The notes beneath the pieces were generated by a model. The model did no database searches and was not told where the DNA came from. It was given only the letters and a program-made list of their open reading frames with translations. 64,000 nucleotides of DNA, taken from assembly GCF_003352915.1 (NCBI RefSeq), contig NZ_CP022314.1, forward strand, positions 577,947 through 641,946, in the 5' to 3' direction. How positions within the stretch are numbered: the first letter of the stretch is position 1; each line of letters opens with the position of its first letter. Source of the DNA: Arthrobacter sp. PM3 (GTDB lineage: Bacteria; Actinomycetota; Actinomycetes; Actinomycetales; Micrococcaceae). Made by a program: the position numbers and the translations under genes. This document shows, one piece after another, positions 1 to 64,000 of the stretch.

Positions 1-586
1 CGAGCCGGGCCGCCTCGATGAGGTCACCGGGAATGTTCTGGAGTCCGGCAAACAGCACCAGGCACATGAAGGAAGTGGTGAGCCAGATGTCCGGGACGGC
101 CACGGAGAAGAGGACGATGCCCGGGTCGGACAGCCAGCCGATCTGGTTGGGGTTTTGCAGGATGCCGGCCTGGTGCAGGAGGGTGCCGATGAGGCCGAAG
201 TTGTCGATCATGAGGAACTTCCACAGCAGGCCCGCGACGATGGGCGCGATCATCAGCGGGTACAGGAACACTGTCCGCCAGATCTCGGACTTGCGCCCCA
301 GGGTGGTGAATAGCAAGGCCATGCCCAGGCCCAGGGCAAACTCGAGCGTAACCACCACCAAGGTGTAGGCGAGAGTGCGCCAGCCCGCACCTATGAAAGC
401 CTCCGAGGTGAAGGCCCGAACGTAATTATCCAGGCCCACGAAGGCGCGGGGACCGCCGGCGATCGGCGAGATCTTGAAGAAGCTGTCTGCCACGAGGCGG
501 AACAGCGGGTAGGCCACGAATACTGCCAGGAACAAGGCCGCCGGGGCCATGAGGTACAGGGCGAAGCGGCGATCGGAGATACGCAC
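1..586 (-). CDS. Sugar ABC transporter permease, MalF type (partial)
   Basis: Membrane subunit of a carbohydrate ABC importer, cut by the left edge of the window, so the C-terminal half and the EAA loop are missing. Translating the minus strand from a GTG at 584-586 gives a protein that starts VRISDRRFALYLMAP, has a first membrane helix in the first 30 residues, and continues with the FVGLDNYVRAF stretch and LMIAPIVAGLLWK helix typical of MalF/UgpA-type permeases. A GGAAGA ribosome site precedes the GTG. It lies 85 bases downstream of the binding-protein gene on the same strand, so the two are probably one operon. Substrate unknown, but a sugar is likely from the family. Confidence 0.85.
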   Translation of the reverse strand, partial: MRISDRRFALYLMAPAALFLAVFVAYPLFRLVADSFFKISPIAGGPRAFVGLDNYVRAFTSEAFIGAGWRTLAYTLVVVTLEFALGLGMALLFTTLGRKSEIWRTVFLYPLMIAPIVAGLLWKFLMIDNFGLIGTLLHQAGILQNPNQIGWLSDPGIVLFSVAVPDIWLTTSFMCLVLFAGLQNIPGDLIEAARL

Positions 587-671
587 GGTTTTCTCTTCCG
601 CTGGTTGGGGCCGCGGCCGGCACCGCCGTTGCTGACGGTGCCGCGCTGGCAGGGTGCCGGCCGCGGAGTCT

Positions 672-1952
672 TTACTTGAGGAGGTCCTGGATCTGCTTCT
701 TCGCGTCGGCCAGGAGAGCGGTGGAGTCGCCGCCCGCTACGGCCTTTTGCAGCAGGGGAACCAGGACGGTGTCCACGATCTGCTGCCATTTGGCAGTGGC
801 AGGCCGCGTGGCGGTTGCCTGGCCCTTGAGGGTTTCGATGAGCGGCTTGAAGCTCTCGTAGCCCGGCTTGTCCTGGTACTTCTCGAAGGCCGAGATGCGG
901 GCGGCCAGGCCTAGGCTGGATTCGATGCCGAGGTCATTGTGGTCATAGGCGCACTTGACGAACTTCTTGGCAGCATCGCTGTTCTTGGTTGCCTTGGGCA
1001 CGGAGAGGTACCAGGGGCCGGGAACACCGGCCACCCCGGCAGTGCCGCCGATCATCGGAGCGGCGCCGACCTTGCCGGCAACCGGGGAATCTTTGGGGAT
1101 CTGCCGGTAGGCGTGGGCCCAGAACCGGGTCATCGCAGTCTTGCCCTGGTTGAACAGGTTCTGCGCTGCTGCCCAGTCCACCTGAGCGGCGCCGGGAGGG
1201 GCCGACTTGGCCAGGCTGGTGTAGAAGTCGAGGGCTTCCTTGTGCGCGGCGTTGTCAATCACGACGTTGTTGTTCGCATCGAGGACCATCGGGGAACCGG
1301 CCTGGAGGACATGGGCCAGCCATTCGGTTTCGACGCCACCCTTCACGTCAGTGCCGTACATGCCGTCCTTCGTGAAGAACTCGGAGATGTCCTGGTATTG
1401 CTTCCAGGTGGTCGGCGCGGCGAGGTCGTAACCGTACTTGGTCTTGAAGTCGGCCTTGTTCTTGGCGTCCTCGAACAGGTCCTTGCGGTACAGGATGATT
1501 TCGGAGTTGGTCCAGGCCGGCATGCCGATGAAGTGCCCGTCCACGTTCGCTTCCTTCACGAGCGCGGGGAAGATGTCCTTCTTCGCGTCGTCGGTGAAGA
1601 GTTCGTCAATGGGCTGGACCGCGTCCTTGAAGCTGGGAAGCCAGACGGAGTCCAGCGCGGCGACGTCGAAGGAAACGTTGCCGGAGGAGAACTCGCTGGA
1701 GAGCCTGTTGAACATGCCGTCGTAGGGCAGTTCGACGAAGTTGACGTCAACGCCCGTGTCCTTCTTGCACTGTTCGGCAATGCCTGTCAGTTCGGCATGG
1801 CCACCCGCCTCGACGAGGACGTTGACGGTGCTCGCGGCGCTACCCGGCGTTGCAGCCGGGCCCCCCGCGCCGCAGGCGGTTGCTGCCAGAAGCACCGCGG
1901 TGGACAGCCCGCCGAGGGCGGCGATCCGGGAAATCGTGGTTCGAGAAGACAT
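672..1952 (-). CDS. Extracellular sugar-binding lipoprotein of ABC transporter
   Basis: 426-residue solute-binding protein of the MalE/UgpB-like family 1. The N-terminus is a lipoprotein signal with a hydrophobic core and the lipobox ATAC, making Cys27 the predicted lipid-anchored residue. The body has typical features of the family: LTGIAEQCKKDTGVDVNFVE near the start, a SVWLPSFKDAVQPI stretch, and an aromatic-rich middle with SEFFTKDGMYGTDVKG. It would capture substrate outside the membrane and hand it to the permease encoded downstream. No ATPase is encoded in the visible part, as is usual for operons that share an MsiK-like ATPase. Upstream lie a good promoter and a 16-nt palindrome, suggesting repression by a sugar-responsive regulator encoded elsewhere. 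Confidence 0.9.
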   Translation of the reverse strand: MSSRTTISRIAALGGLSTAVLLAATACGAGGPAATPGSAASTVNVLVEAGGHAELTGIAEQCKKDTGVDVNFVELPYDGMFNRLSSEFSSGNVSFDVAALDSVWLPSFKDAVQPIDELFTDDAKKDIFPALVKEANVDGHFIGMPAWTNSEIILYRKDLFEDAKNKADFKTKYGYDLAAPTTWKQYQDISEFFTKDGMYGTDVKGGVETEWLAHVLQAGSPMVLDANNNVVIDNAAHKEALDFYTSLAKSAPPGAAQVDWAAAQNLFNQGKTAMTRFWAHAYRQIPKDSPVAGKVGAAPMIGGTAGVAGVPGPWYLSVPKATKNSDAAKKFVKCAYDHNDLGIESSLGLAARISAFEKYQDKPGYESFKPLIETLKGQATATRPATAKWQQIVDTVLVPLLQKAVAGGDSTALLADAKKQIQDLLK

Positions 1953-2034
1953 CGCTGTCGACTCCCTTTCTTTGGACGGAATCTACGGTTGGGTGGGGCT
2001 TGGGACACTTCAAGTCTGAGTGAAAAACCGTTTT

Positions 2035-2050
2035 GCCAAATCGACTTGGC
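2035..2050. promoter_or_regulatory. Candidate repressor operator (16-nt palindrome)
   Basis: GCCAAATCGACTTGGC is symmetric at 14 of 16 positions around a central TCGA. It sits directly downstream of the -10 element of the sugar ABC promoter, the place where a repressor would block initiation. A second short symmetric run, AAAACCGTTTT, lies next to it at 2024-2034. The form resembles LacI-family or ROK-family sites; the cognate regulator is not in the window. Confidence 0.55.
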
Positions 2051-2053
2051 ATC

Positions 2054-2083
2054 ACAGTAGAGCCGCCGTCGGACACGTGTCAA
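2054..2083 (-). promoter_or_regulatory. Promoter of the 1-2 kb sugar ABC operon
   Basis: On the minus strand a perfect -35 TTGACA (2078-2083) is followed after 18 bases by TACTGT (2054-2059), which keeps the key -10 positions T1, A2 and T6. The start point would fall within the palindrome at 2035-2050. Confidence 0.6.
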
Positions 2084-2230
2084 GCGTCACGTCGAACATT
2101 GCGCGAGCCCTGGACCGCACGATTGCGGCCGCCCTGGTCTGAACCGTTGTCTGGCGAAGAATCCTTTTGGCGTGTTACGGCAACGCACCGCACAGATCTC
2201 TCGCCCACCCCCTTGCCCTCCGACACTCTC

Positions 2231-2250
2231 CGATATATCGTTAACTATCG
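2231..2250. promoter_or_regulatory. Candidate PadR operator
   Basis: CGATATATCG, a perfect 10-nt palindrome, is followed by TTAACTATCG, giving CGATA and TATCG half-sites around it, 54 bases before the padR start. A+T-rich dyads of this sort are common targets of PadR proteins; autoregulation is inferred. Confidence 0.5.
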
Positions 2251-2304
2251 CCGAAGGATCGGTGGTACCAGCAGAACTTTATTCAACGGAAGGAAGATGC
2301 CGCT

Positions 2305-2910
2305 ATGAAAGGCATTTACGACGACAAATTTTCCGGCGGCGGACCCGCCGACGGACGTTTCGGGCGTGGGCGGAGCCGGCGCGGACCCCACGGGCATGGC
2401 GGCTTCGGCCCGGGCCGCGGCTTCGGCCCAGGATTCGGGCCGGGCTTCGGCCCCGGATTCGGCCCCGGTGGTCCCCGCCGCGCCAGCAAGGGGGACGTCC
2501 GTGCGGCGATTCTCTCCCTCCTGGCCGAAGCACCCTCCAACGGCTACGGCCTGATCAAGACCATCGCGGAGAAGACCTCGGGCGCCTGGCGGCCCAGCCC
2601 GGGCTCCGTGTACCCGACGCTGCAGCAACTCGTCGACGAGGACCTGATCGCCCCCGAAGGCGACGGACGGCGCACCGAGTTCACGCTCACCGACGCCGGC
2701 CGGGAGTACGTCGCTGCCCACGCCGAGGAACTGGATAACGCCTGGAATACCGAGGGCCAAGGATCCGGTGCCGCGTTCCACCAGAGCGTGGCCAAGCTCA
2801 TGGGCGTCATTCACCAGTTCCGCTTCTCCGCGACTGAGGATCAGCGCGCCGCCGCGATCGAAAAGATGGACGAGACCCGCCGCGCTCTCTACCTCATCCT
2901 CGCTGACTAG
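2305..2910 (+). CDS. PadR-family transcriptional regulator
   Basis: 201-residue winged-helix regulator. Residues about 30-56 form a Gly/Phe/Pro-rich linker (GFGPGFGPGFGPG repeats) that precedes the DNA-binding domain. The PadR domain starts with KGDVRAAILSLLAEAPSNGYGLI and has the hallmark SPGSVYPTLQQLVDEDLI of recognition helix and wing. A C-terminal helical segment (residues about 150-201) would dimerise. The start is supported by GGAAGGAAG eight bases upstream. PadR proteins usually repress an efflux or stress gene, often their own operon; no partner gene is obvious on this strand, so the target is unknown. The low-complexity N-terminus is seen in several actinobacterial PadR proteins. Confidence 0.9.
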   Translation: MKGIYDDKFSGGGPADGRFGRGRSRRGPHGHGGFGPGRGFGPGFGPGFGPGFGPGGPRRASKGDVRAAILSLLAEAPSNGYGLIKTIAEKTSGAWRPSPGSVYPTLQQLVDEDLIAPEGDGRRTEFTLTDAGREYVAAHAEELDNAWNTEGQGSGAAFHQSVAKLMGVIHQFRFSATEDQRAAAIEKMDETRRALYLILAD

Positions 2911-2938
2911 CAGCACGGTGCGGACCTGGGATACCTCA

Positions 2939-2955
2939 CGTCACACAACGTGACG
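2939..2955 (+). terminator. Short hairpin after padR
   Basis: CGTCAC-ACAAC-GTGACG forms a 6-bp stem 29 bases after the padR stop. There is no T-run, so termination is only one reading. Confidence 0.3.
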
Positions 2956-2994
2956 GCAGCCTGATCCGAGCAGGCCACGTCCTACCCTTGACAG

Positions 2995-3552
2995 GTGACT
3001 TTGACCAAAATCCGCACCGCCGCCGCGAGCTCCCTCGCCGCCGCAGGTCTCCTGTTTACCCTCGCCGCCTGTTCCACGCCGGCCGCCACCCAGCCCACCA
3101 CCTCCGCACCGGCTTCCACGGCGGCAGCTTCAGCCAGCGCTGCCGCCGAGCCCTGCGCCGGCGTGAAGGTCATCACCGATTCGGCCTCCCTGAAGCAGGC
3201 CGCCGCTGATACGTCCGTATGCGTGCCCGTGGACGGGCCGACTCTCGCGTCCAAGGTCCTCGCGGACGCCAAGATCAAGACCGAGGGCACCGCCGCCTAC
3301 CCCACGGAACTGGTGTGCCGCGTGAACGGCGTACCCGCCGCAGACCTTGACATCGCCCACAAGGGCGGCACGTACCGGGAAGACTGCAGCAAGATGCCCG
3401 CCGCGTTCGCCTACTGGTCCCTGTGGGTCAAGCCGGCCGCCGGCGCCTGGGCCTACGCGCAGGAAGGCCTCGGCACCCTGAAGGTCAGCCCGGGCGAGAG
3501 CCTGGAACTGCTCTTCACGGTCGACGACGCCCCGTCCGCACCCGCAGCATGA
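2995..3552 (+). CDS. Lipoprotein coupled to ECF transporter, possible B12-binding
   Basis: 185-residue exported lipoprotein. The signal peptide ends in the lipobox LAAC with Cys26, followed by a Thr/Ala/Ser-rich linker and a small domain. Its C-terminal part (YWSLWVKPAAGAWAYAQEG, then a VSPGESLELLF end) resembles the fold ending of DUF4430/transcobalamin-like domains, where a W-x-Y and G-x-x-V-x-x-G pattern closes the sheet; this is pattern recognition, not a search result. Two Cys pairs could form disulfides. The stop overlaps the next ATG (ATGA), so it is translationally coupled to the single-chain ECF transporter. The GTG start at 2995 lacks a clear ribosome site and TTGACA lies immediately upstream, so the true start is uncertain. 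Role inferred: extracytoplasmic substrate capture for the ECF importer. Confidence 0.75.
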   Translation: MTLTKIRTAAASSLAAAGLLFTLAACSTPAATQPTTSAPASTAAASASAAAEPCAGVKVITDSASLKQAAADTSVCVPVDGPTLASKVLADAKIKTEGTAAYPTELVCRVNGVPAADLDIAHKGGTYREDCSKMPAAFAYWSLWVKPAAGAWAYAQEGLGTLKVSPGESLELLFTVDDAPSAPAA

Positions 3553-6479
3553 CCTTTCGACCCGCGCCGTTACGTGCAGGGGCGGCTCTCGCCGCCGTCT
3601 TCATCGCGGCGCGGGTCGTCTACCGAATCCTCTTCAACGGGGCGGGCACCGGGGAACCGGTTCTGCTGAACCTGCCGCCGGTGCCGCTGCCTCCCCCGTT
3701 CGCCCATGTGGTCCTCCTCGGTCCGGTCACGGCGCCCGGCCTCTGGGCTGCCGTCCTGTCCGCCGTGCCGATCGCCGCGATGATCCTCGGCTTCGGCCTG
3801 CTCAACGCCTGCGTCGACGTGGCCCGCGGCTTCCGGCACCTGGCCCGCGGCGGCCCCCTGCAGGGCACCGCCCGGACGCTCGTGGTGGCGTGGGCGGCGC
3901 TTCCGGCGCTCTCCGACGCCGTCTCCTCCGTACGCCTGGCGTTCCGGCTGCGGGGCGAACGCTTCGGAGCCCGAGCGCTGGTCCCCGTGCTCGAGCGCAC
4001 CCTCGAACATGCCGGCCGCGTGGCCGCGGCCCTGGAATTGCGCGGCTTCGGCAGCCGCGCAGCCCACCAGCCCGCGGCCGACGCCGATGCACCGGTTCTC
4101 GTCCGGGACGCCCAGTTCCGCATTGGTGACGCACGGGTGCGCGTCACCGGATTCACGCCCCCGGGCGGCTCAATCACGGTCATCACGGGGCCGACCGGCT
4201 CCGGCAAGTCCACGATCCTGCGCGGCATCGCGGGGCTGCTCTCCCATGTGGACGGCGGGGACATCTCCGGCACGGTGCGCGTCGCCGGGACGGACCGTGC
4301 CGCCACGCCGCCGCGCGATACCGCGCGCCGGATCGGCGTCGTCCTGCAGAACCCCCGCACCGCCTTCGCCGCCACCCGGGTCCGGGACGAAATCGCTCTC
4401 GCACTCGAGCTGCGCGGCGTGGCGGCCGGCCCCGCCAAGATCCGGGCGCTGGACGCCGCGGAAAGAATCGGCGTGACAGCCCTGCTGGACCGGAACCTCA
4501 GCACCCTCTCGGCCGGTGAGGCAACGCTCGTGGCCATCGCCGCCGCCGTCGTGGACCACCCGGCCCTGCTCCTGGTTGACGAACCCCTCGCCGACCTCGA
4601 CACCGCGGCCCGCGGACGCGTCATCGCAGTGCTCCACGCCCTCGCCCGCGACGAGGGTGTCTGCGTCATCGTGGCGGAGCACCGGGCGGAAGCGCTCGTC
4701 CCCGTCGCCGACGCCTGGTGGACCCTCGACGGCGGCGCCCTGGTGCCGGGCATCGCGCCGACCCCACCGGCCGCTTCAGCCCCGGCTGCTGCCCACCCGA
4801 TGCCCGTTCCGGACACGGAGCACGCGCCCGTGCTGACCGCGACAAGCCTCGCGGTACACCGTGCGGGCAAGCCGCTGGTGCGTGAGGCTTCGCTGACCCT
4901 GCACCGCGGTGAAGTGGTCGCCCTGGTGGGGCCGAACGGGGCCGGGAAGTCGTCCCTCCTGGTGGCGCTTGCCTTGGGACAGGGCACACCAGGTGACAGC
5001 GCGGCCGAGACAAAGACGCTCGACGGCGGCCGCGTCGCCCTCGTCCCGGATGCCTCCGACGACCTTTTCACGAGGGACACGGTCGCGGCAGAGCTTCGAG
5101 CGGCCGAACGACGCCGGGACCGCACATCCCATCGTTCAAGCTGGCGTCGTTCAAACCGGCACCGCCCGGGGACTGAGCATGTCCCGCCCATGTCCGCGGA
5201 AGCGCGCCTTGGACGCCTTCGGGGCGACGTCCGGATGCCGATCGGCCACGAGCACCCGCGGGACCTCTCCGCCGGGGAGCGCAGAATCCTGGCGATTGCG
5301 CTGCAGACCATGGACGATCCCCAGGTTCTCCTGATCGACGAGCCGACCCGCGGGCTCGATGCCGAGGCACGCACGGCGGTCGCGGCGGCGCTGCGGGCCG
5401 CGGCGGAAGACGGCGCGGCGGTCCTGATCGCCACCCACGACCTCGATTTTGCCCGCGGCCTCGGCGCCCGGATCCTCCCGATGTGCGACGGCGTCGCCCC
5501 CTCGTCTGTGGCCGAAACTGTCACAGCCGGGGCCAGCACAGCGCGAAGCACCACAACGCAACCTGTCGCCGCACGCAGCGTCACGACACTGCCCGTTGCG
5601 GGGCCGCGGCTCCCCGGCCGGCAGCCGGAGAATCCCGGCGCGGCAGTGAAAGCCCCCCGCATCCGGCTGCCCCGGGGCGTGGAGTTCGCAGTGCTCGCTG
5701 CCGCGAACCTGGTGGCCCTGGCCGCGTTCTGCTGGCCGCTGCTCGCAGCAGCCCTCCCGGGGGACGCCGCCGCGGCCCTCCCCTACGCGGCCATGGCCAT
5801 CGCGCCGGTTGCCGCGGTCGCCGTCGTGGTTTCCCTGGACGGCTCGGTCCGCTCCGCGCACACGGTGGCGCTGCTCGGCGTGCTGGCCGCCATCGGCTCG
5901 GCCGTGCGGGTGGCCAGCACCGGCGTCGGCGGTGTGGAGGCGGTCTTTATCCTGCTGATCCTGGCCGGCCGCGCCTTCGGTGCCCGTTTCGGCCTGCTCC
6001 TCGGCGCGGCCACCATCGCCGTGTCGAGCGTCGTGTGGGGCGGCATTGGGCCCTGGACGCCGTTCCAGATCTTCGCCTGCGCGTGGGTGGGCGCCGGGGC
6101 GGGCCTGCTCCCCCGCCGGGTGCGCGGCAAAGCCGAGCTATGGATGCTGTGCGGCTACGGGGCGCTGGCGTCCTACGCGTTCGGCCTGCTGACCAACCTG
6201 TGGTTCTGGCCGTTCGCGGTCGGCGCCGGCACCGGCATCTCCTACGTGCCCGGCGCGCCCCTGTCCACCAACCTCAGCAGCTTCCTGCTCTACTCGCTCC
6301 TGACCTCGACCGCCGGATGGGACACGCTCCGTGCCATCACGACGATCGTCGGCATCACCCTGGTGGGGCGGGCCATTCTCGCCGCCCTCCGGCGGGTGAA
6401 GCCGGTCACCAGCCAGGGAGGGCAGGTCGCCCAGGCCCAACCCAGCCAGGACAGGGACCGGCTTCAACTCACACCTTGA
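3549..6479 (+). CDS. Single-chain ECF transporter (EcfT-EcfA-EcfA'-EcfS fusion)
   Basis: 976-residue fusion holding what look like all four parts of an energy-coupling-factor vitamin importer. Residues 1 to about 175 are a short EcfT-like membrane module with helices and the LRGERFGARA / LELRGFGSR motifs of coupling helices. The first ATPase has Walker A GPTGSGKST (214-222), a Q-loop (VVLQNP), signature LSAGE (320-324), Walker B LLLVDEP and switch His (VAEH). The second has Walker A GPNGAGKSS (461-469), LSAGE (573-577) and LLIDEPTRGLD, but its Q-loop position reads VPDASDD without Gln and an Arg/His/Ser-rich insert precedes its signature. Residues about 712-955 are six-helix membrane sequence like a QueT/CbrT-class S component. 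Start chosen at the ATG overlapping the lipoprotein stop. Convergent with metH, so cobalamin is the favoured but unproven substrate. Confidence 0.85.
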   Translation: MTFRPAPLRAGAALAAVFIAARVVYRILFNGAGTGEPVLLNLPPVPLPPPFAHVVLLGPVTAPGLWAAVLSAVPIAAMILGFGLLNACVDVARGFRHLARGGPLQGTARTLVVAWAALPALSDAVSSVRLAFRLRGERFGARALVPVLERTLEHAGRVAAALELRGFGSRAAHQPAADADAPVLVRDAQFRIGDARVRVTGFTPPGGSITVITGPTGSGKSTILRGIAGLLSHVDGGDISGTVRVAGTDRAATPPRDTARRIGVVLQNPRTAFAATRVRDEIALALELRGVAAGPAKIRALDAAERIGVTALLDRNLSTLSAGEATLVAIAAAVVDHPALLLVDEPLADLDTAARGRVIAVLHALARDEGVCVIVAEHRAEALVPVADAWWTLDGGALVPGIAPTPPAASAPAAAHPMPVPDTEHAPVLTATSLAVHRAGKPLVREASLTLHRGEVVALVGPNGAGKSSLLVALALGQGTPGDSAAETKTLDGGRVALVPDASDDLFTRDTVAAELRAAERRRDRTSHRSSWRRSNRHRPGTEHVPPMSAEARLGRLRGDVRMPIGHEHPRDLSAGERRILAIALQTMDDPQVLLIDEPTRGLDAEARTAVAAALRAAAEDGAAVLIATHDLDFARGLGARILPMCDGVAPSSVAETVTAGASTARSTTTQPVAARSVTTLPVAGPRLPGRQPENPGAAVKAPRIRLPRGVEFAVLAAANLVALAAFCWPLLAAALPGDAAAALPYAAMAIAPVAAVAVVVSLDGSVRSAHTVALLGVLAAIGSAVRVASTGVGGVEAVFILLILAGRAFGARFGLLLGAATIAVSSVVWGGIGPWTPFQIFACAWVGAGAGLLPRRVRGKAELWMLCGYGALASYAFGLLTNLWFWPFAVGAGTGISYVPGAPLSTNLSSFLLYSLLTSTAGWDTLRAITTIVGITLVGRAILAALRRVKPVTSQGGQVAQAQPSQDRDRLQLTP

Positions 6480-9400
6480 AGTACTTCGCCTCCGGGTGGT
6501 GGAACACGAACGCGTCGGTGGACTGCTCGGGGTGCAGCATCAGCTCATCACTCAGGACCACGCCCATCCGCTCCGGACGCAGCAGTTCCGTCACCTTGCG
6601 GCGGTCCTCCATGTCCGGGCACGCCGGGTAGCCGAGCGAGAACCGTGCGCCGCGGTAGTCCAACTTGAACAAGCCGGCCTTGTCCTTCGGCTCCTCGGCC
6701 GCGAACCCCAGCTCGGAACGGATGCGTGCGTGCCAGAACTCCGCCAGCGCCTCGGTCAGCTGCATGACCAAGCCGTTGAGCTCGTAGTAGTCCCGGTAGT
6801 GGTTCCCCTTGAACAGCTCGGCCGTCACCTCATCGATCTTGTTGCCGGCGGTGACCAGCTGCACCGGCAGGACGTCGATCTGCCCCGATTCGCGCGAGCG
6901 CACAAAGTCCGCGAGGCACAGGTGCCGGTCCCGGCGCTGGCGCGGGAAGTCGAAACGCAGCCGCTCGGTGCCGATCGGACCGTCTGATCCGCCGTCGGGG
7001 GCGAGCAGGCCCGGGGTGCCGAGGACGCCGTCGCGGTCCTCGCCGTGGTGCAGCACCACCACCTGTTCCCCTTCGGAGACCACCGGGAAGTAGCCGTACG
7101 CGACCGACGCGTCGAGCATGCCCTCGCCGAGGATGCGGTCCAGCCAGTACCGCAGGCGCGGCCGGCCCTCGCGTTCCACGAGCTCCTCGTAAGAGGCGCC
7201 GTCCTCGCCGCGGCCGGGCTTGAGCCCCCACTGCCCCATGAAGGTGGCGCGTTCGTCGAGGAACGTAGCGTAGTCGTGGAGCGCGACGCCGCGCACAATG
7301 CGCGTGCCCCAGTACGGCGGCGACGGCACGCGGTTGTCGGTGGCGACGTCGGAACGGCCGGGCATCGCCTCCGGCTCGGTGACCGTGAACTTCGGCCCTC
7401 CCTTATGGATCCGCTTCTTCAGCGGCGGAAGGCCGACGGCGTCGGGATCGGCGCCGCGGGCCACCTGCACCAGGGGTTCCATGAGTGTCAGGCCCTCAAA
7501 GGCGTCCTTGGCGTACCTGACGGTGCCTTCAAACTGCTCCGCAAGGTCCTGCTCCACGTAGGCGCGGGTCAGGGCTGCGCCGCCGAGGATGATTGGCCAC
7601 TTCTTCGCGAGCCCCCGGGACTGCAGTTCGGCGAGGTTCTCCTTCATCACCACCGTGGACTTCACGAGCAGGCCCGACATGCCGATCACGTCCGCGTCGT
7701 GCTCTTCGGCCGCGGCAATGATCTCGGCGATCCCCTGCTTGATGCCGATGTTGACCACTTTGTAGCCGTTGTTGGTGAGGATGATGTCCACCAGGTTCTT
7801 GCCGATATCGTGCACATCGCCGCGCACGGTGGCGATCACCATGGTGCCCTTGCCCGACGCATCCGACTTCTCCATGTGCGGCTCGAGCAAAGCCACCGCG
7901 TTCTTCATCACCTCGGCGGACTGCAGCACGAAGGGCAGCTGCATTTCGCCCGCGCCGAAGCGCTCACCCACAACTTTCATGCCTTCGAGCAGCTGGTCGT
8001 TGATGATGCCGAGCGGGGTCATGCCCTCGGCCCGCGCCAGGTCGAGGTCCTCTTCAAGGCCCTTGCCCTCGCCGTCGATGATGCGCCGCTGCAGGCGTTC
8101 GCCGGTGGGCAGCGCCGCGAGTTCCGCGGCGCGCTGGTCCTTCAGCGCTGCGGTGTCGACGCCGGCGAACAGGTCCAGCATGCTGGCCAGGGGATCGTAC
8201 GTGACGTTGCCGTCGGCGTCGTATTCGCGGCGGTCCCAGACGAGGTCCAGGGCCACCTTGCGCTGCTCCTCCGGCAGTGAGGCGAGCGGCACGATCTTGG
8301 CGGCGTCGATGATGCCGCTGGTCAGGCCCGCCTGCACGGCCTCGTGCAGGAACACCGAGTTCAGGACCATGCGCGCCGCCGGGTTCAGGCCGAAGGACAC
8401 GTTGGAGACGCCGAGGGTGGTCTGGATGCCGGGGTACTTCGTGGTGATCTGGCGGATGGCCTCGATCGTTTCGATGCCGTCCCGGCGGGTTTCTTCCTGG
8501 CCGGTGGCGATGGGGAACGTGAGGGCGTCAACGATGATGTCCTCGACGCACATCCCCCATTCGCCCACCAGGGCGTCGACGAGGCGCGAGGCGATGGCCA
8601 CCTTACCGTCGGTGGTGCGGGCCTGGCCGTGCTCGTCGATGGTCAGGGCGATCACGGCCGTGCCGTGTTCCTTCACGAGCGGCATGATGCGCGCGAAGCG
8701 GCTGTCCGGGCCGTCGCCGTCCTCGTAGTTGACGGAGTTGACCACCGGGCGTCCGCCGATGAGTTCGAGCCCGGCCCGCAGGACGGGCGGTTCGGTGGAG
8801 TCGATGACGAGCGGGAGCGTGGAGGCCGACGCGAAACGTGAGACGACCTCCTTGATGTCGGCCGCGCCGTCGCGCCCCACGTAGTCGATGCAGACGTCGA
8901 GCAGGTGTGCGCCGACGCGGACCTGCTCACGGGCGATATCGACGCAGTCGTCCCAGCGCTCTTCCAGCATCGCCTGGCGGAACGCCTTCGAACCGTTCGC
9001 GTTGGTGCGCTCGCCAATGGCGAGGTACGCGGACTCCTGGTCGAAATTCACGTGGTGGTAGAGGGACGCGATGCCTGCTTCACGCTCGGTGGGGAGGCGT
9101 TCGCCGTCGGCGCCCCTCCCGCCGCTGGTGACGGCCACGCTGTCGCGCAAGGGCGCAAGACGTTCGACGACGGCGGCCATGTGCTCCGGCGTCGTACCGC
9201 AACACCCGCCGACGAGCCCCAGGCCGAATTCCCGCACGAACTGCTCGTGCGCGGCGGCGAGTTCGGTGGGTGATAGCGGATAGTGCGCGCCGTTGGCGCC
9301 AAGGATCGGCAGGCCGGCGTTGGGCATGCAGGCGATCGCGACGGAGGACTGCTTGGACAGGTGGCGCAGGTGCTCGCTCATCTCGTCCGGGCCGGTGGCG

Positions 9401-10119
9401 CAGTTCAGGCCGATGGCGTCGACGCCGAGCGGCTCCAGCGCCGTGAGCGCGGCGCCGATCTCGGAGCCCATCAGCATAGTGCCCGTGGTTTCCACGGTCA
9501 CCTCGACGAAGATGGGGAGCCGGATGCCGCGGGCCACGATCGCCTGCTTGCAGCCGTTGACGGCGGCCTTGGTCTGCAGGAGGTCCTGGCTGGTCTCGAT
9601 GAGGAAGGCATCCGCTCCCCCGTCGATGAGGCCCTCGGCCTGCAGGGCGAAGGTCTGCTTGAGGTAGTCGTAGCTGGTGTGCCCGAGGCTGGGGAGCTTG
9701 GTGCCCGGTCCCATCGAGCCCAGGACCCACCGCATCCGTCCGTCGGTTTTCTCCGCCGCCTCGGCGCGCTCCCTGGCGATCTCCGCGCCCTTGCGGGCGA
9801 GCTCCTCAATCCGGCTGTCGATGCCGTAGTCGGAGAGGTTGGACCAGTTCGCGCCGAAGGTGTTGGTTTCGACCGCGTCGATGCCCGTGGCGAAGTAGGC
9901 ATCGTGGATGTCCCCGATGACGTCCGGGCGGGTGTCGTTGAGGATCTCGTTGCAGCCCTCCAGGTTCTGGAAGTCGGCCTCGAGCGAGAGTTCCCGGCCC
10001 TGCAGCATGGTGCCCATCGCCCCGTCGGCAATGACCACCCGGTGGTTCACCGCATCCAGGAGCGCCTGGGCGCGTGCAGGACGGGGGACGGATTCGATGT
10101 CGAGCGCATAACGAGGCAT
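6469..10119 (-). CDS. metH: Cobalamin-dependent methionine synthase
   Basis: 1216-residue enzyme that moves a methyl group from 5-methyltetrahydrofolate to homocysteine through B12. All modules are present in order: the homocysteine domain (residues about 25-330) with the zinc ligands of GGCCGTTP near 305 and an upstream Cys in GLNCATG; the pterin-binding domain (ERTNANGSKAF onward, about 365-630); the cobalamin cap and Rossmann domain with DVHDIGKN near 765-772, whose His is the lower axial ligand; and the C-terminal SAM-binding activation domain. Length matches the family. The 3' end overlaps the convergent ECF gene by 11 bases. No cobalamin riboswitch was recognised upstream (10120-10406). 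Confidence 0.97.
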   Translation of the reverse strand: MPRYALDIESVPRPARAQALLDAVNHRVVIADGAMGTMLQGRELSLEADFQNLEGCNEILNDTRPDVIGDIHDAYFATGIDAVETNTFGANWSNLSDYGIDSRIEELARKGAEIARERAEAAEKTDGRMRWVLGSMGPGTKLPSLGHTSYDYLKQTFALQAEGLIDGGADAFLIETSQDLLQTKAAVNGCKQAIVARGIRLPIFVEVTVETTGTMLMGSEIGAALTALEPLGVDAIGLNCATGPDEMSEHLRHLSKQSSVAIACMPNAGLPILGANGAHYPLSPTELAAAHEQFVREFGLGLVGGCCGTTPEHMAAVVERLAPLRDSVAVTSGGRGADGERLPTEREAGIASLYHHVNFDQESAYLAIGERTNANGSKAFRQAMLEERWDDCVDIAREQVRVGAHLLDVCIDYVGRDGAADIKEVVSRFASASTLPLVIDSTEPPVLRAGLELIGGRPVVNSVNYEDGDGPDSRFARIMPLVKEHGTAVIALTIDEHGQARTTDGKVAIASRLVDALVGEWGMCVEDIIVDALTFPIATGQEETRRDGIETIEAIRQITTKYPGIQTTLGVSNVSFGLNPAARMVLNSVFLHEAVQAGLTSGIIDAAKIVPLASLPEEQRKVALDLVWDRREYDADGNVTYDPLASMLDLFAGVDTAALKDQRAAELAALPTGERLQRRIIDGEGKGLEEDLDLARAEGMTPLGIINDQLLEGMKVVGERFGAGEMQLPFVLQSAEVMKNAVALLEPHMEKSDASGKGTMVIATVRGDVHDIGKNLVDIILTNNGYKVVNIGIKQGIAEIIAAAEEHDADVIGMSGLLVKSTVVMKENLAELQSRGLAKKWPIILGGAALTRAYVEQDLAEQFEGTVRYAKDAFEGLTLMEPLVQVARGADPDAVGLPPLKKRIHKGGPKFTVTEPEAMPGRSDVATDNRVPSPPYWGTRIVRGVALHDYATFLDERATFMGQWGLKPGRGEDGASYEELVEREGRPRLRYWLDRILGEGMLDASVAYGYFPVVSEGEQVVVLHHGEDRDGVLGTPGLLAPDGGSDGPIGTERLRFDFPRQRRDRHLCLADFVRSRESGQIDVLPVQLVTAGNKIDEVTAELFKGNHYRDYYELNGLVMQLTEALAEFWHARIRSELGFAAEEPKDKAGLFKLDYRGARFSLGYPACPDMEDRRKVTELLRPERMGVVLSDELMLHPEQSTDAFVFHHPEAKYFKV

Positions 10120-10406
10120 ATCAACAGACTACGTGCGGGGCCCTGTGCGGGGCGCTGTGTTGCGTCTGTGCTACGGCCGGGGCGGGCTTCCTGGGACCCT
10201 CCGTGGGGCTCGGCCGCGGGGGTGCGCACCGCCCGACAATGCCTAAAGCTGATAGCGGAGACTATGACAAATTGAACTCTGCGCATCTCGTCAGATGAAT
10301 CCACGGGCGTGTCATGTGTCCTGCGCTGCGCGGAAGAACTCTTCGCGGGGTAAGGTTCGATCCGAATCTAGGACGTTGACTCAGGTCAGCAGGTCAATGG
10401 GGGGAA

Positions 10407-11015
10407 ATGAAAAGAGCAGCACGCAAACTTGTGGGAGTGGCTCTGGCTGTCCCGATTCTTCTCGGTGGATTCGCTATTCCGGCTGACGCCGCAGTCCTGC
10501 CAGCACCGCCGAGTTCTGCTAATGGCAAGACCCCCTCTCAGATCGACAAGACGTTTGCCTCTGTCCGGGCCAAGCACCCGTTCCTGGGCGCGGCGTCCGG
10601 CAGCGTTATTTGGTATTCGATGGGCGCCGTCAAGACTTACAAGGGCGGTGCCATCGTCTGGAGCATATGGTTTGGCACGAAAATCATCACATCTGCCGGT
10701 ATGCGCGATGCCTATCTTCGGCTGGGAGGACCCGACGGGATTGGCCTGCCGACTTCCGCAGAGACCAAGCTCAAGGGAGGGACGATCCAATCCTTCACAA
10801 TCGGCGATCTCTACTGGTCGCCGAAGGGCGGCGCTCACATGGTTGCCAGCGAGATTCCTTGGAAGGGCCTGGGCGGGGTGAAGGGGCGGCTGGGCTACCC
10901 AACGTCGGACAAAATCAACAACGGAGCCAACCGCTGGTTCCAAAAGTTCGAGGGCGGCATGATTTACACAGACTGGTTCGCCCGCTCCCCCTACAAGATT
11001 GTCTACAAGAAGTAG
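10407..11015 (+). CDS. Secreted LGFP-repeat protein
   Basis: 202-residue exported protein. The signal peptide (MKRAARKLVGVALAVPILLG... ending ADA-AV) is followed by imperfect repeats of the LGFP type: residues about 75-175 contain LGGPDGIGLPTSAE and GVKGRLGYPTSDK, each followed by a short Phe/Tyr-rich strand such as WFQKFEGGMIYTD. LGFP repeats occur in actinobacterial cell-envelope proteins and probably bind the wall. A G-rich ribosome site (GGGGGGAA) abuts the ATG. The gene stands alone with about 290 bases of non-coding DNA upstream and a decayed ABC gene downstream. Its codon use is less G+C-biased than metH, hinting at a mobile or fast-evolving envelope gene. Confidence 0.8.
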   Translation: MKRAARKLVGVALAVPILLGGFAIPADAAVLPAPPSSANGKTPSQIDKTFASVRAKHPFLGAASGSVIWYSMGAVKTYKGGAIVWSIWFGTKIITSAGMRDAYLRLGGPDGIGLPTSAETKLKGGTIQSFTIGDLYWSPKGGAHMVASEIPWKGLGGVKGRLGYPTSDKINNGANRWFQKFEGGMIYTDWFARSPYKIVYKK

Positions 11016-11189
11016 CTGCAACACGGCCGCCAGCAGACTCGTGTAGGTCTCCGAAGGGTGCAGCCTACGAGGTCATGATCAAGGACGCGTGGCCGGCATT
11101 GGTCCTGGACGGAACGGAGGCGGACGATCCGTTCTGGATCGCCCGCCTCCGTCCGCCCCACATGGACCGAGCGCTAGCTTAGGAACGAG

Positions 11190-11620
11190 TGTTTCCGGGT
11201 CCAGCGCAACGTCGGAAACGGTCTGAACGAACCGCTTAATGCGTGGGTCTGCGTTGGGGCCGAACACCGATCCAGGCAGCCCCTGCTGGCATACAGCACC
11301 GTCTTCCATGAACACGACCCCGTCTGCAACGTCGCGGCCCAGCTTCATTTCGTGGGTGAGGATCACCATGGTCGTCAGTCCCTGCTGGCTCGGGCCTCGG
11401 AGCACGACTCGCCGACGCTGCTGTTCCACCTGGTTGTGAGTACTGGATCTCGGCAGGGGTTCTCCGGCCCAGCCCGGTGGCCGCAGCCGAACCGCTCGAG
11501 CATCCTCGCGCCGAGGCGCGACCGGAGACGTTCAACCGGCTGGCGCGCGGCTTCCCGACGGCCGGTGCACTGCGCTTGAAGCGCACCGTGGAGCCACCGA
11601 AATGCGGACATGTCCGCGAG
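11190..11620 (-). pseudogene. Decayed polar amino-acid ABC ATPase (GlnQ-like) fragment
   Basis: Frameshifted remnant of the C-terminal half of a GlnQ/GluA-type ATPase. In one minus frame (about 11440-11620) the residues GRREAARQPVERLRSRLGARML match the helical segment before the signature. In another frame (about 11190-11370) MVILTHEMKLGRDVADGVVFMEDGAV and GSVFGPNADPRIKRFVQTV match the switch-His region and C-terminus (consensus MVVVTHEM-x-FAR-x-VADRV-x-FMD-x-G). Walker A, the LSGGQ signature and Walker B are missing. No permease or binding protein remains nearby. Confidence 0.7.
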
Positions 11621-12003
11621 GGTCAAACACGGCCTCGTGCGTGTTCGTCCAGTTGGAGTACACCCCAACCTGACGTCAGACCCGTCTCCCGATGGCTGTC
11701 AGGATAGGGTGGAAATCGCTATTTTTGGGCACAGCCGTGAGAATGTCATAGATTTCAACCTGACAACCCTCCGATGCGATATCAGGCCAGCCGCGGCCCG
11801 ATGCCACCCGCTCAGCGAAAGCTCGCAATCGGGATAAAAGTCGCGGTATGCAGGGTCGAGAAACTGAAACGGGGCCAGGTTCGGTCCGCCATCGCCGATG
11901 TGTTCGTTCGTGGCCAAGAGATCTTGGTACTGGTCGCGCTGAAAGCAACGCCGTCCGCAATCCGCGGCGCGGGCAAGGCAGATGAGCTGAGTCCGCTCTG
12001 TGG
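11621..12003. other. Non-coding or decayed DNA
   Basis: No convincing gene. A 72-codon minus-strand frame (11699-11917, TTG start) is open and reads MATNEHIGDGGPNLAPF, but it has no ribosome site and no family I recognise. It probably belongs to the same decayed segment as the ATPase remnant. Confidence 0.4.
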
Positions 12004-12939
12004 CTAAGGCGCAGGCTGCAGTTGGGTTTGGAGTTCTTCCAGCGTCGGAGGGTTTGCGCCCGGGCGCCGCACGGTGATGGCGGCGGCCATGGAGGCTGTG
12101 CGGCCCAGCTGTTCCAGGACGGCCGGCGCGAAGCCGTCGGTCCCGCGGGTCAGGAGGCCCAGGATCAGGGCTGCCATGTACGAGTCTCCGGCGCCTATCG
12201 TGTCAGCGACCCTGGATTTCACGGACGGAACGTTCAGCTGTGCCGCATGTGTGGCGAGCAGTGAACCCTGGGCGCCTTGGGTGATGACGGCCAGCCCGGC
12301 ACCCAGCCCCAGCAGGTGCGCCGCGGTGTCCTCCAGATCCTTCCGGGGGTAGAGCCAGTGCGCGTCCTCGTCGCTGAGCTTGACGACGTCCGTCAGCTGA
12401 ACGAGGTCTTCGAAGATGGCCGCTGCCTCGGCGTGGCTGCCGAGCAGGGCGGGCCTGATGTTGGGGTCATAGGTGATCGTGCATTCGTGGCGGCACTGCT
12501 GCAGGAATGATTTGACCGCGCCTGCCCCCGGTGCGAGAAAGGTGGCGATCGACCCGGTGTGCAGGACCTTCGGGCTGCAGGCGGGAGCGACCGGCTCCAG
12601 TGCCCAGGATATGTCGAAGTCGTAGGCGGCGGATCCGTCCGGGGCAAGCGTTGCTGTCGCCGACGCGGTTCTGCCCAGGGAATAGGAGCCGGGCAGGAGG
12701 GTGACGCCGGCACTGTGCAGGTGCTTTTCGATGGCGGCGCCGTGTGCGTCGTCGCCAATGGCGGTCAGCAGCCCGGTAGCGACGCCGAGCCGGCCAAGCC
12801 CGTAGGCGACGTTGGCGGGTGAGCCGCCAGGGTATTCGATCGTCCCCTCGGGCGAGGTGACGACGTCGATGAGCGCTTCTCCGACGACCACGACGTCCAG
12901 AAACGGCCGGGCTGGCCCGGGGGCCTCTAAATCGTGCAT
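12004..12939 (-). CDS. PfkB-family sugar kinase, probable fructokinase
   Basis: 311-residue ribokinase-fold enzyme. It has the N-terminal PfkB pattern GGSPANVAYGLGRLG (residues about 38-52), where substrate binds, and the C-terminal pattern DTIGAGDSYMAAL, whose Asp is the catalytic base and whose GAGD forms the anion hole. It would phosphorylate fructose in the cytoplasm. It is the last gene of the LacI-ABC-GH32 operon, 123 bases downstream of the fructosidase gene; this context supports fructokinase over ribokinase or 2-keto-3-deoxygluconate kinase. The start has GAAGAGAG upstream. Confidence 0.88.
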   Translation of the reverse strand: MHDLEAPGPARPFLDVVVVGEALIDVVTSPEGTIEYPGGSPANVAYGLGRLGVATGLLTAIGDDAHGAAIEKHLHSAGVTLLPGSYSLGRTASATATLAPDGSAAYDFDISWALEPVAPACSPKVLHTGSIATFLAPGAGAVKSFLQQCRHECTITYDPNIRPALLGSHAEAAAIFEDLVQLTDVVKLSDEDAHWLYPRKDLEDTAAHLLGLGAGLAVITQGAQGSLLATHAAQLNVPSVKSRVADTIGAGDSYMAALILGLLTRGTDGFAPAVLEQLGRTASMAAAITVRRPGANPPTLEELQTQLQPAP

Positions 12940-13062
12940 GTCATGTCTCTCTTCAGGTGGGGTTCCGGGCCCGGGGTCGTGAACGCGAGCCCACGCCGGC
13001 GGGTGTGCTCGCGCCGTGGGGTCGGCGGGACCCCGACCCCTGGACCGGCAATCCCTGGACTG

Positions 13063-14571
13063 TTATGCGTATTGAGTAACACTTAGGCTGTCGATGGTTG
13101 CCGTGCCCCCGGTGGCGTAGAGCGAGACCTCGGTGCTGGTGGCGGCCGGGAAGATCAATTCGGTCAGGGTCACCTGGCCTTCCTGGGCGAACACCTCCAC
13201 GGAGCAGCGGTCCACATAGACGGTGATCTCGTAGGATCCGTCCGTCGTCCGGATCGGGGCGGTGTCGATCGACGCGAAGGATCCGTGGAAGTCGGTTTGC
13301 CCGGATTCCCTTCGGTCGACGACGATACGGCCTTCCGTGGGCCGGAGGCCGATGCGGGTTCCCTCCGCTTCCCCGCCGCGGACAATCAGGCCGCATTCCT
13401 CGGCTGTTCCCGGCGTGACGGTGAGCTCAATACGTTGGACACTGCCTGCTGCACCGTCCAGGACGTGCCGGCCGTCAGATAATTCGATCGCCGCGAGGCT
13501 GAATGACGGGGTCTGCACAGCGTGGGGGGCCCGCTCCCCTGCGGCCTGCTGCACCAGCCGCCAACTCCCATCCACGCTCTTCAGGGACACTTCACGGACC
13601 AGTGACATGGGACTGCGCCACGGCGAGGTGGGGATCTCGTTGGCGTATTCCCAGTTGTTCATCCACGCGATCATGAGGCGTCGGTCATCTGGAACGTCGC
13701 TGAACGAGACGGCCGCGTAGTAGTCCCGGCCCCAGTCGAGCCACTGGTACTCGCCCAGCCTGTCGGGGTCTTGCGGGCCGTCGGTGACCGTGGTGGCTGA
13801 GGTGAACGTGGTTCCGTCGAAGTCTCCGACGAAATACTGCCCGGCCGAACCGCCGTTGGGGCCGCCGGGGTTGAGGTTAACGGTCAGGACCCACTTAAGG
13901 TTTTCCGGGTCGCCGTCGACAGGCAGCGGGAAGAGGTCCGGGCATTCCCAGACGCCGCCGGTCGCATTCGCCGGACCGAAAGTGCTCAATAGCTCCCAGT
14001 CCTTGAGGTCGAGGGATTTGTAGAGGACGACTTCGAAGTCTTTGGCTTCGACGGCCACCATGACCCAGTAGCTGCCGGCGTCGCCGTCGTAGCGGAAGAC
14101 CTTGGGGTCGCGGAACTCGGCGGATTCCCGGTTCAACACCGGGTTTCCGGTGTATTTGGTCCAGGTGTGGCCGCCGTCGAGGCTGAAGGCCAGGGACTGG
14201 GCCTGGATGCCGTGGTGTGCGGAGGCAGTCTTGTAGGCGCTGGTATAGACGGCCACCAGCGGCGCGGCTGCTCCGGTGCCGAATCCGCTGGTGTTCTCGC
14301 GGTCGTAGACGATGCTGCCGGAGAAGATGTCTTCAAATTCGTTACAGGCGATGGCGACGGGGTGCTCGGTCCAGGTCAGCAGGTCTGTGGAGGTGGCGTG
14401 GCCCCACGACATGTTTCCCCAGACGTTGTCCAGCGGGTTGTTCTGGTAGTAGAGGTGGTAGACGCCGTCGTGAAAAATCAGGCCGTTGGGGTCATTCAGC
14501 CAGGTGTTGCGGGCTGCGTAGTGCAGGGCCGGTCGGAAGGTCTCGGCTGTCGTGGCGGTCGCGGCAGTCAT
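13063..14571 (-). CDS. GH32 beta-fructosidase, cytoplasmic
   Basis: 502-residue glycoside hydrolase family 32 enzyme that removes terminal beta-fructosyl units from sucrose, inulin- or levan-type oligosaccharides. The five-bladed propeller starts with WLNDPNG (nucleophile Asp27), followed by the RDP motif near residue 155 (FRDPKVF) and the EC motif WECPDL (acid/base Glu about 209). A beta-sandwich follows, ending with DRCSVEVFAQ and TLTELIFP. No signal peptide is visible, so it acts inside the cell on imported oligosaccharide. It lies between the binding protein gene and the sugar kinase gene. Exact bond specificity cannot be read from sequence. Confidence 0.93.
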   Translation of the reverse strand: MTAATATTAETFRPALHYAARNTWLNDPNGLIFHDGVYHLYYQNNPLDNVWGNMSWGHATSTDLLTWTEHPVAIACNEFEDIFSGSIVYDRENTSGFGTGAAAPLVAVYTSAYKTASAHHGIQAQSLAFSLDGGHTWTKYTGNPVLNRESAEFRDPKVFRYDGDAGSYWVMVAVEAKDFEVVLYKSLDLKDWELLSTFGPANATGGVWECPDLFPLPVDGDPENLKWVLTVNLNPGGPNGGSAGQYFVGDFDGTTFTSATTVTDGPQDPDRLGEYQWLDWGRDYYAAVSFSDVPDDRRLMIAWMNNWEYANEIPTSPWRSPMSLVREVSLKSVDGSWRLVQQAAGERAPHAVQTPSFSLAAIELSDGRHVLDGAAGSVQRIELTVTPGTAEECGLIVRGGEAEGTRIGLRPTEGRIVVDRRESGQTDFHGSFASIDTAPIRTTDGSYEITVYVDRCSVEVFAQEGQVTLTELIFPAATSTEVSLYATGGTATIDSLSVTQYA

Positions 14572-14695
14572 GAAGGTGACGTCTCATTTCGTGGCAGGTC
14601 GGGTCCATGCAGGTCCTTGTGAGGATGCCGCAGGGGGATGAATGGGGCGGGCAGGGCCGGCTCGGATGGCGCCGGCCCCCACCCGTTCCCGGTAG

Positions 14696-16303
14696 TTAGG
14701 AGTTCTTCTTGTAGCGGTCGTAGGCCTGCTGGTAGACCTCGATCATTTTCTCGACGCCGATGTTCTTGAGCTGGGTGACGTAGCCGTCCCATTCCTGCTC
14801 AATTCCTCCGGAGACGATCCACTTGGCGACGTTCTGCTTGACCAGCGAGGCGCTGTCGGTCTCGATACTGCTGATCTGCTGGAGTTCGTCGGCGGACAGT
14901 GCCACCGCGGGGTAGCCGTCGTTGCCCGCGAAGGGCTTGTAGTTCTCGTTGACGGTCTTCTGTCGCTCGGCCGCGCGCGGTTCGGGAGCGACGACGGTCT
15001 TGAAGTTCTCCGCGGTGTTGGCCTTCGGGCCGCCCGGGGCAACCTTCTGGCGGCGTTCGCCTTCGCTGGTTCCGGCGGGGGCCGGGATCTGGATCAGCAG
15101 CCCGTTGGCGTCCTTCTTCAAAGTCTCACCGATCGGTCCCCAGTTGGCCTGGGCGGACTGGATGGGATCGTAGAGATTGTCGGCCCAGCGCATGGTCGCG
15201 GCGGGGTATTTGTCGGCCCGGGTGATGGCGAAGGCGCCGCGGGCGATTTCCTGGTTGTTGGACTGGCTCGCGATACGCTTGCCGTCCACGCCCTGGAGCA
15301 CGGGGACAAGGGCGTAGTCCTTGGCGCGCTCTGCACCGACCATCTCGGGGATTTCCCACCAGGCGAACGCGCCGAGATTTTCCGTGGCCGCTTTGCCCTT
15401 GGCGAGGTAGGCCTTGTCGTCCTGGGAGAAGGATTCCGGGTCGATCAGGCCTTCCTGGTACCACTGGTGCAGGGTCTGGATGGCTTTTTTGTAGCCGTCC
15501 TGGGTGGGGGTGAAGATGACTTTGTTGTCCTGGACGATGCGGTGGTCCATGTTGTCAGGTACCCCGCCGAGGGCCGCGATCAGGTCAACGATGTCTCCGC
15601 ACCAGGAGCCGGGCATGAAGCTCAGCGGGATGGTTTTGCCTGTCCCGGACGCGTCCCGGGTCTTGAACACGAGCAGGGCGTCGTGGAATTCAGCGATGGT
15701 CTTGGGCATGGGGATGTTGAGCTTTTGCAGCCATGTGGTGTTGATGGCGATTTCGTTGGGGAACTGGACCAGGCCGAGTTCTTCCACGGACGGGAGGGAG
15801 TAGATGTGTCCGTCGGAGGAAGTGATCGCCGCCTTGATATCGGGCCGTGCCGCGAGCAGCTTGGAGAGGTTGGGCGCGTTCTTTTCAATGAGGTTCTCCA
15901 GCGGGATCAGCGTGCCGCTGGCGGAGTACGTTGCGATTTCGGCATCCGTCAGGCCGCTGTTGAAGAACGCGTCGGGAAGGTCCCCGCTGGCCAGGATGAG
16001 GTTCTTCTTTTCCTGGAAGACCGTCTCGGGCAGGTTCTGCCAGTCGATGTGGATGTTGGTGTCCTTTTCCCAGTTCTTCACCACGGTCATGGTGTTGTAG
16101 TCCGGTGCCAGGGCCGTTTTCGTCCCCGAGAACTTCAGGGTCAGCTGCTTGCTGACGATCGGGAAGCCGGTCGCCTGGTACCCGTAGTCAGCGGAGGCGT
16201 CTGCGGCCTCCGGGGAGCCGGAATTGCCGCCGGAGCAGGCGGTGAACGCCAGTGTTCCGGTCAGGAGGGCGCCAAGGACGGCGTATTTGCGGCTGATTGC
16301 CAT
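14696..16303 (-). CDS. Oligosaccharide-binding lipoprotein (LplA/LipO-like)
   Basis: About 535-residue solute-binding protein of the long LplA-type sugar family. The lipobox is FTAC at about residue 23. Typical stretches include a TNIHIDWQNLP segment, DLPDAFFNSGLTDAEI and the late VSGGIEQEWDGYVTQLKNIGV, which in this family closes the C-terminal lobe. Two ATGs compete. The upstream one (16309) directly abuts AGGA, whereas the ATG at 16303 has AGGA six bases away, so the second is chosen. It is paired with LplB/LplC-type permeases upstream and with GH32 downstream, pointing to fructo-oligosaccharide capture. Confidence 0.9.
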   Translation of the reverse strand: MAISRKYAVLGALLTGTLAFTACSGGNSGSPEAADASADYGYQATGFPIVSKQLTLKFSGTKTALAPDYNTMTVVKNWEKDTNIHIDWQNLPETVFQEKKNLILASGDLPDAFFNSGLTDAEIATYSASGTLIPLENLIEKNAPNLSKLLAARPDIKAAITSSDGHIYSLPSVEELGLVQFPNEIAINTTWLQKLNIPMPKTIAEFHDALLVFKTRDASGTGKTIPLSFMPGSWCGDIVDLIAALGGVPDNMDHRIVQDNKVIFTPTQDGYKKAIQTLHQWYQEGLIDPESFSQDDKAYLAKGKAATENLGAFAWWEIPEMVGAERAKDYALVPVLQGVDGKRIASQSNNQEIARGAFAITRADKYPAATMRWADNLYDPIQSAQANWGPIGETLKKDANGLLIQIPAPAGTSEGERRQKVAPGGPKANTAENFKTVVAPEPRAAERQKTVNENYKPFAGNDGYPAVALSADELQQISSIETDSASLVKQNVAKWIVSGGIEQEWDGYVTQLKNIGVEKMIEVYQQAYDRYKKNS

Positions 16304-16381
16304 GGTCATTCCTATTCTGAGCTGTGGTTTTCCGGCTCTGGCGGCTGCCGCCGGGGCCGGGTGATGCGAGGGGAGTTGTTG

Positions 16382-17341
16382 CTATTTCACGGCGCCGATC
16401 ATGGCGCCCTTGGTGAAGTGCTTCTGCATGAATGGCAGGGCAATCATCAGCGGCAGGCTCGAGACGACGATCATGGCGTACTTGGTGAGCTCTGCGATCC
16501 TTTGCGCTGCGGCGTAGGACTGGATGTCTCCTCCGGTGGTTCCGGTGGATGAAACATCGGATTGGATGAGGATGTTGCGCAGCACGAGCTGCAGCGGGTA
16601 CTTGGTGTCATCGTTCAGGAAGATCAGTGCGTCGAAGAACGAGTTCCACTGCGCCACGACGTGGATCATGATCATGAGCATGATCAGGGGTTTGGACAGC
16701 GGCAGGACCATCTTGAAGAAGAACTTGAAGTCGGTCGCCCCGTCCATCTGGGCAGCTTCACGCAGCTCATTCGGGATGGTGTGTTCGAAGAAGGAACGGG
16801 CGATGATCAGGTTCCAGACTCCGACGGCGCCGGGAAGCACGACGGCCCAGATGGTGTTGAGCATGCCCAGGTCGCGGACAACCAGGTACTTGGTGATGAG
16901 GCCGCCGTCGAAGAACATGGTGATCACAAACAGGAGCATCAGAAATTTCCGGCCCGGCATGTCCTTGCGGGACAGTGCGTAGGCACCGCAGAGGATCGTG
17001 CTGACACTGATGGCGGTCCCCAGGACGGTGTAGATCAGCGTGTTGCCCAGGCCGTTCCAGATCCGGCTGTCCGCGAAAATCCGCTGGTAACCCTCCAGGG
17101 TCACCCCGGAAGGGAACAGCCAGACCTTGCCCTCATAGATCGCGTTTGGATCGCTGACGGACGCGATCACGATGAAGTAGAGAGGGTAGACGACAGCGAG
17201 GATGGACAAAAGCAGGATGGCGGTGGCGGTGACGTTGAAGACCCGGTCGCCGTACCTGTCTCTCAGCGTTTGCCTGGGGCGGACCTGATTGAGGGTCTGC
17301 TTCGGAGCGTCGGTAGTGCGGTGGTTGGTAATCAAAGACAT
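16382..17341 (-). CDS. Oligosaccharide ABC permease, LplC type
   Basis: 319-residue membrane subunit with six predicted helices and the EAA loop ELREAAQMDGATDFKFFFKMVLPLSKP (cytoplasmic contact with the ATPase). A 40-residue hydrophilic N-terminus precedes the first helix. Its C-terminus ends MQKHFTKGAMIGAVK, which is characteristic of LplC/YtcP carbohydrate permeases. The stop of the upstream permease lies 7 bases before this start, so the two subunits are made together. No ATPase is in the operon; a shared MsiK-type ATPase encoded elsewhere is the likely energiser. Confidence 0.93.
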   Translation of the reverse strand: MSLITNHRTTDAPKQTLNQVRPRQTLRDRYGDRVFNVTATAILLLSILAVVYPLYFIVIASVSDPNAIYEGKVWLFPSGVTLEGYQRIFADSRIWNGLGNTLIYTVLGTAISVSTILCGAYALSRKDMPGRKFLMLLFVITMFFDGGLITKYLVVRDLGMLNTIWAVVLPGAVGVWNLIIARSFFEHTIPNELREAAQMDGATDFKFFFKMVLPLSKPLIMLMIMIHVVAQWNSFFDALIFLNDDTKYPLQLVLRNILIQSDVSSTGTTGGDIQSYAAAQRIAELTKYAMIVVSSLPLMIALPFMQKHFTKGAMIGAVK

Positions 17342-17348
17342 GTCGGCA

Positions 17349-18323
17349 TCACCACAGGGTCGCTTGGTTGGCCCGGCGCGCCACTGTGTTGAAGAAGAGC
17401 AGCAGCGCCAGGTTGAGGACGGAGTTGAACAGGCCGATCGCGGCCGAGTAGCTGAACTGTGCCTGCTGCAGACCCGCGTGGTAGACGTAGGTCTGGATGA
17501 TTTCGGAGTTCGAGAGATTCAGCGGCGTCTGCATCAGCAGCGCCTTCTCAAACCCGACGTTGAGCAGGTTGCCGATAGCCAGGATGAACAGGATCGTTAC
17601 CACCGGCATGATGCCGGGAAGGTCGATATGCCGGACCCGCTGCAGCTTGGAGGCGCCGTCGACCTTGGCCGCGTCGTGAAGCGCCGGATCGATGGCCGCC
17701 AGGGCCGCCAGGTACACGATCATGGAGAACCCGGCGTTCTGCCAGACGTCGGAGATGACGTAGATGGGCCGGAACCACTCCGCCGATCCCATAAAGAAGA
17801 CCGGTTCACCGCCGGCAAGCTGGATCGCGTTATTGACCAGTCCCGAGCGGGGAGACAGGACCACGAACATGATGCCCACGACCACGACAGTGGATATGAA
17901 CGCCGGCGAGTAGAGCACCGTCTGGGTGAACTTCTTGAACCTCTCACTCTGGAGCTGGTTGACCAGAAGCGCCAGGATGATCGGAATCGGAAAGGCCACC
18001 AGCAGGCCCAGAACGGCAATCCACAACGTGTTTCCGAGGACCTGGCCGAACTGGTACGAGTTCACGAACCGGACGAAGTGCGTCAGGCCCACCCACGGGC
18101 TGTCCGTGAAGCCTTTCGCCGGGTTGTAGTTCTTGAAGGCGATCTGCACGCCATACATCGGCCAGTATTTGAAGACCAGGATGTAGACAAGGGCGGGCGC
18201 AAGTAATACGTATAACTGCCAGGCCCGAAAAATTCTTTTCAGGCGCAGCGAAAAAGAAATCCTTCGCTGTGGCAACGGCGCCGCGGCAGGACGCCGGCGT
18301 AGGGCCGGGATGGTGCGGCTCAT
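17349..18323 (-). CDS. Oligosaccharide ABC permease, LplB type
   Basis: 324-residue partner permease. Features are an Arg-rich N-terminus, a first helix near residues 38-55, the YWPMYGVQIAFKNYNPAKGF loop diagnostic of LplB, and the EAA-type loop HDAAKVDGASKLQRVRHIDLPGI. The start ATG overlaps the LacI stop (ATGA) and has an AAGGAG ribosome site inside the end of lacI. A near-copy of the LacI-type operator lies within codons 33-38, at 18212-18227. Confidence 0.93.
   Translation of the reverse strand: MSRTIPALRRRPAAAPLPQRRISFSLRLKRIFRAWQLYVLLAPALVYILVFKYWPMYGVQIAFKNYNPAKGFTDSPWVGLTHFVRFVNSYQFGQVLGNTLWIAVLGLLVAFPIPIILALLVNQLQSERFKKFTQTVLYSPAFISTVVVVGIMFVVLSPRSGLVNNAIQLAGGEPVFFMGSAEWFRPIYVISDVWQNAGFSMIVYLAALAAIDPALHDAAKVDGASKLQRVRHIDLPGIMPVVTILFILAIGNLLNVGFEKALLMQTPLNLSNSEIIQTYVYHAGLQQAQFSYSAAIGLFNSVLNLALLLFFNTVARRANQATLW
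18212..18227. promoter_or_regulatory. Intragenic copy of LacI-type operator
   Basis: AGTAATACGTATAACT inside the first permease gene matches the operator upstream of lacI (AGTTATTCGTATAACT) at 14 of 16 bases and is itself symmetric at 14 of 16 positions around CG. It may act as an auxiliary operator for looping or as a roadblock. Confidence 0.55.
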
Positions 18324-19363
18324 GGCATCTCCTTAGGATGTGTCACTGAATTTCGTTCGATCAAAGGGCACTCCATGAGCTCGACCCGGCCACCGGGTTC
18401 CGCGCCCTGGAGGACAAGGTCGACGGCCCGACGTCCCATTGCCTCGAACGGCAGTTCAAGGGTGGTCAGCGCGGGCCTGAGGTGGGGGGCCAGGGTTTCC
18501 TGGTTGTCGAAACCGACGATTGAGAGATCGGCCGGGATGGAGAATCCCAGGGTGGCGGCCGCCTGGTATGCACCCCACGCCATCCGGTCCGTCCCGCAGA
18601 AAATAGCGGTGGGCCGGTAGGCGGCGGTGAGCAGGCTCGTGGCGTGCTCGAATCCGTCGGGTTCGGCGCCGTGTCCGAAGCGGACGAAGTCCGGAGCCAC
18701 TTCCAGCCCGTGCTCGAGCATGGCTTTGGAGTAGCCTGCGAAACGGCCAACCGCGGCCGGCAGCCCGCTCTCAAGACTGTCGTTGTTGATCAAGGCAATC
18801 CGGGTGTGGCCGGCGTCGATAAGGCGCCGGGTGGCCGTGTAGCCGCCCTTTTCCTCGTCGGGCGCGACACTGCTGAACCGCCCGCCGCGGTCCTCGGAGT
18901 TCAGGACCACCGACGGAACATCGCCGAGGACTTCAGGGACATCCAGTATCTGGTGGTACATGGACGCATAGACCACGCCCGCCACCTTGTAGGACAACAT
19001 CGTTTCCAGCGAGGCCGCTTCGAGCGCCCTGTCGCCTCCCGTATTGACGGTCAGCAGCAGGAGTCCGGACTCCCACGCCCGGTCCTGGGCGGCCTCAATG
19101 ATGCGTCCGGCGAACGGTGACGACGCCACGAAGTCGCCGACAAAGCCGATCATCCCGGCAACGCCCTCGCGCAGCACCTTCGCGTGGGCGTTAGTGCGGT
19201 ACCCGAGCCGATCCACGGCATCACGCACCCGCCGACGGGTGTCCTCCGAAAAACGCGATCCGGAGGCGGAGTTTAAGACCAAGGACACAGTGGCCTGCGA
19301 TACACCGGCAGCAGCGGCGACATCATTCATCGTCGGCCCCGACTTGGGCCTCAACCCGGCCAT
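18320..19363 (-). CDS. LacI-family repressor of the fructan operon
   Basis: 347-residue regulator. The N-terminal helix-turn-helix reads TMNDVAAAAGVSQATVSLVLN, followed by the hinge helix region TRRRVRDAVDRLGYRTNAHAK, and then the periplasmic-binding-protein-like sensor domain, which includes STVGF-like stretches such as LSIVGFDNQETLAPHLRPALTTLELP. The sensor is expected to bind a sugar or oligosaccharide effector. It is the first gene of the operon and its stop overlaps the first permease start, so it controls its own synthesis. The ATG at 19363 is preferred over the GTG at 19369 because AAGGAGG stands five bases before it. Confidence 0.93.
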   Translation of the reverse strand: MAGLRPKSGPTMNDVAAAAGVSQATVSLVLNSASGSRFSEDTRRRVRDAVDRLGYRTNAHAKVLREGVAGMIGFVGDFVASSPFAGRIIEAAQDRAWESGLLLLTVNTGGDRALEAASLETMLSYKVAGVVYASMYHQILDVPEVLGDVPSVVLNSEDRGGRFSSVAPDEEKGGYTATRRLIDAGHTRIALINNDSLESGLPAAVGRFAGYSKAMLEHGLEVAPDFVRFGHGAEPDGFEHATSLLTAAYRPTAIFCGTDRMAWGAYQAAATLGFSIPADLSIVGFDNQETLAPHLRPALTTLELPFEAMGRRAVDLVLQGAEPGGRVELMECPLIERNSVTHPKEMP

Positions 19364-19393
19364 GGGCACCTCCTTGGGCCACTAGTCTGTAAA

Positions 19394-19409
19394 AGTTATT
19401 CGTATAACT
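19394..19409. promoter_or_regulatory. LacI-type operator upstream of fructan operon
   Basis: AGTTATTCGTATAACT is a 16-nt dyad, symmetric except at the two positions flanking the central CG, which is the usual form of LacI-family operators. It lies 31 bases before the lacI start, within the expected promoter zone. Confidence 0.75.
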
Positions 19410-19647
19410 CCCGATGAACTGTAGCGTGTGTCACAGCGCTGGTCAAGATGACGGACGGAATCCCCGCGCGGCGAGCGACGGCAGCCGCCAGCACCCTCGT
19501 CACTGGAAGCCGACGACAAAGAGCGCCACCCTCCGATGCCATAATCGAGACCCCACCCCCAGCGTTAATCCATTCGGTGTATTATTCTGGACCAACAATC
19601 CACTCTTCGTGCGCGTCCCTCCCTGAGCGCAAGACCAAGGAGCCGCC

Positions 19648-20601
19648 GTGAGCCTTCCGGATCAAGCCATGGAGCAGAAGGCCCCCGGCAGACGGCCAAG
19701 CCGGCCTCCGGTCCGCGATGCCGGGTGGGGGTGTCTGACCGGGATCCTGGCCGGGGTGCTCGGCCTGGGACCTTGGCTGGTAACCGGTGCCCACCTCCCG
19801 CTGCAGAACATGTGGGGCGCGGAGGCCGGTCCGGACCAGATGCCTGTGGCGTTGCTGCCGCTGAGCCAGTACCAGCTCACCACGATCGTGGCCCTCCTTA
19901 CCGTGGGAGGCGCGGCCGCCGGACTCGCGGTGCGCATCTGGTCCCCCGCCCGACGGCGGCTGGTCGTGTGGTGCGCGGCCGCCGGCGTTCTCGTGGTCCA
20001 GGTCGCGGCGGCCGTCCAGTCATTCACCGTGCTCGACGCCGGCCTGAAGGACGGAACGATGGCGAGCCTCTACGTCGCCGGGCTGCTCGCGGGGGTGACC
20101 GCGTCCATCGCGGCGGCCCTCGTAGCGCTCCTGCTGCTCTCGTCGAGGTCCCGAAGCCTAACGGCCTTGGGCGCCGGCCTCATGGCAGTGCCGTTCGCAT
20201 CGTGGGCCTTGCTGTGGGTTGTCGCCTTCGTGGGGCGCACCAATATCCCCCTCGCAGTGCCGACAATCGGCCAGTGGATTCCCGCGGTCATCGTCGGCTG
20301 CGTCCTGGCATGGTGCGGCCTTCGACCCGCGCGGCGGGCCGCGGTGTGGGCCGTCGACCTTGCACTGTTGTGGGTGGTTCCCGCCGTGTTCACCTCCGTC
20401 AACTACGTCCTCGGGACGCGCATGCTGGCCGGCGACCTGCAGGAGATGCTGTTGATGAGCCAGCAAATCCTGGCGGCAACACTCGGACCTGCGGGGGGCG
20501 CAGCTCCCAAAGTACTGCTGGCCTTGGTCATCGCGTTGGCGGGACTGGGCGCCAAATCACTTGTGGCCCGCCGAAAGCGGGCTGCGCCCACCGCGAGCTG
20601 A
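19648..20601 (+). CDS. Multi-pass membrane protein of unknown function
   Basis: 317-residue integral membrane protein with about seven hydrophobic segments (for example near residues 27-45, 80-100, 108-128, 140-165, 170-195, 205-222 and 235-255) and Arg-rich cytoplasmic loops such as WSPARRRLVVW. It has no motif I recognise. The GTG start has a good AAGGAG site. TATTAT at about 19578 could be its -10 element. It stands apart from its neighbours, and no function can be assigned. Confidence 0.75.
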   Translation: MSLPDQAMEQKAPGRRPSRPPVRDAGWGCLTGILAGVLGLGPWLVTGAHLPLQNMWGAEAGPDQMPVALLPLSQYQLTTIVALLTVGGAAAGLAVRIWSPARRRLVVWCAAAGVLVVQVAAAVQSFTVLDAGLKDGTMASLYVAGLLAGVTASIAAALVALLLLSSRSRSLTALGAGLMAVPFASWALLWVVAFVGRTNIPLAVPTIGQWIPAVIVGCVLAWCGLRPARRAAVWAVDLALLWVVPAVFTSVNYVLGTRMLAGDLQEMLLMSQQILAATLGPAGGAAPKVLLALVIALAGLGAKSLVARRKRAAPTAS

Positions 20602-20745
20602 TGACGGGTTCAGGGGCCGGCATCAGGAACCTGATGGCACTCCCGAGCACGATGCCTTTAGCGGGAAAACAAGGAGCCCCTCCGACGTTGGATATCCTCG
20701 GCGCGGCATCAGAAAATCCCAACGACGCAAGCGCACAGTAAGAGT

Positions 20746-21228
20746 ATGAAATCACTACTAAGCGACGAAGTGGTCGCCGTACGTGGCGTCCTTACCGATA
20801 CACACCCAGTCGACTTCCATGCCCTTGGCGTAACCGGCGCCATTGACCGCCTGGCGTTTCCCTTGCGCGAGAGCGGAACCGTGGTGCACCTGGAGACTCC
20901 GCACCACATGATGGAAGTAGACCGGCAATCCGCCACGCTCCTGTACCGGGCAGCGCAGGAGCTCCTCAGCAATGTCTACAAATTCGCTCAGGCGTCAGAG
21001 GTGACCGTCCGGCTGGGCTGCGTCACGCGGGGCATGAGCCACGGCGTTCAGCTCAAAGTAACCGACGACGGCCGTGGATTCGACGTGCCGGCAAGCATGA
21101 TCGGTCGGCACACCGGCATGGGCCTGCGCCTCATGCGCCTGACCGTAGGCCTTGCCGGCGGAGATGTGACCGTCGATTCGTCCACCGACGCCGGAACCTG
21201 CGTGACGATAACCCTGCCCCTGGACTAA
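20746..21228 (+). CDS. Truncated NarL-type histidine kinase (ATPase domain only)
   Basis: 160-residue protein that begins inside the second dimerisation helix of a two-component sensor (VRGVLTDTHPVDFHALGV) and continues with a complete-looking HATPase domain: N-box YRAAQELLSNVYKFA, G1 box DDGRGFD, G2 box GMGLRLM, ending TITLPLD. The phospho-accepting His, sensor and membrane regions are absent and no response regulator is adjacent. It is probably a 5'-truncated remnant that has stayed open. The alternative is a stand-alone ATP-binding regulator. The N-box normally reads EALTN or EALNN with Asn and His-Ala after it; here it is LLSNVYKFAQ, close but divergent. Confidence 0.65.
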   Translation: MKSLLSDEVVAVRGVLTDTHPVDFHALGVTGAIDRLAFPLRESGTVVHLETPHHMMEVDRQSATLLYRAAQELLSNVYKFAQASEVTVRLGCVTRGMSHGVQLKVTDDGRGFDVPASMIGRHTGMGLRLMRLTVGLAGGDVTVDSSTDAGTCVTITLPLD

Positions 21229-21312
21229 CATCCACTGCGCGGTCATTCTGCCCGTGACCAGCAGGCCATCCAGCGGCACTCCGGCGACTCGTCACCGGAG
21301 TGCCAACCCGGG

Positions 21313-22359
21313 CTATGCCTGGTGCGGAACCACCACCGCGCGGGCGCTCAGCTGGCCGGCGGCCAGCTTGCGATAGGCAGTGAGTCCGTCCTCGAGGGAA
21401 AAGGTCTCGATCTCAGGGACAATCTGCCCCGCCCTGTACATGTCCACCACTTCGTGGAGTTCCTCGATGGTGCCCCAGTATGTGTTGGTGATGGTGGACT
21501 CGTAGGGGGTGTTGAAGAAGGTCCATTCGTGTACGCCGCCGGCAATCCCGACGACGGTCAGCCGACCACCCTGTGCCATTGAGCCGGTGGCAGTGGCGAT
21601 CGTGGGAGTGAGGCCGACAAAGTCGAAGGCCGCGTCCACACCGCGACCGCCCGTGATTTCCCGGATCCGCGCAATTTGGTCGGGACCGCCAGGCACCGTG
21701 ACGGCACCTGCCGCTTCGGCCTTGGCCATCGCCTCGGGCTTCATATCGGTGGCAATGATGGTGGCGCCGGTCAGTGCCTTGAGGATCTGGACGGCGATCT
21801 GGCCCAGGCCGCCCAACCCGACCACCAGCGCGAACCTGCCGCCGCCGTTCAGGTGCGGCAGGGCCGTCTTGATGGCGTGGTACGGGGTCAGGGCGGCGTC
21901 TGCCAGTGGTGCCGCGGCGATGGGGTCCGCATCGCCGAGCGGGATCAGGTTGCGGACGGGGACGGTGACGTATTCGGCCATTCCGCCGTCGCGTCCCAGT
22001 CCAATGCCCAGGTAGGGGTTCGTTGAGGCGTTCTCGCAGTACGTGTCCTGGCCGCGGGAACAGGCTTTACAGTGGCCGCAACCGATGGGTCCGTACACCA
22101 GGTAGGCGCCGCCCACCTCGATGCCATCAACGCCGGGGCCCAGCTCCTCAACCCATCCCGAGTTCTCGTGGCCCAGCACGAAGCCCTTGGTCATGTTCCC
22201 GGGAACCTCTGCGGTGAAGTCCTCGAAGATGCTGACGTCCGAATGGCAGGCACCCGCTCCGGCCACCTTCAGCAACGCCTCGCCCGGTCCGGGCACGGGC
22301 CGGGGCACGTCCTCGAGTTCGGGGAACTGCTTCCACTCCTTGAATACGATCGCTCGCAT
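21313..22359 (-). CDS. Zinc-dependent alcohol dehydrogenase
   Basis: 348-residue medium-chain dehydrogenase. The catalytic zinc site is GACHSD with a later GHENSGWVEE. The structural zinc lobe has all four Cys (CGHCKACSRGQDTYC). The nucleotide fold has GLGGLGQIAVQ, and the following acidic residue is in TDMKPE, suggesting NAD. ATG at 22359 is chosen because GAAGGGC precedes it; an in-frame start at 22386 lacks a ribosome site. It lies 45 bases downstream of the SDR gene on the same strand, so the pair may oxidise one alcohol or ketone in two steps under the TetR regulator. Confidence 0.93.
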   Translation of the reverse strand: MRAIVFKEWKQFPELEDVPRPVPGPGEALLKVAGAGACHSDVSIFEDFTAEVPGNMTKGFVLGHENSGWVEELGPGVDGIEVGGAYLVYGPIGCGHCKACSRGQDTYCENASTNPYLGIGLGRDGGMAEYVTVPVRNLIPLGDADPIAAAPLADAALTPYHAIKTALPHLNGGGRFALVVGLGGLGQIAVQILKALTGATIIATDMKPEAMAKAEAAGAVTVPGGPDQIARIREITGGRGVDAAFDFVGLTPTIATATGSMAQGGRLTVVGIAGGVHEWTFFNTPYESTITNTYWGTIEELHEVVDMYRAGQIVPEIETFSLEDGLTAYRKLAAGQLSARAVVVPHQA

Positions 22360-22403
22360 GTAATGCCCTTCTTCTCTCTGTTGCATTGTCTTTGGTGACT
22401 AGA

Positions 22404-23144
22404 TCAGCGGGCGGTGTATCCGCCGTCGACCACCAGTTCGGAACCCGTCATGAAAGCCGCATCGTCGCTTGCTGCGAAAAGGATGACGGCGGCGACGTCT
22501 TCCGGACGGCCCAGCCGGGCCATGGGAGTGGTGTCGGTCAGGAGCTTGCGGTCGGTGTCGCCGAGGATCGGGGTGTCGATGAAGCCAGGGTGCACGGAGT
22601 TGACCCGGACGCCTTCCGTGGCCCACCCGAGCGCGGTGTTCTTAGTCAACGTGCGGACGGCGCCCTTGGCCGCGGCGTACGCCGGCGAGGTGCCGAACCC
22701 TCCCACGATGCCAAACATGGAGGACACATTGACCACAGCGCCGTTGCCGGAGGCCTTCAGGGCAGCCGCCGCGGCTTTCTCACCGAGGAATACGCTGGTC
22801 TGCGTCACGGCCACCACCCTGTTATAGGTCTCGGCGCTGGTTTCCTCGATGGACTGGTTGTCGCCAATGCCGGCGTTGTTGACCAGCACATCGAGCCGGC
22901 CGAATTCCTCGAGGGCAAAGGCCACGACGCCGGCCCAGCCGGACTCGATGGTCACGTCCAGGTGGAAGGCCCGGGCATGGCCGCCCGCGGCGTCAATCTC
23001 CGAAACGACCTGCGCGGCCAGTCCGTCCTGGATGTCCGCGACGACGACGGACCCGCCTTCCGCGGCAAAGCGGACAGCGGTGGCCCGGCCGATGCCGCTG
23101 GCACCTCCGGTAACGATGCCGACTCGTCCGTCAAAACGGGACAT
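22404..23144 (-). CDS. Short-chain dehydrogenase/reductase
   Basis: 246-residue classical SDR. The cofactor motif is GGASGIGRA (about residues 12-20), followed by NNAG, a Ser in NVSSMFG and the catalytic YAAAK. Asp in VVADIQDG after strand 2 suggests NAD. It is the first gene of a two-gene unit with the alcohol dehydrogenase and is divergent from a TetR regulator with a shared palindrome between them. Substrate cannot be read from sequence. Confidence 0.93.
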   Translation of the reverse strand: MSRFDGRVGIVTGGASGIGRATAVRFAAEGGSVVVADIQDGLAAQVVSEIDAAGGHARAFHLDVTIESGWAGVVAFALEEFGRLDVLVNNAGIGDNQSIEETSAETYNRVVAVTQTSVFLGEKAAAAALKASGNGAVVNVSSMFGIVGGFGTSPAYAAAKGAVRTLTKNTALGWATEGVRVNSVHPGFIDTPILGDTDRKLLTDTTPMARLGRPEDVAAVILFAASDDAAFMTGSELVVDGGYTAR

Positions 23145-23191
23145 GGTGCTTCCTTTCCGCAGTGGGCCGGATCTCGCGAGGGCCCAAATCG

Positions 23192-23215
23192 ACTATCCGA
23201 CATATGTTGGATAGT
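23192..23215. promoter_or_regulatory. TetR operator between SDR and tetR genes
   Basis: ACTATCCGACATATGTTGGATAGT-type dyad, 24 nt, symmetric at all but one pair of positions with CATATG at the centre. It lies in the 141-nt gap between the divergent genes, placed to control both promoters. Confidence 0.8.
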
Positions 23216-23285
23216 TAGAACGGTACGCTCGAAGTGGCGGTTTATCCACCGCCAGGGGCGAACATCACCCGGGAGTGTGACCTGC

Positions 23286-23900
23286 ATGACATTGCAACCG
23301 AGACGGGGTAGCGAGGCGCCAGTGCTTCGTGACCCGAGGGCTCTGCGCAGCCGGGAAAGGCTGGCTGCTGCAATCTTGGACCTGGCAGCCGAGCACGACG
23401 CCGGAACGCTGACCGCCGGGCAAGTCGCCGCGGCCGCCGGGGTCAACAGGTCAACGTTCTACCAGCACGCCGCCTCCCCCGCCGCGCTGCTCCGGCAGGT
23501 CCTCTCCGAAGAGCTGGACGCCCTCCGCACAGAGCACCTTAGTGCCGGCGGTGACATCAGCCCGGCCATCGCCGCGGTCACGGCCGATGTCGTCCGGCAC
23601 GTGGACCGGCACCGTTCCATCTACCGCCGGGGACTTGTTACCGAGGCCGGCGCTGGCGGGCTGCACGCCATGCTCGGATCCCACTTTGAGGCCTCTGTCC
23701 ACCTCCTGCTTGAACAGCGAGCCATTGCGGTCCCGACACCCGGCGGCCGCGAAGTCCCGCCGCCCATGGTGGCCCGGTTCATCGCCTACGGCGTCGTCGG
23801 CGCGCTGGAGTCACGCCTGTTGGAGGCGTCGCCCCGCCCCGTCGAGGAATTCCTCGCGGACCTACGCGAACTGCTTCCGGATTGGTGGCCGATCGGCTGA
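23286..23900 (+). CDS. TetR-family transcriptional regulator
   Basis: 204-residue repressor. The helix-turn-helix is in LTAGQVAAAAGVNRSTFYQHAASPAALL (residues about 45-72), the classical TetR form. The remaining helices form the ligand-binding and dimer domain. Start chosen at the ATG following GGGAGTG; the open frame extends far upstream but that part runs through the SDR gene. Divergent orientation and the shared 24-nt palindrome indicate control of the SDR-ADH pair and of itself, with release by an unknown small molecule. Confidence 0.9.
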   Translation: MTLQPRRGSEAPVLRDPRALRSRERLAAAILDLAAEHDAGTLTAGQVAAAAGVNRSTFYQHAASPAALLRQVLSEELDALRTEHLSAGGDISPAIAAVTADVVRHVDRHRSIYRRGLVTEAGAGGLHAMLGSHFEASVHLLLEQRAIAVPTPGGREVPPPMVARFIAYGVVGALESRLLEASPRPVEEFLADLRELLPDWWPIG

Positions 23901-23941
23901 GGGGACACTTCCTGACGGGACGGCACCACCCGGCCGGCGCC

Positions 23942-24380
23942 CTATAAAGCCGTTACGGCGCCGGTGGCGGAGGTTTGAGGAGTTAGGGCCGAACCGTCCC
24001 GGGAGAAGGTGAGCGGGACGCCATAGAAGTCCATCACAACGATGCCGGTCGCGAGGATGGCCGTAACGTTCGTGACGAACAGCAATAGCGCCCCCAGCGA
24101 CTGAGTGCATGCCTCCGATTCAAGCGTCAGGCCCACAACAACCAGAGGCGGGACCAGCGATATCGCGATCGCAACGCCTGGAAGAGTGTCAGCGATGTCC
24201 CTGCAGACCAGGGCGATCGATCCGACAACTCCCGTCCCGAGCGCGGCAAGCAGGTCAACCAGGCCGGGGCTGACCCGGCCGGAAACCTAAGAGTTTGTGG
24301 CCGCAACGACGTCGTTGACGGCGAGCATTCCTACCGCGAAGCCGATAGCAATCGAGACCGCTGCTCCGGGCCACGGTCCT
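23942..24380 (-). pseudogene. Decayed DUF389-type membrane protein
   Basis: Minus-strand remnant in at least two frames. One frame (to about 24289) reads VDLLAALGTGVVGSIALVC, then DTLPGVAIAISLVPPLVVVGL and GALLLFVTNVTAILATGIVV, which is the conserved core of DUF389 membrane proteins (Pro-Gly-Val-Ala-Ile and LLLFxTN). An upstream frame (AAVSIAIGFAVGMLAV, about 24290-24380) matches the preceding helix, but is separated by a stop and frameshift. The 5' part is gone. Confidence 0.7.
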
Positions 24381-24421
24381 CCCCCTGAAGGTTTTACATT
24401 CCGGAAACGCAAAGGTATGCC

Positions 24422-24465
24422 TGCAAGCGCATTTGCAGAGTATGTTAGATGCAATTCCACTTGCA
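24422..24465 (+). promoter_or_regulatory. Paired RpiR-type operator TGCAA-N6-TTGCA
   Basis: Two copies of TGCAA-N6-TTGCA lie at 24422-24437 and 24450-24465, centre to centre 28 nt apart, upstream of the RpiR gene. A possible -10 TATGTT (24441-24446) sits between them. Tandem dyads spaced by whole-turn distances are common for SIS-domain regulators. Confidence 0.65.
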
Positions 24466-24494
24466 AAGTGATCCGCGTTACAGAATGGACCCCC

Positions 24495-25394
24495 GTGCAC
24501 AACACCCCCACCCCCGGCGACGCCCGCCCGGAAAACGACACCGAGCGCCCGGCCGGATCCTACGCCTGGGTGGGCGACGCTCTGCCGGATCTGCCGCTGA
24601 CCAAGGCCCAGAGCCGGGTTGTGGAGGTCATTGTTCGGAATCCTCAACTCTCCTCCTATGCGGACATCGCGGAGATCGCCCAGCGGGCGGACGTGAACAG
24701 CTCTTCCGTAGTCCGCACCGCGCAGCACCTCGGGTACCGGGGCTGGCCCGACCTGCAGCGCGAACTCCGTTCCCGCTACCTGGTCATGATCTCCACCGAG
24801 GACACCCTCACTGTGCACGGCGAAACCCGCAGCCCGCTCCACGAGGCCATCACCCATGACATCGAGAACCTTCGCCTGACCCTGGATTCCAACACCCCCG
24901 AGGAAGCCCAAGCCGCAATCGCCGCACTGGCAGAGGCCAAATCCATCACCGTCGTCGGCATCGGCTCCTTCGCCGGGCCTGCCGGCGTCATGGCCCATCT
25001 CGGCTCCACCATGGGCTATCCCATCACCCTGGAAAACCGTGCCGGACCACATCTGGCGTCGAGCACCAACAGCCTCGGCCCGGGCGACGTCCTGGTGGTG
25101 ATCAACATGTGGCGTTCGGTGAAGCAGATCATCGTCGCCGCCGAGGCCGCCAAGCAGGCCGGCGCCACTGTCATCGCCATCAGCGACCAGCGCCGCGGCC
25201 GGCTGGCCACCGCGGCAGATCACCTGTTGGTGGTGGCGTCCGAGGGCATCTCCTTCTTTCAGTCCGTCACCGCCGCAAACTCCCTCATCTATGGGCTGCT
25301 CGCCGGCATGGAAGCGGCCCACCCGGAGCGCAGCCGGGCCACCATCCGCCGCACCCAGCAACTCTGGAAAGACCTGGACATCTACCTCGACTAG
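24495..25394 (+). CDS. MurR/RpiR-family transcriptional regulator
   Basis: 299-residue regulator. The N-terminal HTH_6 domain (LTKAQSRVVEVIVRNPQLSSYADIAEIAQRADVNSSSVVRTAQHLGYRGWPDLQREL) is followed by an SIS domain (ITVVGIGSFAGPAGVMAHLGSTMGY to GATVIAISDQ) that usually binds phosphosugars or other anionic metabolites. GTG at 24495 is preferred to upstream in-frame starts, because the operator pair and the possible -10 lie at 24422-24465. It heads a gene set on the same strand: beta-hydroxyacid dehydrogenase, aldehyde dehydrogenase, M20 hydrolase and DUF3100 protein, which it probably controls. Ribosome site is weak. Confidence 0.85.
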   Translation: MHNTPTPGDARPENDTERPAGSYAWVGDALPDLPLTKAQSRVVEVIVRNPQLSSYADIAEIAQRADVNSSSVVRTAQHLGYRGWPDLQRELRSRYLVMISTEDTLTVHGETRSPLHEAITHDIENLRLTLDSNTPEEAQAAIAALAEAKSITVVGIGSFAGPAGVMAHLGSTMGYPITLENRAGPHLASSTNSLGPGDVLVVINMWRSVKQIIVAAEAAKQAGATVIAISDQRRGRLATAADHLLVVASEGISFFQSVTAANSLIYGLLAGMEAAHPERSRATIRRTQQLWKDLDIYLD

Positions 25395-25455
25395 GCGCCC
25401 AGCACTCACGGAAACACCCAGCACGACTCATCACCAACGCCTCAGGAGTACCACT

Positions 25456-26367
25456 ATGAACGAGCCACAAACCCGCCGCGTCGCCGTGATCGGGCTCGGC
25501 GCCATGGGTGGCGCGATGGCCGCCACCCTGCACAAGGCCGGGTGGCAGGTCACCGGCTTCGACCCGTCGGATAGCGCCCGGCAGGCAGCCCAAGCAATTG
25601 GCATCGGCACCACCGACACTCTGGCGGCCGTCGCCGGCACGCCCTACGTGGTTCTGTCCCTGCCCGCCGCCAGCATGGTTGAAAGCACGGTGCCGCAGCT
25701 CCTGGCAGAGCCCGGAACTGTGGCCGTCATCGACACCACCACCTCCGAACCTGCCACCAGCCGGCAGATGGCAGAGCTCACGGAGAAGAACGGCGCCGCG
25801 TTTATCGACGCCCCTGTCTCCGGAGGACGCGACGGCGCCGCCACCGGCACGCTCAGTGCCTTCGTCGGTGCCACGGACGCCGCCCTGCACGCGGCCGAAC
25901 CCGTGCTAATGGCTCTCACCGGCGGCAACTTCAGCCACATCGGCGGCCCGGGCAGCGGCAATGTGGTCAAGCTCCTCAACAACGTCCTGGCCGCCGCCAA
26001 CCTCGCCTCCGTTGGCGAGGCCTTGGGCGTCGCCAAGGCTTACGGCATCGATCCGGTCACCGCAGCCGCGAGCATCAGCGGCGCCTCCGGCGGCAGCAAA
26101 GTCTCGGCAACCATGTACCCCAACTGGGTACTCAGCGGCAGCCACGATTCCGGTTTCTCCATGGGCCTCATGGCGAGGGACGCCGCCCTCGCCATGGACG
26201 TGGCCGGACAGATCGGCCAGAAGCCGGAGCTCTTGGCCGCCGTCGCCCGTCAATGGCAGGACGCTTTGTCCGCGCTCGGACCAAAGGCGGACTTCACCGA
26301 GATCGCCCGGACCGTCGCCCCGGCCATCACCCCCGCCGGCGCACCTGCCTCCCAGTCCGCCGTATGA
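25456..26367 (+). CDS. 3-hydroxyisobutyrate-type beta-hydroxyacid dehydrogenase
   Basis: 303-residue NAD-binding oxidoreductase of the 6-phosphogluconate dehydrogenase-like superfamily. The Rossmann motif is VAVIGLGAMGGAMA (about 9-22), the substrate-binding motif is DAPVSGG (about 120), and the catalytic Lys is in GNVVKLLNN (about 172). The family oxidises 3-hydroxyisobutyrate, tartronate semialdehyde, serine-like or other beta-hydroxyacids to semialdehydes. The adjacent aldehyde dehydrogenase fits a two-step oxidation. Start supported by CAGGAG. Confidence 0.92.
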   Translation: MNEPQTRRVAVIGLGAMGGAMAATLHKAGWQVTGFDPSDSARQAAQAIGIGTTDTLAAVAGTPYVVLSLPAASMVESTVPQLLAEPGTVAVIDTTTSEPATSRQMAELTEKNGAAFIDAPVSGGRDGAATGTLSAFVGATDAALHAAEPVLMALTGGNFSHIGGPGSGNVVKLLNNVLAAANLASVGEALGVAKAYGIDPVTAAASISGASGGSKVSATMYPNWVLSGSHDSGFSMGLMARDAALAMDVAGQIGQKPELLAAVARQWQDALSALGPKADFTEIARTVAPAITPAGAPASQSAV

Positions 26368-26402
26368 CCCCCATCCCACGCCTCCTTGAAGGAATCAGCA
26401 TC

Positions 26403-27950
26403 GTGAACACCACTACAGCCCCCACATCTTCCTCCGCGGCCACCGCCCGGGCAGTCCTTGACGCCGCCTTCCCGGCGGGATTCGGCGCCTTCGTGGACGG
26501 CCGCGTCAGCACCGGCAACGGGGAGACCATCACCCTCACCGCTGCCGCCACCGGCGAACCTTTCGCCAGCTACGCCGACCCGGGTGCCGAGGGTGCCGAT
26601 GCCATCCTGCAAAGCGCGACGGCGGGTGCCGCCGCCTGGGGCCGGCTCAACGGATTTGAGCGCGCCGAGATCCTCCGCCAGGTCAGCCGCGCCGTCGAAC
26701 AGCATGCCGAGGAACTGGCCATCCTTGAATCCGCCACCACCGGCAAACCCATCCGCGATGCCCGGGCAGAGGCGGCCAAGGTGGCGGAAATGTTCGGCTA
26801 CTACTCCGGCTGGGCGGACAAGCTCACCGGCCAGACCATCCCCGTCCCCGGCAACTGGCACACCTACACCGAGCGCGTGCCGTGGGGCGTCGTCGTCGCC
26901 ATCACCCCGTGGAACGCACCCCTCTTCACCGCCGGCTGGAACTCCGCCGCGCCGCTCGCCGCCGGCAACGCCGTCATCATCAAACCCAGCGAATTCACCC
27001 CGGCCTCGTCGGTCCGGCTCGCCCAGATCGCCCACGAAGCCGGCCTGCCCGCAGGCGTGTTCAATGTGGCCGCAGGCCTGGGCCAGACGGTCGGTGCGGC
27101 GCTGACCACGGACCCCCGCGTCGGGAAGGTCAGCTTCATCGGCTCCGTCCCCACCGGCCGCCGCGTCGCGGTCGCCGCGGCGCAGGCCGGCATCCCGGCC
27201 CTGCTGGAACTCGGCGGCAAGAGCGCCAACATCGTGTTCGCTGACGCGGACCTGGAGCGTGCCGCAGACGGCGCCATCTCCGCCATTTTCTCCGGGGCAG
27301 GACAGTCCTGCGTCGCCGGTTCCAGGCTCCTGGTGGAGCGCAGCGTGCACGCGGAATTCGTGCAGATGGTGGCCGCCAAGGCTGCCCGGCTCCGTGTGGG
27401 CGATCCCCTGGACGCAGACACCGAGGTAGGCCCCATCATCACGCCGCAGCAGTTCGCCACCGTCAGCAGCCTGATCGAAGCAGGCATGGCCGACGGCGGC
27501 CGCCGCCTCACGGAAGCCGCGTTGCCGGAAACACTGAGCGGCTCAGCGTTGAAAGGCGGCCACTGGGTGATGCCCACCCTCCTGGACGGCGTCACCCCCG
27601 ATAACCGCCTGGAATCCACAGAGGTTTTCGGCCCGGTGGTGGGTGCGGACGCGTTCGATACCGAAGCGGAGGCGATCGCCCGCGCCAACAACACCAGCTT
27701 CGGCCTGGCCGGGGCAGTGTGGACCTCGGATGTCTCCCGCGCCCATCACGTGGCCCGCGAGGTCAAGGCCGGCACGTTCTGGATCAATGCGTACAAGACC
27801 ATCCACGTGGCGGTCCCGTTCGGCGGCTTCGGGGATTCCGGCCACGGCCGCTCCTCCGGCCCCGGGGTCCTGGAGGAATACACGCAGACCAAGGCCGTCT
27901 GGGTACCCACCCGAGCCGCCGGCTCCCCCTTCCCCTCCCTGTCCTACTAG
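26403..27950 (+). CDS. NAD(P)-dependent aldehyde dehydrogenase
   Basis: 515-residue enzyme with all catalytic elements: ITPWNAPLF (oxyanion Asn), KPSEFTP (cofactor Lys), FIGSVPTGRRV, LELGGKSANIVF (general base Glu, about 269) and SGAGQSCVAGSRL (nucleophile Cys, about 303). It would oxidise a (semi)aldehyde to the acid. GTG start with AAGGAA upstream; the longer open frame begins inside the preceding gene. It lies between the dehydrogenase and the M20 hydrolase with 35- and 7-base gaps, so it is part of one operon. The Gly-Gly-Gly-rich C-terminus FGGFGDSGHGRSSGP is normal for the family. Confidence 0.95.
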   Translation: MNTTTAPTSSSAATARAVLDAAFPAGFGAFVDGRVSTGNGETITLTAAATGEPFASYADPGAEGADAILQSATAGAAAWGRLNGFERAEILRQVSRAVEQHAEELAILESATTGKPIRDARAEAAKVAEMFGYYSGWADKLTGQTIPVPGNWHTYTERVPWGVVVAITPWNAPLFTAGWNSAAPLAAGNAVIIKPSEFTPASSVRLAQIAHEAGLPAGVFNVAAGLGQTVGAALTTDPRVGKVSFIGSVPTGRRVAVAAAQAGIPALLELGGKSANIVFADADLERAADGAISAIFSGAGQSCVAGSRLLVERSVHAEFVQMVAAKAARLRVGDPLDADTEVGPIITPQQFATVSSLIEAGMADGGRRLTEAALPETLSGSALKGGHWVMPTLLDGVTPDNRLESTEVFGPVVGADAFDTEAEAIARANNTSFGLAGAVWTSDVSRAHHVAREVKAGTFWINAYKTIHVAVPFGGFGDSGHGRSSGPGVLEEYTQTKAVWVPTRAAGSPFPSLSY

Positions 27951-27957
27951 GAGACCC

Positions 27958-29184
27958 ATGGATACGACAGACACAATCACGGCGGACGAGAAGCTCCGTA
28001 CGGCCCTGGCAGACGGCGTCGACCGCTGGAAGCCCCGGGTTGAGGCACTGGCCAGGGACATCCACAGGTTCAAGGAGCTCTCCTTCGAGGAGGTCCGGTC
28101 CGCGGAGGCGATCACCGCCCTGCTGGCGGAGGCCGGCTTCGAGGTGGAGCGCGGCAGCGGCGGCCTGCCCACCGCCTTCACCGCCTCAGCAGGAAGCGGC
28201 GAGCTGACGGTCGCACTGTGCGTGGAGTACGACGCGCTGCCGGGGATCGGCCACGCCTGCGGGCACAACCTGATCGCCGGTGCGTCCGTCGCCGCTGCCC
28301 TGGCCCTGCAGCCGTACGTGGACCAGTTGGGCATCACCCTCAAGGCCATCGGCACCCCCGCGGAGGAGCACGGCGGCGGCAAGGCCCTGATGCTGGAGCG
28401 GGGGGCGTTCGACGGCGTGGGCCTGGCTTTGATGGTCCACCCGGTGCAAGACGGGGTCACCTACAACCCGGCCGGCACCAGCGCCCAGGCCGTGGGCCGT
28501 TACAAGGCCATCTTCACCGGGAAGGCAGCCCACGCCGCGGCGGCGCCGCACCTCGGTGTGAACGCTGCCGACGCCGCCGTGCTCAGCCAGGTGGCGATCG
28601 GCCTGCTGCGCCAGCAGATCCCGTCCGACCACCGGGTCGCCTGCTACGTGGCCGAGGCCGGGCACGTCACCAACATCATCCCGGAGAAGGCCGTGGTGGA
28701 GTTCGAATGCCGGGCCTTCACAATGCCCGAGTTCGAGGCACTGCTGGAGCGGGTGCGGCGCTGCTTCGAAGGTGCCGCGACCGCCACCGGAACCACGCTG
28801 GTGTTCGAGGACACCGAGCCGCTCTACGAGCCACTGATCCAGGACAACGAGCTGGCCGCCCACTGGACCGCGGCCATGGACGCGTTTGGCAAGGACACGT
28901 CCCCGGCGGCCGGCCTCAGCGGCGGTTCCACGGACATGGGCAATATTTCCCAGGTCATCCCGTCGCTGCATCCGTGGCTGAGCATCCCCGGCGCGGACGT
29001 GCCCATCCATTCGCACGCGTTCGCCGCCCTGGCGGACACTCCCCCGGCGTACGGGGTGATGTTCGAGGCAGGCACCGCGCTGGCCTGGACCGTCGCCGCG
29101 GCCGCCACAACCCCCACCCAACGTCAACGCTTCACCCACGCGGCGTACCGCCGTCGTACTCTCACCCAGGAAGGCGCATCATGA
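27958..29184 (+). CDS. M20-family amidohydrolase
   Basis: 408-residue zinc hydrolase of the M20D-like group (AbgB, HmrA, IAA-amino-acid hydrolases). Metal ligands are visible in GHACGHN (His, Asp or Cys-His pattern near residue 100) and PAEEHGGGK (Glu pair near 138), with later His in HPVQDG and HSHAF. The lid domain carries the FTGKAAHAAAAP motif. The family cleaves amides of amino acids such as N-acyl- or p-aminobenzoyl-amino acids. The ATG has GGAG upstream, and the stop overlaps the DUF3100 gene start (ATGA), implying tight coupling. Confidence 0.92.
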   Translation: MDTTDTITADEKLRTALADGVDRWKPRVEALARDIHRFKELSFEEVRSAEAITALLAEAGFEVERGSGGLPTAFTASAGSGELTVALCVEYDALPGIGHACGHNLIAGASVAAALALQPYVDQLGITLKAIGTPAEEHGGGKALMLERGAFDGVGLALMVHPVQDGVTYNPAGTSAQAVGRYKAIFTGKAAHAAAAPHLGVNAADAAVLSQVAIGLLRQQIPSDHRVACYVAEAGHVTNIIPEKAVVEFECRAFTMPEFEALLERVRRCFEGAATATGTTLVFEDTEPLYEPLIQDNELAAHWTAAMDAFGKDTSPAAGLSGGSTDMGNISQVIPSLHPWLSIPGADVPIHSHAFAALADTPPAYGVMFEAGTALAWTVAAAATTPTQRQRFTHAAYRRRTLTQEGAS

Positions 29185-30551
29185 GCACTGTCACCACAGC
29201 CCGGACCGACACGGCCGGTACCAGGCTGACCATCCCCATTGCCGCTTTGGCGTTCGTGATCGCCCTCGCCGTGCAGTTCATCGGCCAGGCCAAAATAGAC
29301 TTGGGCATCGGCGCCATCATCATTTTCCCCATGGTGTGGGGCCTGATCCTGGGCCTGCTGGTGTCAGTCCAGAAATTCAAGCCGCTGGGCATCGACCTGC
29401 AGCGTGTCGCCGCCGCCCTGGTGGGCGTGGCCGTGCTGCTGCTGGTGGCGCGGCTGGCCTTCAACATCGGCCCCAGCCTGCCCACCCTGCTGAAGGCCGG
29501 ACCGGCCCTGCTGCTGCAGGAGGTAGGCCACCTGCTGGGCACCATCGTGCTGGCGCTGCCGCTGGCCGTGCTGCTGCGGATGGGCAAGGCCACCGTGGGT
29601 GCCACCTTCTCTCTGGACCGCGAACCGTCCTTCGCCATGGTGTCCGAGAAGTACGGGCCGGACTCGGACCAGTACCGCGGCGTGCTGGCCATGTACGTAT
29701 TCGGCACGCTGTTCGGCGCCGTGTTCATCACGCTGCTGACTTCCCTGGTGGCCAACTGGAAGATCTTCGACCCGCTGGCGCTGGCCATGGGCGCTGGCGT
29801 GGGGTCAGGGTCCATGATGGCCGCGTCCGCCGCGAGCATCATCGCCGCCTACCCTGAGGACCAGGAAGCGATCCTGGGCATGGCCGCCGTATCCAACCTG
29901 ATCACCACCGTCCTGGGCGTCTACGTGGGCATTTACCTGGCGCTGCCGCTGGCAGACAAGTTCTACAAATTCCTGACCCGCAAGCAGGTGAGCCGCGAGC
30001 TGGTTGCAGCCGGGGCCGCCGGGTCAACCCGCAGTGCGGCCGACGTGGAGCGCGAGGCGGCGCAGGAGGAAGAAAACCGGCGGTTCCGTGAGAGGGTGGC
30101 CGAGTCCTCCGCCGAGATCAAGCTGCCGCTGTGGCTCTCCTTGTCCGTCCTGACCGTTCTGGGCATCGGAACCGCCGCGGTGGCGGCGAAGGGGCTGAGC
30201 CTGTCCATCGTGGTGGGGTACGTCATCCTGCTGGCACTGGTCCTGGTCAGCATCGGCCTGGCCAAGGTCACCCGGAAGATCTCCGCCATCGTGTTCATCA
30301 CCACCATTGGCGCGTACATCTCCAGCCCGTGGTTCTTCGGCGCGGGTGCTCTGACCGCCGCGGTCAAGACCGTGGACTTCCTCTCCATCGCCACGGTGAT
30401 GCTGACCCTGGCCGGCCTGTCCCTGGGCAAGGACATCCCGCTGCTGAAAAACATCGGCTGGAAGATCATCCCGGTGGGACTGGTGGCGATCACGGCCTCA
30501 TTCCTGCTCTCCACGGTAATCGCGGAGTTCGCACTGGGGTTCTGGAACTGA
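29181..30551 (+). CDS. DUF3100-type membrane protein, probable transporter
   Basis: 456-residue membrane protein with about ten helices in two halves, separated by a charged cytoplasmic loop of about 60 residues (SRELVAAGAAGSTRS to FRERVAESSAEIKLP). Each half has Gly-rich helices; the MGAGVGSGSMMAASAASIIAAYP stretch is the family signature. The length and layout match DUF3100 proteins, which resemble GltS/MadM-like carriers, and I know of no tested member. It is coupled by a 4-base overlap to the M20 amidohydrolase, so I infer that it imports that enzyme's substrate. A strong terminator follows. Confidence 0.85.
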   Translation: MSTVTTARTDTAGTRLTIPIAALAFVIALAVQFIGQAKIDLGIGAIIIFPMVWGLILGLLVSVQKFKPLGIDLQRVAAALVGVAVLLLVARLAFNIGPSLPTLLKAGPALLLQEVGHLLGTIVLALPLAVLLRMGKATVGATFSLDREPSFAMVSEKYGPDSDQYRGVLAMYVFGTLFGAVFITLLTSLVANWKIFDPLALAMGAGVGSGSMMAASAASIIAAYPEDQEAILGMAAVSNLITTVLGVYVGIYLALPLADKFYKFLTRKQVSRELVAAGAAGSTRSAADVEREAAQEEENRRFRERVAESSAEIKLPLWLSLSVLTVLGIGTAAVAAKGLSLSIVVGYVILLALVLVSIGLAKVTRKISAIVFITTIGAYISSPWFFGAGALTAAVKTVDFLSIATVMLTLAGLSLGKDIPLLKNIGWKIIPVGLVAITASFLLSTVIAEFALGFWN

Positions 30552-30589
30552 GGTAGGTGCCCGGCCGCCTTGCTGGCGGCCTAAGCCGA

Positions 30590-30635
30590 GCGGACGACGG
30601 CGGGAGGGTACCTGCCGTCGTCCGCTTTGCTTTGG
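30590..30635 (+). terminator. Rho-independent-like terminator after DUF3100 operon
   Basis: AGCGGACGACGGC (30590-30602) pairs perfectly with GCCGTCGTCCGCT (30615-30627), a 13-bp stem with a 12-nt loop, followed by TTGCTTT. It begins 39 bases after the stop. Confidence 0.85.
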
Positions 30636-30945
30636 GTCGGGTCGCCTGCCGGTGGACCGACAGGCGACCGTTTCCGTGGCCGCTGTTGAAGGGAAGCCTG
30701 CCGTTGCGTCGTTAATGGTCGGCAGATAGCGGACCTTCTGTCATGTGTCGTCTCACGGAGCTCATGGCGGCAACTAGCTGGCGAACTGATTTACAGGGAT
30801 TTCCCCTATGTATCAGCTGGCATTCCTCACGCCATGCCGTCCCAGAATCGGCGCAATCCCCGGGGCACTTCACGGGTATCAGTGCATCTCATGTCTATCC
30901 ATGTCCGTGGTGCGTGCTCACCTGGTGATCACAGTGGCGAAATAG
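30636..30945. other. Gap at edge of accessory island
   Basis: No gene recognised. It holds one arm (30753-30764) of a 12-nt inverted repeat whose partner lies at 33667-33678 on the other side of the island. Composition shifts from G+C-rich to more A+T-rich across this gap. Confidence 0.4.
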
Positions 30946-31875
30946 CTAACTGACTCCAGCCCAGTTCTTCATCCAGGACTTACCCTCTGAACTCCAGATG
31001 ATCTTGGTCATCATGGTCTGTTCAAACATGATTGTCATCCTGTGGTAAGCATCCAGGACAGCTTCCTGCAATGGCTGGGAGTCTTCCAGCTTCGCGACGC
31101 TGAGTCCTTGCTCTTCAGCCTCCTTGACCCCGATCCTGCGCCCATGGCTCTTGTGCCGCGAGGCATCGTTGAAATGCTGCGCAACCCGTTGCCCTCGGGC
31201 TTTAGCGTCCGTCTCATTAGCGAACATGTAGTCCGTCAACCAGTTCGCAACAATTTCCTCTGAGTAAGCAAGAGCGTTCGAAGCCTCTTGCAGCAACGCG
31301 GGGCCGAGTGAACTAGTCACCGGCGCCCACGCATGGGCGGCTATCGGATTCGCTGAGATCTCGGCTTTTGCTTTGTCGAATTGCTCCACAATGGCCCTTG
31401 CGGACTGGGTGGCACCGCCCGGAAGCGGCATTTGCGGGTCAATCGGCCCAAGCTGCCCATGCTTGGCCATGATGATATGACTGGAAGCGAGGCTGATCAT
31501 AGTGCCAGCCGACATAGCAAAGGCCGGAACGATGACCTCCAGAGAGGTGAAGCACTGCCGAAGGTAAGAGACAATCGTTTCGGTCGCGTTCGTGACGCCG
31601 CCCGGTGTGTGCAGAATCAGCGTCAGCCCCTTGGCCCTATCCAGGCCGTTGACCGTAGCCATGAAGCCGTTGATGTCCTCATGAGTGATGCTGATTGCAG
31701 CACCCGGAACGTTCTGCTTCTGCAGAAATGCAGAACCATAAAGGATGACGTTCCGCCCGCCTACTTCCCGCCCAACTTGCTGGAGCGCCTGAGTGAAGCC
31801 TCCGACCAGCCAATTCGACTTCTGGTCTTCAGGAGTAGCATTGAACTGCTCAACAAGGTCGTTCCAAGTCGCCAT
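30946..31875 (-). CDS. ClpP-fold serine proteinase (SDH proteinase family)
   Basis: 309-residue protein of the serine dehydrogenase proteinase / ClpP-class group, which is S49-like. Key features are LILHTPGG (oxyanion strand), PAFAMSAGTMISLAS with the nucleophile Ser in MSAGT, and a downstream LGPIDPQMP where the family has its acidic or Lys partner. There is no signal peptide or membrane helix, so it acts in the cytoplasm. ATG at 31875 is chosen over an in-frame TTG at 31890, though its ribosome site is close (AGAGGT). It is last in a row of five minus-strand genes in an A+T-richer island. Its role there is unknown; proteinases of this type occur next to defence and toxin genes. Confidence 0.85.
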   Translation of the reverse strand: MATWNDLVEQFNATPEDQKSNWLVGGFTQALQQVGREVGGRNVILYGSAFLQKQNVPGAAISITHEDINGFMATVNGLDRAKGLTLILHTPGGVTNATETIVSYLRQCFTSLEVIVPAFAMSAGTMISLASSHIIMAKHGQLGPIDPQMPLPGGATQSARAIVEQFDKAKAEISANPIAAHAWAPVTSSLGPALLQEASNALAYSEEIVANWLTDYMFANETDAKARGQRVAQHFNDASRHKSHGRRIGVKEAEEQGLSVAKLEDSQPLQEAVLDAYHRMTIMFEQTMMTKIIWSSEGKSWMKNWAGVS

Positions 31876-31879
31876 ACCT

Positions 31880-32083
31880 CTACCGTGCAAATGTCAGCGT
31901 CATGGGCGCTGGCCGTGGTGCAAAAAAGTCCGGGAAAACTGTCCGATTCAAACCCGACTGCGCCAAGTCAACGAGCTCTTTGTAGTTGAGAAGCAGAGAT
32001 GACTCAATGGAAGCTTCGTGAGCAGTCTCGGTAGTCGCGTCGGTGCGATCACCCCAGGTTCCAATAGTCATTTTCGATTCCAT
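31880..32083 (-). CDS. Small hypothetical protein upstream of the proteinase
   Basis: 67-codon frame (63 if the second ATG at 32071 is used) ending five bases before the proteinase start, consistent with coupling. The protein is hydrophilic, with an acidic N-terminal half (TDATTETAHEASIESS) and a basic, Pro-rich tail ending APMTLTFAR. No family recognised. The intergenic spacing argues that it is real, but the ribosome site is weak. Confidence 0.4.
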   Translation of the reverse strand: MESKMTIGTWGDRTDATTETAHEASIESSLLLNYKELVDLAQSGLNRTVFPDFFAPRPAPMTLTFAR

Positions 32084-32165
32084 TCGTGTGAGCGAGTTAC
32101 GAGTAGTGTCATAGTAGCGTGGTATAGGCGGGGTACAAGTTCCTAGTGGACAGAGTTTGCCGCTC

Positions 32166-32558
32166 TCAGATTGGGAAAAGTTCGCGCAAGCGCTTGTTCC
32201 GCTGCCGCCGCTCCAGGCTCGTCAGGTGCTCGGTAGGCGACTTTGGCCTTCCCAACTCTTTTATGGCTTCGATGTCTTCACGCCCAAACCTCATCAGGTT
32301 ACCGATCCTTACCGCCGGCCACTCCCCGTGCGGGCCCTGCGCCGCACAGTCTCCGAACAGACACCGAACAGCTCTGCCACCGGGGATAGTCAGATATTTC
32401 GTCCCGGTACCGCTGTCGAGAACCTCCCGAAGCTCCGATATCTCCCCTCGGAGCTGCCGCAGTTCGGCCAAGAGTGGCGTCAGGAGGGCGTGGAGGGCCG
32501 CGTCAGAGCTGATGCGATCAATGATCTGCTGGTAAGTCAGCGTCTGGTTGGTGTCCAT
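32166..32558 (-). CDS. Excisionase-like DNA-binding protein
   Basis: 130-residue protein. Residues 1-50 are helical (a coiled-coil-like LLAELRQLRGEISELREVLD), and the middle part (GRAVRCLFGDCAAQ to WPAVRIGNLMRFGREDIEAIKEL) resembles the winged-helix of phage excisionases and MerR-like HTH_17 proteins, whose wing reads P-x-x-RIG-x-x-xR-F-x-R-x-D-I. The C-terminus is very basic (ERRQRNKRLRELFPI). It probably binds DNA as a regulator of the island or as a recombination directionality factor. No integrase lies in the window. Confidence 0.6.
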   Translation of the reverse strand: MDTNQTLTYQQIIDRISSDAALHALLTPLLAELRQLRGEISELREVLDSGTGTKYLTIPGGRAVRCLFGDCAAQGPHGEWPAVRIGNLMRFGREDIEAIKELGRPKSPTEHLTSLERRQRNKRLRELFPI

Positions 32559-32650
32559 CACTCCACGCTACGCAGGGTGCTCCAGGGGAGTCCGCGGCCT
32601 CACAGTGCGCTGAGAGCCCGCTCCCAGCGCTGGTCAGGACTTCAGTTGGA

Positions 32651-33154
32651 CTAGCCTTCCGCTGGGCAGACTTGGTGGTTCCGGTCAAACCAGAGTATGG
32701 AGAAGACCGGACCCTCCAGCACGCCCCAGACACGGATGGTATTTCCATGTCGAAGGCGAAAGACTTCCTCTTGGTCGCCGCGGCCAATCTGATCGAGACG
32801 CTGACGAGCCTCGCTACAGATAGAATCAACGGGCTGCGAGTGGTGGAGGGCCCGGCTGCGCTTCTTGCTGTTGAACTTCAGCTCTTTGACCTCTCGCCAT
32901 GAGAGTTTCGTGATTCCAGACAGCAAGTCGAGCAGGTCGGCTGTCTCCTTCGGAGTCAGATCCCAATCCCAGAGCCCGCTATGCTCGTGATCGACTTCCT
33001 GGGCAGTCCACTGGAAGGCAAGCTCATCGATCGCAATAGGTCGAGTGGCGCTGGGTGGAGCTTTTTTAGCCTTCGGCTGCCCGCGTTTGTCTACCCAAGC
33101 GATCTTCTCCCGGGGTTCAGAAGCGGGCGGCCGTACTACCTTTTTCGCGGCCAC
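32651..33154 (-). CDS. Probable toxin partner of Panacea-domain protein
   Basis: 167-residue protein with a Lys/Pro-rich N-terminal extension (residues 1-40). A compact domain follows: WDWDLTPKETADLLDLLSGI, SWREVKEL, ALHHSQPVDSICSEARQRL, VFRLRHGNTIRVWGVLEG, FSILWFDRNHQVCP. This pattern (paired His, RL-x-x-IG, R-x-WG, ILW-x-D-x-NH-x-VCP) belongs to a widespread uncharacterised small-protein family that I recall from toxin-antitoxin-like neighbourhoods. The GTG start follows the Panacea stop by three bases, a classic antitoxin-toxin arrangement. Toxicity is inferred only. Confidence 0.6.
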   Translation of the reverse strand: MAAKKVVRPPASEPREKIAWVDKRGQPKAKKAPPSATRPIAIDELAFQWTAQEVDHEHSGLWDWDLTPKETADLLDLLSGITKLSWREVKELKFNSKKRSRALHHSQPVDSICSEARQRLDQIGRGDQEEVFRLRHGNTIRVWGVLEGPVFSILWFDRNHQVCPAEG

Positions 33155-33157
33155 CGC

Positions 33158-33619
33158 TTACAGGCGGGTGGAATCTTCGGACTGCTGAGCATCCAGACCG
33201 CCGAAGTAATCCTGCATGACATCCTGAGAGATGCCCACGTTGCAGCGCGCTCCATTCGGCAGCGCTCCGCGGGCGGCAAGCCAGGGCCGCTCTGCGTGGG
33301 TCATGTCGCTGAGCTGCTGACCGGTGAGGTCACCGTAGCCGGCGAGAACGGCGTCAATGGTGTCCTTGTCCTCGCCAACGATGGCAGAGGCATCACCAGT
33401 GGGCCACTCGCCCACGGTGAAGCGGCCACGGTGCTGGCGATACAAATCGTAGATGACGGGTCCGTTGGCCCAAGCTTCAATGCGCGAGTCGAAGAGGGGG
33501 CGTTCATCCCACGCCAAAGCCCAGCCTTGGCTGTAGTAGCAAAGCTTTTGTAGCTTCATTGTGCTCATCGGGCCGCACTTTTGGAGAATGTATGCAGCTA
33601 CGTCGTGAACTGTGATCAT
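33158..33619 (-). CDS. Panacea (DUF4065 / SocA-like) antitoxin-type protein
   Basis: 153-residue protein with the hallmark start VHDVAAYILQKCGPMSTMKLQKLCYYSQGWALAW, then FDSRIEAWANGPVIYDLYRQHRG and LSDMTHAERPWLAARG, ending in a helical segment. This is the Panacea domain, an antitoxin module found with many unrelated toxins and in SocA of Caulobacter. GAGGGGG lies upstream of the ATG. It is the first gene of the island's minus-strand row and is coupled to the probable toxin gene. Confidence 0.88.
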   Translation of the reverse strand: MITVHDVAAYILQKCGPMSTMKLQKLCYYSQGWALAWDERPLFDSRIEAWANGPVIYDLYRQHRGRFTVGEWPTGDASAIVGEDKDTIDAVLAGYGDLTGQQLSDMTHAERPWLAARGALPNGARCNVGISQDVMQDYFGGLDAQQSEDSTRL

Positions 33620-33838
33620 CGGATAACCCCCTCTACGTTCAGGTATTACGATACGGCATTAGGATGTGAGCTCCGTGAAGCAAGTCAGGTGAATCCAGCC
33701 ACGCGCATCAGGGCCGGTTCACGCATGCGAGCTGACTTGAGGCCAGATGGTATTGCCGTGCGCCGACCCTGCAGTCCGGTGATCGGCGATGTGGAAGGTC
33801 CCACCTCAGTTTCTCAAGAGCGAGGGTTTCGGATCATC

Positions 33839-35842
33839 TCAGACCTCCGCCGCCGGAGCCGCGAACTGGGCCTCGTAAAGCCGTGCGTACGCCCCGCCCG
33901 CTGCCAGAAGCGAAGCATGCGTGCCCTGCTCCACGATCTGGCCGGCCTCCATCACCAGGATGAGGTCGGCGTCGCGGATGGTGGAGAGCCGGTGCGCGAT
34001 CACAAAGGACGTCCGGTCCGACCGCAAAGCGCTCATCGCTTTCTGCACCAGGACCTCGGTCCGGGTATCCACCGACGACGTCGCCTCGTCCAGGATCAGC
34101 ACCGACGGCCGGGCCAGAAAGGCCCGGGCAATGGTCAGCAACTGCTTCTCCCCCGCCGACACATTGGAACCCTCGTCGTCGAGCACGGTGTCGTAGCCGG
34201 CCGGCAGGGACCGGACGAACCGGTCCACGTACGTCGCCTTTGCCGCCTCCAGGATCTCGGCCTCCGAGGCACCCGGCCGGCCGTAGGCGATATTGTCCCG
34301 GATGGTCCCGCCGAACAGCCAGGTGTCCTGCAGCACCATGCCCATCCGCGAGCGCAGCTCGTGCCGCGACATCAAGGCGACGTCCACGCCGTCGAGGGTG
34401 ATCTTTCCGGCGTCGAGCTCGTAGAAGCGCATCATCAGGTTCACCAGGGTGGTCTTGCCTGCCCCGGTGGGCCCCACGATCGCCACGGTCTGCCCCGGCT
34501 CCGCCACCAGGCTCAGGTCGGCAATGAGCGGCTTCTCCGGCGAGTACGCGAAGGACACGTTCTCGAACTCCAGCCGCCCCCGGGTCATCTCGGGCTGCAG
34601 CGGCACGTCGGGGTCGGCCAGCTGCTCCTCGGTGTCCAGCAGCTCGAACACCCGCTCGGCTGAGGCGACCCCGGACTGCAGCAGGTTCGCCATCGAGCCC
34701 AGCTGCGCCAGCGGCTGGGTGAACTGCCGCGAGTACTGGATGAACGCCTGCACATCGCCGAGCTGCATCGCCCCGGAGGCCACCTGCAGGCCGCCCACCA
34801 CGGCGATCCCCACGTAGACCAGGTTCCCGATGAACGTCATGGCCGGCATGATCAGCCCGGAAATGAACTGCGCGCCGAAGCTCGCCTGGTACAGCTCCGC
34901 GTTCTTCTGCCGGAACCGTTGCTCCACCTCGCGCTGCCGGCCGAACACCTTCACCAGCGCGTGCCCGGTGTACGTCTCCTCGATCTGTCCGTTGAGTTCG
35001 CCGGTGGTCCTCCACTGCGCCACGAACAGCTTCTGCGAGCGCTTGGCGATCACCGCCGTCGTCACCAGGGTCAGCGGAATGGTCACCAGCGCGATGATCG
35101 CCAGCGTCGGCGAGAGGATCACCATCATCACCAGCACCCCGGCCACGGTCAGCACCGAGGTCACGGCCTGGCTGATGGACTGCTGCAGGCTTTGGGAGAT
35201 GTTGTCGACGTCGTTCGTCACCCGGCTGAGCAGCTCGCCGCGCTGCACGGTGTCGAAGTAGCGCAGCGGGAGCCGGTTGATCTTCGCCTCGATCCGCTCG
35301 CGCAGCCGGAACACCGTCCGCTGCACCACGCCGTTGAGGATGTAGGCCTGCATCCAGCCGAACGCCGAGGCCAGCACGTACAGCACCAGCGCCCACAGCA
35401 GCACGGTGGCCAGCGCGGTGAAGTCGATTCCGGCTCCCGGGGTCAGGGTCATGGCACTGAGCATGTCCGCCTGCTCGGTCTGCCCGGCGGCGCGCAGCTG
35501 CGCGATCACCTGCGCCTGGGTCATCCCGGCGGGCAGCTGCTTGGACACGACGCCGGCGAAGATCAGGTTGGTGCCCTCGCCCAGCAGCCGGGGCCCGATC
35601 ACCGAGAACGTCACGCTGACGACGGCGAGCAGCAGGACCAGCGTCAGCCACAGCCGTTCGGGGTGCAGTTCGCCCAGCAGCCGTTTCGCGGACGGCCAGA
35701 AGTTCATGGCTTTTTCGGCCGGGATGTTCATCCCGGCGAAGGGGCCGCCGCGGCCGGGTCCGCCCGCGGGGCGGGGAATCCGCAACGGGGCTTCCTTCGC
35801 GGTGCTCCCGGCGGCGGCCGTCTGGGGCAGGACCTTGCTCAT
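33839..35842 (-). CDS. ABC exporter half-transporter, fused membrane and ATPase
   Basis: 667-residue type-IV ABC exporter half. After a 60-residue N-terminal tail come six helices (about 65-390), with the intracellular loop YFDTVQRGELLSRVTNDVDNI, then an ATPase with Walker A VGPTGAGKTTL, Q-loop VLQDTWLFGGTI, signature NVSAGEKQLL, Walker B SVLILDEATSSVD and the switch His in IAHRLST. A 60-residue extracellular insert between helices 1 and 2 (KQLPAGMTQAQVIAQLRAAG) is common in TM287/288-like proteins. The ATG overlaps the partner's stop, so a heterodimer is likely. Substrate unknown; drug or lipid efflux are common. Confidence 0.95.
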   Translation of the reverse strand: MSKVLPQTAAAGSTAKEAPLRIPRPAGGPGRGGPFAGMNIPAEKAMNFWPSAKRLLGELHPERLWLTLVLLLAVVSVTFSVIGPRLLGEGTNLIFAGVVSKQLPAGMTQAQVIAQLRAAGQTEQADMLSAMTLTPGAGIDFTALATVLLWALVLYVLASAFGWMQAYILNGVVQRTVFRLRERIEAKINRLPLRYFDTVQRGELLSRVTNDVDNISQSLQQSISQAVTSVLTVAGVLVMMVILSPTLAIIALVTIPLTLVTTAVIAKRSQKLFVAQWRTTGELNGQIEETYTGHALVKVFGRQREVEQRFRQKNAELYQASFGAQFISGLIMPAMTFIGNLVYVGIAVVGGLQVASGAMQLGDVQAFIQYSRQFTQPLAQLGSMANLLQSGVASAERVFELLDTEEQLADPDVPLQPEMTRGRLEFENVSFAYSPEKPLIADLSLVAEPGQTVAIVGPTGAGKTTLVNLMMRFYELDAGKITLDGVDVALMSRHELRSRMGMVLQDTWLFGGTIRDNIAYGRPGASEAEILEAAKATYVDRFVRSLPAGYDTVLDDEGSNVSAGEKQLLTIARAFLARPSVLILDEATSSVDTRTEVLVQKAMSALRSDRTSFVIAHRLSTIRDADLILVMEAGQIVEQGTHASLLAAGGAYARLYEAQFAAPAAEV

Positions 35843-37581
35843 GCCGCCTCCTCCGCTGCGAGTTGGGAGTTCACGATCTCCTGGTACGTCTCTGAGGCCG
35901 CCAGCAGGTCCTCGTGCGTGCCGTGCGCGACGATCCTGCCGCGCTCCAGCACCAGGATCTGGTCCGCGTCCACGATGCTGGAGACGCGCTGGGCGATGAT
36001 CACCAGGGTGGCCCCGGCGGTGCTCTGCTTGAGCGCCTGCCGGAGCCGGGCGTCCGTGGCGGTGTCCAGCGAGGAGAACGAGTCGTCAAAGATGTAGAGC
36101 TCGGGCCGTTTCACCAGGGCCCGGGCGATCGCGAGGCGCTGCCGCTGGCCGCCGGAGACGTTGGTGCCGCCCTGCGAGATCGGCGCGTCCAGCCCGCCTT
36201 CCATCTCCTGCACGAAGTCCCGCGCCTGCGCAATGGCCAGCGCCTCCAAGAGCTCGTCCTCGGTGGCGTCCGGCTTGCCGTAGAGCAGGTTGCTGCGCAC
36301 CGTGCCCGAGAACAGGTAGGGCTTTTGCGGGACCAGGCCAATGTGTCCCCAGAGCTGGTCCGGGTGGAGCTCGCGGACGTCGACCCCGTCGATCAGCACC
36401 GAACCGGAAGTCGCGTCGAAGAGCCGCGGCATCAGGTTCACCAGGGTGGTTTTGCCGGAGCCGGTGGCGCCGATGATCGCCGTCGTCTGCCCCGCCCGGG
36501 CGGTGAAGCTGACGTCCTGGAGCACCGGCTGCTCGGCACCCGGGTAGGCGAATCCGACGTCGCGCATCTCCAGTTCGCCGCGCGCGGCCCGGCCTGCCGC
36601 GCGCGAGACCGGGCGCTCCGGCGGCCGGACGCTGGATTCGGTCCCGAGGACCTCGCCGATCCGGTCCGCCGAGACGGACGCCCGCGGGATCATGATCGCC
36701 ATAAACGTGGCCATCATGACGGACATCAGGATCTGCATGAGGTAGCTCAGGAACGCGATCATGGTGCCCACTTGCATGGACCCGTCCTCGATCCGGAACG
36801 CGCCGAACCAGATCACGGCCGTGCTGGAGACGTTGAGGACCAGCATCACAGTGGGGAACGCGAGCGCCATGAGCCGGCCGGCGCGCAGGGCCGTGTCCGT
36901 GACGTCCTCGTTCGCGCGGCCGAAGCGGGCCGTCTCCACGTCCTCCCGGACGAAGGCCCGCACCACGCGGATGCCGGTGAGCTGTTCGCGCAGCACCCGG
37001 TTGACGGTGTCGATCCGGGTCTGCATGACCCGGAACAGCGGCACCATCCGGGTGATGATCGACCCCACCGCAATCAGGAGCACCGGCACGCTGACGGCGA
37101 TCAGCCAGGACAGCTGCAGGTCCTGCCGCATGGCCATGATCACCCCGCCGATACAGAGCATGGGCGCCGTGACCATGAGCGTGGCGGACATCAGGACCAG
37201 CTGCTGGACCTGCTGGACATCGTTGGTGGAGCGGGTGATGAGGCTGGGCGGGCCGAACCGGGTGACCTCCTGCTCGGAAAACGCGGCCACCCGGCCGAAG
37301 ATGGCGCCGCGGACGTCCCGGCCCATCGCCATCGCGGCCTTCGCGCCGAAGTACACGGCGGCGACGGTGCACGCGATCTGCAGCAGGGTGACCATCAGCA
37401 TGAGGCCGCCGATGCGCAGGATGTAGTCCGTGTCCCCCTTCGCCACGCCCTGGTCGATGATGTCCGCGTTCAGCGTCGGCAGGTACAGCGAGGCGATGGA
37501 CGCCGCCAGCTGGAAAACGACGACGGCGAGCAACAGCCGCCGCTGCGGCCGCAGGTATTCGACGAGCAGGTTCCAGAGCAC
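35839..37581 (-). CDS. ABC exporter half-transporter, partner subunit
   Basis: 580-residue partner. Six helices are followed by an ATPase with Walker A IGATGSGKTTL, Q-loop VPQKPYLFSGTV, signature NVSGGQRQRL and ELYIFDDSFSSLDT, where the catalytic Glu of Walker B is replaced by Asp (FDDSFS), and the switch position has Gln (IIAQRVSS) instead of His. These are the degenerate-site features of heterodimeric exporters of the TM287 / BmrC type; the other subunit keeps both residues. First gene of the two-gene unit. Confidence 0.95.
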   Translation of the reverse strand: MLWNLLVEYLRPQRRLLLAVVVFQLAASIASLYLPTLNADIIDQGVAKGDTDYILRIGGLMLMVTLLQIACTVAAVYFGAKAAMAMGRDVRGAIFGRVAAFSEQEVTRFGPPSLITRSTNDVQQVQQLVLMSATLMVTAPMLCIGGVIMAMRQDLQLSWLIAVSVPVLLIAVGSIITRMVPLFRVMQTRIDTVNRVLREQLTGIRVVRAFVREDVETARFGRANEDVTDTALRAGRLMALAFPTVMLVLNVSSTAVIWFGAFRIEDGSMQVGTMIAFLSYLMQILMSVMMATFMAIMIPRASVSADRIGEVLGTESSVRPPERPVSRAAGRAARGELEMRDVGFAYPGAEQPVLQDVSFTARAGQTTAIIGATGSGKTTLVNLMPRLFDATSGSVLIDGVDVRELHPDQLWGHIGLVPQKPYLFSGTVRSNLLYGKPDATEDELLEALAIAQARDFVQEMEGGLDAPISQGGTNVSGGQRQRLAIARALVKRPELYIFDDSFSSLDTATDARLRQALKQSTAGATLVIIAQRVSSIVDADQILVLERGRIVAHGTHEDLLAASETYQEIVNSQLAAEEAA

Positions 37582-37681
37582 CCGGCCTCCCCTTCACGCG
37601 TCACGGACGGTTTCACACAGCACGATGTGAGGGTCAGTTTACGTCCGGATGCTTTGAGTGAACCGGGTTCCTCTCAGGGCG

Positions 37682-37713
37682 AAGCGGGGGCACCGGTGGT
37701 GGTGCCCCCGCTT
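37682..37713 (-). terminator. Terminator-like hairpin after sulfonate-binding protein gene
   Basis: AAGCGGGGGCACC (37682-37694) pairs perfectly with GGTGCCCCCGCTT (37701-37713) over a 6-nt loop. It lies 54 bases past the stop of the binding-protein gene and before the ABC exporter unit. Confidence 0.8.
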
Positions 37714-37767
37714 GCCGGCCGGCCCGGCAGGGGTGTCTGTGCGGCTGCGGTACAGCGTGGTGTTCCG

Positions 37768-38940
37768 TTAGTCCTTGCCGAGGCCTTGGGCGGAGACTTT
37801 CTGGCCGGTAACGGTGTTGAGGGCAGTGAGGTCGAAAATGCCGCTGATGTCGGCCTGCTTGGTGGTGCCGGCGTCGACCCCGTCCTGGAGCAGCTTCTTG
37901 TACGTCCCGGCGAGCGGGTCGACCGTGAAGACGATGTTCTTCAGCGACCGGTCAATCACATCCGCGGCCAGCGCCGACCCGGCGGCGGCCTTCAGCGCGG
38001 CGTTGAGGACCGTGGCCTTCTCCGCCGGTGCCGCCTTGTTCAGCCAGTCCACGGATTCCACGTGCCCCTTCAGCAGCGCCTGCACGGTGGCGGGGTGCTC
38101 GGCCGCGAACTTCCTGTTCACAATCAGCACCGTGGTGGGGAACTCGCCGGGCTTACCGGACAAGGAACCGTCCCACAGGTCCTTCTCATCGACCAGGACC
38201 TTCGCCCCGGCCTGCAGCACCAGCCGGGACGCCCACGGCTCCGGCAGCCACGCCCCGTCCAGCTTGCCGTCCTGGAACAGCTTCAGCGTCTGGGCGTTCT
38301 CGGTCGGGTTGATCGCCACATCCCCGCCCCCGTCCGTGGACGTCTTGAACCCCTGATGGCCCAGCCAGGCCCGCAGCGCCACATCCTGCGTGCCGCCCAG
38401 CTGCGGCGACGCCAGCGTCTTGCCCTTCAAATCCGCCGCCGAATTGATCCCGGGCTTCACCACCAGCTGCGCCCCGCCGGACGCGGCCCCGGCGATGATG
38501 CTGATGGACTCGCCCTTGCTCTTCACGAACGAGTTGATCGCCGGGTTCGGGCCGATATACGTCGCGTCGATCGCGCCGGCGTTCAGCGCCTCGATCGCGG
38601 CCGGGCCGGCGTTGAAGACCTGCGTGGTCAGCTTCGTCTGACCCAGTTCCTTGGCAATGAACCCCTGGTTCACGCCGACCAGGGCCGGGCCGTGGGTGAT
38701 GTTCCCGAAGTAGCCGAGCTTCAGCTCCGCCGCCGGACTGCCATCCGCCGCCGCCACCGGCGCGGCCTCCGGGCCGCGGGACAGGGTCGACGCCACCGCC
38801 GCGCCGCCGCCGATGAGGAGCACCAGGGCGGTGGCCAGGGCGATCTTGCGGCCGCGGTGACGTTTAGGGTTTTGGGGATCCCCCGCGACGATGCGGGTGG
38901 ACGCTGGCTGGTCGGACGCCGACCGGTCGTTGGATGTCAT
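37768..38940 (-). CDS. Aliphatic sulfonate-type ABC binding protein
   Basis: 390-residue solute-binding protein of the SsuA/NrtA class. A basic tail and one membrane helix (KIALATALVLLIGGGAAVAST, about 32-52) form a signal-anchor or uncleaved export signal, with no lipobox Cys. The ligand fold is clear: LKLGYFGNITHGPALVGVNQGFIAKELG, then GAIDATYIGPNPAINSF, GKTLASPQLGGTQDVALRAWL and WLPEPWASRLV. ATG at 38940 is chosen because GAAGGAAC precedes it. It lies downstream of the organosulfur operon but has its own promoter-size gap (276 bases) and no permease of its own, so it may feed the neighbouring SsuBC-like transporter or another one. Confidence 0.92.
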   Translation of the reverse strand: MTSNDRSASDQPASTRIVAGDPQNPKRHRGRKIALATALVLLIGGGAAVASTLSRGPEAAPVAAADGSPAAELKLGYFGNITHGPALVGVNQGFIAKELGQTKLTTQVFNAGPAAIEALNAGAIDATYIGPNPAINSFVKSKGESISIIAGAASGGAQLVVKPGINSAADLKGKTLASPQLGGTQDVALRAWLGHQGFKTSTDGGGDVAINPTENAQTLKLFQDGKLDGAWLPEPWASRLVLQAGAKVLVDEKDLWDGSLSGKPGEFPTTVLIVNRKFAAEHPATVQALLKGHVESVDWLNKAAPAEKATVLNAALKAAAGSALAADVIDRSLKNIVFTVDPLAGTYKKLLQDGVDAGTTKQADISGIFDLTALNTVTGQKVSAQGLGKD

Positions 38941-39103
38941 GGAAAGTTCCTTCAGTGAATGGGGGAGGTGCCCCGCCGGGGCCATGGCCGGTGGCCGCCG
39001 ATGAACGGGGGGCGGTGATCTGGTGATCGGTTGCCATGACATTACGGACGCCCCCGGACCCCGATCAACGGCCGGCGACACGGAAGGTCAACCGCGGAAA
39101 CGC

Positions 39104-39130
39104 GACGTCACCCACGGACATATGACGTCA
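39104..39130. promoter_or_regulatory. Direct repeat GACGTCA, 20-nt period
   Basis: GACGTCA occurs at 39104-39110 and 39124-39130 upstream of the sulfonate-binding protein gene. The 20-nt spacing is two helical turns, and each unit holds the palindrome GACGTC. It is a candidate activator or repressor site. Confidence 0.35.
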
Positions 39131-39216
39131 GGCCGCGTCGCAAACCGTCATGGGTCCTCCGCTGAGGGGCTCCGGTTACAGGAACCGAAACCCCTCAACG
39201 GCACGGACGCCCCGGG

Positions 39217-40608
39217 TCACCGCCCCGCGACCAGAAGCCCTCCTCCCGCCGGGCGGGAGGAGCCGGCTTGGCTGGGCTCCGCGGCCCGAGCGAAGGAGTT
39301 GGCCGGCCGGGCCAGCCCGTAGTGTTCCCGCAGGGTCCGTCCGGTGTATTCGCGCCGGAAGAGTCCGCGGTCCCGCAGGATGGGGATGACGTGGTCCACG
39401 AAGGCCTCAAGGCCGGAGGGGAGCACCGGGGGCATGATGTTGAAGCCGTCCGCTGCCCCGGCGTCGAACCATTCCTGGATCGCGTCGGCCACCTGCTCCG
39501 GCGTGCCGGAGAACGTGCGGTGTCCGCGGCCGCCACCGAGCCTGCCGATGAGCTGCCGCACGGTCAGGCGTTCCCGGCGGGCGAGGTCCACGATCAACGT
39601 GTACCTGCTCTTGGCGCCTTCGATCTCGTCCTCGGAGGGCAGGTCCTCCGGCAGTTCGGCGTCCAGGTCGAGGGCTTGCGGGGAGATGCGGAGCACGCCG
39701 GCGAGCTGCCGTTTGGCGTGTTCCGGGTGGATGAGCGCGTCGAGTTCCTCCTCCAGCCGTCGGGCTTCGGCTTCGGTGGAACCGATAACCGGGACGATTC
39801 CCGGGAGCACCTTGATGGTTTCCGGGTCCCTGCCGGCGGCAGCGGTTCTGCGCTTCAGGTCGGCGTAGAAGCGCTGGGCGTCGGGCAGGGTCTGCTGGGC
39901 GGTGAAGACCGCTTCGGCGTAGCGGGCGGCGAAGTCCTTGCCGTCCTCCGAAGATCCCGCCTGGACAATCAGCGGGTGGCCCTGGGCGGAGCGCGGCACG
40001 TCCAGGGGACCCTGGACGCTGAAATGCGTGCCGGTGTGGTTGACCGGGTGGACGCGGGTGTTGTCTCCCCAGATCCCGGCCGCCTTGTCCCCGACCAGGG
40101 CGTCGTCTTCCCAGCTGTCCCAGAGCTTGCGGGCAACGTCGAGGAATTCCGCGGCGCGCTCGTACCGCCGGGCGTGGGCCGGCTGGTCCTGCAGGGAGAA
40201 GTTCCTGGCGGCTGCTTCCCCTGCGGTGGTGACGACGTTCCACCCGGTCCGTCCGCCGCTGATGTGATCAACGGAGGCGAACCGCCGGGCCAGGTTATAG
40301 GGGTCGTTGTAGGTGGTGGAGGCGGTTGCGATCAGCCCGATGCGGTCGGTGACGGCGGCGATGGCGGCGAGCAGGACGGTCGGTTCCAGGGTGCCGTAGG
40401 GGCGCTGTCCAACGTCGCCGTGCAGCACCGGGGAGTCCGCGAAGAAAATGGAGTCGAACGTTCCGCGTTCCGCTGTCCGGGCCAGGCGCTGGAAGTGGGC
40501 GATGTCCGTGCCAGCGAAGCTGTCGCTTTCCGGCAGCCGCCACGACGCTTCGTGGTGCCCGGTGCTCATCAGGAACGCGTTCAGGTGCAGCTCCCGGGCG
40601 CCGCTCAC
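39217..40608 (-). CDS. LLM-class flavin monooxygenase (NtaA/SnaA/DszA-like)
   Basis: 463-residue luciferase-like monooxygenase of the NtaA/SnaA/SoxA/DszA group that uses FMNH2 from a separate reductase. Seen: HHEASWRLPESDSFAGTDIAHFQRLARTAERGTFDSIFFAD, LEPTVLLAAIAAVTDRIGL, ASTTYNDPYNLARRFASVDHISGGRTGWNVVT and VQAGSSEDGKDFAARYAEAVF. With TauD and SsuABC-like genes next door, a role in desulfonation or organosulfur oxidation is likely. The GTG start overlaps the TauD stop (GTGA). The C-terminus runs about 20 residues past the usual HYGLARPANSF end through a perfect DNA hairpin. Confidence 0.92.
   Translation of the reverse strand: MSGARELHLNAFLMSTGHHEASWRLPESDSFAGTDIAHFQRLARTAERGTFDSIFFADSPVLHGDVGQRPYGTLEPTVLLAAIAAVTDRIGLIATASTTYNDPYNLARRFASVDHISGGRTGWNVVTTAGEAAARNFSLQDQPAHARRYERAAEFLDVARKLWDSWEDDALVGDKAAGIWGDNTRVHPVNHTGTHFSVQGPLDVPRSAQGHPLIVQAGSSEDGKDFAARYAEAVFTAQQTLPDAQRFYADLKRRTAAAGRDPETIKVLPGIVPVIGSTEAEARRLEEELDALIHPEHAKRQLAGVLRISPQALDLDAELPEDLPSEDEIEGAKSRYTLIVDLARRERLTVRQLIGRLGGGRGHRTFSGTPEQVADAIQEWFDAGAADGFNIMPPVLPSGLEAFVDHVIPILRDRGLFRREYTGRTLREHYGLARPANSFARAAEPSQAGSSRPAGGGLLVAGR
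39240..39262 (-). terminator. Perfect hairpin inside the end of the monooxygenase gene
   Basis: CTCCTCCCGCC-G-GGCGGGAGGAG, an 11-nt-arm palindrome, lies within the last 16 codons. It has terminator-like shape but no T-run and is translated. Confidence 0.4.
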
Positions 40609-41552
40609 AGCCGGCCTCCGTCCACGTTTGCCGGCAGCACAACCGTCTCGGAATAGGCAGCGGAATCGCCCTGGATGGCCGTGCTGCGGCGCCCGTCGAT
40701 ACCCACGGGGACGTCGCCGGCGACCGTGACCCGGTTCAGCTGGCGGGGCTGGCCGTCATAGTTGTCCGGGGCGTAGTGCTGGGTGATGCGGTTGTCGAAC
40801 AGCACCAGCTGGTCCGGTTCCCAGTTCACCCTGATCACGTTCTCCGGCCGGGTGACGTAGGCCTGCAGCAGCCGCAGGATGTCCTTGGATTCGGTGTTGG
40901 ACAGTCCGACGATCCGCAGCCTCTGGGCAAACCCGCCGATGAACAGGCCGCGTTCCCCGGTCAGCGGGTGGACGCGGACCACGGGGTGGGCGGTTTCGAA
41001 CTTGAGCCGCGTGAACTCCTTGCGGCGTTCCTCAGCGTTCTCATGTTCGAGGTTCTTGGGCACCGAGTAGTCGTAGTCGTTGGTGTGGATGGCCCACAGG
41101 GTGTCGGCGAAGTTCCGCAGTTCCTCCGGCAGGTCGGCGTAGGCCCCGGCAGCGGAGGCGATCAGGGTTTCGCCGCCGTAGGCCGGCAGGGTGATGCTGC
41201 GCAGGGTGGAGGCCTGCGGCGGGTTCACCACGAACGTGACGTCGGTGTGCCAAGTGTTGGCGGAGCCGTTTTCGCTGTCCACCGGCAGGACCGACGGTTT
41301 GCCGTCGACGGATGCCACCGTCGGGTGCGCCTGGGTGAGAGGGCCGAAGCGGCTGGCGAAGCGGACCTGGGCGTCGTCGTCGCGGATGTTGGCGTCCCGG
41401 AAGACGAGGGCCTTGTGGGTGTTCAGGGCCTCCCGGATCTGGGCGATCGTGGCGTCGCTGAGGTCGGCGCTGAGGTCCAGTCCCCGGATTTCGGCGCCGA
41501 TGCGGGCACTGAGCTTGCGGAATTCGAGTCGGGTTTCGGTGGTTGTTGTCAT
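40605..41552 (-). CDS. TauD/TfdA-type 2-oxoglutarate dioxygenase
   Basis: 315-residue Fe(II)/2-oxoglutarate dioxygenase. Iron ligands are His102 and Asp104 (WHTD) and His259 (TQHYAPD); Arg274 in QLNRVTV would bind 2-oxoglutarate. The length and DVTFVVNPPQASTLRSI stretch match taurine dioxygenase and alkyl sulfatase (AtsK-like) enzymes, which release sulfite or sulfate from sulfonates or sulfate esters. It is co-transcribed with the transporter (45-base gap) and overlaps the LLM monooxygenase gene. Confidence 0.93.
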   Translation of the reverse strand: MTTTTETRLEFRKLSARIGAEIRGLDLSADLSDATIAQIREALNTHKALVFRDANIRDDDAQVRFASRFGPLTQAHPTVASVDGKPSVLPVDSENGSANTWHTDVTFVVNPPQASTLRSITLPAYGGETLIASAAGAYADLPEELRNFADTLWAIHTNDYDYSVPKNLEHENAEERRKEFTRLKFETAHPVVRVHPLTGERGLFIGGFAQRLRIVGLSNTESKDILRLLQAYVTRPENVIRVNWEPDQLVLFDNRITQHYAPDNYDGQPRQLNRVTVAGDVPVGIDGRRSTAIQGDSAAYSETVVLPANVDGGRL

Positions 41553-41597
41553 GGTGTTGGTGTCCTTGGTCTGTCGGGGGAAGTTAGCTTGAGTGGC

Positions 41598-42515
41598 TTA
41601 GTTTGATTGGGATCCGACGGCGGTCCGCCACCGGGAGAAGTGCCGTTCGACGGCGACCAGAAGGTAGTTGACCAGCAGGCCGAGCAGCGCGACGGTGAGG
41701 ATCCCGGCGTACATGTCCGGAATCAGGAAGCTGGACTGTGCGTTGACAATCAGGTACCCGAGGCCTGCTTTGGCGCCGACCATTTCCGCGGCGATCAGCA
41801 CCAGGATCGATGACGTTCCGGCCATCCGGATGCCTGTGAAGATGGTCGGCACCGCCGAGGGCAGGATCACCTTCTGGAACAGCCGGAAGTTGGAGAGCCC
41901 CAGCGAGCGGGCTGCGCGGATGAGCAGCGGGTCCACGGTCCTGACGCCGGCGATGGTGTTCAGCAGCACGGGGAAGAAAGCGGCGTAGGCCACGATGCTG
42001 ATCTTGGACGTCTCCCCGATGCCCAGCAGGAGGGTGAACACCGGGAGCAGGGCCAGCGCGGCCGTGTTCCGGAAGACCTCGAGCAGCGGGTTCAGGAACC
42101 GGTCCAGTGAGCGGTACCAGGCGACCAGCAGGCCCAGGACGACGGCGGCCACGACCGCGATGCCGAAGCCGGCGACGGATCGGGTGAGACTTGCCGCCAG
42201 ATGGTCCTGCAGTTGGCCCTTGGCAACGAGGGAGCCCAAGGCCCGCAGGACCTCGTGGAGCGGCGGGAGGAACACCCTGGTTGCGGCCGGGGCGAGGTAG
42301 GCGGGCCCCAGTTCCCAGAGCAGCAGGAACAGCAGGATCGCACCCGAGGCCCAGATCCCGCGCCCGGCCGTACGGGCAGCGGCACGGGTCAGGCCGGCAA
42401 GGCGCCGTGCCGCCGTGGGCGGCGGAGCCTGCCCCGCGCCGGATACCGGGGCGGCAGCGGACGGGACGGCCGGGGAAACCACGGCAGTGTCGTTGGTCAG
42501 TGGTGGCGCGGTCAT
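41598..42515 (-). CDS. Sulfonate-type ABC permease (SsuC/TauC-like)
   Basis: 305-residue permease. A 50-residue Pro/Ala-rich N-terminus precedes six helices, with the coupling loop DPLLIRAARSLGLSNFRLFQKVILPSAVPTI typical of SsuC/TauC/NrtB. Start overlaps the ATPase stop by one base. Confidence 0.95.
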   Translation of the reverse strand: MTAPPLTNDTAVVSPAVPSAAAPVSGAGQAPPPTAARRLAGLTRAAARTAGRGIWASGAILLFLLLWELGPAYLAPAATRVFLPPLHEVLRALGSLVAKGQLQDHLAASLTRSVAGFGIAVVAAVVLGLLVAWYRSLDRFLNPLLEVFRNTAALALLPVFTLLLGIGETSKISIVAYAAFFPVLLNTIAGVRTVDPLLIRAARSLGLSNFRLFQKVILPSAVPTIFTGIRMAGTSSILVLIAAEMVGAKAGLGYLIVNAQSSFLIPDMYAGILTVALLGLLVNYLLVAVERHFSRWRTAVGSQSN

Positions 42516-43438
42516 CAGGCTGCCCTTCCCTTGCTTAGTTCTTTTCGGGTGGGTTGTGGTGCCTCGTCCGGGGCCGACCCGTCCGGCAGGATTTTCGCGT
42601 GCCCGGCTTCCTGGGCCCTCCTGACTTCCTCATGCAGCAGCGACCAGACCTTGTGCCGGTGTTCGACGAAGGAAGCGTCGGAGCGCACGTCCCCGTCGCT
42701 GCTCCGCTCCCCCAGGTCAATGTCCACGATCTGTTTGAGCCGGCCGGGGCGGGAACTGAGCACGGCCACCCGCTGGCCCAGGTATACGGCCTCGTCGATG
42801 CCGTGCGTGATGAAGATGATGGTCTTGCCCGTGGACCGCCAGATGCGCAGAAGTTCCTCCTGGAGCTGCTCACGGGTCTGGGCGTCCAGCGCCGCGAACG
42901 GTTCGTCCATGAGCAGGATGTCCGGCTCGTAGGCGAGGCTCCGGGCGATGGCCACGCGCTGTTTCATCCCGCCGGAGAGCTCATGCGGGTACCGGTCCTC
43001 AAAACCGGACAGGCCCACCAGGTCCAGATACTCGCGGGCCCTGTCCGCGCGTTCCCTGCGGCCCAGCCGCCGCCCGTCGCTGCCGGGGCCTTCGAGGCCG
43101 AAGGCGACGTTGGCGGCCGCGGTGCGCCACGGGAAGAGTGCGTACTGCTGGAAGACGACGGCACGGTCCCGGCCGGGGCCGGTAATCTCCTGGCCGTCCA
43201 CGAGCACCTGGCCTGTGTCGGGCCGGGTGAGTCCGGCCAGGAGGTCCAGGAGGGTGGTCTTGCCGGATCCGCTCGGACCGACGAGGGTGATGAACTCGCC
43301 CGCGGCGACGTCCAGGGTGATCCCCTCGAGCGCCGTCAGGGTGGAGCCCTCGGGCTGTTCCTTGCTGGGGCGGACCGTGAACTGCTTCCCGACGTTCCGC
43401 AGTCTGATCTTCGGTGCCGTTTCAGGAGCACGGGTCAT
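42515..43438 (-). CDS. Sulfonate-type ABC ATPase (SsuB/TauB-like)
   Basis: 307-residue ATPase with Walker A VGPSGSGKTTL, Q-loop VVFQQYALFPWRT, signature LSGGMKQRV, Walker B ILLMDEPFAALDA and switch His ITHGIDEAVYLG. The FPWRT and LFPW elements are typical of the SsuB/TauB/NrtD group. A C-terminal tail of about 50 residues (ERSSDGDVRSDAS to the end) follows the core. It overlaps both neighbours, so the importer is a single transcript. Confidence 0.96.
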   Translation of the reverse strand: MTRAPETAPKIRLRNVGKQFTVRPSKEQPEGSTLTALEGITLDVAAGEFITLVGPSGSGKTTLLDLLAGLTRPDTGQVLVDGQEITGPGRDRAVVFQQYALFPWRTAAANVAFGLEGPGSDGRRLGRRERADRAREYLDLVGLSGFEDRYPHELSGGMKQRVAIARSLAYEPDILLMDEPFAALDAQTREQLQEELLRIWRSTGKTIIFITHGIDEAVYLGQRVAVLSSRPGRLKQIVDIDLGERSSDGDVRSDASFVEHRHKVWSLLHEEVRRAQEAGHAKILPDGSAPDEAPQPTRKELSKGRAA

Positions 43439-44487
43439 GATGTCCCCTTGAGCAGGCCGTTGAAGTCGTTCGTGTAGTACTTCGACGGGGTGATATCACC
43501 ACTGACGACGCCGGTGTCCTTGAGCCAGGCGTTCCAGCGGCTGAAGTCCTCATCGCTGATGGCACCCTTGGACGGGACACCGACGCTCTTCCAGTACTTC
43601 AGGGTCGCGGTACTTTCGGAACGGTGGCGTTTGTCGATGATGCTCGTGAACCGCGCGATCACCTCTTCACGGGGCGTGGTGCGTTCCCACTCGATGGCCT
43701 TGGCCACCCCGGTGGTGAAGATCTTCGTGGTTTCCGGGTTCTTTTCGATGAAGTCCTTGCGCAGGACAATCTGGCCGCCGGCAAAGGTTCCGAAGAGCTC
43801 GTAGTCGTTGAACAGGGACCGCAGGCCGCCCTTGGCGACTGCGTTATCCTGCAGCACCCCGCCGAGCGCCCCGACGTCCACCTGTCCGCGGCGGATGGCC
43901 TCCTCCGTGTCGTTCGGCGGAACGACCACGAGTTGGACCTGTTTGATTTCCTCCTGCGTCAGTCCGTTCTTCTTCAGGTAGCTGTTGATCACGGCGTCCG
44001 AATGGGCGCCGAGGGTGTTGACGGCGATCTTCTTGCCGATCAGATCCCGCGGGGTCCGGATCGGGCTGTCCTGGGTGACGTAGAAGCCGTTGAACGTCTT
44101 ACTGTCCTCGCCGTAGCAATTGATCACCGCGGTGACCGGGGCGCCGGCTTCGATGAGCTTCACTACGGCGCCGGAGAAGGCCCCGCCAAAGTCGGTGGCG
44201 CCCGTCGCGGCTGATTGGATGCTCGCCGGCCCGCTGATGGTGTTGCCCACCCAGTTCAGCTTGATGTCGCCGAGGTAGCCGAGGTCCTGGGCCAGTTCGG
44301 GCAGCGTGACGCTATTGGCCGAGCCCTCGTAGCGGAGTTCCGTCACTTCTGGGGTTCCGGGGGTGCTCCCGGCTGGGGTCTGGGCCGTCGCAGGGCCGCC
44401 GCAACCGGACACCACCAGCGAGACCGCCACGGCCGCAGCCATGCCCAAAACGGTGAAATATCTTGCGGGTAAGAGTCGGTTTTTCAT
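43435..44487 (-). CDS. Sulfonate/nitrate-type ABC binding lipoprotein
   Basis: 350-residue solute-binding lipoprotein of the SsuA/TauA/ThiY group. The lipobox is VSGC with Cys29. Core: LRYEGSANSVTLPELAQDLGYLGDIKLNWVGN, DFGGAFSGAVVKLIEAGAPVTAVI, PRDLIGKKIAVNTLGAHSDAVI and QVDVGALGGVLQDNAVAKGG. First gene of the organosulfur operon, followed by ATPase, permease, dioxygenase and monooxygenase genes. A perfect 8-bp-arm inverted repeat lies 28 bases upstream. Substrate (sulfonate, sulfate ester or other) is inferred from context. Confidence 0.93.
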   Translation of the reverse strand: MKNRLLPARYFTVLGMAAAVAVSLVVSGCGGPATAQTPAGSTPGTPEVTELRYEGSANSVTLPELAQDLGYLGDIKLNWVGNTISGPASIQSAATGATDFGGAFSGAVVKLIEAGAPVTAVINCYGEDSKTFNGFYVTQDSPIRTPRDLIGKKIAVNTLGAHSDAVINSYLKKNGLTQEEIKQVQLVVVPPNDTEEAIRRGQVDVGALGGVLQDNAVAKGGLRSLFNDYELFGTFAGGQIVLRKDFIEKNPETTKIFTTGVAKAIEWERTTPREEVIARFTSIIDKRHRSESTATLKYWKSVGVPSKGAISDEDFSRWNAWLKDTGVVSGDITPSKYYTNDFNGLLKGTS

Positions 44488-44514
44488 GGCGGATTCTTTC
44501 TCGATTCGTTGGTG

Positions 44515-44535
44515 CGAACCGGACCAGCCGGTTCG
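44515..44535. promoter_or_regulatory. Inverted repeat upstream of organosulfur operon
   Basis: CGAACCGG-ACCAG-CCGGTTCG, perfect 8-nt arms, lies 28-48 bases before the first gene. It could be a repressor operator at the start point or a leader hairpin. Confidence 0.6.
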
Positions 44536-44869
44536 TGTCCACCATCAGAACAGAGAAGATTTCCCGCCGACAGAGCCCCGGACATCCAAAGAAACCGTGC
44601 GTAACCGGCCGACGAAAACGGCCACGAACGCAAAGAAAGACCCTGGAAGACGCATCAGGGAAGCAGTGCGTAACCCGGCGGACTTACAGGTTCATCCGCG
44701 GCCGTCCCGGGACACACCCTGGCCCCCTTCGACCGGCAGCGTGAAGCCAGCGTTACGTCCGGCGGCCGGGCATGACAGGCCTGCCGTCACACCGGCCGGG
44801 CCGGGCGCACGAAAATTTCCCGCGAGGCTGCCGGATTGTTACACCGCCCGCCGCCGCGTCAGACACCTG
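44536..44869. other. Upstream region of organosulfur operon
   Basis: No gene recognised. The decamer GTGCGTAACC occurs twice in direct orientation (44597-44606 and 44666-44675), a possible activator-binding pair for the minus-strand operon. The right part is the 3' flank of the hydroxyacid dehydrogenase gene. Confidence 0.35.
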
Positions 44870-45790
44870 TCAGCCGCCCAGCACCACGTTCACCGGCGGC
44901 TCGCCCGCCAGCATGAGGTCGATCTGCCGCTGGAGCAGGCGGCCCATCCGCGGGCGCATCGCCGAACTCGCCCCGCCCACGTGCGGGCTGATGATGACGC
45001 CGGGGGTGCGCCACAGCGGGTGGTCCTGCGGCAGGGGCTCGGGGTCGGTGACGTCCAGGGCGGCGCGGATCCGCCCGGATCCGGTGTGCTTGACCAGGGC
45101 GTCAGTGTCCGCCACCGGCCCGCGGGCCACGTTGACCACCAGGGCACCGTCGGGCATGGCCGCGAGGAAGGCGTCGTCGATGAGGTGCCGGGTGGAGTCG
45201 CTGAGCGGGACGCCCACCACCACGATGTCGTGCTCCGGCAGCAGCGCAGGGAGTTCGGCGATGCCGTGGACGTGGCCGCGCGGGTCCGTCCGTTCCCGGC
45301 TGGCCACCCGGGTCACGCTGGTTTCGAAGGGCAGGAGCCGGTCCTCGATCGCCTTGCCCACCCCGCCGTAGCCGACAATCAGGACCCTGCGGTCGGCCAG
45401 GCTGGCGGTGGGACGGGTCTCCCACCGGCCGTCCTGCTGGTTCTTCAGGATGCGCGGGAGTTCACGCTGGCTGGCGAGGATCAGGGCCAGGGTGAGTTCC
45501 GCCGTCGACGTTTCATGCACGCCGGCCGCGTTGGCGAAAACCCGGCCGGCCGGCAGGAAGTCCGTCACGCCGTCGTACCCGATCGACTGGCTCTGCACCA
45601 GCCCGGTGTCCACCGCATCCAGGGCGCCCAGGACCTGCGGGCCGCGCATGTAGGGCGGCACCACGATGTCGAGCCGCGGCTGCGGCGACGCCCCGGTGAA
45701 GTCCCACTCCAGGACGGTGACGTCCGGGTGCGGCTGAAGGTAGTCACGCAACGTGGGGTCGGGCAGGCTGACGGTGATCTTCCGGGTCAT
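44870..45790 (-). CDS. D-isomer-specific 2-hydroxyacid dehydrogenase
   Basis: 306-residue NAD-dependent dehydrogenase. The Rossmann motif is VLIVGYGGVGKAIEDRL (about 138-154). Catalytic residues are Arg in VVNVARGPV, Glu in DVTDPEPLPQDHPLW and His in ISPHVGG. It interconverts a 2-hydroxyacid and 2-oxoacid. The ATG at 45790 is used because an N-terminal extension to 46048 would run through the divergent gene. It is divergent from the LhgO-like oxidase gene, another 2-hydroxyacid enzyme. Confidence 0.92.
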   Translation of the reverse strand: MTRKITVSLPDPTLRDYLQPHPDVTVLEWDFTGASPQPRLDIVVPPYMRGPQVLGALDAVDTGLVQSQSIGYDGVTDFLPAGRVFANAAGVHETSTAELTLALILASQRELPRILKNQQDGRWETRPTASLADRRVLIVGYGGVGKAIEDRLLPFETSVTRVASRERTDPRGHVHGIAELPALLPEHDIVVVGVPLSDSTRHLIDDAFLAAMPDGALVVNVARGPVADTDALVKHTGSGRIRAALDVTDPEPLPQDHPLWRTPGVIISPHVGGASSAMRPRMGRLLQRQIDLMLAGEPPVNVVLGG

Positions 45791-45911
45791 GGTTGCCAGC
45801 CTAATCGAGCGGCCGACGCCGGGACTCACCGACCGCCCGCCCCCCCTGACACGCGGGCGCTGTTCGGGATAGGGTCCAGAGCAGCAGGCATTGGGAGGGA
45901 AGGCGGCGCGC

Positions 45912-47162
45912 GTGGCGGCTCGGATCGGGATCATTGGCGGCGGGATCGTGGGCGTGGCGATTGCCCGCGCCCTGGCGGCGACCGGGGACTTCGATGTCAC
46001 GGTCCTGGAGAAAGAGCACCGCGTGGCCGCGCACCAGACCGGCCACAACTCCGGCGTGGTGCACGCGGGCCTCTACTACCAGCCGGGCTCGCTCAAAGCC
46101 GTCCTCTGCGCCCGCGGCCGCGACCTCACCCGCGACTTCTGCCAGGCCAAGGGCCTGCCCTACCGCGAACTCGGCAAGCTGGTGGTCGCCGTGACGGAGG
46201 AGGAGCTCCCCCGGCTCGACGAGATCGAGCGCCGGGCCCGGGAGAACCGCGTCCCCGGCATGAAACGCCTCACCGCGGAAGAACTGCGAGGGATCGAGCC
46301 GCACGCCGCGGGCGTCGCGGCCGTCCATTCACCGCACACCGCCGTCGTGGACTACGCCGCCATCACCGAAGCCATGGCCCAGGACGTGCGGCAGGCCGGC
46401 GGGGCCGTGCTGCTGGGCCAGGAGGTGGTGGCCGTGAGCAATTCCGGTGGCGCCGTGCACGTCTCCACGCCCGGCGCCACCCACAGTTATGACCGGCTGG
46501 TGGTGTGCGCGGGCCTGCAGTCGGATGTGGTGGCGCGGATGGTCGGGGCCAGCCCGTCGCCGGCGATCCTGCCGTTCCGCGGTGAATACTGGGTCATGGC
46601 CGCCGCCCGGAACCACCTGGTCCGCGGCATGATCTACCCCGTCCCGGATCCGCGGTTCCCGTTCCTGGGCGTGCACTTCACCCGCGGCGTGTACGACGAC
46701 GTCCATGTGGGCCCCAACGCCGTTCCGGCCCTGGCACGCGAGGGCTACTCCTGGGCCCGGATTTCGCTGCCGGACACCCTGGCCTCGCTGCGCTGGCCCG
46801 GGGCCCGCGCCCTGGCCCGGCAGCACTGGCGGATGGGCGCCCGGGAGATCTCGGCGTCGCTGCTCAAGCCGCTCTACTTCCGGCAGGCCCGGCAGTTCGT
46901 GCCCGAGCTCCGGCCCGCCGATCTCGCTCTAAAGGCCGGCGCCGGGGTCCGCGCCCAGGCGTGGGCGGCGGACGGGTCGCTGCTGGACGACTTCGCCGTG
47001 GACCAGCTAGGTGCCGTGACGCTGCTGCGCAACGCGCCCTCCCCGGCCGCGACGTCCGCCCTGGCGATCGCCGACCACGTCGTGGAGCACTTCCTGAAGA
47101 TCGACCCGCACCGGCGCGGTTCGTGGACTTCGCCCGAGGCCGCGCCTAACGTCAGTCGTTAA
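45912..47162 (+). CDS. lhgO: L-2-hydroxyglutarate dehydrogenase/oxidase
   Basis: 416-residue FAD enzyme of the DAO family. The dinucleotide motif IGIIGGGIVGVAIARALA is at the N-terminus. Family features: QTGHNSGVVHAGLYYQPGSLKA, ELGKLVVAV, RGEYWVM and the C-terminal RNAPSPAATSALAIADHV. It oxidises L-2-hydroxyglutarate to 2-oxoglutarate with a quinone or oxygen as acceptor. GTG start with GGGAGGGAAGG upstream. The C-terminal TSPEAAPNVSR tail is short and unremarkable. Confidence 0.92.
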   Translation: MAARIGIIGGGIVGVAIARALAATGDFDVTVLEKEHRVAAHQTGHNSGVVHAGLYYQPGSLKAVLCARGRDLTRDFCQAKGLPYRELGKLVVAVTEEELPRLDEIERRARENRVPGMKRLTAEELRGIEPHAAGVAAVHSPHTAVVDYAAITEAMAQDVRQAGGAVLLGQEVVAVSNSGGAVHVSTPGATHSYDRLVVCAGLQSDVVARMVGASPSPAILPFRGEYWVMAAARNHLVRGMIYPVPDPRFPFLGVHFTRGVYDDVHVGPNAVPALAREGYSWARISLPDTLASLRWPGARALARQHWRMGAREISASLLKPLYFRQARQFVPELRPADLALKAGAGVRAQAWAADGSLLDDFAVDQLGAVTLLRNAPSPAATSALAIADHVVEHFLKIDPHRRGSWTSPEAAPNVSR

Positions 47163-47234
47163 GCACCCCTGTTGGCGCCGCGCGGTGAGCATCCCGTCCC
47201 GGGCATCACCGCCGAGGACGGAAGGCCCCCGCGC

Positions 47235-48131
47235 ATGACGACTCCGGGCACCCCGCCGGCCGCTCCCGAGCGCCGCAGGCACGTGATCCTCGCCCTGGCG
47301 GCCGCCGCGCTGGTGCTGGCCGCCGCCGTCGTCCTCGGGGTGATCCGCACGGGCCCGACGCCGGAGGGTGACTTCTTCGCTGTCGGCCGCCGGCAGGTGC
47401 AGCACCAGGCCGCCGCTGCTCCGGCACCGGCGCCGCGCGCCGCCGTCGACCTCCCGGCCGAGATCCGGCGGATCGCGAGTGACCATCCCGACCACAGGAT
47501 CGGCGTCGCCGTCCTGGACACCCGCGACGGGCAGCTGCAGAGTTACGGCGACGTGGCGCCGTACACGGCGGCGAGCACGGCGAAGGTCCTGACCGCCGCC
47601 GCGTACTACCACCTGGTGGAAACCGGGGAAAAGTCACTCGACGCTCCGCTGGGCGCGTTCACCGCCGCGTTCCAGCTCAAGGCCATGATCAACACCAGCA
47701 GCGACGACTCGTGGCTGCTGCTGATGCGGGACATCGGCTACCCCCGCCTGACGGCCTACGCCGCCAGCCTGGGCATCCCCTACGATCCCGAGAAGAACCA
47801 GCTGGCCCCGGCCGATCTCGCCCGGCTCCTCGAACAGCTCGCCGCGGGCAAGCTGCTCAATGCCGGGCACACCGCGGAGCTGCTGGGCTACATGCAGCAG
47901 ACCAACGACGAAGACCTGATCCCGGCGGCGCTCCCGGCGGGCATCACGGTCCATCACAAGTACGGCGTAGTGGAAGGGTATGTCCACGACGCCGCGCTGC
48001 TCAGCTCCGGCGACCGCTCCTACGCGGTGGTCATTTATACGTGGGGGCCGGACGACGCCGACAGCGCGGCCCGCCTGGACCTCATCCACGACCTGACGCA
48101 CCAGGTCACGGGCGCCCTGTTCGGGCAGTGA
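47235..48131 (+). CDS. Membrane-anchored class A beta-lactamase-like serine hydrolase
   Basis: 298-residue protein with an N-terminal helix (HVILALAAAALVLAAAVVLGVI, about 16-38) and a transpeptidase-fold domain outside the membrane. The nucleophile motif is STAK (TAASTAKVLTAA), the second motif SSDDS replaces SDN, and HHKYG replaces KTG. The Glu of the omega loop is not evident. It may be a D,D-peptidase or penicillin-binding-like hydrolase; true beta-lactamase activity is doubtful. ATG chosen with GGAAGG nine bases upstream. Confidence 0.8.
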   Translation: MTTPGTPPAAPERRRHVILALAAAALVLAAAVVLGVIRTGPTPEGDFFAVGRRQVQHQAAAAPAPAPRAAVDLPAEIRRIASDHPDHRIGVAVLDTRDGQLQSYGDVAPYTAASTAKVLTAAAYYHLVETGEKSLDAPLGAFTAAFQLKAMINTSSDDSWLLLMRDIGYPRLTAYAASLGIPYDPEKNQLAPADLARLLEQLAAGKLLNAGHTAELLGYMQQTNDEDLIPAALPAGITVHHKYGVVEGYVHDAALLSSGDRSYAVVIYTWGPDDADSAARLDLIHDLTHQVTGALFGQ

Positions 48132-48181
48132 CAGTGGGCGGCGCCGCTTGGCGGGACGGGTTCCCGCCCGTGCAAGTCCCG

Positions 48182-48229
48182 CGAGATCGCCGGAAGGTTC
48201 CGGCGAACCGGGGGTTTCCGGCGATCTCG
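48182..48229. terminator. Long hairpin between convergent genes
   Basis: CGAGATCGCCGGAA (48182-48195) pairs perfectly with TTCCGGCGATCTCG (48216-48229); the loop itself holds GGTTC/GAACC. It is placed to end both converging transcripts and resembles the extragenic palindromes at 49252 and 50377. Confidence 0.75.
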
Positions 48230-48273
48230 GCGGCCTGCAGCGTCCCGCAGCGGCGTCACCTCCGCCGGATCCT

Positions 48274-48441
48274 CTAGCGGCCGAAGAGCTTGGCGAAGAA
48301 GCCGGTCTTGGTCGTGGTGTCGCTCTCGTGGCCGCGGCAGCGGTCGGCGGTGGGGACGCCCCGCATGACCTGATCAACGTGCTGGCCGCAGCCGGCCCAC
48401 GTGGTCTTTCCGCACTTCTTGCAGGCAACTGCACGGCACAT
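48274..48441 (-). CDS. Cys-rich 55-residue protein
   Basis: Starts MCRAVACKKCGKTTWAGCGQHVDQVM. Six Cys and two His (CxxC, CGQH, C and GHE) suggest a zinc-ribbon-like fold. The C-terminus is basic and ends FFAKLFGR. Similar mini-proteins are widespread in Actinobacteria with no tested role. AAGGAG lies ahead of the ATG, and a CsoR/CstR-like palindrome sits 41 bases upstream, which would link it to copper or persulfide stress. Confidence 0.75.
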   Translation of the reverse strand: MCRAVACKKCGKTTWAGCGQHVDQVMRGVPTADRCRGHESDTTTKTGFFAKLFGR

Positions 48442-48481
48442 CCGGGAACTCCTTCGGTTGGGTGAGACTGGAGTCTCCAGC

Positions 48482-48497
48482 ATACCCCCAGGGGTAT
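48482..48497. promoter_or_regulatory. CsoR/CstR-like operator
   Basis: ATACCCCCAGGGGTAT, perfect 7-nt arms around CA, matches the ATACCCC...GGGGTAT form of CsoR-family (copper or persulfide) operators. On the minus strand TATGCT directly follows it and could be the -10 element of the Cys-rich gene. Confidence 0.75.
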
Positions 48498-48718
48498 TAT
48501 TTGGGGAAATCAGCCGCAGGGGCGGGAATTCGCTCCTTGGGACTGGCTTGGACGGCACCGCGGGCGGACGATAGAAGGACCGGACCCGCATGCACTTGCA
48601 CCGGGCGGAATCCGGAAGCGAACCGCCCGTTCCGCACGGGCGAGTTAAAACCGGGAGGGCCGGCAGGCCTCCTGCACATCACGATGATCCACCTCCTCAC
48701 GCAGGAGCACTAACAACC

Positions 48719-49234
48719 ATGTCCATCACACCAACCATCAACAAACAGCGCCCCCTTTGGGCCAGGGCCGCCCTGATCCCGGCCCTCGGACTGGGCCTGC
48801 TCGGGGCGCCCGTTGCCCTCGCGGCACCCGCCAACGCCTCGACGTCGGAGCACGGCTGCACAGTCGATCCCCTGAAGCCCACCACCCACGACGGTTCCAC
48901 GTGGGATCCCTGGCGGGACTCCACCCACGCGGACTTCCGGATCCAGGTCGACTGCAGCGGCGACAAGACCGTGGAAATCCGCCAGCTTCGCGTCGCCGGC
49001 GGGGATGGGAGCAGGCATCACGCCATCCTGGGCTTCTCCACCTTCTGGGAGTCGTTCGATCACGGCAGCGACTCGGTGACACTGCACAGCCCCGACCGCG
49101 TCCCGAACCTTGACCGCCATCACAGCGAGGAAGTGTTCCAGTTTGTCTCCTTCCGCGTCCGGAGCGGCCACGGCGATCACTGGTCAGACTGGACCGACTG
49201 GGAAAAGAGCGACGTCGCAACCATTCACGGCTGA
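48719..49234 (+). CDS. Secreted protein of unknown function
   Basis: 171-residue exported protein. The signal peptide (residues 1-40, ALA-AP or ANA-ST cleavage) is followed by a His/Asp/Trp-rich domain with a single Cys pair (GCTVDP ... VDCSGDK) and a WDPWRDSTHADFRIQVDC stretch. No family recognised. The ribosome site GCAGGAG is 12 bases upstream. A long hairpin follows its stop. Confidence 0.7.
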   Translation: MSITPTINKQRPLWARAALIPALGLGLLGAPVALAAPANASTSEHGCTVDPLKPTTHDGSTWDPWRDSTHADFRIQVDCSGDKTVEIRQLRVAGGDGSRHHAILGFSTFWESFDHGSDSVTLHSPDRVPNLDRHHSEEVFQFVSFRVRSGHGDHWSDWTDWEKSDVATIHG

Positions 49235-49251
49235 GCTTTTTCACTGCCGCG

Positions 49252-49303
49252 GCGCAAATACGCTGGCGCGACGCAAATTCGGGGTGCGCCAGCCTATTTG
49301 CGC
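49252..49303 (+). terminator. Long inverted repeat after secreted-protein gene
   Basis: GCGCAAATACGCTGGCGC (49252-49269) pairs with GCGCCAGCCTATTTGCGC (49286-49303), one mismatch in 18, loop 16 nt, starting 17 bases past the stop. Terminator-like or an extragenic palindrome. Confidence 0.7.
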
Positions 49304-49361
49304 AGCGCCATTCCCTTCGCGCAGCGCCGGCCAGGGTGCGCGTCGAAATCCGTCCGGCCGG

Positions 49362-49390
49362 TTGACACCCGCCAACCGGTACGGTTCAAT
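49362..49390 (+). promoter_or_regulatory. Promoter of uraD-uraH
   Basis: TTGACA (49362-49367), 17-nt spacer, TTCAAT (49385-49390). Start point would be near 49397, about 90 bases before uraD. Confidence 0.6.
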
Positions 49391-49421
49391 TTTTTGCATA
49401 TGCTGAAATAACAGTTCCACG

Positions 49422-49442
49422 ATACGAATAATGTGTTCGTAT
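49422..49442. promoter_or_regulatory. Candidate operator in the uraD leader
   Basis: ATACGAA-TAATGTG-TTCGTAT, perfect 7-nt arms, in the untranslated leader of uraD, 46 bases before its ATG. It fits a repressor responding to urate or a purine catabolite; regulator unknown. Confidence 0.55.
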
Positions 49443-49487
49443 AGCCCTACACCGTGGATGCCAGCATTGACGCAAAGGATCTGGCAC

Positions 49488-49985
49488 ATGCTGTTGGAAG
49501 ACTTTAACGCGGCCGGACGCGCGGAGGCCGCCGACACCCTGCGCCCCTGCCTGGACATTGACCGGTGGATTGAGGAAATCGTCGACTCCCGGCCCTTCGG
49601 CAGCAGCGCGAGCCTGCTCGACACCGCCGCCCGCGCGGCGGAACCCTTCACCGGCCAGGAAGTGGAAGCCGCACTGGCCCACCATCCCCGCATCGGCGAA
49701 CGGGCCGCAGGCAACAGCACGGAGGCCCGGCTGTCCCAGCGGGAGCAGGCAGGCCTCGGTGCGGCCGACCCCGCCGTCGCCGCAGCCATCGCCGAAGGCA
49801 ACCGGAACTACGAGGAAAAGTTCGGCCAGGTCTTCCTGATCCGCGCCGCCGGCCGCAGCCGCGAGGAGATCCTGGCGGCCCTCACCACCCGGCTTTCCCA
49901 CACCCCCGAACAAGAGCAGGCCATCATCGGCCAGCAGCTGCGCGAAATCGCGGTACTCCGGCTCGAAGGACTGATCAGCGCATGA
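49488..49985 (+). CDS. uraD: OHCU decarboxylase
   Basis: 165-residue 2-oxo-4-hydroxy-4-carboxy-5-ureidoimidazoline decarboxylase, the last step from urate to S-allantoin. The catalytic His is in LAHHPRIGE (about residue 66), and EEKFGQVFLIRAAGRSREEIL is the diagnostic C-terminal element. ATG at 49488 has AAAGGA upstream. It overlaps uraH by four bases. No uricase gene follows in the window. Confidence 0.93.
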   Translation: MLLEDFNAAGRAEAADTLRPCLDIDRWIEEIVDSRPFGSSASLLDTAARAAEPFTGQEVEAALAHHPRIGERAAGNSTEARLSQREQAGLGAADPAVAAAIAEGNRNYEEKFGQVFLIRAAGRSREEILAALTTRLSHTPEQEQAIIGQQLREIAVLRLEGLISA

Positions 49986-50323
49986 GCACCTCCCACGTCA
50001 CCACCCACGTCCTGGACACCGGCTCCGGCCGGCCCGCCGCGCACGTCGCCGTCGCGCTGGACATGCTCGACGGCGAGCGCTGGGTCACGCTCGCCACCGG
50101 CACCACCGACGACGACGGGCGCGTCAAGACACTCGGGCCGGAGAAACTGGCCACCGGGACCTACCGCCTGACCTTCGGGACCGGGGCCTACTACGCCGCC
50201 ACCGGGACCGAGACCTTCTTCCCCGAGGTCGCACTGACCTTCGCCGTGTCCGAGACCCAGCCGCACTACCATGTGCCGCTCCTGCTGAGCCCCTTCGCGT
50301 ACTCCACGTACCGGGGCAGCTGA
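49982..50323 (+). CDS. uraH: 5-hydroxyisourate hydrolase
   Basis: 113-residue transthyretin-like enzyme. The start HVTTHVLDTGSGRPAAHV carries the N-terminal catalytic His9, and the C-terminus is the diagnostic YRGS tetrapeptide. It hydrolyses 5-hydroxyisourate to OHCU, which UraD then decarboxylates. The start overlaps uraD (ATGA). Confidence 0.96.
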   Translation: MSTSHVTTHVLDTGSGRPAAHVAVALDMLDGERWVTLATGTTDDDGRVKTLGPEKLATGTYRLTFGTGAYYAATGTETFFPEVALTFAVSETQPHYHVPLLLSPFAYSTYRGS

Positions 50324-50376
50324 GGCGCCCCCGCCTCCATGCACCTCTAATCGACCACCATCCGACAGACCCCCGA

Positions 50377-50447
50377 AAAGCAACGCGGGGTCAGATACGG
50401 CCCATCCTGAGCACCTCCATCGGCCGTATCTGACCCTGCGTTGCTTT
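50377..50447. repeat. Extragenic inverted repeat, copy 1
   Basis: Arms AAAGCAACGCGGGGTCAGATACGGCC (50377-50402) and its partner (50422-50447) pair with one mismatch in 26; 19-nt loop. Nearly the same element recurs at 55946-56010. It follows uraH by 54 bases and could also terminate transcription. Confidence 0.9.
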
Positions 50448-50539
50448 GTGCTGCCGCGCCCGAAGCGCCGCGCAGCATCAGGTCCGCACAGTCACAAACC
50501 GTATTTTTCGCGGCGCCAGGCCCGGCCGGCCCGAACCCC

Positions 50540-50568
50540 TTGACAGTGGCCCGCGTCACTTCTATTCT
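50540..50568 (+). promoter_or_regulatory. Promoter of the MFS-GntR-hydantoinase operon
   Basis: TTGACA (50540-50545), 17-nt spacer, TATTCT (50563-50568), near consensus. Start point falls within the palindrome at 50572-50600. Confidence 0.8.
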
Positions 50569-50571
50569 CAA

Positions 50572-50600
50572 TTTTGGGATCCCAAATTGGGATCCCAAAA
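50572..50600. promoter_or_regulatory. Double GntR-type operator
   Basis: Two copies of the perfect 12-nt palindrome TTGGGATCCCAA sit 13 nt apart and together form a 29-nt inverted repeat around one central A. It overlaps the start point of the operon that contains a GntR/FCD gene, so autoregulated repression is likely. Confidence 0.8.
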
Positions 50601-50778
50601 GAACAAGCTTTATCGGGCCCCGGCTTCCCGGATTTGAGGGCGGATCCCAGGACGGATCTCAGCCGCCACCATGAGCACCCGGAGGCCCCGCATTGGATGC
50701 CTCCACCCGGCCTCCCGGCCCGCAGACAACCCAAAACTCCCACCCACCGGCATTTTTCCTCTCTTTGAAGGAGAAGTT

Positions 50779-52164
50779 GTGTCTCTTCGAAATACCGAAC
50801 CCCCTGTCCAGGAAGACGCCGTCCAGGACAACGCCGTCCAGGACTCCACCGCAGCGGCCGCCGACGCCGCACACCCCAAGGACCGCGTGCAACGCCGCAC
50901 CAACGTCCGCTGGAAGCTCTTCCTCCTCCTACTGGTCCTCGTCTCCGTAAACTACATCGACCGCGGCTCCATCTCGGTCGCGCTGCCCATCATCCAGAAG
51001 GAATTCAACATGGCCCCGGAGCTCGTGGGCCTCCTGCTCTCGGCCTTCTTCTGGACCTACGCGCTCATGCAGATCCCCGTGGGCTGGCTGATCGACAAGT
51101 TCGGCCCCCGCAAGGTCATGACCGCGTCCTGCGTCGGCTGGGGCGCCGCCACGGCAGCATCGGGCATGGCCGGCGGCTTCCTGAGCATGTTCATCGCTCG
51201 CCTGGGCATCGGCGTGACCGAGGCCGGCGTCATGCCGGCTGGCGGAAAACTGAACGCCATCTGGATGCACAAGTCCGAACGCGGCCGCGGCGCCACCATC
51301 CTGGACGCCGGTGCCCCCTTGGGCGCCGGGCTGGGCGGCATCCTCATCGCCGGCCTGATCGCCTCCACCGGCAGCTGGCGGACCTCCTTCGTCATCGCCG
51401 GTGTGGCCACGGTCCTCATGGGCCTTGCGGTCTGGTGGTACGTCCGGGACAACCCGCGCCAGCACCGCGGAGTCAACGACGCCGAGGCCGCGTACATCGA
51501 GGCCTCCCACGCGGCCGAGGACGCCGAAGCCGAGCTCGACGGCAGCAAGGGCAAGCGCGCCCTGCTCCCCTACCTGAAGTTCCGTTCCTTCTGGGCCATG
51601 TGCTTCGGCTGGCTGGGCTTCAACGGCGTGTTCTACGGCCTGCTGACCTGGGGCCCGCTCTACCTCGCCCAGGCCAAGGGCTTTGACCTGAAGACCATCG
51701 GCTGGTCCACGTTCGTGATCTTCGGCGCCGGGTTCGTCGGCGAAATCCTCGGCGGCACCATCGCGGACAAGTGGCGCGCCGCCGGAGCCTCCGCCAACCG
51801 GGTCATGCGGACCCTGCTGGGCATCTCCAGCGTCGTCGTGGTCGGCGGCCTGGTCGGCGTCACCATCGTGGCGGACCCGACGACGGCGGTCATCCTGCTC
51901 TCCGTCGTCATGTTCTTCCTGCGCTGGGTGGGCCTGTTCTGGAGCATCCCCTCGATCCTGGGCGGCCGCACCAACGCCGGAGTCCTGGGCGGTGCCATGA
52001 ACTTCAGCGGCAACATCTCCGGCTTCGTCACCCCGATCGCCGTCGGCCTGATTGTCGGCGCCACGGGCTCCTACACCTGGGCGCTGCTGTACTTCGTGGG
52101 CTCGGCCGTCATCATGGGCGCCTCCGTGCTGACGCTGGACTACAACAAGCGGCTCCCTGTCTAA
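50779..52164 (+). CDS. MFS transporter, ACS/phthalate-type
   Basis: 461-residue twelve-helix carrier. A 40-residue hydrophilic N-terminus precedes the first helix, which ends VNYIDRGSISVALPII, the hallmark of the anion:cation symporter branch of the major facilitator superfamily. The loop after helix 2 reads GWLIDKFGPRKV. GTG start with AAGGAG upstream. First gene of the hydantoin/ureide module, so it is expected to import that substrate or an organic acid related to it. The central cytoplasmic loop carries HAAEDAEAELDGSKGKR. Confidence 0.93.
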   Translation: MSLRNTEPPVQEDAVQDNAVQDSTAAAADAAHPKDRVQRRTNVRWKLFLLLLVLVSVNYIDRGSISVALPIIQKEFNMAPELVGLLLSAFFWTYALMQIPVGWLIDKFGPRKVMTASCVGWGAATAASGMAGGFLSMFIARLGIGVTEAGVMPAGGKLNAIWMHKSERGRGATILDAGAPLGAGLGGILIAGLIASTGSWRTSFVIAGVATVLMGLAVWWYVRDNPRQHRGVNDAEAAYIEASHAAEDAEAELDGSKGKRALLPYLKFRSFWAMCFGWLGFNGVFYGLLTWGPLYLAQAKGFDLKTIGWSTFVIFGAGFVGEILGGTIADKWRAAGASANRVMRTLLGISSVVVVGGLVGVTIVADPTTAVILLSVVMFFLRWVGLFWSIPSILGGRTNAGVLGGAMNFSGNISGFVTPIAVGLIVGATGSYTWALLYFVGSAVIMGASVLTLDYNKRLPV

Positions 52165-52231
52165 GCTAGGCCACGCAACACCAGTTCCCTGAGCCGGGAA
52201 CGCAGTGCCACAAGAACCCGAATGGAGCACC

Positions 52232-52915
52232 ATGCTTACCGCAGACGAACCCCAGGACAAAGAACGCCCCCTCCGCGAGGCGGTCCGGGATACCCTCCGC
52301 ACCAGGATCTTCGAAGGGCACTACGTTCCCGGCACCAGGCTGGTGGAACGCGACCTCGCCGCAGAATTCAACGTCTCGCGCCTCCCGGTCCGCGAGGCCC
52401 TGCGCATGCTGCGGCAGGAGGGCCTGATCAGCGACCGCGGCGCCCGCGGCGCCGAGGTGTCCACACTCAGCGCCAAGGACGTCGAGGACCTCTTCGACGT
52501 CCGCCAGTCGCTCGAGGTGCTGGCCTGCAGGCTGGCCGCCACCCGGGCCACGCCGGAGGACCTCAGCGCGCTGGCGGCTCTGCTGGACCAGGCGGACATA
52601 TCCCTGGCCAAGGGTGCCGTCATGGATGCCCACCGGGCCAACAGCGAATTCCATGACGCCATCACCCGGATCGCGGACAACGGCTTCCTCAGGTCCGCAC
52701 TCGAACCGCTCCAGGGCCGGATGCACTGGCTGTTCCGGCACGTGAGCGACCTCCCCGAACTCATCGAGGAACACCGTGCCCTCTACGCCGCGATCGCCAG
52801 CGGCGACCCGGACCGGGCCGCCGCCCAGTCGGCGTCGCACATCGACAAATACCGGGAGCAGTTTCCGGAGGATTTCCGCCGGACCGAACCCGCCTTGCAT
52901 CGGAAGAACACATGA
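52232..52915 (+). CDS. GntR-family regulator (FCD subfamily)
   Basis: 227-residue regulator. N-terminal winged helix LREAVRDTLRTRIFEGHYVPGTRLVERDLAAEFNVSRLPVREALRMLRQEGLI, then the all-helical FCD effector domain with metal-binding His residues in EFHDAI and a late SASHIDKYREQF. Start at ATG 52232 with GGAG upstream. It overlaps the next gene by four bases and probably binds the TTGGGATCCCAA repeats upstream of the operon. Confidence 0.93.
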   Translation: MLTADEPQDKERPLREAVRDTLRTRIFEGHYVPGTRLVERDLAAEFNVSRLPVREALRMLRQEGLISDRGARGAEVSTLSAKDVEDLFDVRQSLEVLACRLAATRATPEDLSALAALLDQADISLAKGAVMDAHRANSEFHDAITRIADNGFLRSALEPLQGRMHWLFRHVSDLPELIEEHRALYAAIASGDPDRAAAQSASHIDKYREQFPEDFRRTEPALHRKNT

Positions 52916-53727
52916 AACTCCTCGTCATCAACCCCAACATCAGCGCCGACGTCACGGCCCTGATCGACGCCGAATCCCGGCGTTCGGCCTCGCCCGGCAC
53001 GGAGCTCGTGGTCCGCACGGCCGGGCACGGCGTCGAATACATTGAGACCCGCTTCGAATCCCTGATCGCCGCCGGCGCCGTCGCCGAAATCATCGCCGAA
53101 TACACCCGGGACGGATCCGGCGCCGGGATCGACGGCGTCGTGGTCGCGGCGTTCGGTGACCCCGGCATGCCGGCGCTGAAGGAACTGACCGACATCCCGG
53201 TCATCGGGATCACCGAGGCGGCCCTGTGCGCGGCCGCCCTGCAGGGCCACCGGTTCTCCATCATCGCCATTTCCGACCGGATCCGGCCCTGGTACCTGGA
53301 CTGCGTGGAACGGTTCGGCCTCGGCGGCCGGCTCGCCTCGATCCGGTCCATCAACGAATCCCTCAACGGCATCGGCTCCGTCCAGCAGGACTTCAAGCAG
53401 ACACTGCTGGAGCTCAGCCGCGAGGCCGTCACCCGGGACGGCGCCGACGTCGTCATCCTCGCCGGCGCGCCGCTCGCCGGCCTGGCCCGTGACCTCGCCG
53501 GCCAGATCCCCGTCCCGGTGGTGGACGGCATTTCCGCCGGCATCCAGATGGCCCAGTCGCTGGTCAACCTGCAGTCCGGACCGCACCGGGCCGGCGCCTT
53601 CGCGCCGCCGCCGGCCAAACCCCGCACGGGCCTGTCCGACAACCTCGACGCCGCCATCGCGACGGCGCAGAACGCCACCCACAACGCCGCCCGGCACGCC
53701 CCCCGCCCGGCCGTCCCCTCCCGCTAG
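52912..53727 (+). CDS. Asp/Glu/hydantoin racemase-superfamily protein
   Basis: 271-residue protein with the hydantoin/allantoin racemase fold: KLLVINPNIS start, GVVVAAFGDPG, PVIGITEAALCAAALQG, and DVVILAGAPLAGLARDL. In hydantoin racemases the catalytic Cys pair sits in xACFGDPG and VxLGCAGMAGL; here those positions are Ala80 and Gly185. The fold is clear, the two-Cys racemase chemistry is not, so calling it a racemase would be unsafe. A Pro/Ala-rich C-terminal tail of about 35 residues is extra. ATGA overlap with gntR; the amidohydrolase follows after 41 bases. Confidence 0.85.
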   Translation: MKLLVINPNISADVTALIDAESRRSASPGTELVVRTAGHGVEYIETRFESLIAAGAVAEIIAEYTRDGSGAGIDGVVVAAFGDPGMPALKELTDIPVIGITEAALCAAALQGHRFSIIAISDRIRPWYLDCVERFGLGGRLASIRSINESLNGIGSVQQDFKQTLLELSREAVTRDGADVVILAGAPLAGLARDLAGQIPVPVVDGISAGIQMAQSLVNLQSGPHRAGAFAPPPAKPRTGLSDNLDAAIATAQNATHNAARHAPRPAVPSR

Positions 53728-53768
53728 CTCTTCCGCAGCCACCCATCTTCCCCATTAGGAGGACAACG

Positions 53769-55202
53769 ATGTCCCACACCCCAGACCTTGTCATTGCCCA
53801 CGGCACCGTGGTCAACAGTTTCGGCCGCCAGGAGGCCCACGTCGTGGTGCACGGCGGGAAAATCATCGGGCTCGTCGACGCGTCCGAGCCCGTCCCCGCG
53901 GCCGCGCGGACCGTCGACGCCGCCGGCCGGATGGTGATTCCCGGCGGCGTGGACGGCCACTGCCACGTCGCCCAGGTGACCGGGCGGTTCCGCACCCTGG
54001 ACGACTACCGCACCACCTCCACCGCCGCCCTCTGGGGCGGGACCACCACGATCATCGACTTCGGCATCCCCCGCGACTCCCGCGAGACCCCGCTGGCCGC
54101 GGTCCTGCACAAGAAGGAACTGGCCCGCGAATCCCGCTGCGACGTCGCGCTCCACGGCTCCGTCATCCAGTGGGACGAGACCGTGCCGTGGCAGCTCGAA
54201 CAGCTCGCCGCGGAGGGCGTCCGGTCGGTCAAGATGTACACCACCAACCGGGGCTCCACCATGGCCGACGGCGATACAATCCTGAAGGTCATGCGTGAGA
54301 TGGTCCGGCTCGACGGCCTGACCTACATCCATGCCGAGCACGACCCCATCATTGCCGACTGCACGCAGCAGCACGCCGACGACGGCCGGATCGGCGTCGA
54401 GCACCTGCACCGGACCCGGCCCGAACTCGCGGAGGAAATCTCCGTCCGGGAGACCCTGGCGATGGCCGGGTACACCGGCGCGCCCGTCTACTTTGTGCAC
54501 CAGTCCACCCCGGGCGCCGTGGACCTCGTCGCCGAGGCCCGAAGCCACGGCCAGGAGGCCTACTCCGAAACGTGCCCGCACTACCTCACCCTGGACGACA
54601 CCGTCTACGGTTCGGTGATGCCGGAGTGGTACGCCTGCTGCCCGCCGATGCGCAGCGCCGAGACCGTCGCCGCGCTCCGGGAACGGCTGGCCGACGGCGC
54701 CATCCACACGGTCGCCTCCGACCACTCCTGCTACGACCTCACGCAGAAGCGGGAACGCACGGACGACATCCGCGAAATGCCGCACGGCCTCCCGGGCGTC
54801 GAAACCCGCATGCCCGTCACCTTCACCGCCATGATGAACGCCGACGGCGGCGCCCGGGTGGAGGACTTCGTCGAGGTGTTCGCCGCCGGCCCGGCCCGGA
54901 TCAATGCCCTGCCCGGCAAGGGAACCATCGCCGCGGGGTTCGACGCCGACCTCGTGATCTTCGATCCGGCGCAGGAACGCACGGTCGACGGCGGTGCGCT
55001 GCACATGGGCACCGACTTCTCCCCGTTCGATGGCCGGACGCTCACGGGCTGGCCCGCCGTCGTCGTCTCCGCCGGACAGGTGGTGCTGGACGCCGACGGC
55101 TTCCATGACCCCGGCCCGGTGGGCCGATTCGTGGCCCGCAACGGCTTCCGCGAACACCAGGCCGCCGCAGCCGGCGCAGTCACCGTCCCCGCCACCCGTT
55201 AG
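53769..55202 (+). CDS. Dihydropyrimidinase / D-hydantoinase-like amidohydrolase
   Basis: 477-residue zinc amidohydrolase that opens cyclic ureides. Expected metal ligands: His64 and His66 (DGHCHV), carboxylated Lys155 (SVKMYTT), His188, His244 (FVHQST) and Asp318 (SDHS). The C-terminal sheet ends normally. The family covers dihydropyrimidinases, hydantoinases and allantoinases; the neighbours (racemase-like genes, GntR, MFS) favour a hydantoin or related ureide, and uraDH nearby leaves allantoin possible. No carbamoylase gene is present in the module. AGGAGG-type site before the ATG. Confidence 0.93.
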   Translation: MSHTPDLVIAHGTVVNSFGRQEAHVVVHGGKIIGLVDASEPVPAAARTVDAAGRMVIPGGVDGHCHVAQVTGRFRTLDDYRTTSTAALWGGTTTIIDFGIPRDSRETPLAAVLHKKELARESRCDVALHGSVIQWDETVPWQLEQLAAEGVRSVKMYTTNRGSTMADGDTILKVMREMVRLDGLTYIHAEHDPIIADCTQQHADDGRIGVEHLHRTRPELAEEISVRETLAMAGYTGAPVYFVHQSTPGAVDLVAEARSHGQEAYSETCPHYLTLDDTVYGSVMPEWYACCPPMRSAETVAALRERLADGAIHTVASDHSCYDLTQKRERTDDIREMPHGLPGVETRMPVTFTAMMNADGGARVEDFVEVFAAGPARINALPGKGTIAAGFDADLVIFDPAQERTVDGGALHMGTDFSPFDGRTLTGWPAVVVSAGQVVLDADGFHDPGPVGRFVARNGFREHQAAAAGAVTVPATR

Positions 55203-55210
55203 GAGCACCC

Positions 55211-55942
55211 GTGCCAACAGCTACCCGCCCCGTCCGCATCGGCATGATCGTGCCGTCCTCCAACACCTGCCTTGAGCCGCAGAGCTACCGGATCCTGGGC
55301 GACCGCAGCGACGTCACGATCCACTTCGCGCGGATCCAGGTCACCCGGATCGCGCTCGACGATTCCTCCGACAAGCAGTTCGACGCCCCGGTGATGCGGG
55401 CCGCCGCCGCGATCCTGGCCACAGCCGACGTCGACGTCATCGCGTGGAACGGCACCTCCGGCTCCTGGCTGGGCGCCGAGCACGACCGTGGGATCGTCCA
55501 GGACATCCAGGACGCCACCGGCATCCGCGCCACCACCTCCACGCTCGCCTACATGGAGGCCTTCCGGACCTTCGGGACCGAACGGATCGGGCTCTTCACC
55601 CCCTACACGGAGGACGTCAACCGCGCGATCGTGGCCTCCTACGAACGGGACGGCATCAAGACGCTGGACCACCGGTTCCTGGGCCTGAGCGACAACGAGT
55701 CCTTCGCCCGGGTCTCCGACGCCGAAATGCGGCCCGGGTCGCTGGAACTCGCAGCTTCGAACCCGGACGCGCTCGTGTACCTGTGCACCAATCTCTACGG
55801 CGCCAACATCGCCGAGGAGATCGAAGCTGCCATGGGCGTCCCCGTCCTGGACTCGGTGGCCGTGACCCTGTGGCACTGCCTCAAGATGGCCGGAGCCCCG
55901 CTCCTCGCCCCGCGCTGGGGCCGGTTGCTGACCTCCGCCTGA
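55211..55942 (+). CDS. Maleate isomerase / arylmalonate decarboxylase-like protein
   Basis: 243-residue Asp/Glu-racemase-superfamily enzyme of the maleate isomerase/AMDase branch. Seen: IGMIVPSSNTCLEPQ, DVIAWNGTSGSWLG, ERIGLFTPYTEDVNR and ALVYLCTNLYGA. Maleate isomerases and racemases use two Cys; here the first position is Gly81 and the second is Cys192, the same arrangement as in arylmalonate decarboxylase (Gly74/Cys188). A decarboxylase or isomerase role for a malonate-type acid is therefore possible. Last gene of the module; an inverted-repeat element follows at once. Confidence 0.88.
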   Translation: MPTATRPVRIGMIVPSSNTCLEPQSYRILGDRSDVTIHFARIQVTRIALDDSSDKQFDAPVMRAAAAILATADVDVIAWNGTSGSWLGAEHDRGIVQDIQDATGIRATTSTLAYMEAFRTFGTERIGLFTPYTEDVNRAIVASYERDGIKTLDHRFLGLSDNESFARVSDAEMRPGSLELAASNPDALVYLCTNLYGANIAEEIEAAMGVPVLDSVAVTLWHCLKMAGAPLLAPRWGRLLTSA

Positions 55943-55945
55943 AAG

Positions 55946-56010
55946 GCAACGCGGGGTCAGATATGGCCCATCCGGGGCACCTCCACCGGCCGTATCTGAC
56001 CCCGCGTTGC
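55946..56010. repeat. Extragenic inverted repeat, copy 2
   Basis: Arms GCAACGCGGGGTCAGATATG... (55946-55968) and partner (55988-56010) pair with one mismatch in 23; the 19-nt loop is also near-identical to copy 1 at 50377-50447. It begins 3 bases after the preceding stop and would terminate transcription from both sides. Confidence 0.9.
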
Positions 56011-56044
56011 GGTCTGTCACCCGGCCCGGTTCACCCGGCGGGAG

Positions 56045-56386
56045 CTAGCTGGCGGGGTCGTACTGGAAAGCGCGCACCTCCTGCGCGCAGCGGCAGCTGG
56101 CAGCGAACTTGGCGGCCCACTCCAAGGCCGCATCGTAGGAGGGCAACTCCAGCACCGAGTAGCCGCCCTGGATCCGGGCCGTCTGCGGATAGGTGCCCTC
56201 CCGCACTGTCCCGTCGGCGTCGACCATGACGGGCGGGATACTCTCATCGATGCCGCCGCCGAACACCCAGACGCCGGCGTCCTTCGCCTCCTGGACCACG
56301 GTGTGCGAGGCATCCGAAACGGCCTGCAGCTCTTCTTCCGGGACAACCATGGCGGCACTGGGAAATGAGATCAGATACTTGGTCAT
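56045..56386 (-). CDS. YCII-domain protein
   Basis: 113-residue protein with the YCII (DGPF-like) fold: MTKYLISFPSAAM start, GVWVFGGGIDES, then RIQGGYSVLELPSYDAALEWAAKFAAS. The family includes enzymes and partners of sigma factors; the conserved His/Asp pair of enzymatic YCII proteins is not obvious. Sits 50 bases after the preceding repeat; an octamer repeat lies upstream. AAGGAG precedes the ATG. Confidence 0.85.
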   Translation of the reverse strand: MTKYLISFPSAAMVVPEEELQAVSDASHTVVQEAKDAGVWVFGGGIDESIPPVMVDADGTVREGTYPQTARIQGGYSVLELPSYDAALEWAAKFAASCRCAQEVRAFQYDPAS

Positions 56387-56434
56387 CGGGCGGGCTCCTT
56401 CGTGTAGTCCGGTTCGGTGTCGTGCTCACGCCGC

Positions 56435-56482
56435 CATTCGGTCATTCAGTCACTCCGTCATTCGGTCATTCGGTCATTCGGC
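56435..56482. repeat. Six tandem octamers (CATTCGGT type)
   Basis: CATTCGGT, CATTCAGT, CACTCCGT, CATTCGGT, CATTCGGT, CATTCGGC in direct tandem. The last units contain the stop codon of the SnoaL-like gene. A slippage-prone microsatellite-like repeat. Confidence 0.9.
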
Positions 56483-56872
56483 AACAGTGTCCGCATGACG
56501 GTGGGCCACCCTCCACTCGCCGTTTTCACGCCGGTACACCTGGGTGGCGCGCAAAGTGTAGGTGCGCGGCTTTCCATCGACGGAGGCGGAGGTGTGCTCC
56601 AGGCCCGCGGTGTACGCCATGTCCCCCACGACGTCGTACGCCTGGAGCTCGAACGCGTGCGCGGTGCAGTCGGAGAAACTGGCGGCCAGGAGGCTGAAAA
56701 GTTCCTCCAGTTCCGTCTGCCCGTTGGCATTGCGCCATGCGCCCAGAATGCTGACGGGCTCGTTTCGTGACCAGATCGCCCGGCGCGGTGCCGCGTCGCC
56801 GTTGTGAAGGGCGAGTTCGGCCTCATGCAGCGTGGTTTTGACCCACGTCAGGAAGTCGTCCCGGTCAGTCAT
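56474..56872 (-). CDS. SnoaL-like / NTF2-fold protein
   Basis: 132-residue protein of the nuclear-transport-factor-2-like fold: N-terminal helices (AELALHNGDAAPRRAIWS), the DVVGDMAYTAGLEHTSA sheet strand and the RATQVYRRENGEWRVAHRHADTV ending, in the SnoaL/DUF4440 style. It binds a small ligand or acts as an isomerase-like enzyme; nothing more can be inferred. Upstream of the YCII gene on the same strand. Confidence 0.85.
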   Translation of the reverse strand: MTDRDDFLTWVKTTLHEAELALHNGDAAPRRAIWSRNEPVSILGAWRNANGQTELEELFSLLAASFSDCTAHAFELQAYDVVGDMAYTAGLEHTSASVDGKPRTYTLRATQVYRRENGEWRVAHRHADTVAE

Positions 56873-56937
56873 CCTGCCAAGCTACCCGCGGTCAGGCTCC
56901 CCGGCAACGGCGGCGAGGTCGGCGGCGGGGTGGCGGT

Positions 56938-57819
56938 TCATTTCTTCTCCGTGACTGCGGCCTGGGTTGTTTCGCGCTGGGTGGCGGCCCAGCTGGCGAG
57001 CACTTTCAGTGCGTCCTCGGAGGGCGTGGCGGGATCTGCCGTGTAGACGTTGATGCGCAGTCCGGGGTCGGCGGGGAGTTCCAGCGCTTCGAAGCTCAGG
57101 TCCAAGTCCCCGACAATCGGGTGGTGGAGCCGTTTGCGGCCGGTGCGGTGGTACTTCACGTCGTGCCGGGCCCACCGGGTGCGGAATTCCTCGCTGCGGG
57201 TTGAGAGCTCACCGATCAGGTCCGTGAGGTCCTTGTCGTAGGGGTTCTTGCCGGCCGTGGATCGCAGGACCGCGACGATGTCGTCCGCGCTGCGTTCCCA
57301 GTCGGCGAAGAACTCCCGCGCTTTCGGGTTCAGGAAGGTGAAGCGTGCACTGTTCGGCGGGGTGGTCTTTTCTGCCATCATGTCCAGGTAGAGGGCGCGG
57401 CCGAGTTCGTTGGCGGCGAGGACATCCCCGCGATCGTTCCGGACCCAGGCCGGCGCCGTCGTGATCGCATCGATGACGCGCTGGACGCTCGGCCGGACGG
57501 TCTGCGGGCTGCGCTTGCGCCGCACCCGCGGGGAGGCGGTGGCCGCGCGGGCGAGGTCGAACAAGTGGGCCGTCTCGGCGTCGTCAAGCTTCAAAGCCCG
57601 CCCGAGCGCTTCGAGGACGCTGTCGGAGGCGCCGGCGAGGTTTCCGCGCTCAAGTCGGATGTAGTAATCGATGCTCATCCCGGCGAGCATGGCGACTTCT
57701 TCGCGGCGCAGCCCGGCAACTCGCCGGTTACCCCCATAGACCGGCAGGCCGGCCTCCTCGGGTGTGATCCGTGCACGGCGGGAGGTCAGGAATTTCCGCA
57801 CGTCGTCGCTGTGTGTCAT
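56938..57819 (-). CDS. XRE-family regulator with MmyB-like ligand domain
   Basis: 293-residue regulator. N-terminal helix-turn-helix RRVAGLRREEVAMLAGMSIDYYIRLERGN (about 32-60), then a PAS-like MmyB domain with AWVRNDRGDVLAANELGRALY and the C-terminal HHPIVGDLDLSFEALELP and LRINVYTADP. These regulators bind fatty-acid-like or other hydrophobic ligands and typically control a divergent dehydrogenase or efflux gene. Start at ATG 57819; the frame extends upstream without support. Divergent from the MFS efflux gene. Confidence 0.92.
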   Translation of the reverse strand: MTHSDDVRKFLTSRRARITPEEAGLPVYGGNRRVAGLRREEVAMLAGMSIDYYIRLERGNLAGASDSVLEALGRALKLDDAETAHLFDLARAATASPRVRRKRSPQTVRPSVQRVIDAITTAPAWVRNDRGDVLAANELGRALYLDMMAEKTTPPNSARFTFLNPKAREFFADWERSADDIVAVLRSTAGKNPYDKDLTDLIGELSTRSEEFRTRWARHDVKYHRTGRKRLHHPIVGDLDLSFEALELPADPGLRINVYTADPATPSEDALKVLASWAATQRETTQAAVTEKK

Positions 57820-57909
57820 GGCATCCACGCTACGCCGCGGCCAGGGAACGAGGGAGGCACTGGCGTTACCCGGAAGAACAGTGACTCCCGGCCCGCAGGG
57901 AATCACGGT

Positions 57910-57922
57910 TGCATTGAATGCA
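57910..57922. promoter_or_regulatory. Palindrome overlapping the MFS start codon
   Basis: TGCATT-G-AATGCA, a perfect 13-nt dyad whose last base is the A of the ATG. It could be an operator of the XRE/MmyB regulator or mask translation. Confidence 0.5.
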
Positions 57923-59370
57923 TGAAACCTGAACCGACCACCGCTTCCCGCCCGGCAGCGATCCTGGCGATCATCCTCACCAGCTACTTCATGATCCTGC
58001 TGGACAACTCGGTCATCTTCACCGCCCTGCCGAGCCTCCAGGCTGACCTGCGTTTGAGCACCGGGGAGCTCTCCTGGGTCCAGGATGCGTACACGCTGGT
58101 CTTTGGCGGCCTGCTGCTCCTCGGCGCCCGGGCCGGGGACCTGCTCGGACGGCGGCGGATCTTCGTGTTCGGGCTGGTGGTGTTCTCGATCGCGTCGCTA
58201 CTGATCGGAGTGGCACCGGCGGGCTGGTGGGCGATCACCGGCCGGGCCGTTCAGGGTATTGGGGCCGCGATCGTCGCGCCCGCCTCGCTGTCCCTGCTCA
58301 CGGCGAGCTTCCCCGAGGGCCGCGAGCGCACCCGGGCCGTCGCGTTGTACGGCGCGACCGCCGGGATCGGGGCCAGCCTCGGCCTGGTGATCGGCGGGGC
58401 GCTGGCCCACTGGATCTCCTGGCGGGCCGGGTTCTTCGTCAACGTCCCCATCGGCGCCGCGATGATCATTCTCGCTCCGCGGTTCATCCCGGAAACCGGA
58501 CGGGCCCGCGGCCGCTTCGACGGCTTCGGCGCGCTCAGCGCCACACTGGGTGTCGGCGCCCTCGTGTTCGGCATCATCAACACCGTCGATGCGGGGTGGG
58601 CTTCCCCGGTGACGGTCACGGCCGTCACCGCCGGCATCGTGTTCCTGGTCGTGTTCGTCCTGATCGAACGCGGGGCGGCCCAGCCGATCATGCCGCTGCG
58701 GCTGTTCGCGAGCCGCCGCCGCACCGGAGCCTATGTCGCCCGCTTCCTCTACTTGGGTGCGATGATCGGGTTCTTCTTCTTCACCACCCAGTTCCTGCAG
58801 GAAGTGCTCGGCTTCGACCCGCTGCAGGCCGGCATCGGGTTCCTCCCCATGACGGCGGTCAACTTCGCCGTCGCGATGAGCATCCCTCGGCTGGTCGGCC
58901 GGATGCCGGGCTCGGTTCCGCTGCTGGCCGGGATCCTGCTCACCCTCGCCGGGATGTTCTGGCTCAGCCGCGCCGGCGTCGACTCGGCATACCTGACCGG
59001 GGTGGCCCTGCCCATGATCCTCATCGGGGCCGGGCAGGGCCTGGCCTTCGCGCCCCTGACCTCGTTCGGCATCATCGGCGCCCCCGCGGCCGACGCCGGC
59101 GCGGCCTCGGGCCTGGTCAACACCTTCCACCAGGTGGGCACCTGCCTCGGGCTCGGCATCGCGGTCGCGGCCGCAGCGACCGTCCCCGCCGGTCCCGCCG
59201 TAGCGCACCTGGCCGCACAGGTCAGCGTGGCGCTCACAACGGGCAGCATCCTCCTGCTTCTGGCTCTGGCCGTCACCGCCGCCCTCATCCTGCCCGCGGA
59301 GCTGGCTACCCGCCGGACCCGGACACTGCCCGAGGAACGACCGGCGCCAGTGGCCCAGCCGGCCCGCTGA
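57922..59370 (+). CDS. DHA2-type MFS multidrug efflux transporter
   Basis: 482-residue fourteen-helix drug:H+ antiporter. Typical features: LDNSVIFTALPSLQADL in helix 1, the GARAGDLLGRRRIF loop, and the WRAGFFVNVPIGA motif C-like stretch (GGALAHWISWRAGFFVN). ATG at 57922, just after a palindrome; no strong ribosome site, so the transcript could be nearly leaderless. Divergent from the MmyB-type regulator, so probably its target. Confidence 0.93.
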   Translation: MKPEPTTASRPAAILAIILTSYFMILLDNSVIFTALPSLQADLRLSTGELSWVQDAYTLVFGGLLLLGARAGDLLGRRRIFVFGLVVFSIASLLIGVAPAGWWAITGRAVQGIGAAIVAPASLSLLTASFPEGRERTRAVALYGATAGIGASLGLVIGGALAHWISWRAGFFVNVPIGAAMIILAPRFIPETGRARGRFDGFGALSATLGVGALVFGIINTVDAGWASPVTVTAVTAGIVFLVVFVLIERGAAQPIMPLRLFASRRRTGAYVARFLYLGAMIGFFFFTTQFLQEVLGFDPLQAGIGFLPMTAVNFAVAMSIPRLVGRMPGSVPLLAGILLTLAGMFWLSRAGVDSAYLTGVALPMILIGAGQGLAFAPLTSFGIIGAPAADAGAASGLVNTFHQVGTCLGLGIAVAAAATVPAGPAVAHLAAQVSVALTTGSILLLLALAVTAALILPAELATRRTRTLPEERPAPVAQPAR

Positions 59371-59376
59371 ACCAAC

Positions 59377-59392
59377 AACCCCGAAGGGGGTT
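59377..59392 (+). terminator. Terminator-like hairpin after MFS gene
   Basis: AACCCC-GAAG-GGGGTT, 6-bp stem with a GNAG tetraloop, 7 bases past the stop. A T-run is lacking. Confidence 0.5.
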
Positions 59393-59483
59393 CTGTGAAT
59401 ACCCGGATCAGCCGTGACTCCCAAGAACTTCGTGACCGGCGTTGACTGAAAACTGACCCGACAACTGAGTAAGGAATCCCATC

Positions 59484-60515
59484 ATGCGAGCAACACTGAT
59501 GTACGGCGCCGGAGACGTGCGCGTCGAAACCGTCCCCAACCCCGCCATCCAGGAACCCACCGACGCGATCGTGCGCATCGTTGCCGGCTGCATCTGCGGC
59601 AGTGACCTGTGGCCCTACGCCTCGAGGCCAGAGTCCGCTGAGGGATCCCGTATGGGCCACGAATTCGTCGGCATCGTCGAAGAACTCGGCGCCGAGGTGA
59701 CCGGCCTGGCGATCGGTGACTTTGTCATCGCACCATTTGTCGCGTCCGACGGCACCTGCGACTTCTGCAAGGAGGGCCTGCAGACCTCCTGCCGTCACGG
59801 CGCCCACTGGGGCGGCCACGACGACGGCGGCCAGGGCGAGTTCGCCCGGGTCCCGCAGGCATCGGGCACCCTCGTCGTGGTCCCCGCCGGCTTCGATGAG
59901 CAGCTGATCCCGTCACTGTTGAGCCTCTCCGACGTCATGTCCACCGGCTACCACGCGGCCAAGAAGGCCGGCATCAAACCCGGCCAGACGGTCACCGTGA
60001 TCGGCGACGGCGCAGTCGGCCTCTCCGCCGTTCTCTCGGCCAAGCTCATGGGCGCCTCGCGCATCATCCTCATGGGCCGGCACGAGGCCCGCACCGACCT
60101 CGGCCGCGAATTCGGCGCCACCGATGTTGTGGCCGAGCGGGGCGAGGAGGGCATCGCCAAGGTTAAGCAGCTCACCGACGGTGACGGAACCCACGTCGTG
60201 CTCGAAGCCGTAGGCCTGAAGCCTGCGCTCGAGACGGCAATCGGCGTCGTCCGTGACGGCGGCGTCATCAGCCGTGTGGGTGCGCCGCAGTTCTCCGAAG
60301 TCCCGCTCGGGTTCCCCGAGTTCATGCGCAACATCACGCTCACCGGAGGCGTCGCACCGGCGCGCGCCTACATCGAGGAACTGCTGCCGCTCGTGCTCGA
60401 CGGAACCATCGAACCGGGCAAGGTCTTCGACCGCACCGTCGGCCTGGACGGCGTTCCTGCCGGCTACCAGGCCATGGCCAACCGCGAAGCGCTCAAAGTA
60501 CTCGTCCGCCCGTAA
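59484..60515 (+). CDS. Zinc-dependent alcohol dehydrogenase
   Basis: 343-residue medium-chain dehydrogenase. Catalytic zinc motif CICGSD and GHEFVG; the structural zinc lobe is GTCDFCKEGLQTSC, where the first Cys of the usual four is Asp (SDGTC), a known variant. Cofactor motif VIGDGAVGLSAV. Followed at 18 bases by an aldo/keto reductase gene. Together with two aldo/keto reductases, CMD and cupin genes it looks like a carbonyl detoxification or alcohol-utilisation set. Confidence 0.93.
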   Translation: MRATLMYGAGDVRVETVPNPAIQEPTDAIVRIVAGCICGSDLWPYASRPESAEGSRMGHEFVGIVEELGAEVTGLAIGDFVIAPFVASDGTCDFCKEGLQTSCRHGAHWGGHDDGGQGEFARVPQASGTLVVVPAGFDEQLIPSLLSLSDVMSTGYHAAKKAGIKPGQTVTVIGDGAVGLSAVLSAKLMGASRIILMGRHEARTDLGREFGATDVVAERGEEGIAKVKQLTDGDGTHVVLEAVGLKPALETAIGVVRDGGVISRVGAPQFSEVPLGFPEFMRNITLTGGVAPARAYIEELLPLVLDGTIEPGKVFDRTVGLDGVPAGYQAMANREALKVLVRP

Positions 60516-60533
60516 CGACAGGATCAGGATTCC

Positions 60534-61415
60534 ATGAACATCACACTCAACAACGGCGTCACGATGCCCGCCCTCGGCTTGGGCGTCTTCCAAAGCGCCC
60601 CGGAACAGACGACGGCGGCCGTCGAGGCCGCGCTTGCCGCCGGTTACCGGCACATCGACACAGCCGCCGCGTACGGCAACGAGCGGGAGGTCGGCGAAGG
60701 CATCCGCCGTTCCGGCGTTGACCGTTCGGACGTGTTCATCGAGACGAAGGTCTGGGTGAGCGACTACGGCTATGACCAGACGCTGCACGCGTGGGAGAAA
60801 GCAGCGGGCAAGCTCGGCGTCGGCCATCTCGACCTGTTCATCCTGCACCAGCCGGCACCCGACCGGTTCGAGAAGACCATCGCCGCCTACAAGGCCCTGG
60901 AGACGTTGCTCGCCGACGGCCGTGTCCGGGCGATCGGCGTCAGCAATTTCATGCCGCACCACCTGACGGATTTGATCGCCGAAACCGGCATCGTCCCGGC
61001 CGTCAACCAGATCGAACTGCACCCCTACTTCACCCAGCCGGACGTCCAGGCAATCGACGCCGAGCACGGGATCCTCACGCAGGCGTGGTCGCCGATCGGA
61101 GGGATCACGTTCTACCCGGGGTGGGGCGAGGACCGCCGGAACGTGATGGCAGACCCGGTGATCGCCGCCGTCGCCGGGGCCCACGGCAAGACCCCCGCCC
61201 AGGTCATGCTCCGCTGGCACCTGCAGCAGGGCCGCTCAGCCATCCCGAAATCAACCAACCCCGCCCGCATTGCCGAAAACTTCGACGTCTTCAACTTCGA
61301 ACTCAGCGCCGGCGACCTTGCCGCCCTCGACGCCCTCGACGCCGGGGTGCGCAACGGGCCGGACCCCGACGAGGCCCGTGAAGAGCGCTTCGCCATGGCC
61401 ATCCCCGAAGCCTAA
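60534..61415 (+). CDS. Aldo/keto reductase, 2,5-diketogluconate reductase type
   Basis: 293-residue TIM-barrel NADPH reductase. Tetrad: Asp in HIDTAAAYGNE, Tyr in AAYGNE, Lys in IETKVW and His in FILHQP. NADPH-binding loop IPKSTNPARIAEN. GXGVF start (ALGLGVFQS) typical of the AKR5 group. Co-directional with the ADH and a second AKR gene. Confidence 0.94.
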   Translation: MNITLNNGVTMPALGLGVFQSAPEQTTAAVEAALAAGYRHIDTAAAYGNEREVGEGIRRSGVDRSDVFIETKVWVSDYGYDQTLHAWEKAAGKLGVGHLDLFILHQPAPDRFEKTIAAYKALETLLADGRVRAIGVSNFMPHHLTDLIAETGIVPAVNQIELHPYFTQPDVQAIDAEHGILTQAWSPIGGITFYPGWGEDRRNVMADPVIAAVAGAHGKTPAQVMLRWHLQQGRSAIPKSTNPARIAENFDVFNFELSAGDLAALDALDAGVRNGPDPDEAREERFAMAIPEA

Positions 61416-61450
61416 GACCCAAAGCTTAAGACCAGAGAGAAGGCATCTTT

Positions 61451-62479
61451 ATGGAATACCGTCCGCTCGGCCGCACCGGCGTGCAGGTCAGTCCCCTGTG
61501 CCTGGGTGCGATGATGTTCGGCCCCTGGGGCAACGACGACACCGCCGATTCCGTCCGCATCATCCACCGCGCCCTGGACGCGGGCATCAACTTCATCGAC
61601 ACCGCCGACGTCTACTCCGGCGGGGCATCCGAAGAAATCGTGGGGCAGGCCCTGGACGGCCGGCGTGACGACGTCTTCCTGGCGACGAAGTTCTTCATGC
61701 CCATGGACCAGGACGATCCCAACCAGCGCGGCGGTTCGCGCCGCTGGATCATCCGCGAGGTCGAGAACTCGCTGCGCCGGCTGAACACCGACTACATCGA
61801 CCTCTACCAGGTCCACCGGCCCAGCCCCGACACCGATGTAGAGGAGACCCTCGGCGCCCTCACCGACCTCGTCCGGCAGGGCAAAGTGCGTTACATCGGC
61901 TCGTCGTCGTACTCCGGATCCCAGATCGTGGAAGCCCAATGGGCCTCCCGGGAGCGCAACCTGGAGCGGTTCGTCACGGAGCAGCCGCCCTACTCGATCC
62001 TCGTCCGCGGAATCGAGGAAGACATCCTCCCGACGGTGCAGCGCCACGGCATGGGCACCCTCACCTACAGTCCGCTCAGCGGCGGCTGGCTCTCCGGGCG
62101 CTGGCGCAAAGGCGCCGCGTCCGCCCCCATGTCAGCGGCCCGTCCGGGCACCAGATTCGACATGGCCAGCCCGGCCAACCAGCGGAAACTCGACGTCGTC
62201 GAGGACCTCGCCCAGCTGGCCGAAGACAGCGGCATGACGCTGATCGAACTGGCCATCGCGTTCGTGCTCAACCACCCGGGCGTCACGTCCGCCATCGTCG
62301 GACCCCGCACCATGGAACAGCTCGAGTCCTACCTGCCGGCCGCCGGCATCACGTTGTCCAGCGACGTGCTGGACCGCATCGACAAGATCACCGCCCCCGG
62401 CGTGACCGTCAACCCGGACGACAACAGCTACGGCACACATGAGCTCACGGCGCAGGCACGACGCCGGAGCCACCTCTGA
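61451..62479 (+). CDS. Aldo/keto reductase, YajO / Kvbeta-like
   Basis: 342-residue reductase of the AKR11/12-like group. FIDTADVYSGGASEEI supplies Asp and Tyr, LATKFFMP the Lys, and YQVHRPSPDT the His. The loop SAIVGPRTMEQLES binds NADPH. Ribosome site GAGAAGG. Part of the same cluster; spacing of 35 bases to the upstream gene. Confidence 0.94.
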   Translation: MEYRPLGRTGVQVSPLCLGAMMFGPWGNDDTADSVRIIHRALDAGINFIDTADVYSGGASEEIVGQALDGRRDDVFLATKFFMPMDQDDPNQRGGSRRWIIREVENSLRRLNTDYIDLYQVHRPSPDTDVEETLGALTDLVRQGKVRYIGSSSYSGSQIVEAQWASRERNLERFVTEQPPYSILVRGIEEDILPTVQRHGMGTLTYSPLSGGWLSGRWRKGAASAPMSAARPGTRFDMASPANQRKLDVVEDLAQLAEDSGMTLIELAIAFVLNHPGVTSAIVGPRTMEQLESYLPAAGITLSSDVLDRIDKITAPGVTVNPDDNSYGTHELTAQARRRSHL

Positions 62480-62525
62480 CCGCCACGGACCTGGAAAAGC
62501 TCACCAACCCGAAAGAAGGATCATC

Positions 62526-62858
62526 ATGACTGACCAGCCCAAGCAGCTCGGAGGCGGCCGGAAAATGTTCGGCGACTTCGCCCCGAAACTTGCCGAACTC
62601 ACCGACGACGTGCTCTTCGAGGATGTGTGGAACCGGCCGGAACTCTCCGCTCGGGACCGCAGCCTCATCACCGTCGCAGTGCTCACTGCCGGCGGAAACA
62701 CCGAGCAGCTGGGCTTCCACCTTGGCCGCGCCGTCGAGAACGGGGTGACCCGGGACGAGCTCATCGAAGCCATCACCCATGTCACGCTCTACGCCGGCTG
62801 GCCCAAGGGCATGTCCGCGATGGGCGTGGCCAAGCAACTCTTCACCGAAAAGAACTAA
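62526..62858 (+). CDS. Carboxymuconolactone decarboxylase-family protein
   Basis: 110-residue CMD-domain protein: FGDFAPKLAELTDDVLFEDVW, RDRSLITVAVLTAGGNTEQLGFHLGRAVENGVTRDELIEAITH and YAGWPKGMSAMGVAKQLF. The two redox Cys of AhpD are absent, as in the plain CMD subgroup. Such proteins often accompany AKR and cupin genes. AAGGA before the ATG. Confidence 0.92.
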   Translation: MTDQPKQLGGGRKMFGDFAPKLAELTDDVLFEDVWNRPELSARDRSLITVAVLTAGGNTEQLGFHLGRAVENGVTRDELIEAITHVTLYAGWPKGMSAMGVAKQLFTEKN

Positions 62859-62866
62859 GGAAAAGC

Positions 62867-63268
62867 ATGAACATCGAACCCACCGCGCCCACCACCAAAA
62901 ACCCGCCGGCCCAGTTCGCGGGCGACGTCTGGCTGGACCCGATCGCCCTGCCCCACGAAAGCGACCAGACGATGGTCGTTGCGACCGTCCGCTTCGCTCC
63001 CGGGGCGCGGACAGCCTGGCACTCCCACCGGCATGGCCAGTACCTGCGCGTCACCCAGGGTGTCGGGCGTTTCGGCACCCGGGACGGAAAGATCATCGAA
63101 GTCCACCCCGGCCAGACGCTCTACACCCCGCCCGGTGAGGAGCACTGGCACGCCGCCGCCCCCGGCTGCTTCATGGAACACATCGCCATGCTCCAAAACG
63201 GCGAAGACCCGTCCAAGACCACCACGTGGGCCGAGCACATCACGGACGAGGACTACAACGGCCGCTGA
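62867..63268 (+). CDS. Cupin-domain protein
   Basis: 133-residue single-cupin protein. Motif 1 reads WHSHRHGQYLRVTQG (metal His and Glu-like positions), and motif 2 reads PGEEHWHAAAP. Its N-terminal half (DVWLDPIALPHESDQTMVVATVRFAPGARTAWHSH) matches a group found after CMD and AKR genes. Probably binds a metal and a small organic ligand. AAGGAAAAG upstream of the ATG; nine bases after the CMD stop. Confidence 0.92.
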   Translation: MNIEPTAPTTKNPPAQFAGDVWLDPIALPHESDQTMVVATVRFAPGARTAWHSHRHGQYLRVTQGVGRFGTRDGKIIEVHPGQTLYTPPGEEHWHAAAPGCFMEHIAMLQNGEDPSKTTTWAEHITDEDYNGR

Positions 63269-63401
63269 CGGCGAACGCCGGGCCTCGGCGCCCCGCTGCC
63301 CCGACCGGCGTCCGCACCGATTGTGACTGCGGGGCACCTGACATGACCCGGGCTGCCTTGACGGCACTTCGCCTGCCTCGATAATCTCGAATTACAGAAA
63401 A

Positions 63402-63424
63402 GTTTTCTCACATAACGAAAACTC
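63402..63424. promoter_or_regulatory. Inverted repeat upstream of aceE
   Basis: AGTTTTC-TCACATAAC-GAAAACT, perfect 7-nt arms, 38-60 bases before the aceE GTG. Candidate regulator site for pyruvate dehydrogenase expression; regulator not identified. Confidence 0.45.
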
Positions 63425-63461
63425 TCGACCTGCCATTCAACGATGAAAGAAGAGGTTGGAC

Positions 63462-64000
63462 GTGGCTGCAGGAGAAGATACCTCCCATATCCTCAGCGGG
63501 TTGACTAACCAGCTGCCTGATCGTGATCCGGAAGAGACCGCCGAGTGGCTGGAGTCCCTGGACGCGCTGATTCAGGAACAGGGCACGGAGCGTGCCCAGT
63601 ACATCATGCGCAGCCTGCTTCAGCGGGCCGGGGCGCAGAGCGTGGGTGTTCCGATGGTCACCACGACCGATTATGTGAACACGATCCCGGTGGACCAGGA
63701 GGCCCCGTTCCCCGGGGACGAGGAGATCGAGCGGAAGTACCGGGCGTGGCTGCGGTGGAACGCCGCGGTCATGGTGCACCGGGCGCAGCGGGCGGACATC
63801 GGCGTCGGCGGGCACATCTCGACCTATGCCGGGGCCGCGACCTTGTACGAGGTCGGGTTCAACCACTTCTTCCGCGGCAAGGACCACCCCTCCGGCGGGG
63901 ACCAGGTGTTCTTCCAGGGCCACGCCTCCCCCGGGATGTACGCCCGGGCGTTCATGGAGGGCCGTTTGTCCGAGGAGGACCTGGACGGGTTCCGGCAGGA
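63462..64000 (+). CDS. aceE: Pyruvate dehydrogenase E1, homodimeric type (partial)
   Basis: First 179 codons of the large AceE E1 subunit; the rest lies beyond the window. Starts [41 protein letters not shown], then [55 protein letters not shown] and [26 protein letters not shown], all typical of actinobacterial AceE. It decarboxylates pyruvate with thiamine diphosphate and passes acetyl groups to E2. GTG start with AGAGG upstream. Confidence 0.96.

Follow-up and report, generated by a model that had tools for sequence, protein, structure and literature searches.

A single 976-residue polypeptide of Arthrobacter sp. PM3 carries all four modules of an ECF transporter in the order T-A-A'-S, and we read it, with a probability of roughly three in four, as a fused, group-I-like ECF (type III ABC) importer of cobalamin, meaning vitamin B12 or a closely related corrinoid. 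Transport, the substrate and its hand-over from a partner lipoprotein to the S module are predictions. Cobalamin is proposed on the basis of the lipoprotein fold, the match of S to CbrT, the proximity of metH, the co-occurrence of the S family with MetH and the lack of cobJ in genomes with a shortened T. The uninterrupted frame and the module profile matches bear out the earlier note, which had recognized four ECF modules in one polypeptide; the likely substrate, the lipoprotein and the metH association had escaped it.

Organization of the locus

The PM3 genome is a single 4.35 Mb contig, of which a 64-kb stretch (the window) was analyzed. The features of the locus are as follows.

2995..3552, + strand: lipoprotein gene, 185 aa, first of a two-gene unit
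3154..3528, + strand: predicted transcobalamin beta-domain-like domain (SLBB/DUF4430-type, beta-grasp), lipoprotein residues 54-178
3549..6479, + strand: single-chain T-A-A'-S ECF transporter, 976 aa, second gene of the unit
3549..4073, + strand: shortened EcfT module (PF02361 match, EcfT profile match, alignment with full T, structure model)
4095..4748, + strand: ATPase domain A (Walker A K220, Q-loop Q267, LSAGE 320-324, Walker B E345, H378)
4833..5498, + strand: ATPase domain A' (Walker A K467, LSAGE 573-577, Walker B E598, H630)
5049..5051, + strand: Asp501, replacing the Q-loop Gln of A'
5109..5198, + strand: stretch of variable length, rich in Arg/Ser, ahead of signature 2, residues 521-550
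5514..5660, + strand: low-complexity A'-S linker, residues 656-704, pLDDT mostly below 50
5661..6407, + strand: S module, residues 705-953
6469..10119, - strand: metH, B12-dependent methionine synthase, 1216 aa, convergent, with an 11-base overlap with the ECF gene

The ECF frame runs from the ATG at 3549 to the stop ending at 6479; a longer, GTG-started frame (3423) would overlap the upstream lipoprotein gene. The lipoprotein stop and the ECF start overlap as ATGA. A stop/start overlap recurs in 57 of 61 loci, and the lipoprotein gene lies beside the ECF chain in all 61. A PadR gene (2305-2910) was ruled out as a member of the system, being carried by none of the 65 loci L005-L069 (E 1e-5). 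A simple consensus scan of 2850-6600 returned no promoter-like sites, no Rfam family reached its gathering score within the window, and no cobalamin riboswitch was found in the genome among the 150 of 408 first-look candidates that were scored. The missing cobalamin riboswitch counts against the cobalamin reading. The earlier division of the chain into four modules stands, with revised boundaries: ATPase 1 spans residues ~183-400, ATPase 2 ~429-650 and S ~705-953.

Conservation and spread of the fusion

In 59 of the 61 loci L005-L065 the chain reads without interruption over at least 935 aa, which upholds the earlier reading of a continuous frame and establishes a conserved family, not a single-case oddity. 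For L061, a separate locus comparison showed that S continues in this frame. The same T-A-A'-S chain occurs in Microbacteriaceae. In L051 the frame is split after T, and in L057 it is broken at several places; these two loci are what an explanation by faulty assembly, frameshift or decay of the fusion would have in its favour. That explanation is refuted by the homologs and has a negligible probability, given the 59 intact loci, the single contig, the Microbacteriaceae chain and motifs fixed in 125 of 125 aligned sequences. The 125-sequence alignment excludes L040, L045 and L056 (start-motif filter), and the tree excludes L115, L120, L124, L128 and L129 (partial contigs or weak matches).

The degree of fusion is graded among loci (grades i, ii and iii, grade ii being T-A-A' with a separate S). 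The S family is present in 74 of 296 genomes drawn from the phylum, four of them with the fused form (G000, G009, G080 and G111). Sixteen other loci fetched from the phylum search, a partial set of the S-positive genomes chosen mostly for long open frames, yielded no ATPase joined in-frame to S; only one ATPase match was resolved near S in L146 and L148, and L143 ends at a contig edge. Within the order, G100, G115, G061 and G188 had been taken as fused from open-frame length, and inspection of the loci showed them to be unfused. The T-A-A'-S chain is described in none of the matches listed (titles, abstract starts and passages), a scope outside which Rodionov 2009 falls.

Since all four modules share one polypeptide, S is dedicated to its own chain, in agreement with the earlier note. 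The free, exchangeable S that marks group II ECF transporters is thus absent.

A shortened T module

By homology, the chain is classed as a derived ECF variant. The EcfT kinship proposed earlier for the N-terminal module holds, and the module is a shortened EcfT. The module scores 23.8 bits against the CbiQ/EcfT family PF02361, just below the 25-bit cut-off, and covers only profile positions 83-210 of 216. A T profile matched EcfT chains at E 5.4e-8 over EcfT residues 101-232 of 266, and EcfT chains were the only matches below E 0.01. Aligned with full-length relatives, T is short of ~54 N-terminal and ~130 C-terminal residues. The structure model predicts just two long membrane helices (6-28 and 62-88), followed by coupling helices at 105-135 and 141-164; a complete EcfT membrane domain has four to eight helices (PMC7761784). 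The helices missing from T count against the importer reading, as they may be needed to hold S. The two Ala-Arg-Gly motifs typical of EcfT are present with Leu replacing Ala, and their R135-G136 and R165-G166 are invariant in the 7 sequences aligned.

The ATPase pair

Pfam ABC_tran matches two stretches of the chain, corresponding to two complete ABC domains. K220, Q267, LSAGE 320-324, E345 and H378 of domain A are each kept in 125 of 125 sequences, as are K467, E598 and H630 of domain A', where signature A575 is found in 120 and G576 in 124. These intact catalytic residues support the reading as a working importer. The 50 matches listed in a whole-chain Foldseek search are all ABC-type ATPases, so that the search is uninformative on T or S.

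The earlier note had also observed that the second Q-loop lacks Gln; Asp501 occupies this position in 125/125. The A' Q-loop is acidic (Asp or Glu) in all 5 grade ii and all 14 grade iii loci. At grade i, Gln is retained in 24 of 30 loci, with Asp in L119 and Ser in L122; the pattern gave no match in L100, L113, L123 and L125, L113 reading Ala by eye. The acidic Q-loop thus does not set the shortened-T clade strictly apart. The Arg/Ser-rich insert reported before the second signature exists as described. It belongs to a length-variable spacer of 32-101 aa between fixed motifs (measurable in 122 of 125 sequences) and does not on its own indicate degeneracy. Its origin by frameshift was ruled out, the nearest relatives having a homologous, length-variable stretch in-frame. 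Site 2 is atypical, as suspected; with Walker A, the Walker B Glu, the signature and the H-loop all kept, its degeneracy is not established. The two ATP sites may be asymmetric.

The S module

In the structure model, two extra N-terminal helices (709-766) precede the S core helices (770-949). S-components carry an AXXXA motif in helix 1 (PMC11109136). The S module combines a six-helix core with such a motif in helix 1, A781-A785, both Ala being at least 90% conserved. The C-terminal sequence itself has no Pfam match; PF12822 (ECF_trnsprt) is matched by 16 of the 19 members of the S alignment. A PDB search with the S profile covered 177635 distinct sequences. Its top hit was 6fnp_A, the S-component of ECF-CbrT, and is weak (E 0.0036, 19.7 bits); one further, unrelated protein appeared at E 5.8.

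The partner lipoprotein

The lipoprotein has the lipobox LAAC, and its Cys26 is invariant in 46 of 46 aligned sequences. Its predicted fold is that of transcobalamin, intrinsic factor and haptocorrin. Foldseek gave no match at E <= 0.001, with TM-scores of 0.32-0.42 by query length, and Pfam PF14478 (DUF4430) did not match. The alpha/alpha toroid, a major contributor to the B12 site of transcobalamin, is absent. This absence and the poor Foldseek result count against the cobalamin reading. A precedent in its favor is given in passages of PMC1796856: surface SLBB proteins are encoded together with CbiO and CbiQ in operons of bacteria in which key enzymes of B12 synthesis are usually missing.

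metH and B12 economy

The neighboring MetH has the Pfam domains S-methyl_trans, Pterin_bind, B12-binding, B12-binding_2 and Met_synt_B12. In 39 of 61 loci, metH is found close to the ECF gene, always convergently (39/39), and the aligned ends of the two genes overlap by four bases in 14 loci; it is also adjacent in all five grade ii loci. Its absence from the available flank in the remaining 22 counts against cobalamin. MetH is encoded in 41 of 43 S-positive and 20 of 106 S-negative genomes (Fisher 4e-19, uncorrected for kinship). No cobJ over cut-off was found in the 11 genomes with a shortened T. It was found in 5 of 32 other S-positive genomes, showing that the S family is not limited to genomes unable to make B12. 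MetE is also encoded in the genome, and B12 is thus not obligatory for methionine. Both points count against the cobalamin reading.

Alternative substrates

The imported substrate might instead be a cobalamin precursor or another corrinoid (cobinamide or other cobamides), which we consider improbable. CbrT also takes cobinamide according to passages of PMC5997447, and a transcobalamin-like fold linked to metH is compatible with any corrinoid, but MetH requires a complete cobamide. Somewhat less probable still is an importer of another micronutrient, such as a thiamin precursor, beside metH by chance: one source names the homolog P0053 after YkoD, and ATPase domains alone do not distinguish substrates, yet the transcobalamin-like partner, CbrT as the best S match and the co-occurrence with MetH all speak against it. 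A CbiMNQO-type cobalt or nickel importer is very unlikely. The family matched by T, PF02361, is named cobalt transport protein; against this, the PDB search with the S profile returned CbrT and, at E up to 10, no CbiM chain, the genome has no cobJ over cut-off and hence no use for cobalt in corrin synthesis by that route, and a transcobalamin-like binder would be unnecessary for cobalt.

Proposed mechanism

For the favored cobalamin importer, we propose that the lipid-anchored transcobalamin-beta-like protein would capture cobalamin outside the membrane and pass it to S. The S module would topple against T, at the coupling helices kept in its shortened form, and would be reset as A-A', connected to T and S through flexible linkers, binds and hydrolyzes ATP. 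From the ECF mechanism in passages of PMC10368641, this reset may take place without departure of S to another motor. The neighboring MetH would use the imported cobalamin. A bolder version remains tentative and is rather doubtful as a whole: a minimal one-polypeptide ECF transporter in which T is reduced to a two-helix anchor with coupling helices, the additional N-terminal helices of S stand in for some of the EcfT scaffold, an acidic Q-loop specializes one ATP site and cobalamin is delivered by the lipoprotein. If true, an external binding protein would aid an ECF importer, and turnover would proceed without S release.

In group II ECF transporters, S is expelled by ATP, and group I may differ (passages of PMC10368641). 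Whether S must depart in each cycle is debated, and a chain with a captive S, together with close relatives having a separate homologous S, offers a natural test. The shortened T indicates how little EcfT may suffice. Through this locus, Arthrobacter and Microbacterium are predicted to take up B12, and gene families named so far only after Streptomyces loci receive a predicted function.

Comparison with known systems

ECF-CbrT of Lactobacillus delbrueckii (PDB 6FNP; PMC5997447) resembles the PM3 system in ECF type, weak S-core profile kinship and the cobalamin substrate predicted here. It differs in having four chains, a full EcfT and a motor predicted to be common to eight S-components, and passages of PMC5997447 mention no transcobalamin-like partner. 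The SCO2321/SCO2322 loci of Streptomycetaceae (L066-L068) encode homologous S (41-47% identity), AA' and T, with a toroid-like SCO2321-family protein and an SCO2322-family protein upstream, SCO2321 falling below cut-off for the partial L068 piece. In contrast to PM3, their T, AA' and S genes are separate, T is full (355-391 aa from the anchor used), the Q-loop Gln is kept and no metH was seen within the fetched flanks. The transcobalamin-like SLBB/DUF4430 clade in passages of PMC1796856 is likewise secreted or surface-located, has the transcobalamin C-terminal fold and forms a unit with ECF genes, whereas the PM3 lipoprotein has a lone beta domain without the toroid. Finally, in group I ECF transporters with a dedicated S (BioMNY and cobalt ECF; passages of PMC10368641) the motor likewise serves one S, while in the PM3 chain S is covalently joined and T is shortened.

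A predicted single-chain ECF transporter conserved across loci

The region around the chain holds the following features:

672-1952, minus strand: extracellular solute-binding protein of a sugar-type ABC importer (PF01547)
2305-2910, plus strand: PadR-type regulator directly preceding the lipoprotein gene; its N-terminal part is a long stretch rich in Gly, Arg, Phe and Pro
2995-3552, plus strand: lipoprotein, transcobalamin beta-domain-like
3549-6479, plus strand: T-A-A'-S chain, a stop-free frame of 976 aa

The solute-binding protein is apparently unrelated to the ECF unit, and the PadR-type gene was absent near chain homologues in the homologous loci searched.

An earlier note placed all four ECF modules in one polypeptide, and the stop-free frame bears this out. 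A protein search with the chain returned 730 homologues at E <= 1e-60, with identities of 76-100% over 97-100% of the query among the 120 matches listed, the first being the query itself. The chain is encoded in 61 (L005-L065) of 75 loci taken from named genomes, as a single open frame no shorter than 935 aa in 59 of the 61, L061 included. Because of this shared frame, and because the whole chain occurs in 5 of 61 sampled genomes of the family, in two genera, the predicted T-A-A'-S fusion is real and conserved, which rules out the sequencing error that the note had considered. The chain is broken into several frames in L057 (Arthrobacter sp. Hiyo4) and split after T in L051, through either sequencing errors or decay.

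Pfam matched ABC_tran to two stretches of the chain; for the first 175 residues PF02361 (CbiQ/EcfT) scored 23.8 bits against a cut-off of 25, over profile positions 83-210 of 216 only, and the sequence of the S module itself had no Pfam match, PF12822 (ECF_trnsprt) being matched by 16 of 19 sequences in its alignment. The T module aligns only with the middle of full T proteins from related loci, lacking about 54 N-terminal and about 130 C-terminal residues that look like several membrane helices in these relatives. Its profile matched PDB EcfT chains (E 5.4e-8), the aligned part being EcfT residues 101-232 of 266. An AlphaFold2 model of the chain (82 aligned sequences, mean pLDDT 78, pTM 0.76) places long N-terminal helices at 6-28 and 62-88 and coupling helices at 105-135 and 141-164 in T, and two extra helices followed by a core at 770-949 in S. 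This core keeps AXXXA (A781, A785), a motif for docking on EcfT according to the available part of PMC11109136.

Three grades of fusion

Architectures were compared in 54 loci, and an S tree of 50 rows was built after exclusion of five partial or weak loci and addition of the window. The rows and architectures sort into three grades. In grade i (30 rows), T, AA' and S are separate genes and T is full; toroid-like, SCO2322-like or lipoprotein-like matches lie upstream in 26 of 30, and metH is near in one of 30 within the stretches covered, some of them short. In grade ii (five rows: L093-L096 and L112), a shortened T-A-A' occupies one frame and a separate S gene overlaps it by GTGA or ATGA; the lipoprotein is present, and metH adjoins in 5/5. 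Grade iii (15 rows) has all four modules in one chain. A branch with support 100/99 has grades ii and iii, taken together, as one of its sides. Since locus L110 clusters with grade ii rows (99/95), full fusion requires two changes on the tree, and S was therefore either fused twice or fused and then split again. A phylum search gave sixteen further loci, in all of which S and the adjacent ATPase are in different frames; one of them, L149, has a metH match.

The single grade i locus with metH, L113 (genome G143), has an unfused ECF system, the separateness of T being taken from a closer look at that locus, with toroid-like and transcobalamin-like proteins and metH convergent 14 bases from the separate S gene. 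In the S tree it lies next to the shortened-T clade on a long branch, and its metH link may be either a separate instance or the older state.

The two ATPase domains

Conservation was assessed over 125 sequences (the window, 119 database proteins and five Microbacterium loci), most of them closely related, so that invariance is more easily reached. In domain A the Q-loop Gln267 is fixed; A' has Asp501 at this position in 125/125, in agreement with the Gln loss described earlier. The position is Asp or Glu in the wider shortened-T relatives (5/5 grade ii and 14/14 grade iii loci). Among 30 separate-gene relatives, 24 have Gln, L119 has Asp and L122 has Ser, the search pattern missing four; the loss is thus not confined to the shortened-T clade. 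The Arg/Ser-rich insert noted before signature 2 is present but of no set length, with 32-101 aa separating the fixed motifs (median 48; 122 of 125 sequences measurable). As for a degenerate site, an acidic residue in the Q-loop of A' hints at a difference between the two ATP sites, but no other catalytic residue checked is altered: both domains have the Walker A Lys, the Walker B Glu and the H-loop His in 125/125 each.

Cobalamin as the predicted substrate

Four lines agree on cobalamin as the predicted substrate: the transcobalamin-like fold predicted for the lipoprotein, the S profile, the metH link and the lack of above-cut-off cobJ matches in shortened-T genomes. Among 177635 PDB sequences, the best match of the S profile was 6fnp_A (E 0.0036), which is the S-component of ECF-CbrT, a cobalamin transporter; the sole other row was unrelated (E 5.8). 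The neighbouring MetH has B12-binding and activation domains, and its gene is a convergent neighbour of the chain in 39 of 61 loci, 14 of which have aligned ends that share four bases; the remaining 22 had no strong metH match within the 6 kb flank (2.5 kb in L010), and L034, L047 and L060 have metH as short fragments only. In an order-wide sample of 149 genomes, the S family occurred in 43 and MetH in 61 (both 41, MetH alone 20, S alone 2 [G110 and G123], neither 86; Fisher 4e-19, uncorrected for kinship). The corrin-ring gene cobJ was above cut-off in 0/11 shortened-T genomes and, of the 32 S-positive genomes that remain, in five, G122 falling slightly below; matches far under cut-off were common (48.5 of 246 bits in the window's genome). 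Against cobalamin count the additional presence of MetE in the window's genome and the lack of any cobalamin riboswitch found.

Proposed mechanism and relation to known systems

The analysis itself shows sequence, predicted fold and gene context. In the favoured reading, drawn from the ECF model in the available parts of PMC10368641 and PMC5997447, the lipoprotein would capture cobalamin and hand it to S, which would topple against the coupling helices of the shortened T and free cobalamin inside the cell; A-A' would then reset S by binding and hydrolysing ATP. Because a linker of about 50 residues ties it to the chain, S would be non-exchangeable.

The accessible text of PMC1796856 had earlier recorded that transcobalamin-clade SLBB proteins at the cell surface share predicted operons with CbiO and CbiQ, their hosts being bacteria that usually lack key enzymes of B12 synthesis. 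In the Streptomycetaceae loci L066-L068 and many grade i loci, proteins of the NCBI families SCO2321 (a squalene-cyclase-like toroid by Pfam) and SCO2322 are encoded with EcfT, AA' and S as a single unit. The pair may be a bacterial equivalent of transcobalamin divided between two proteins, one with the toroid and one with a YWSFW-type domain, which would make the Streptomycetaceae locus a predicted route of B12 uptake. For mycobacteria, the available portions of PMC7761784 and PMC12713380 conflict, one listing Rv2325c/Rv2326c as an ECF system and the other stating that no ECF constituent is known. Judged from titles and abstract openings among the matches listed, no description of a T-A-A'-S chain was found, and A-A' fusions are already known, as the part of PMC6828968 available records.
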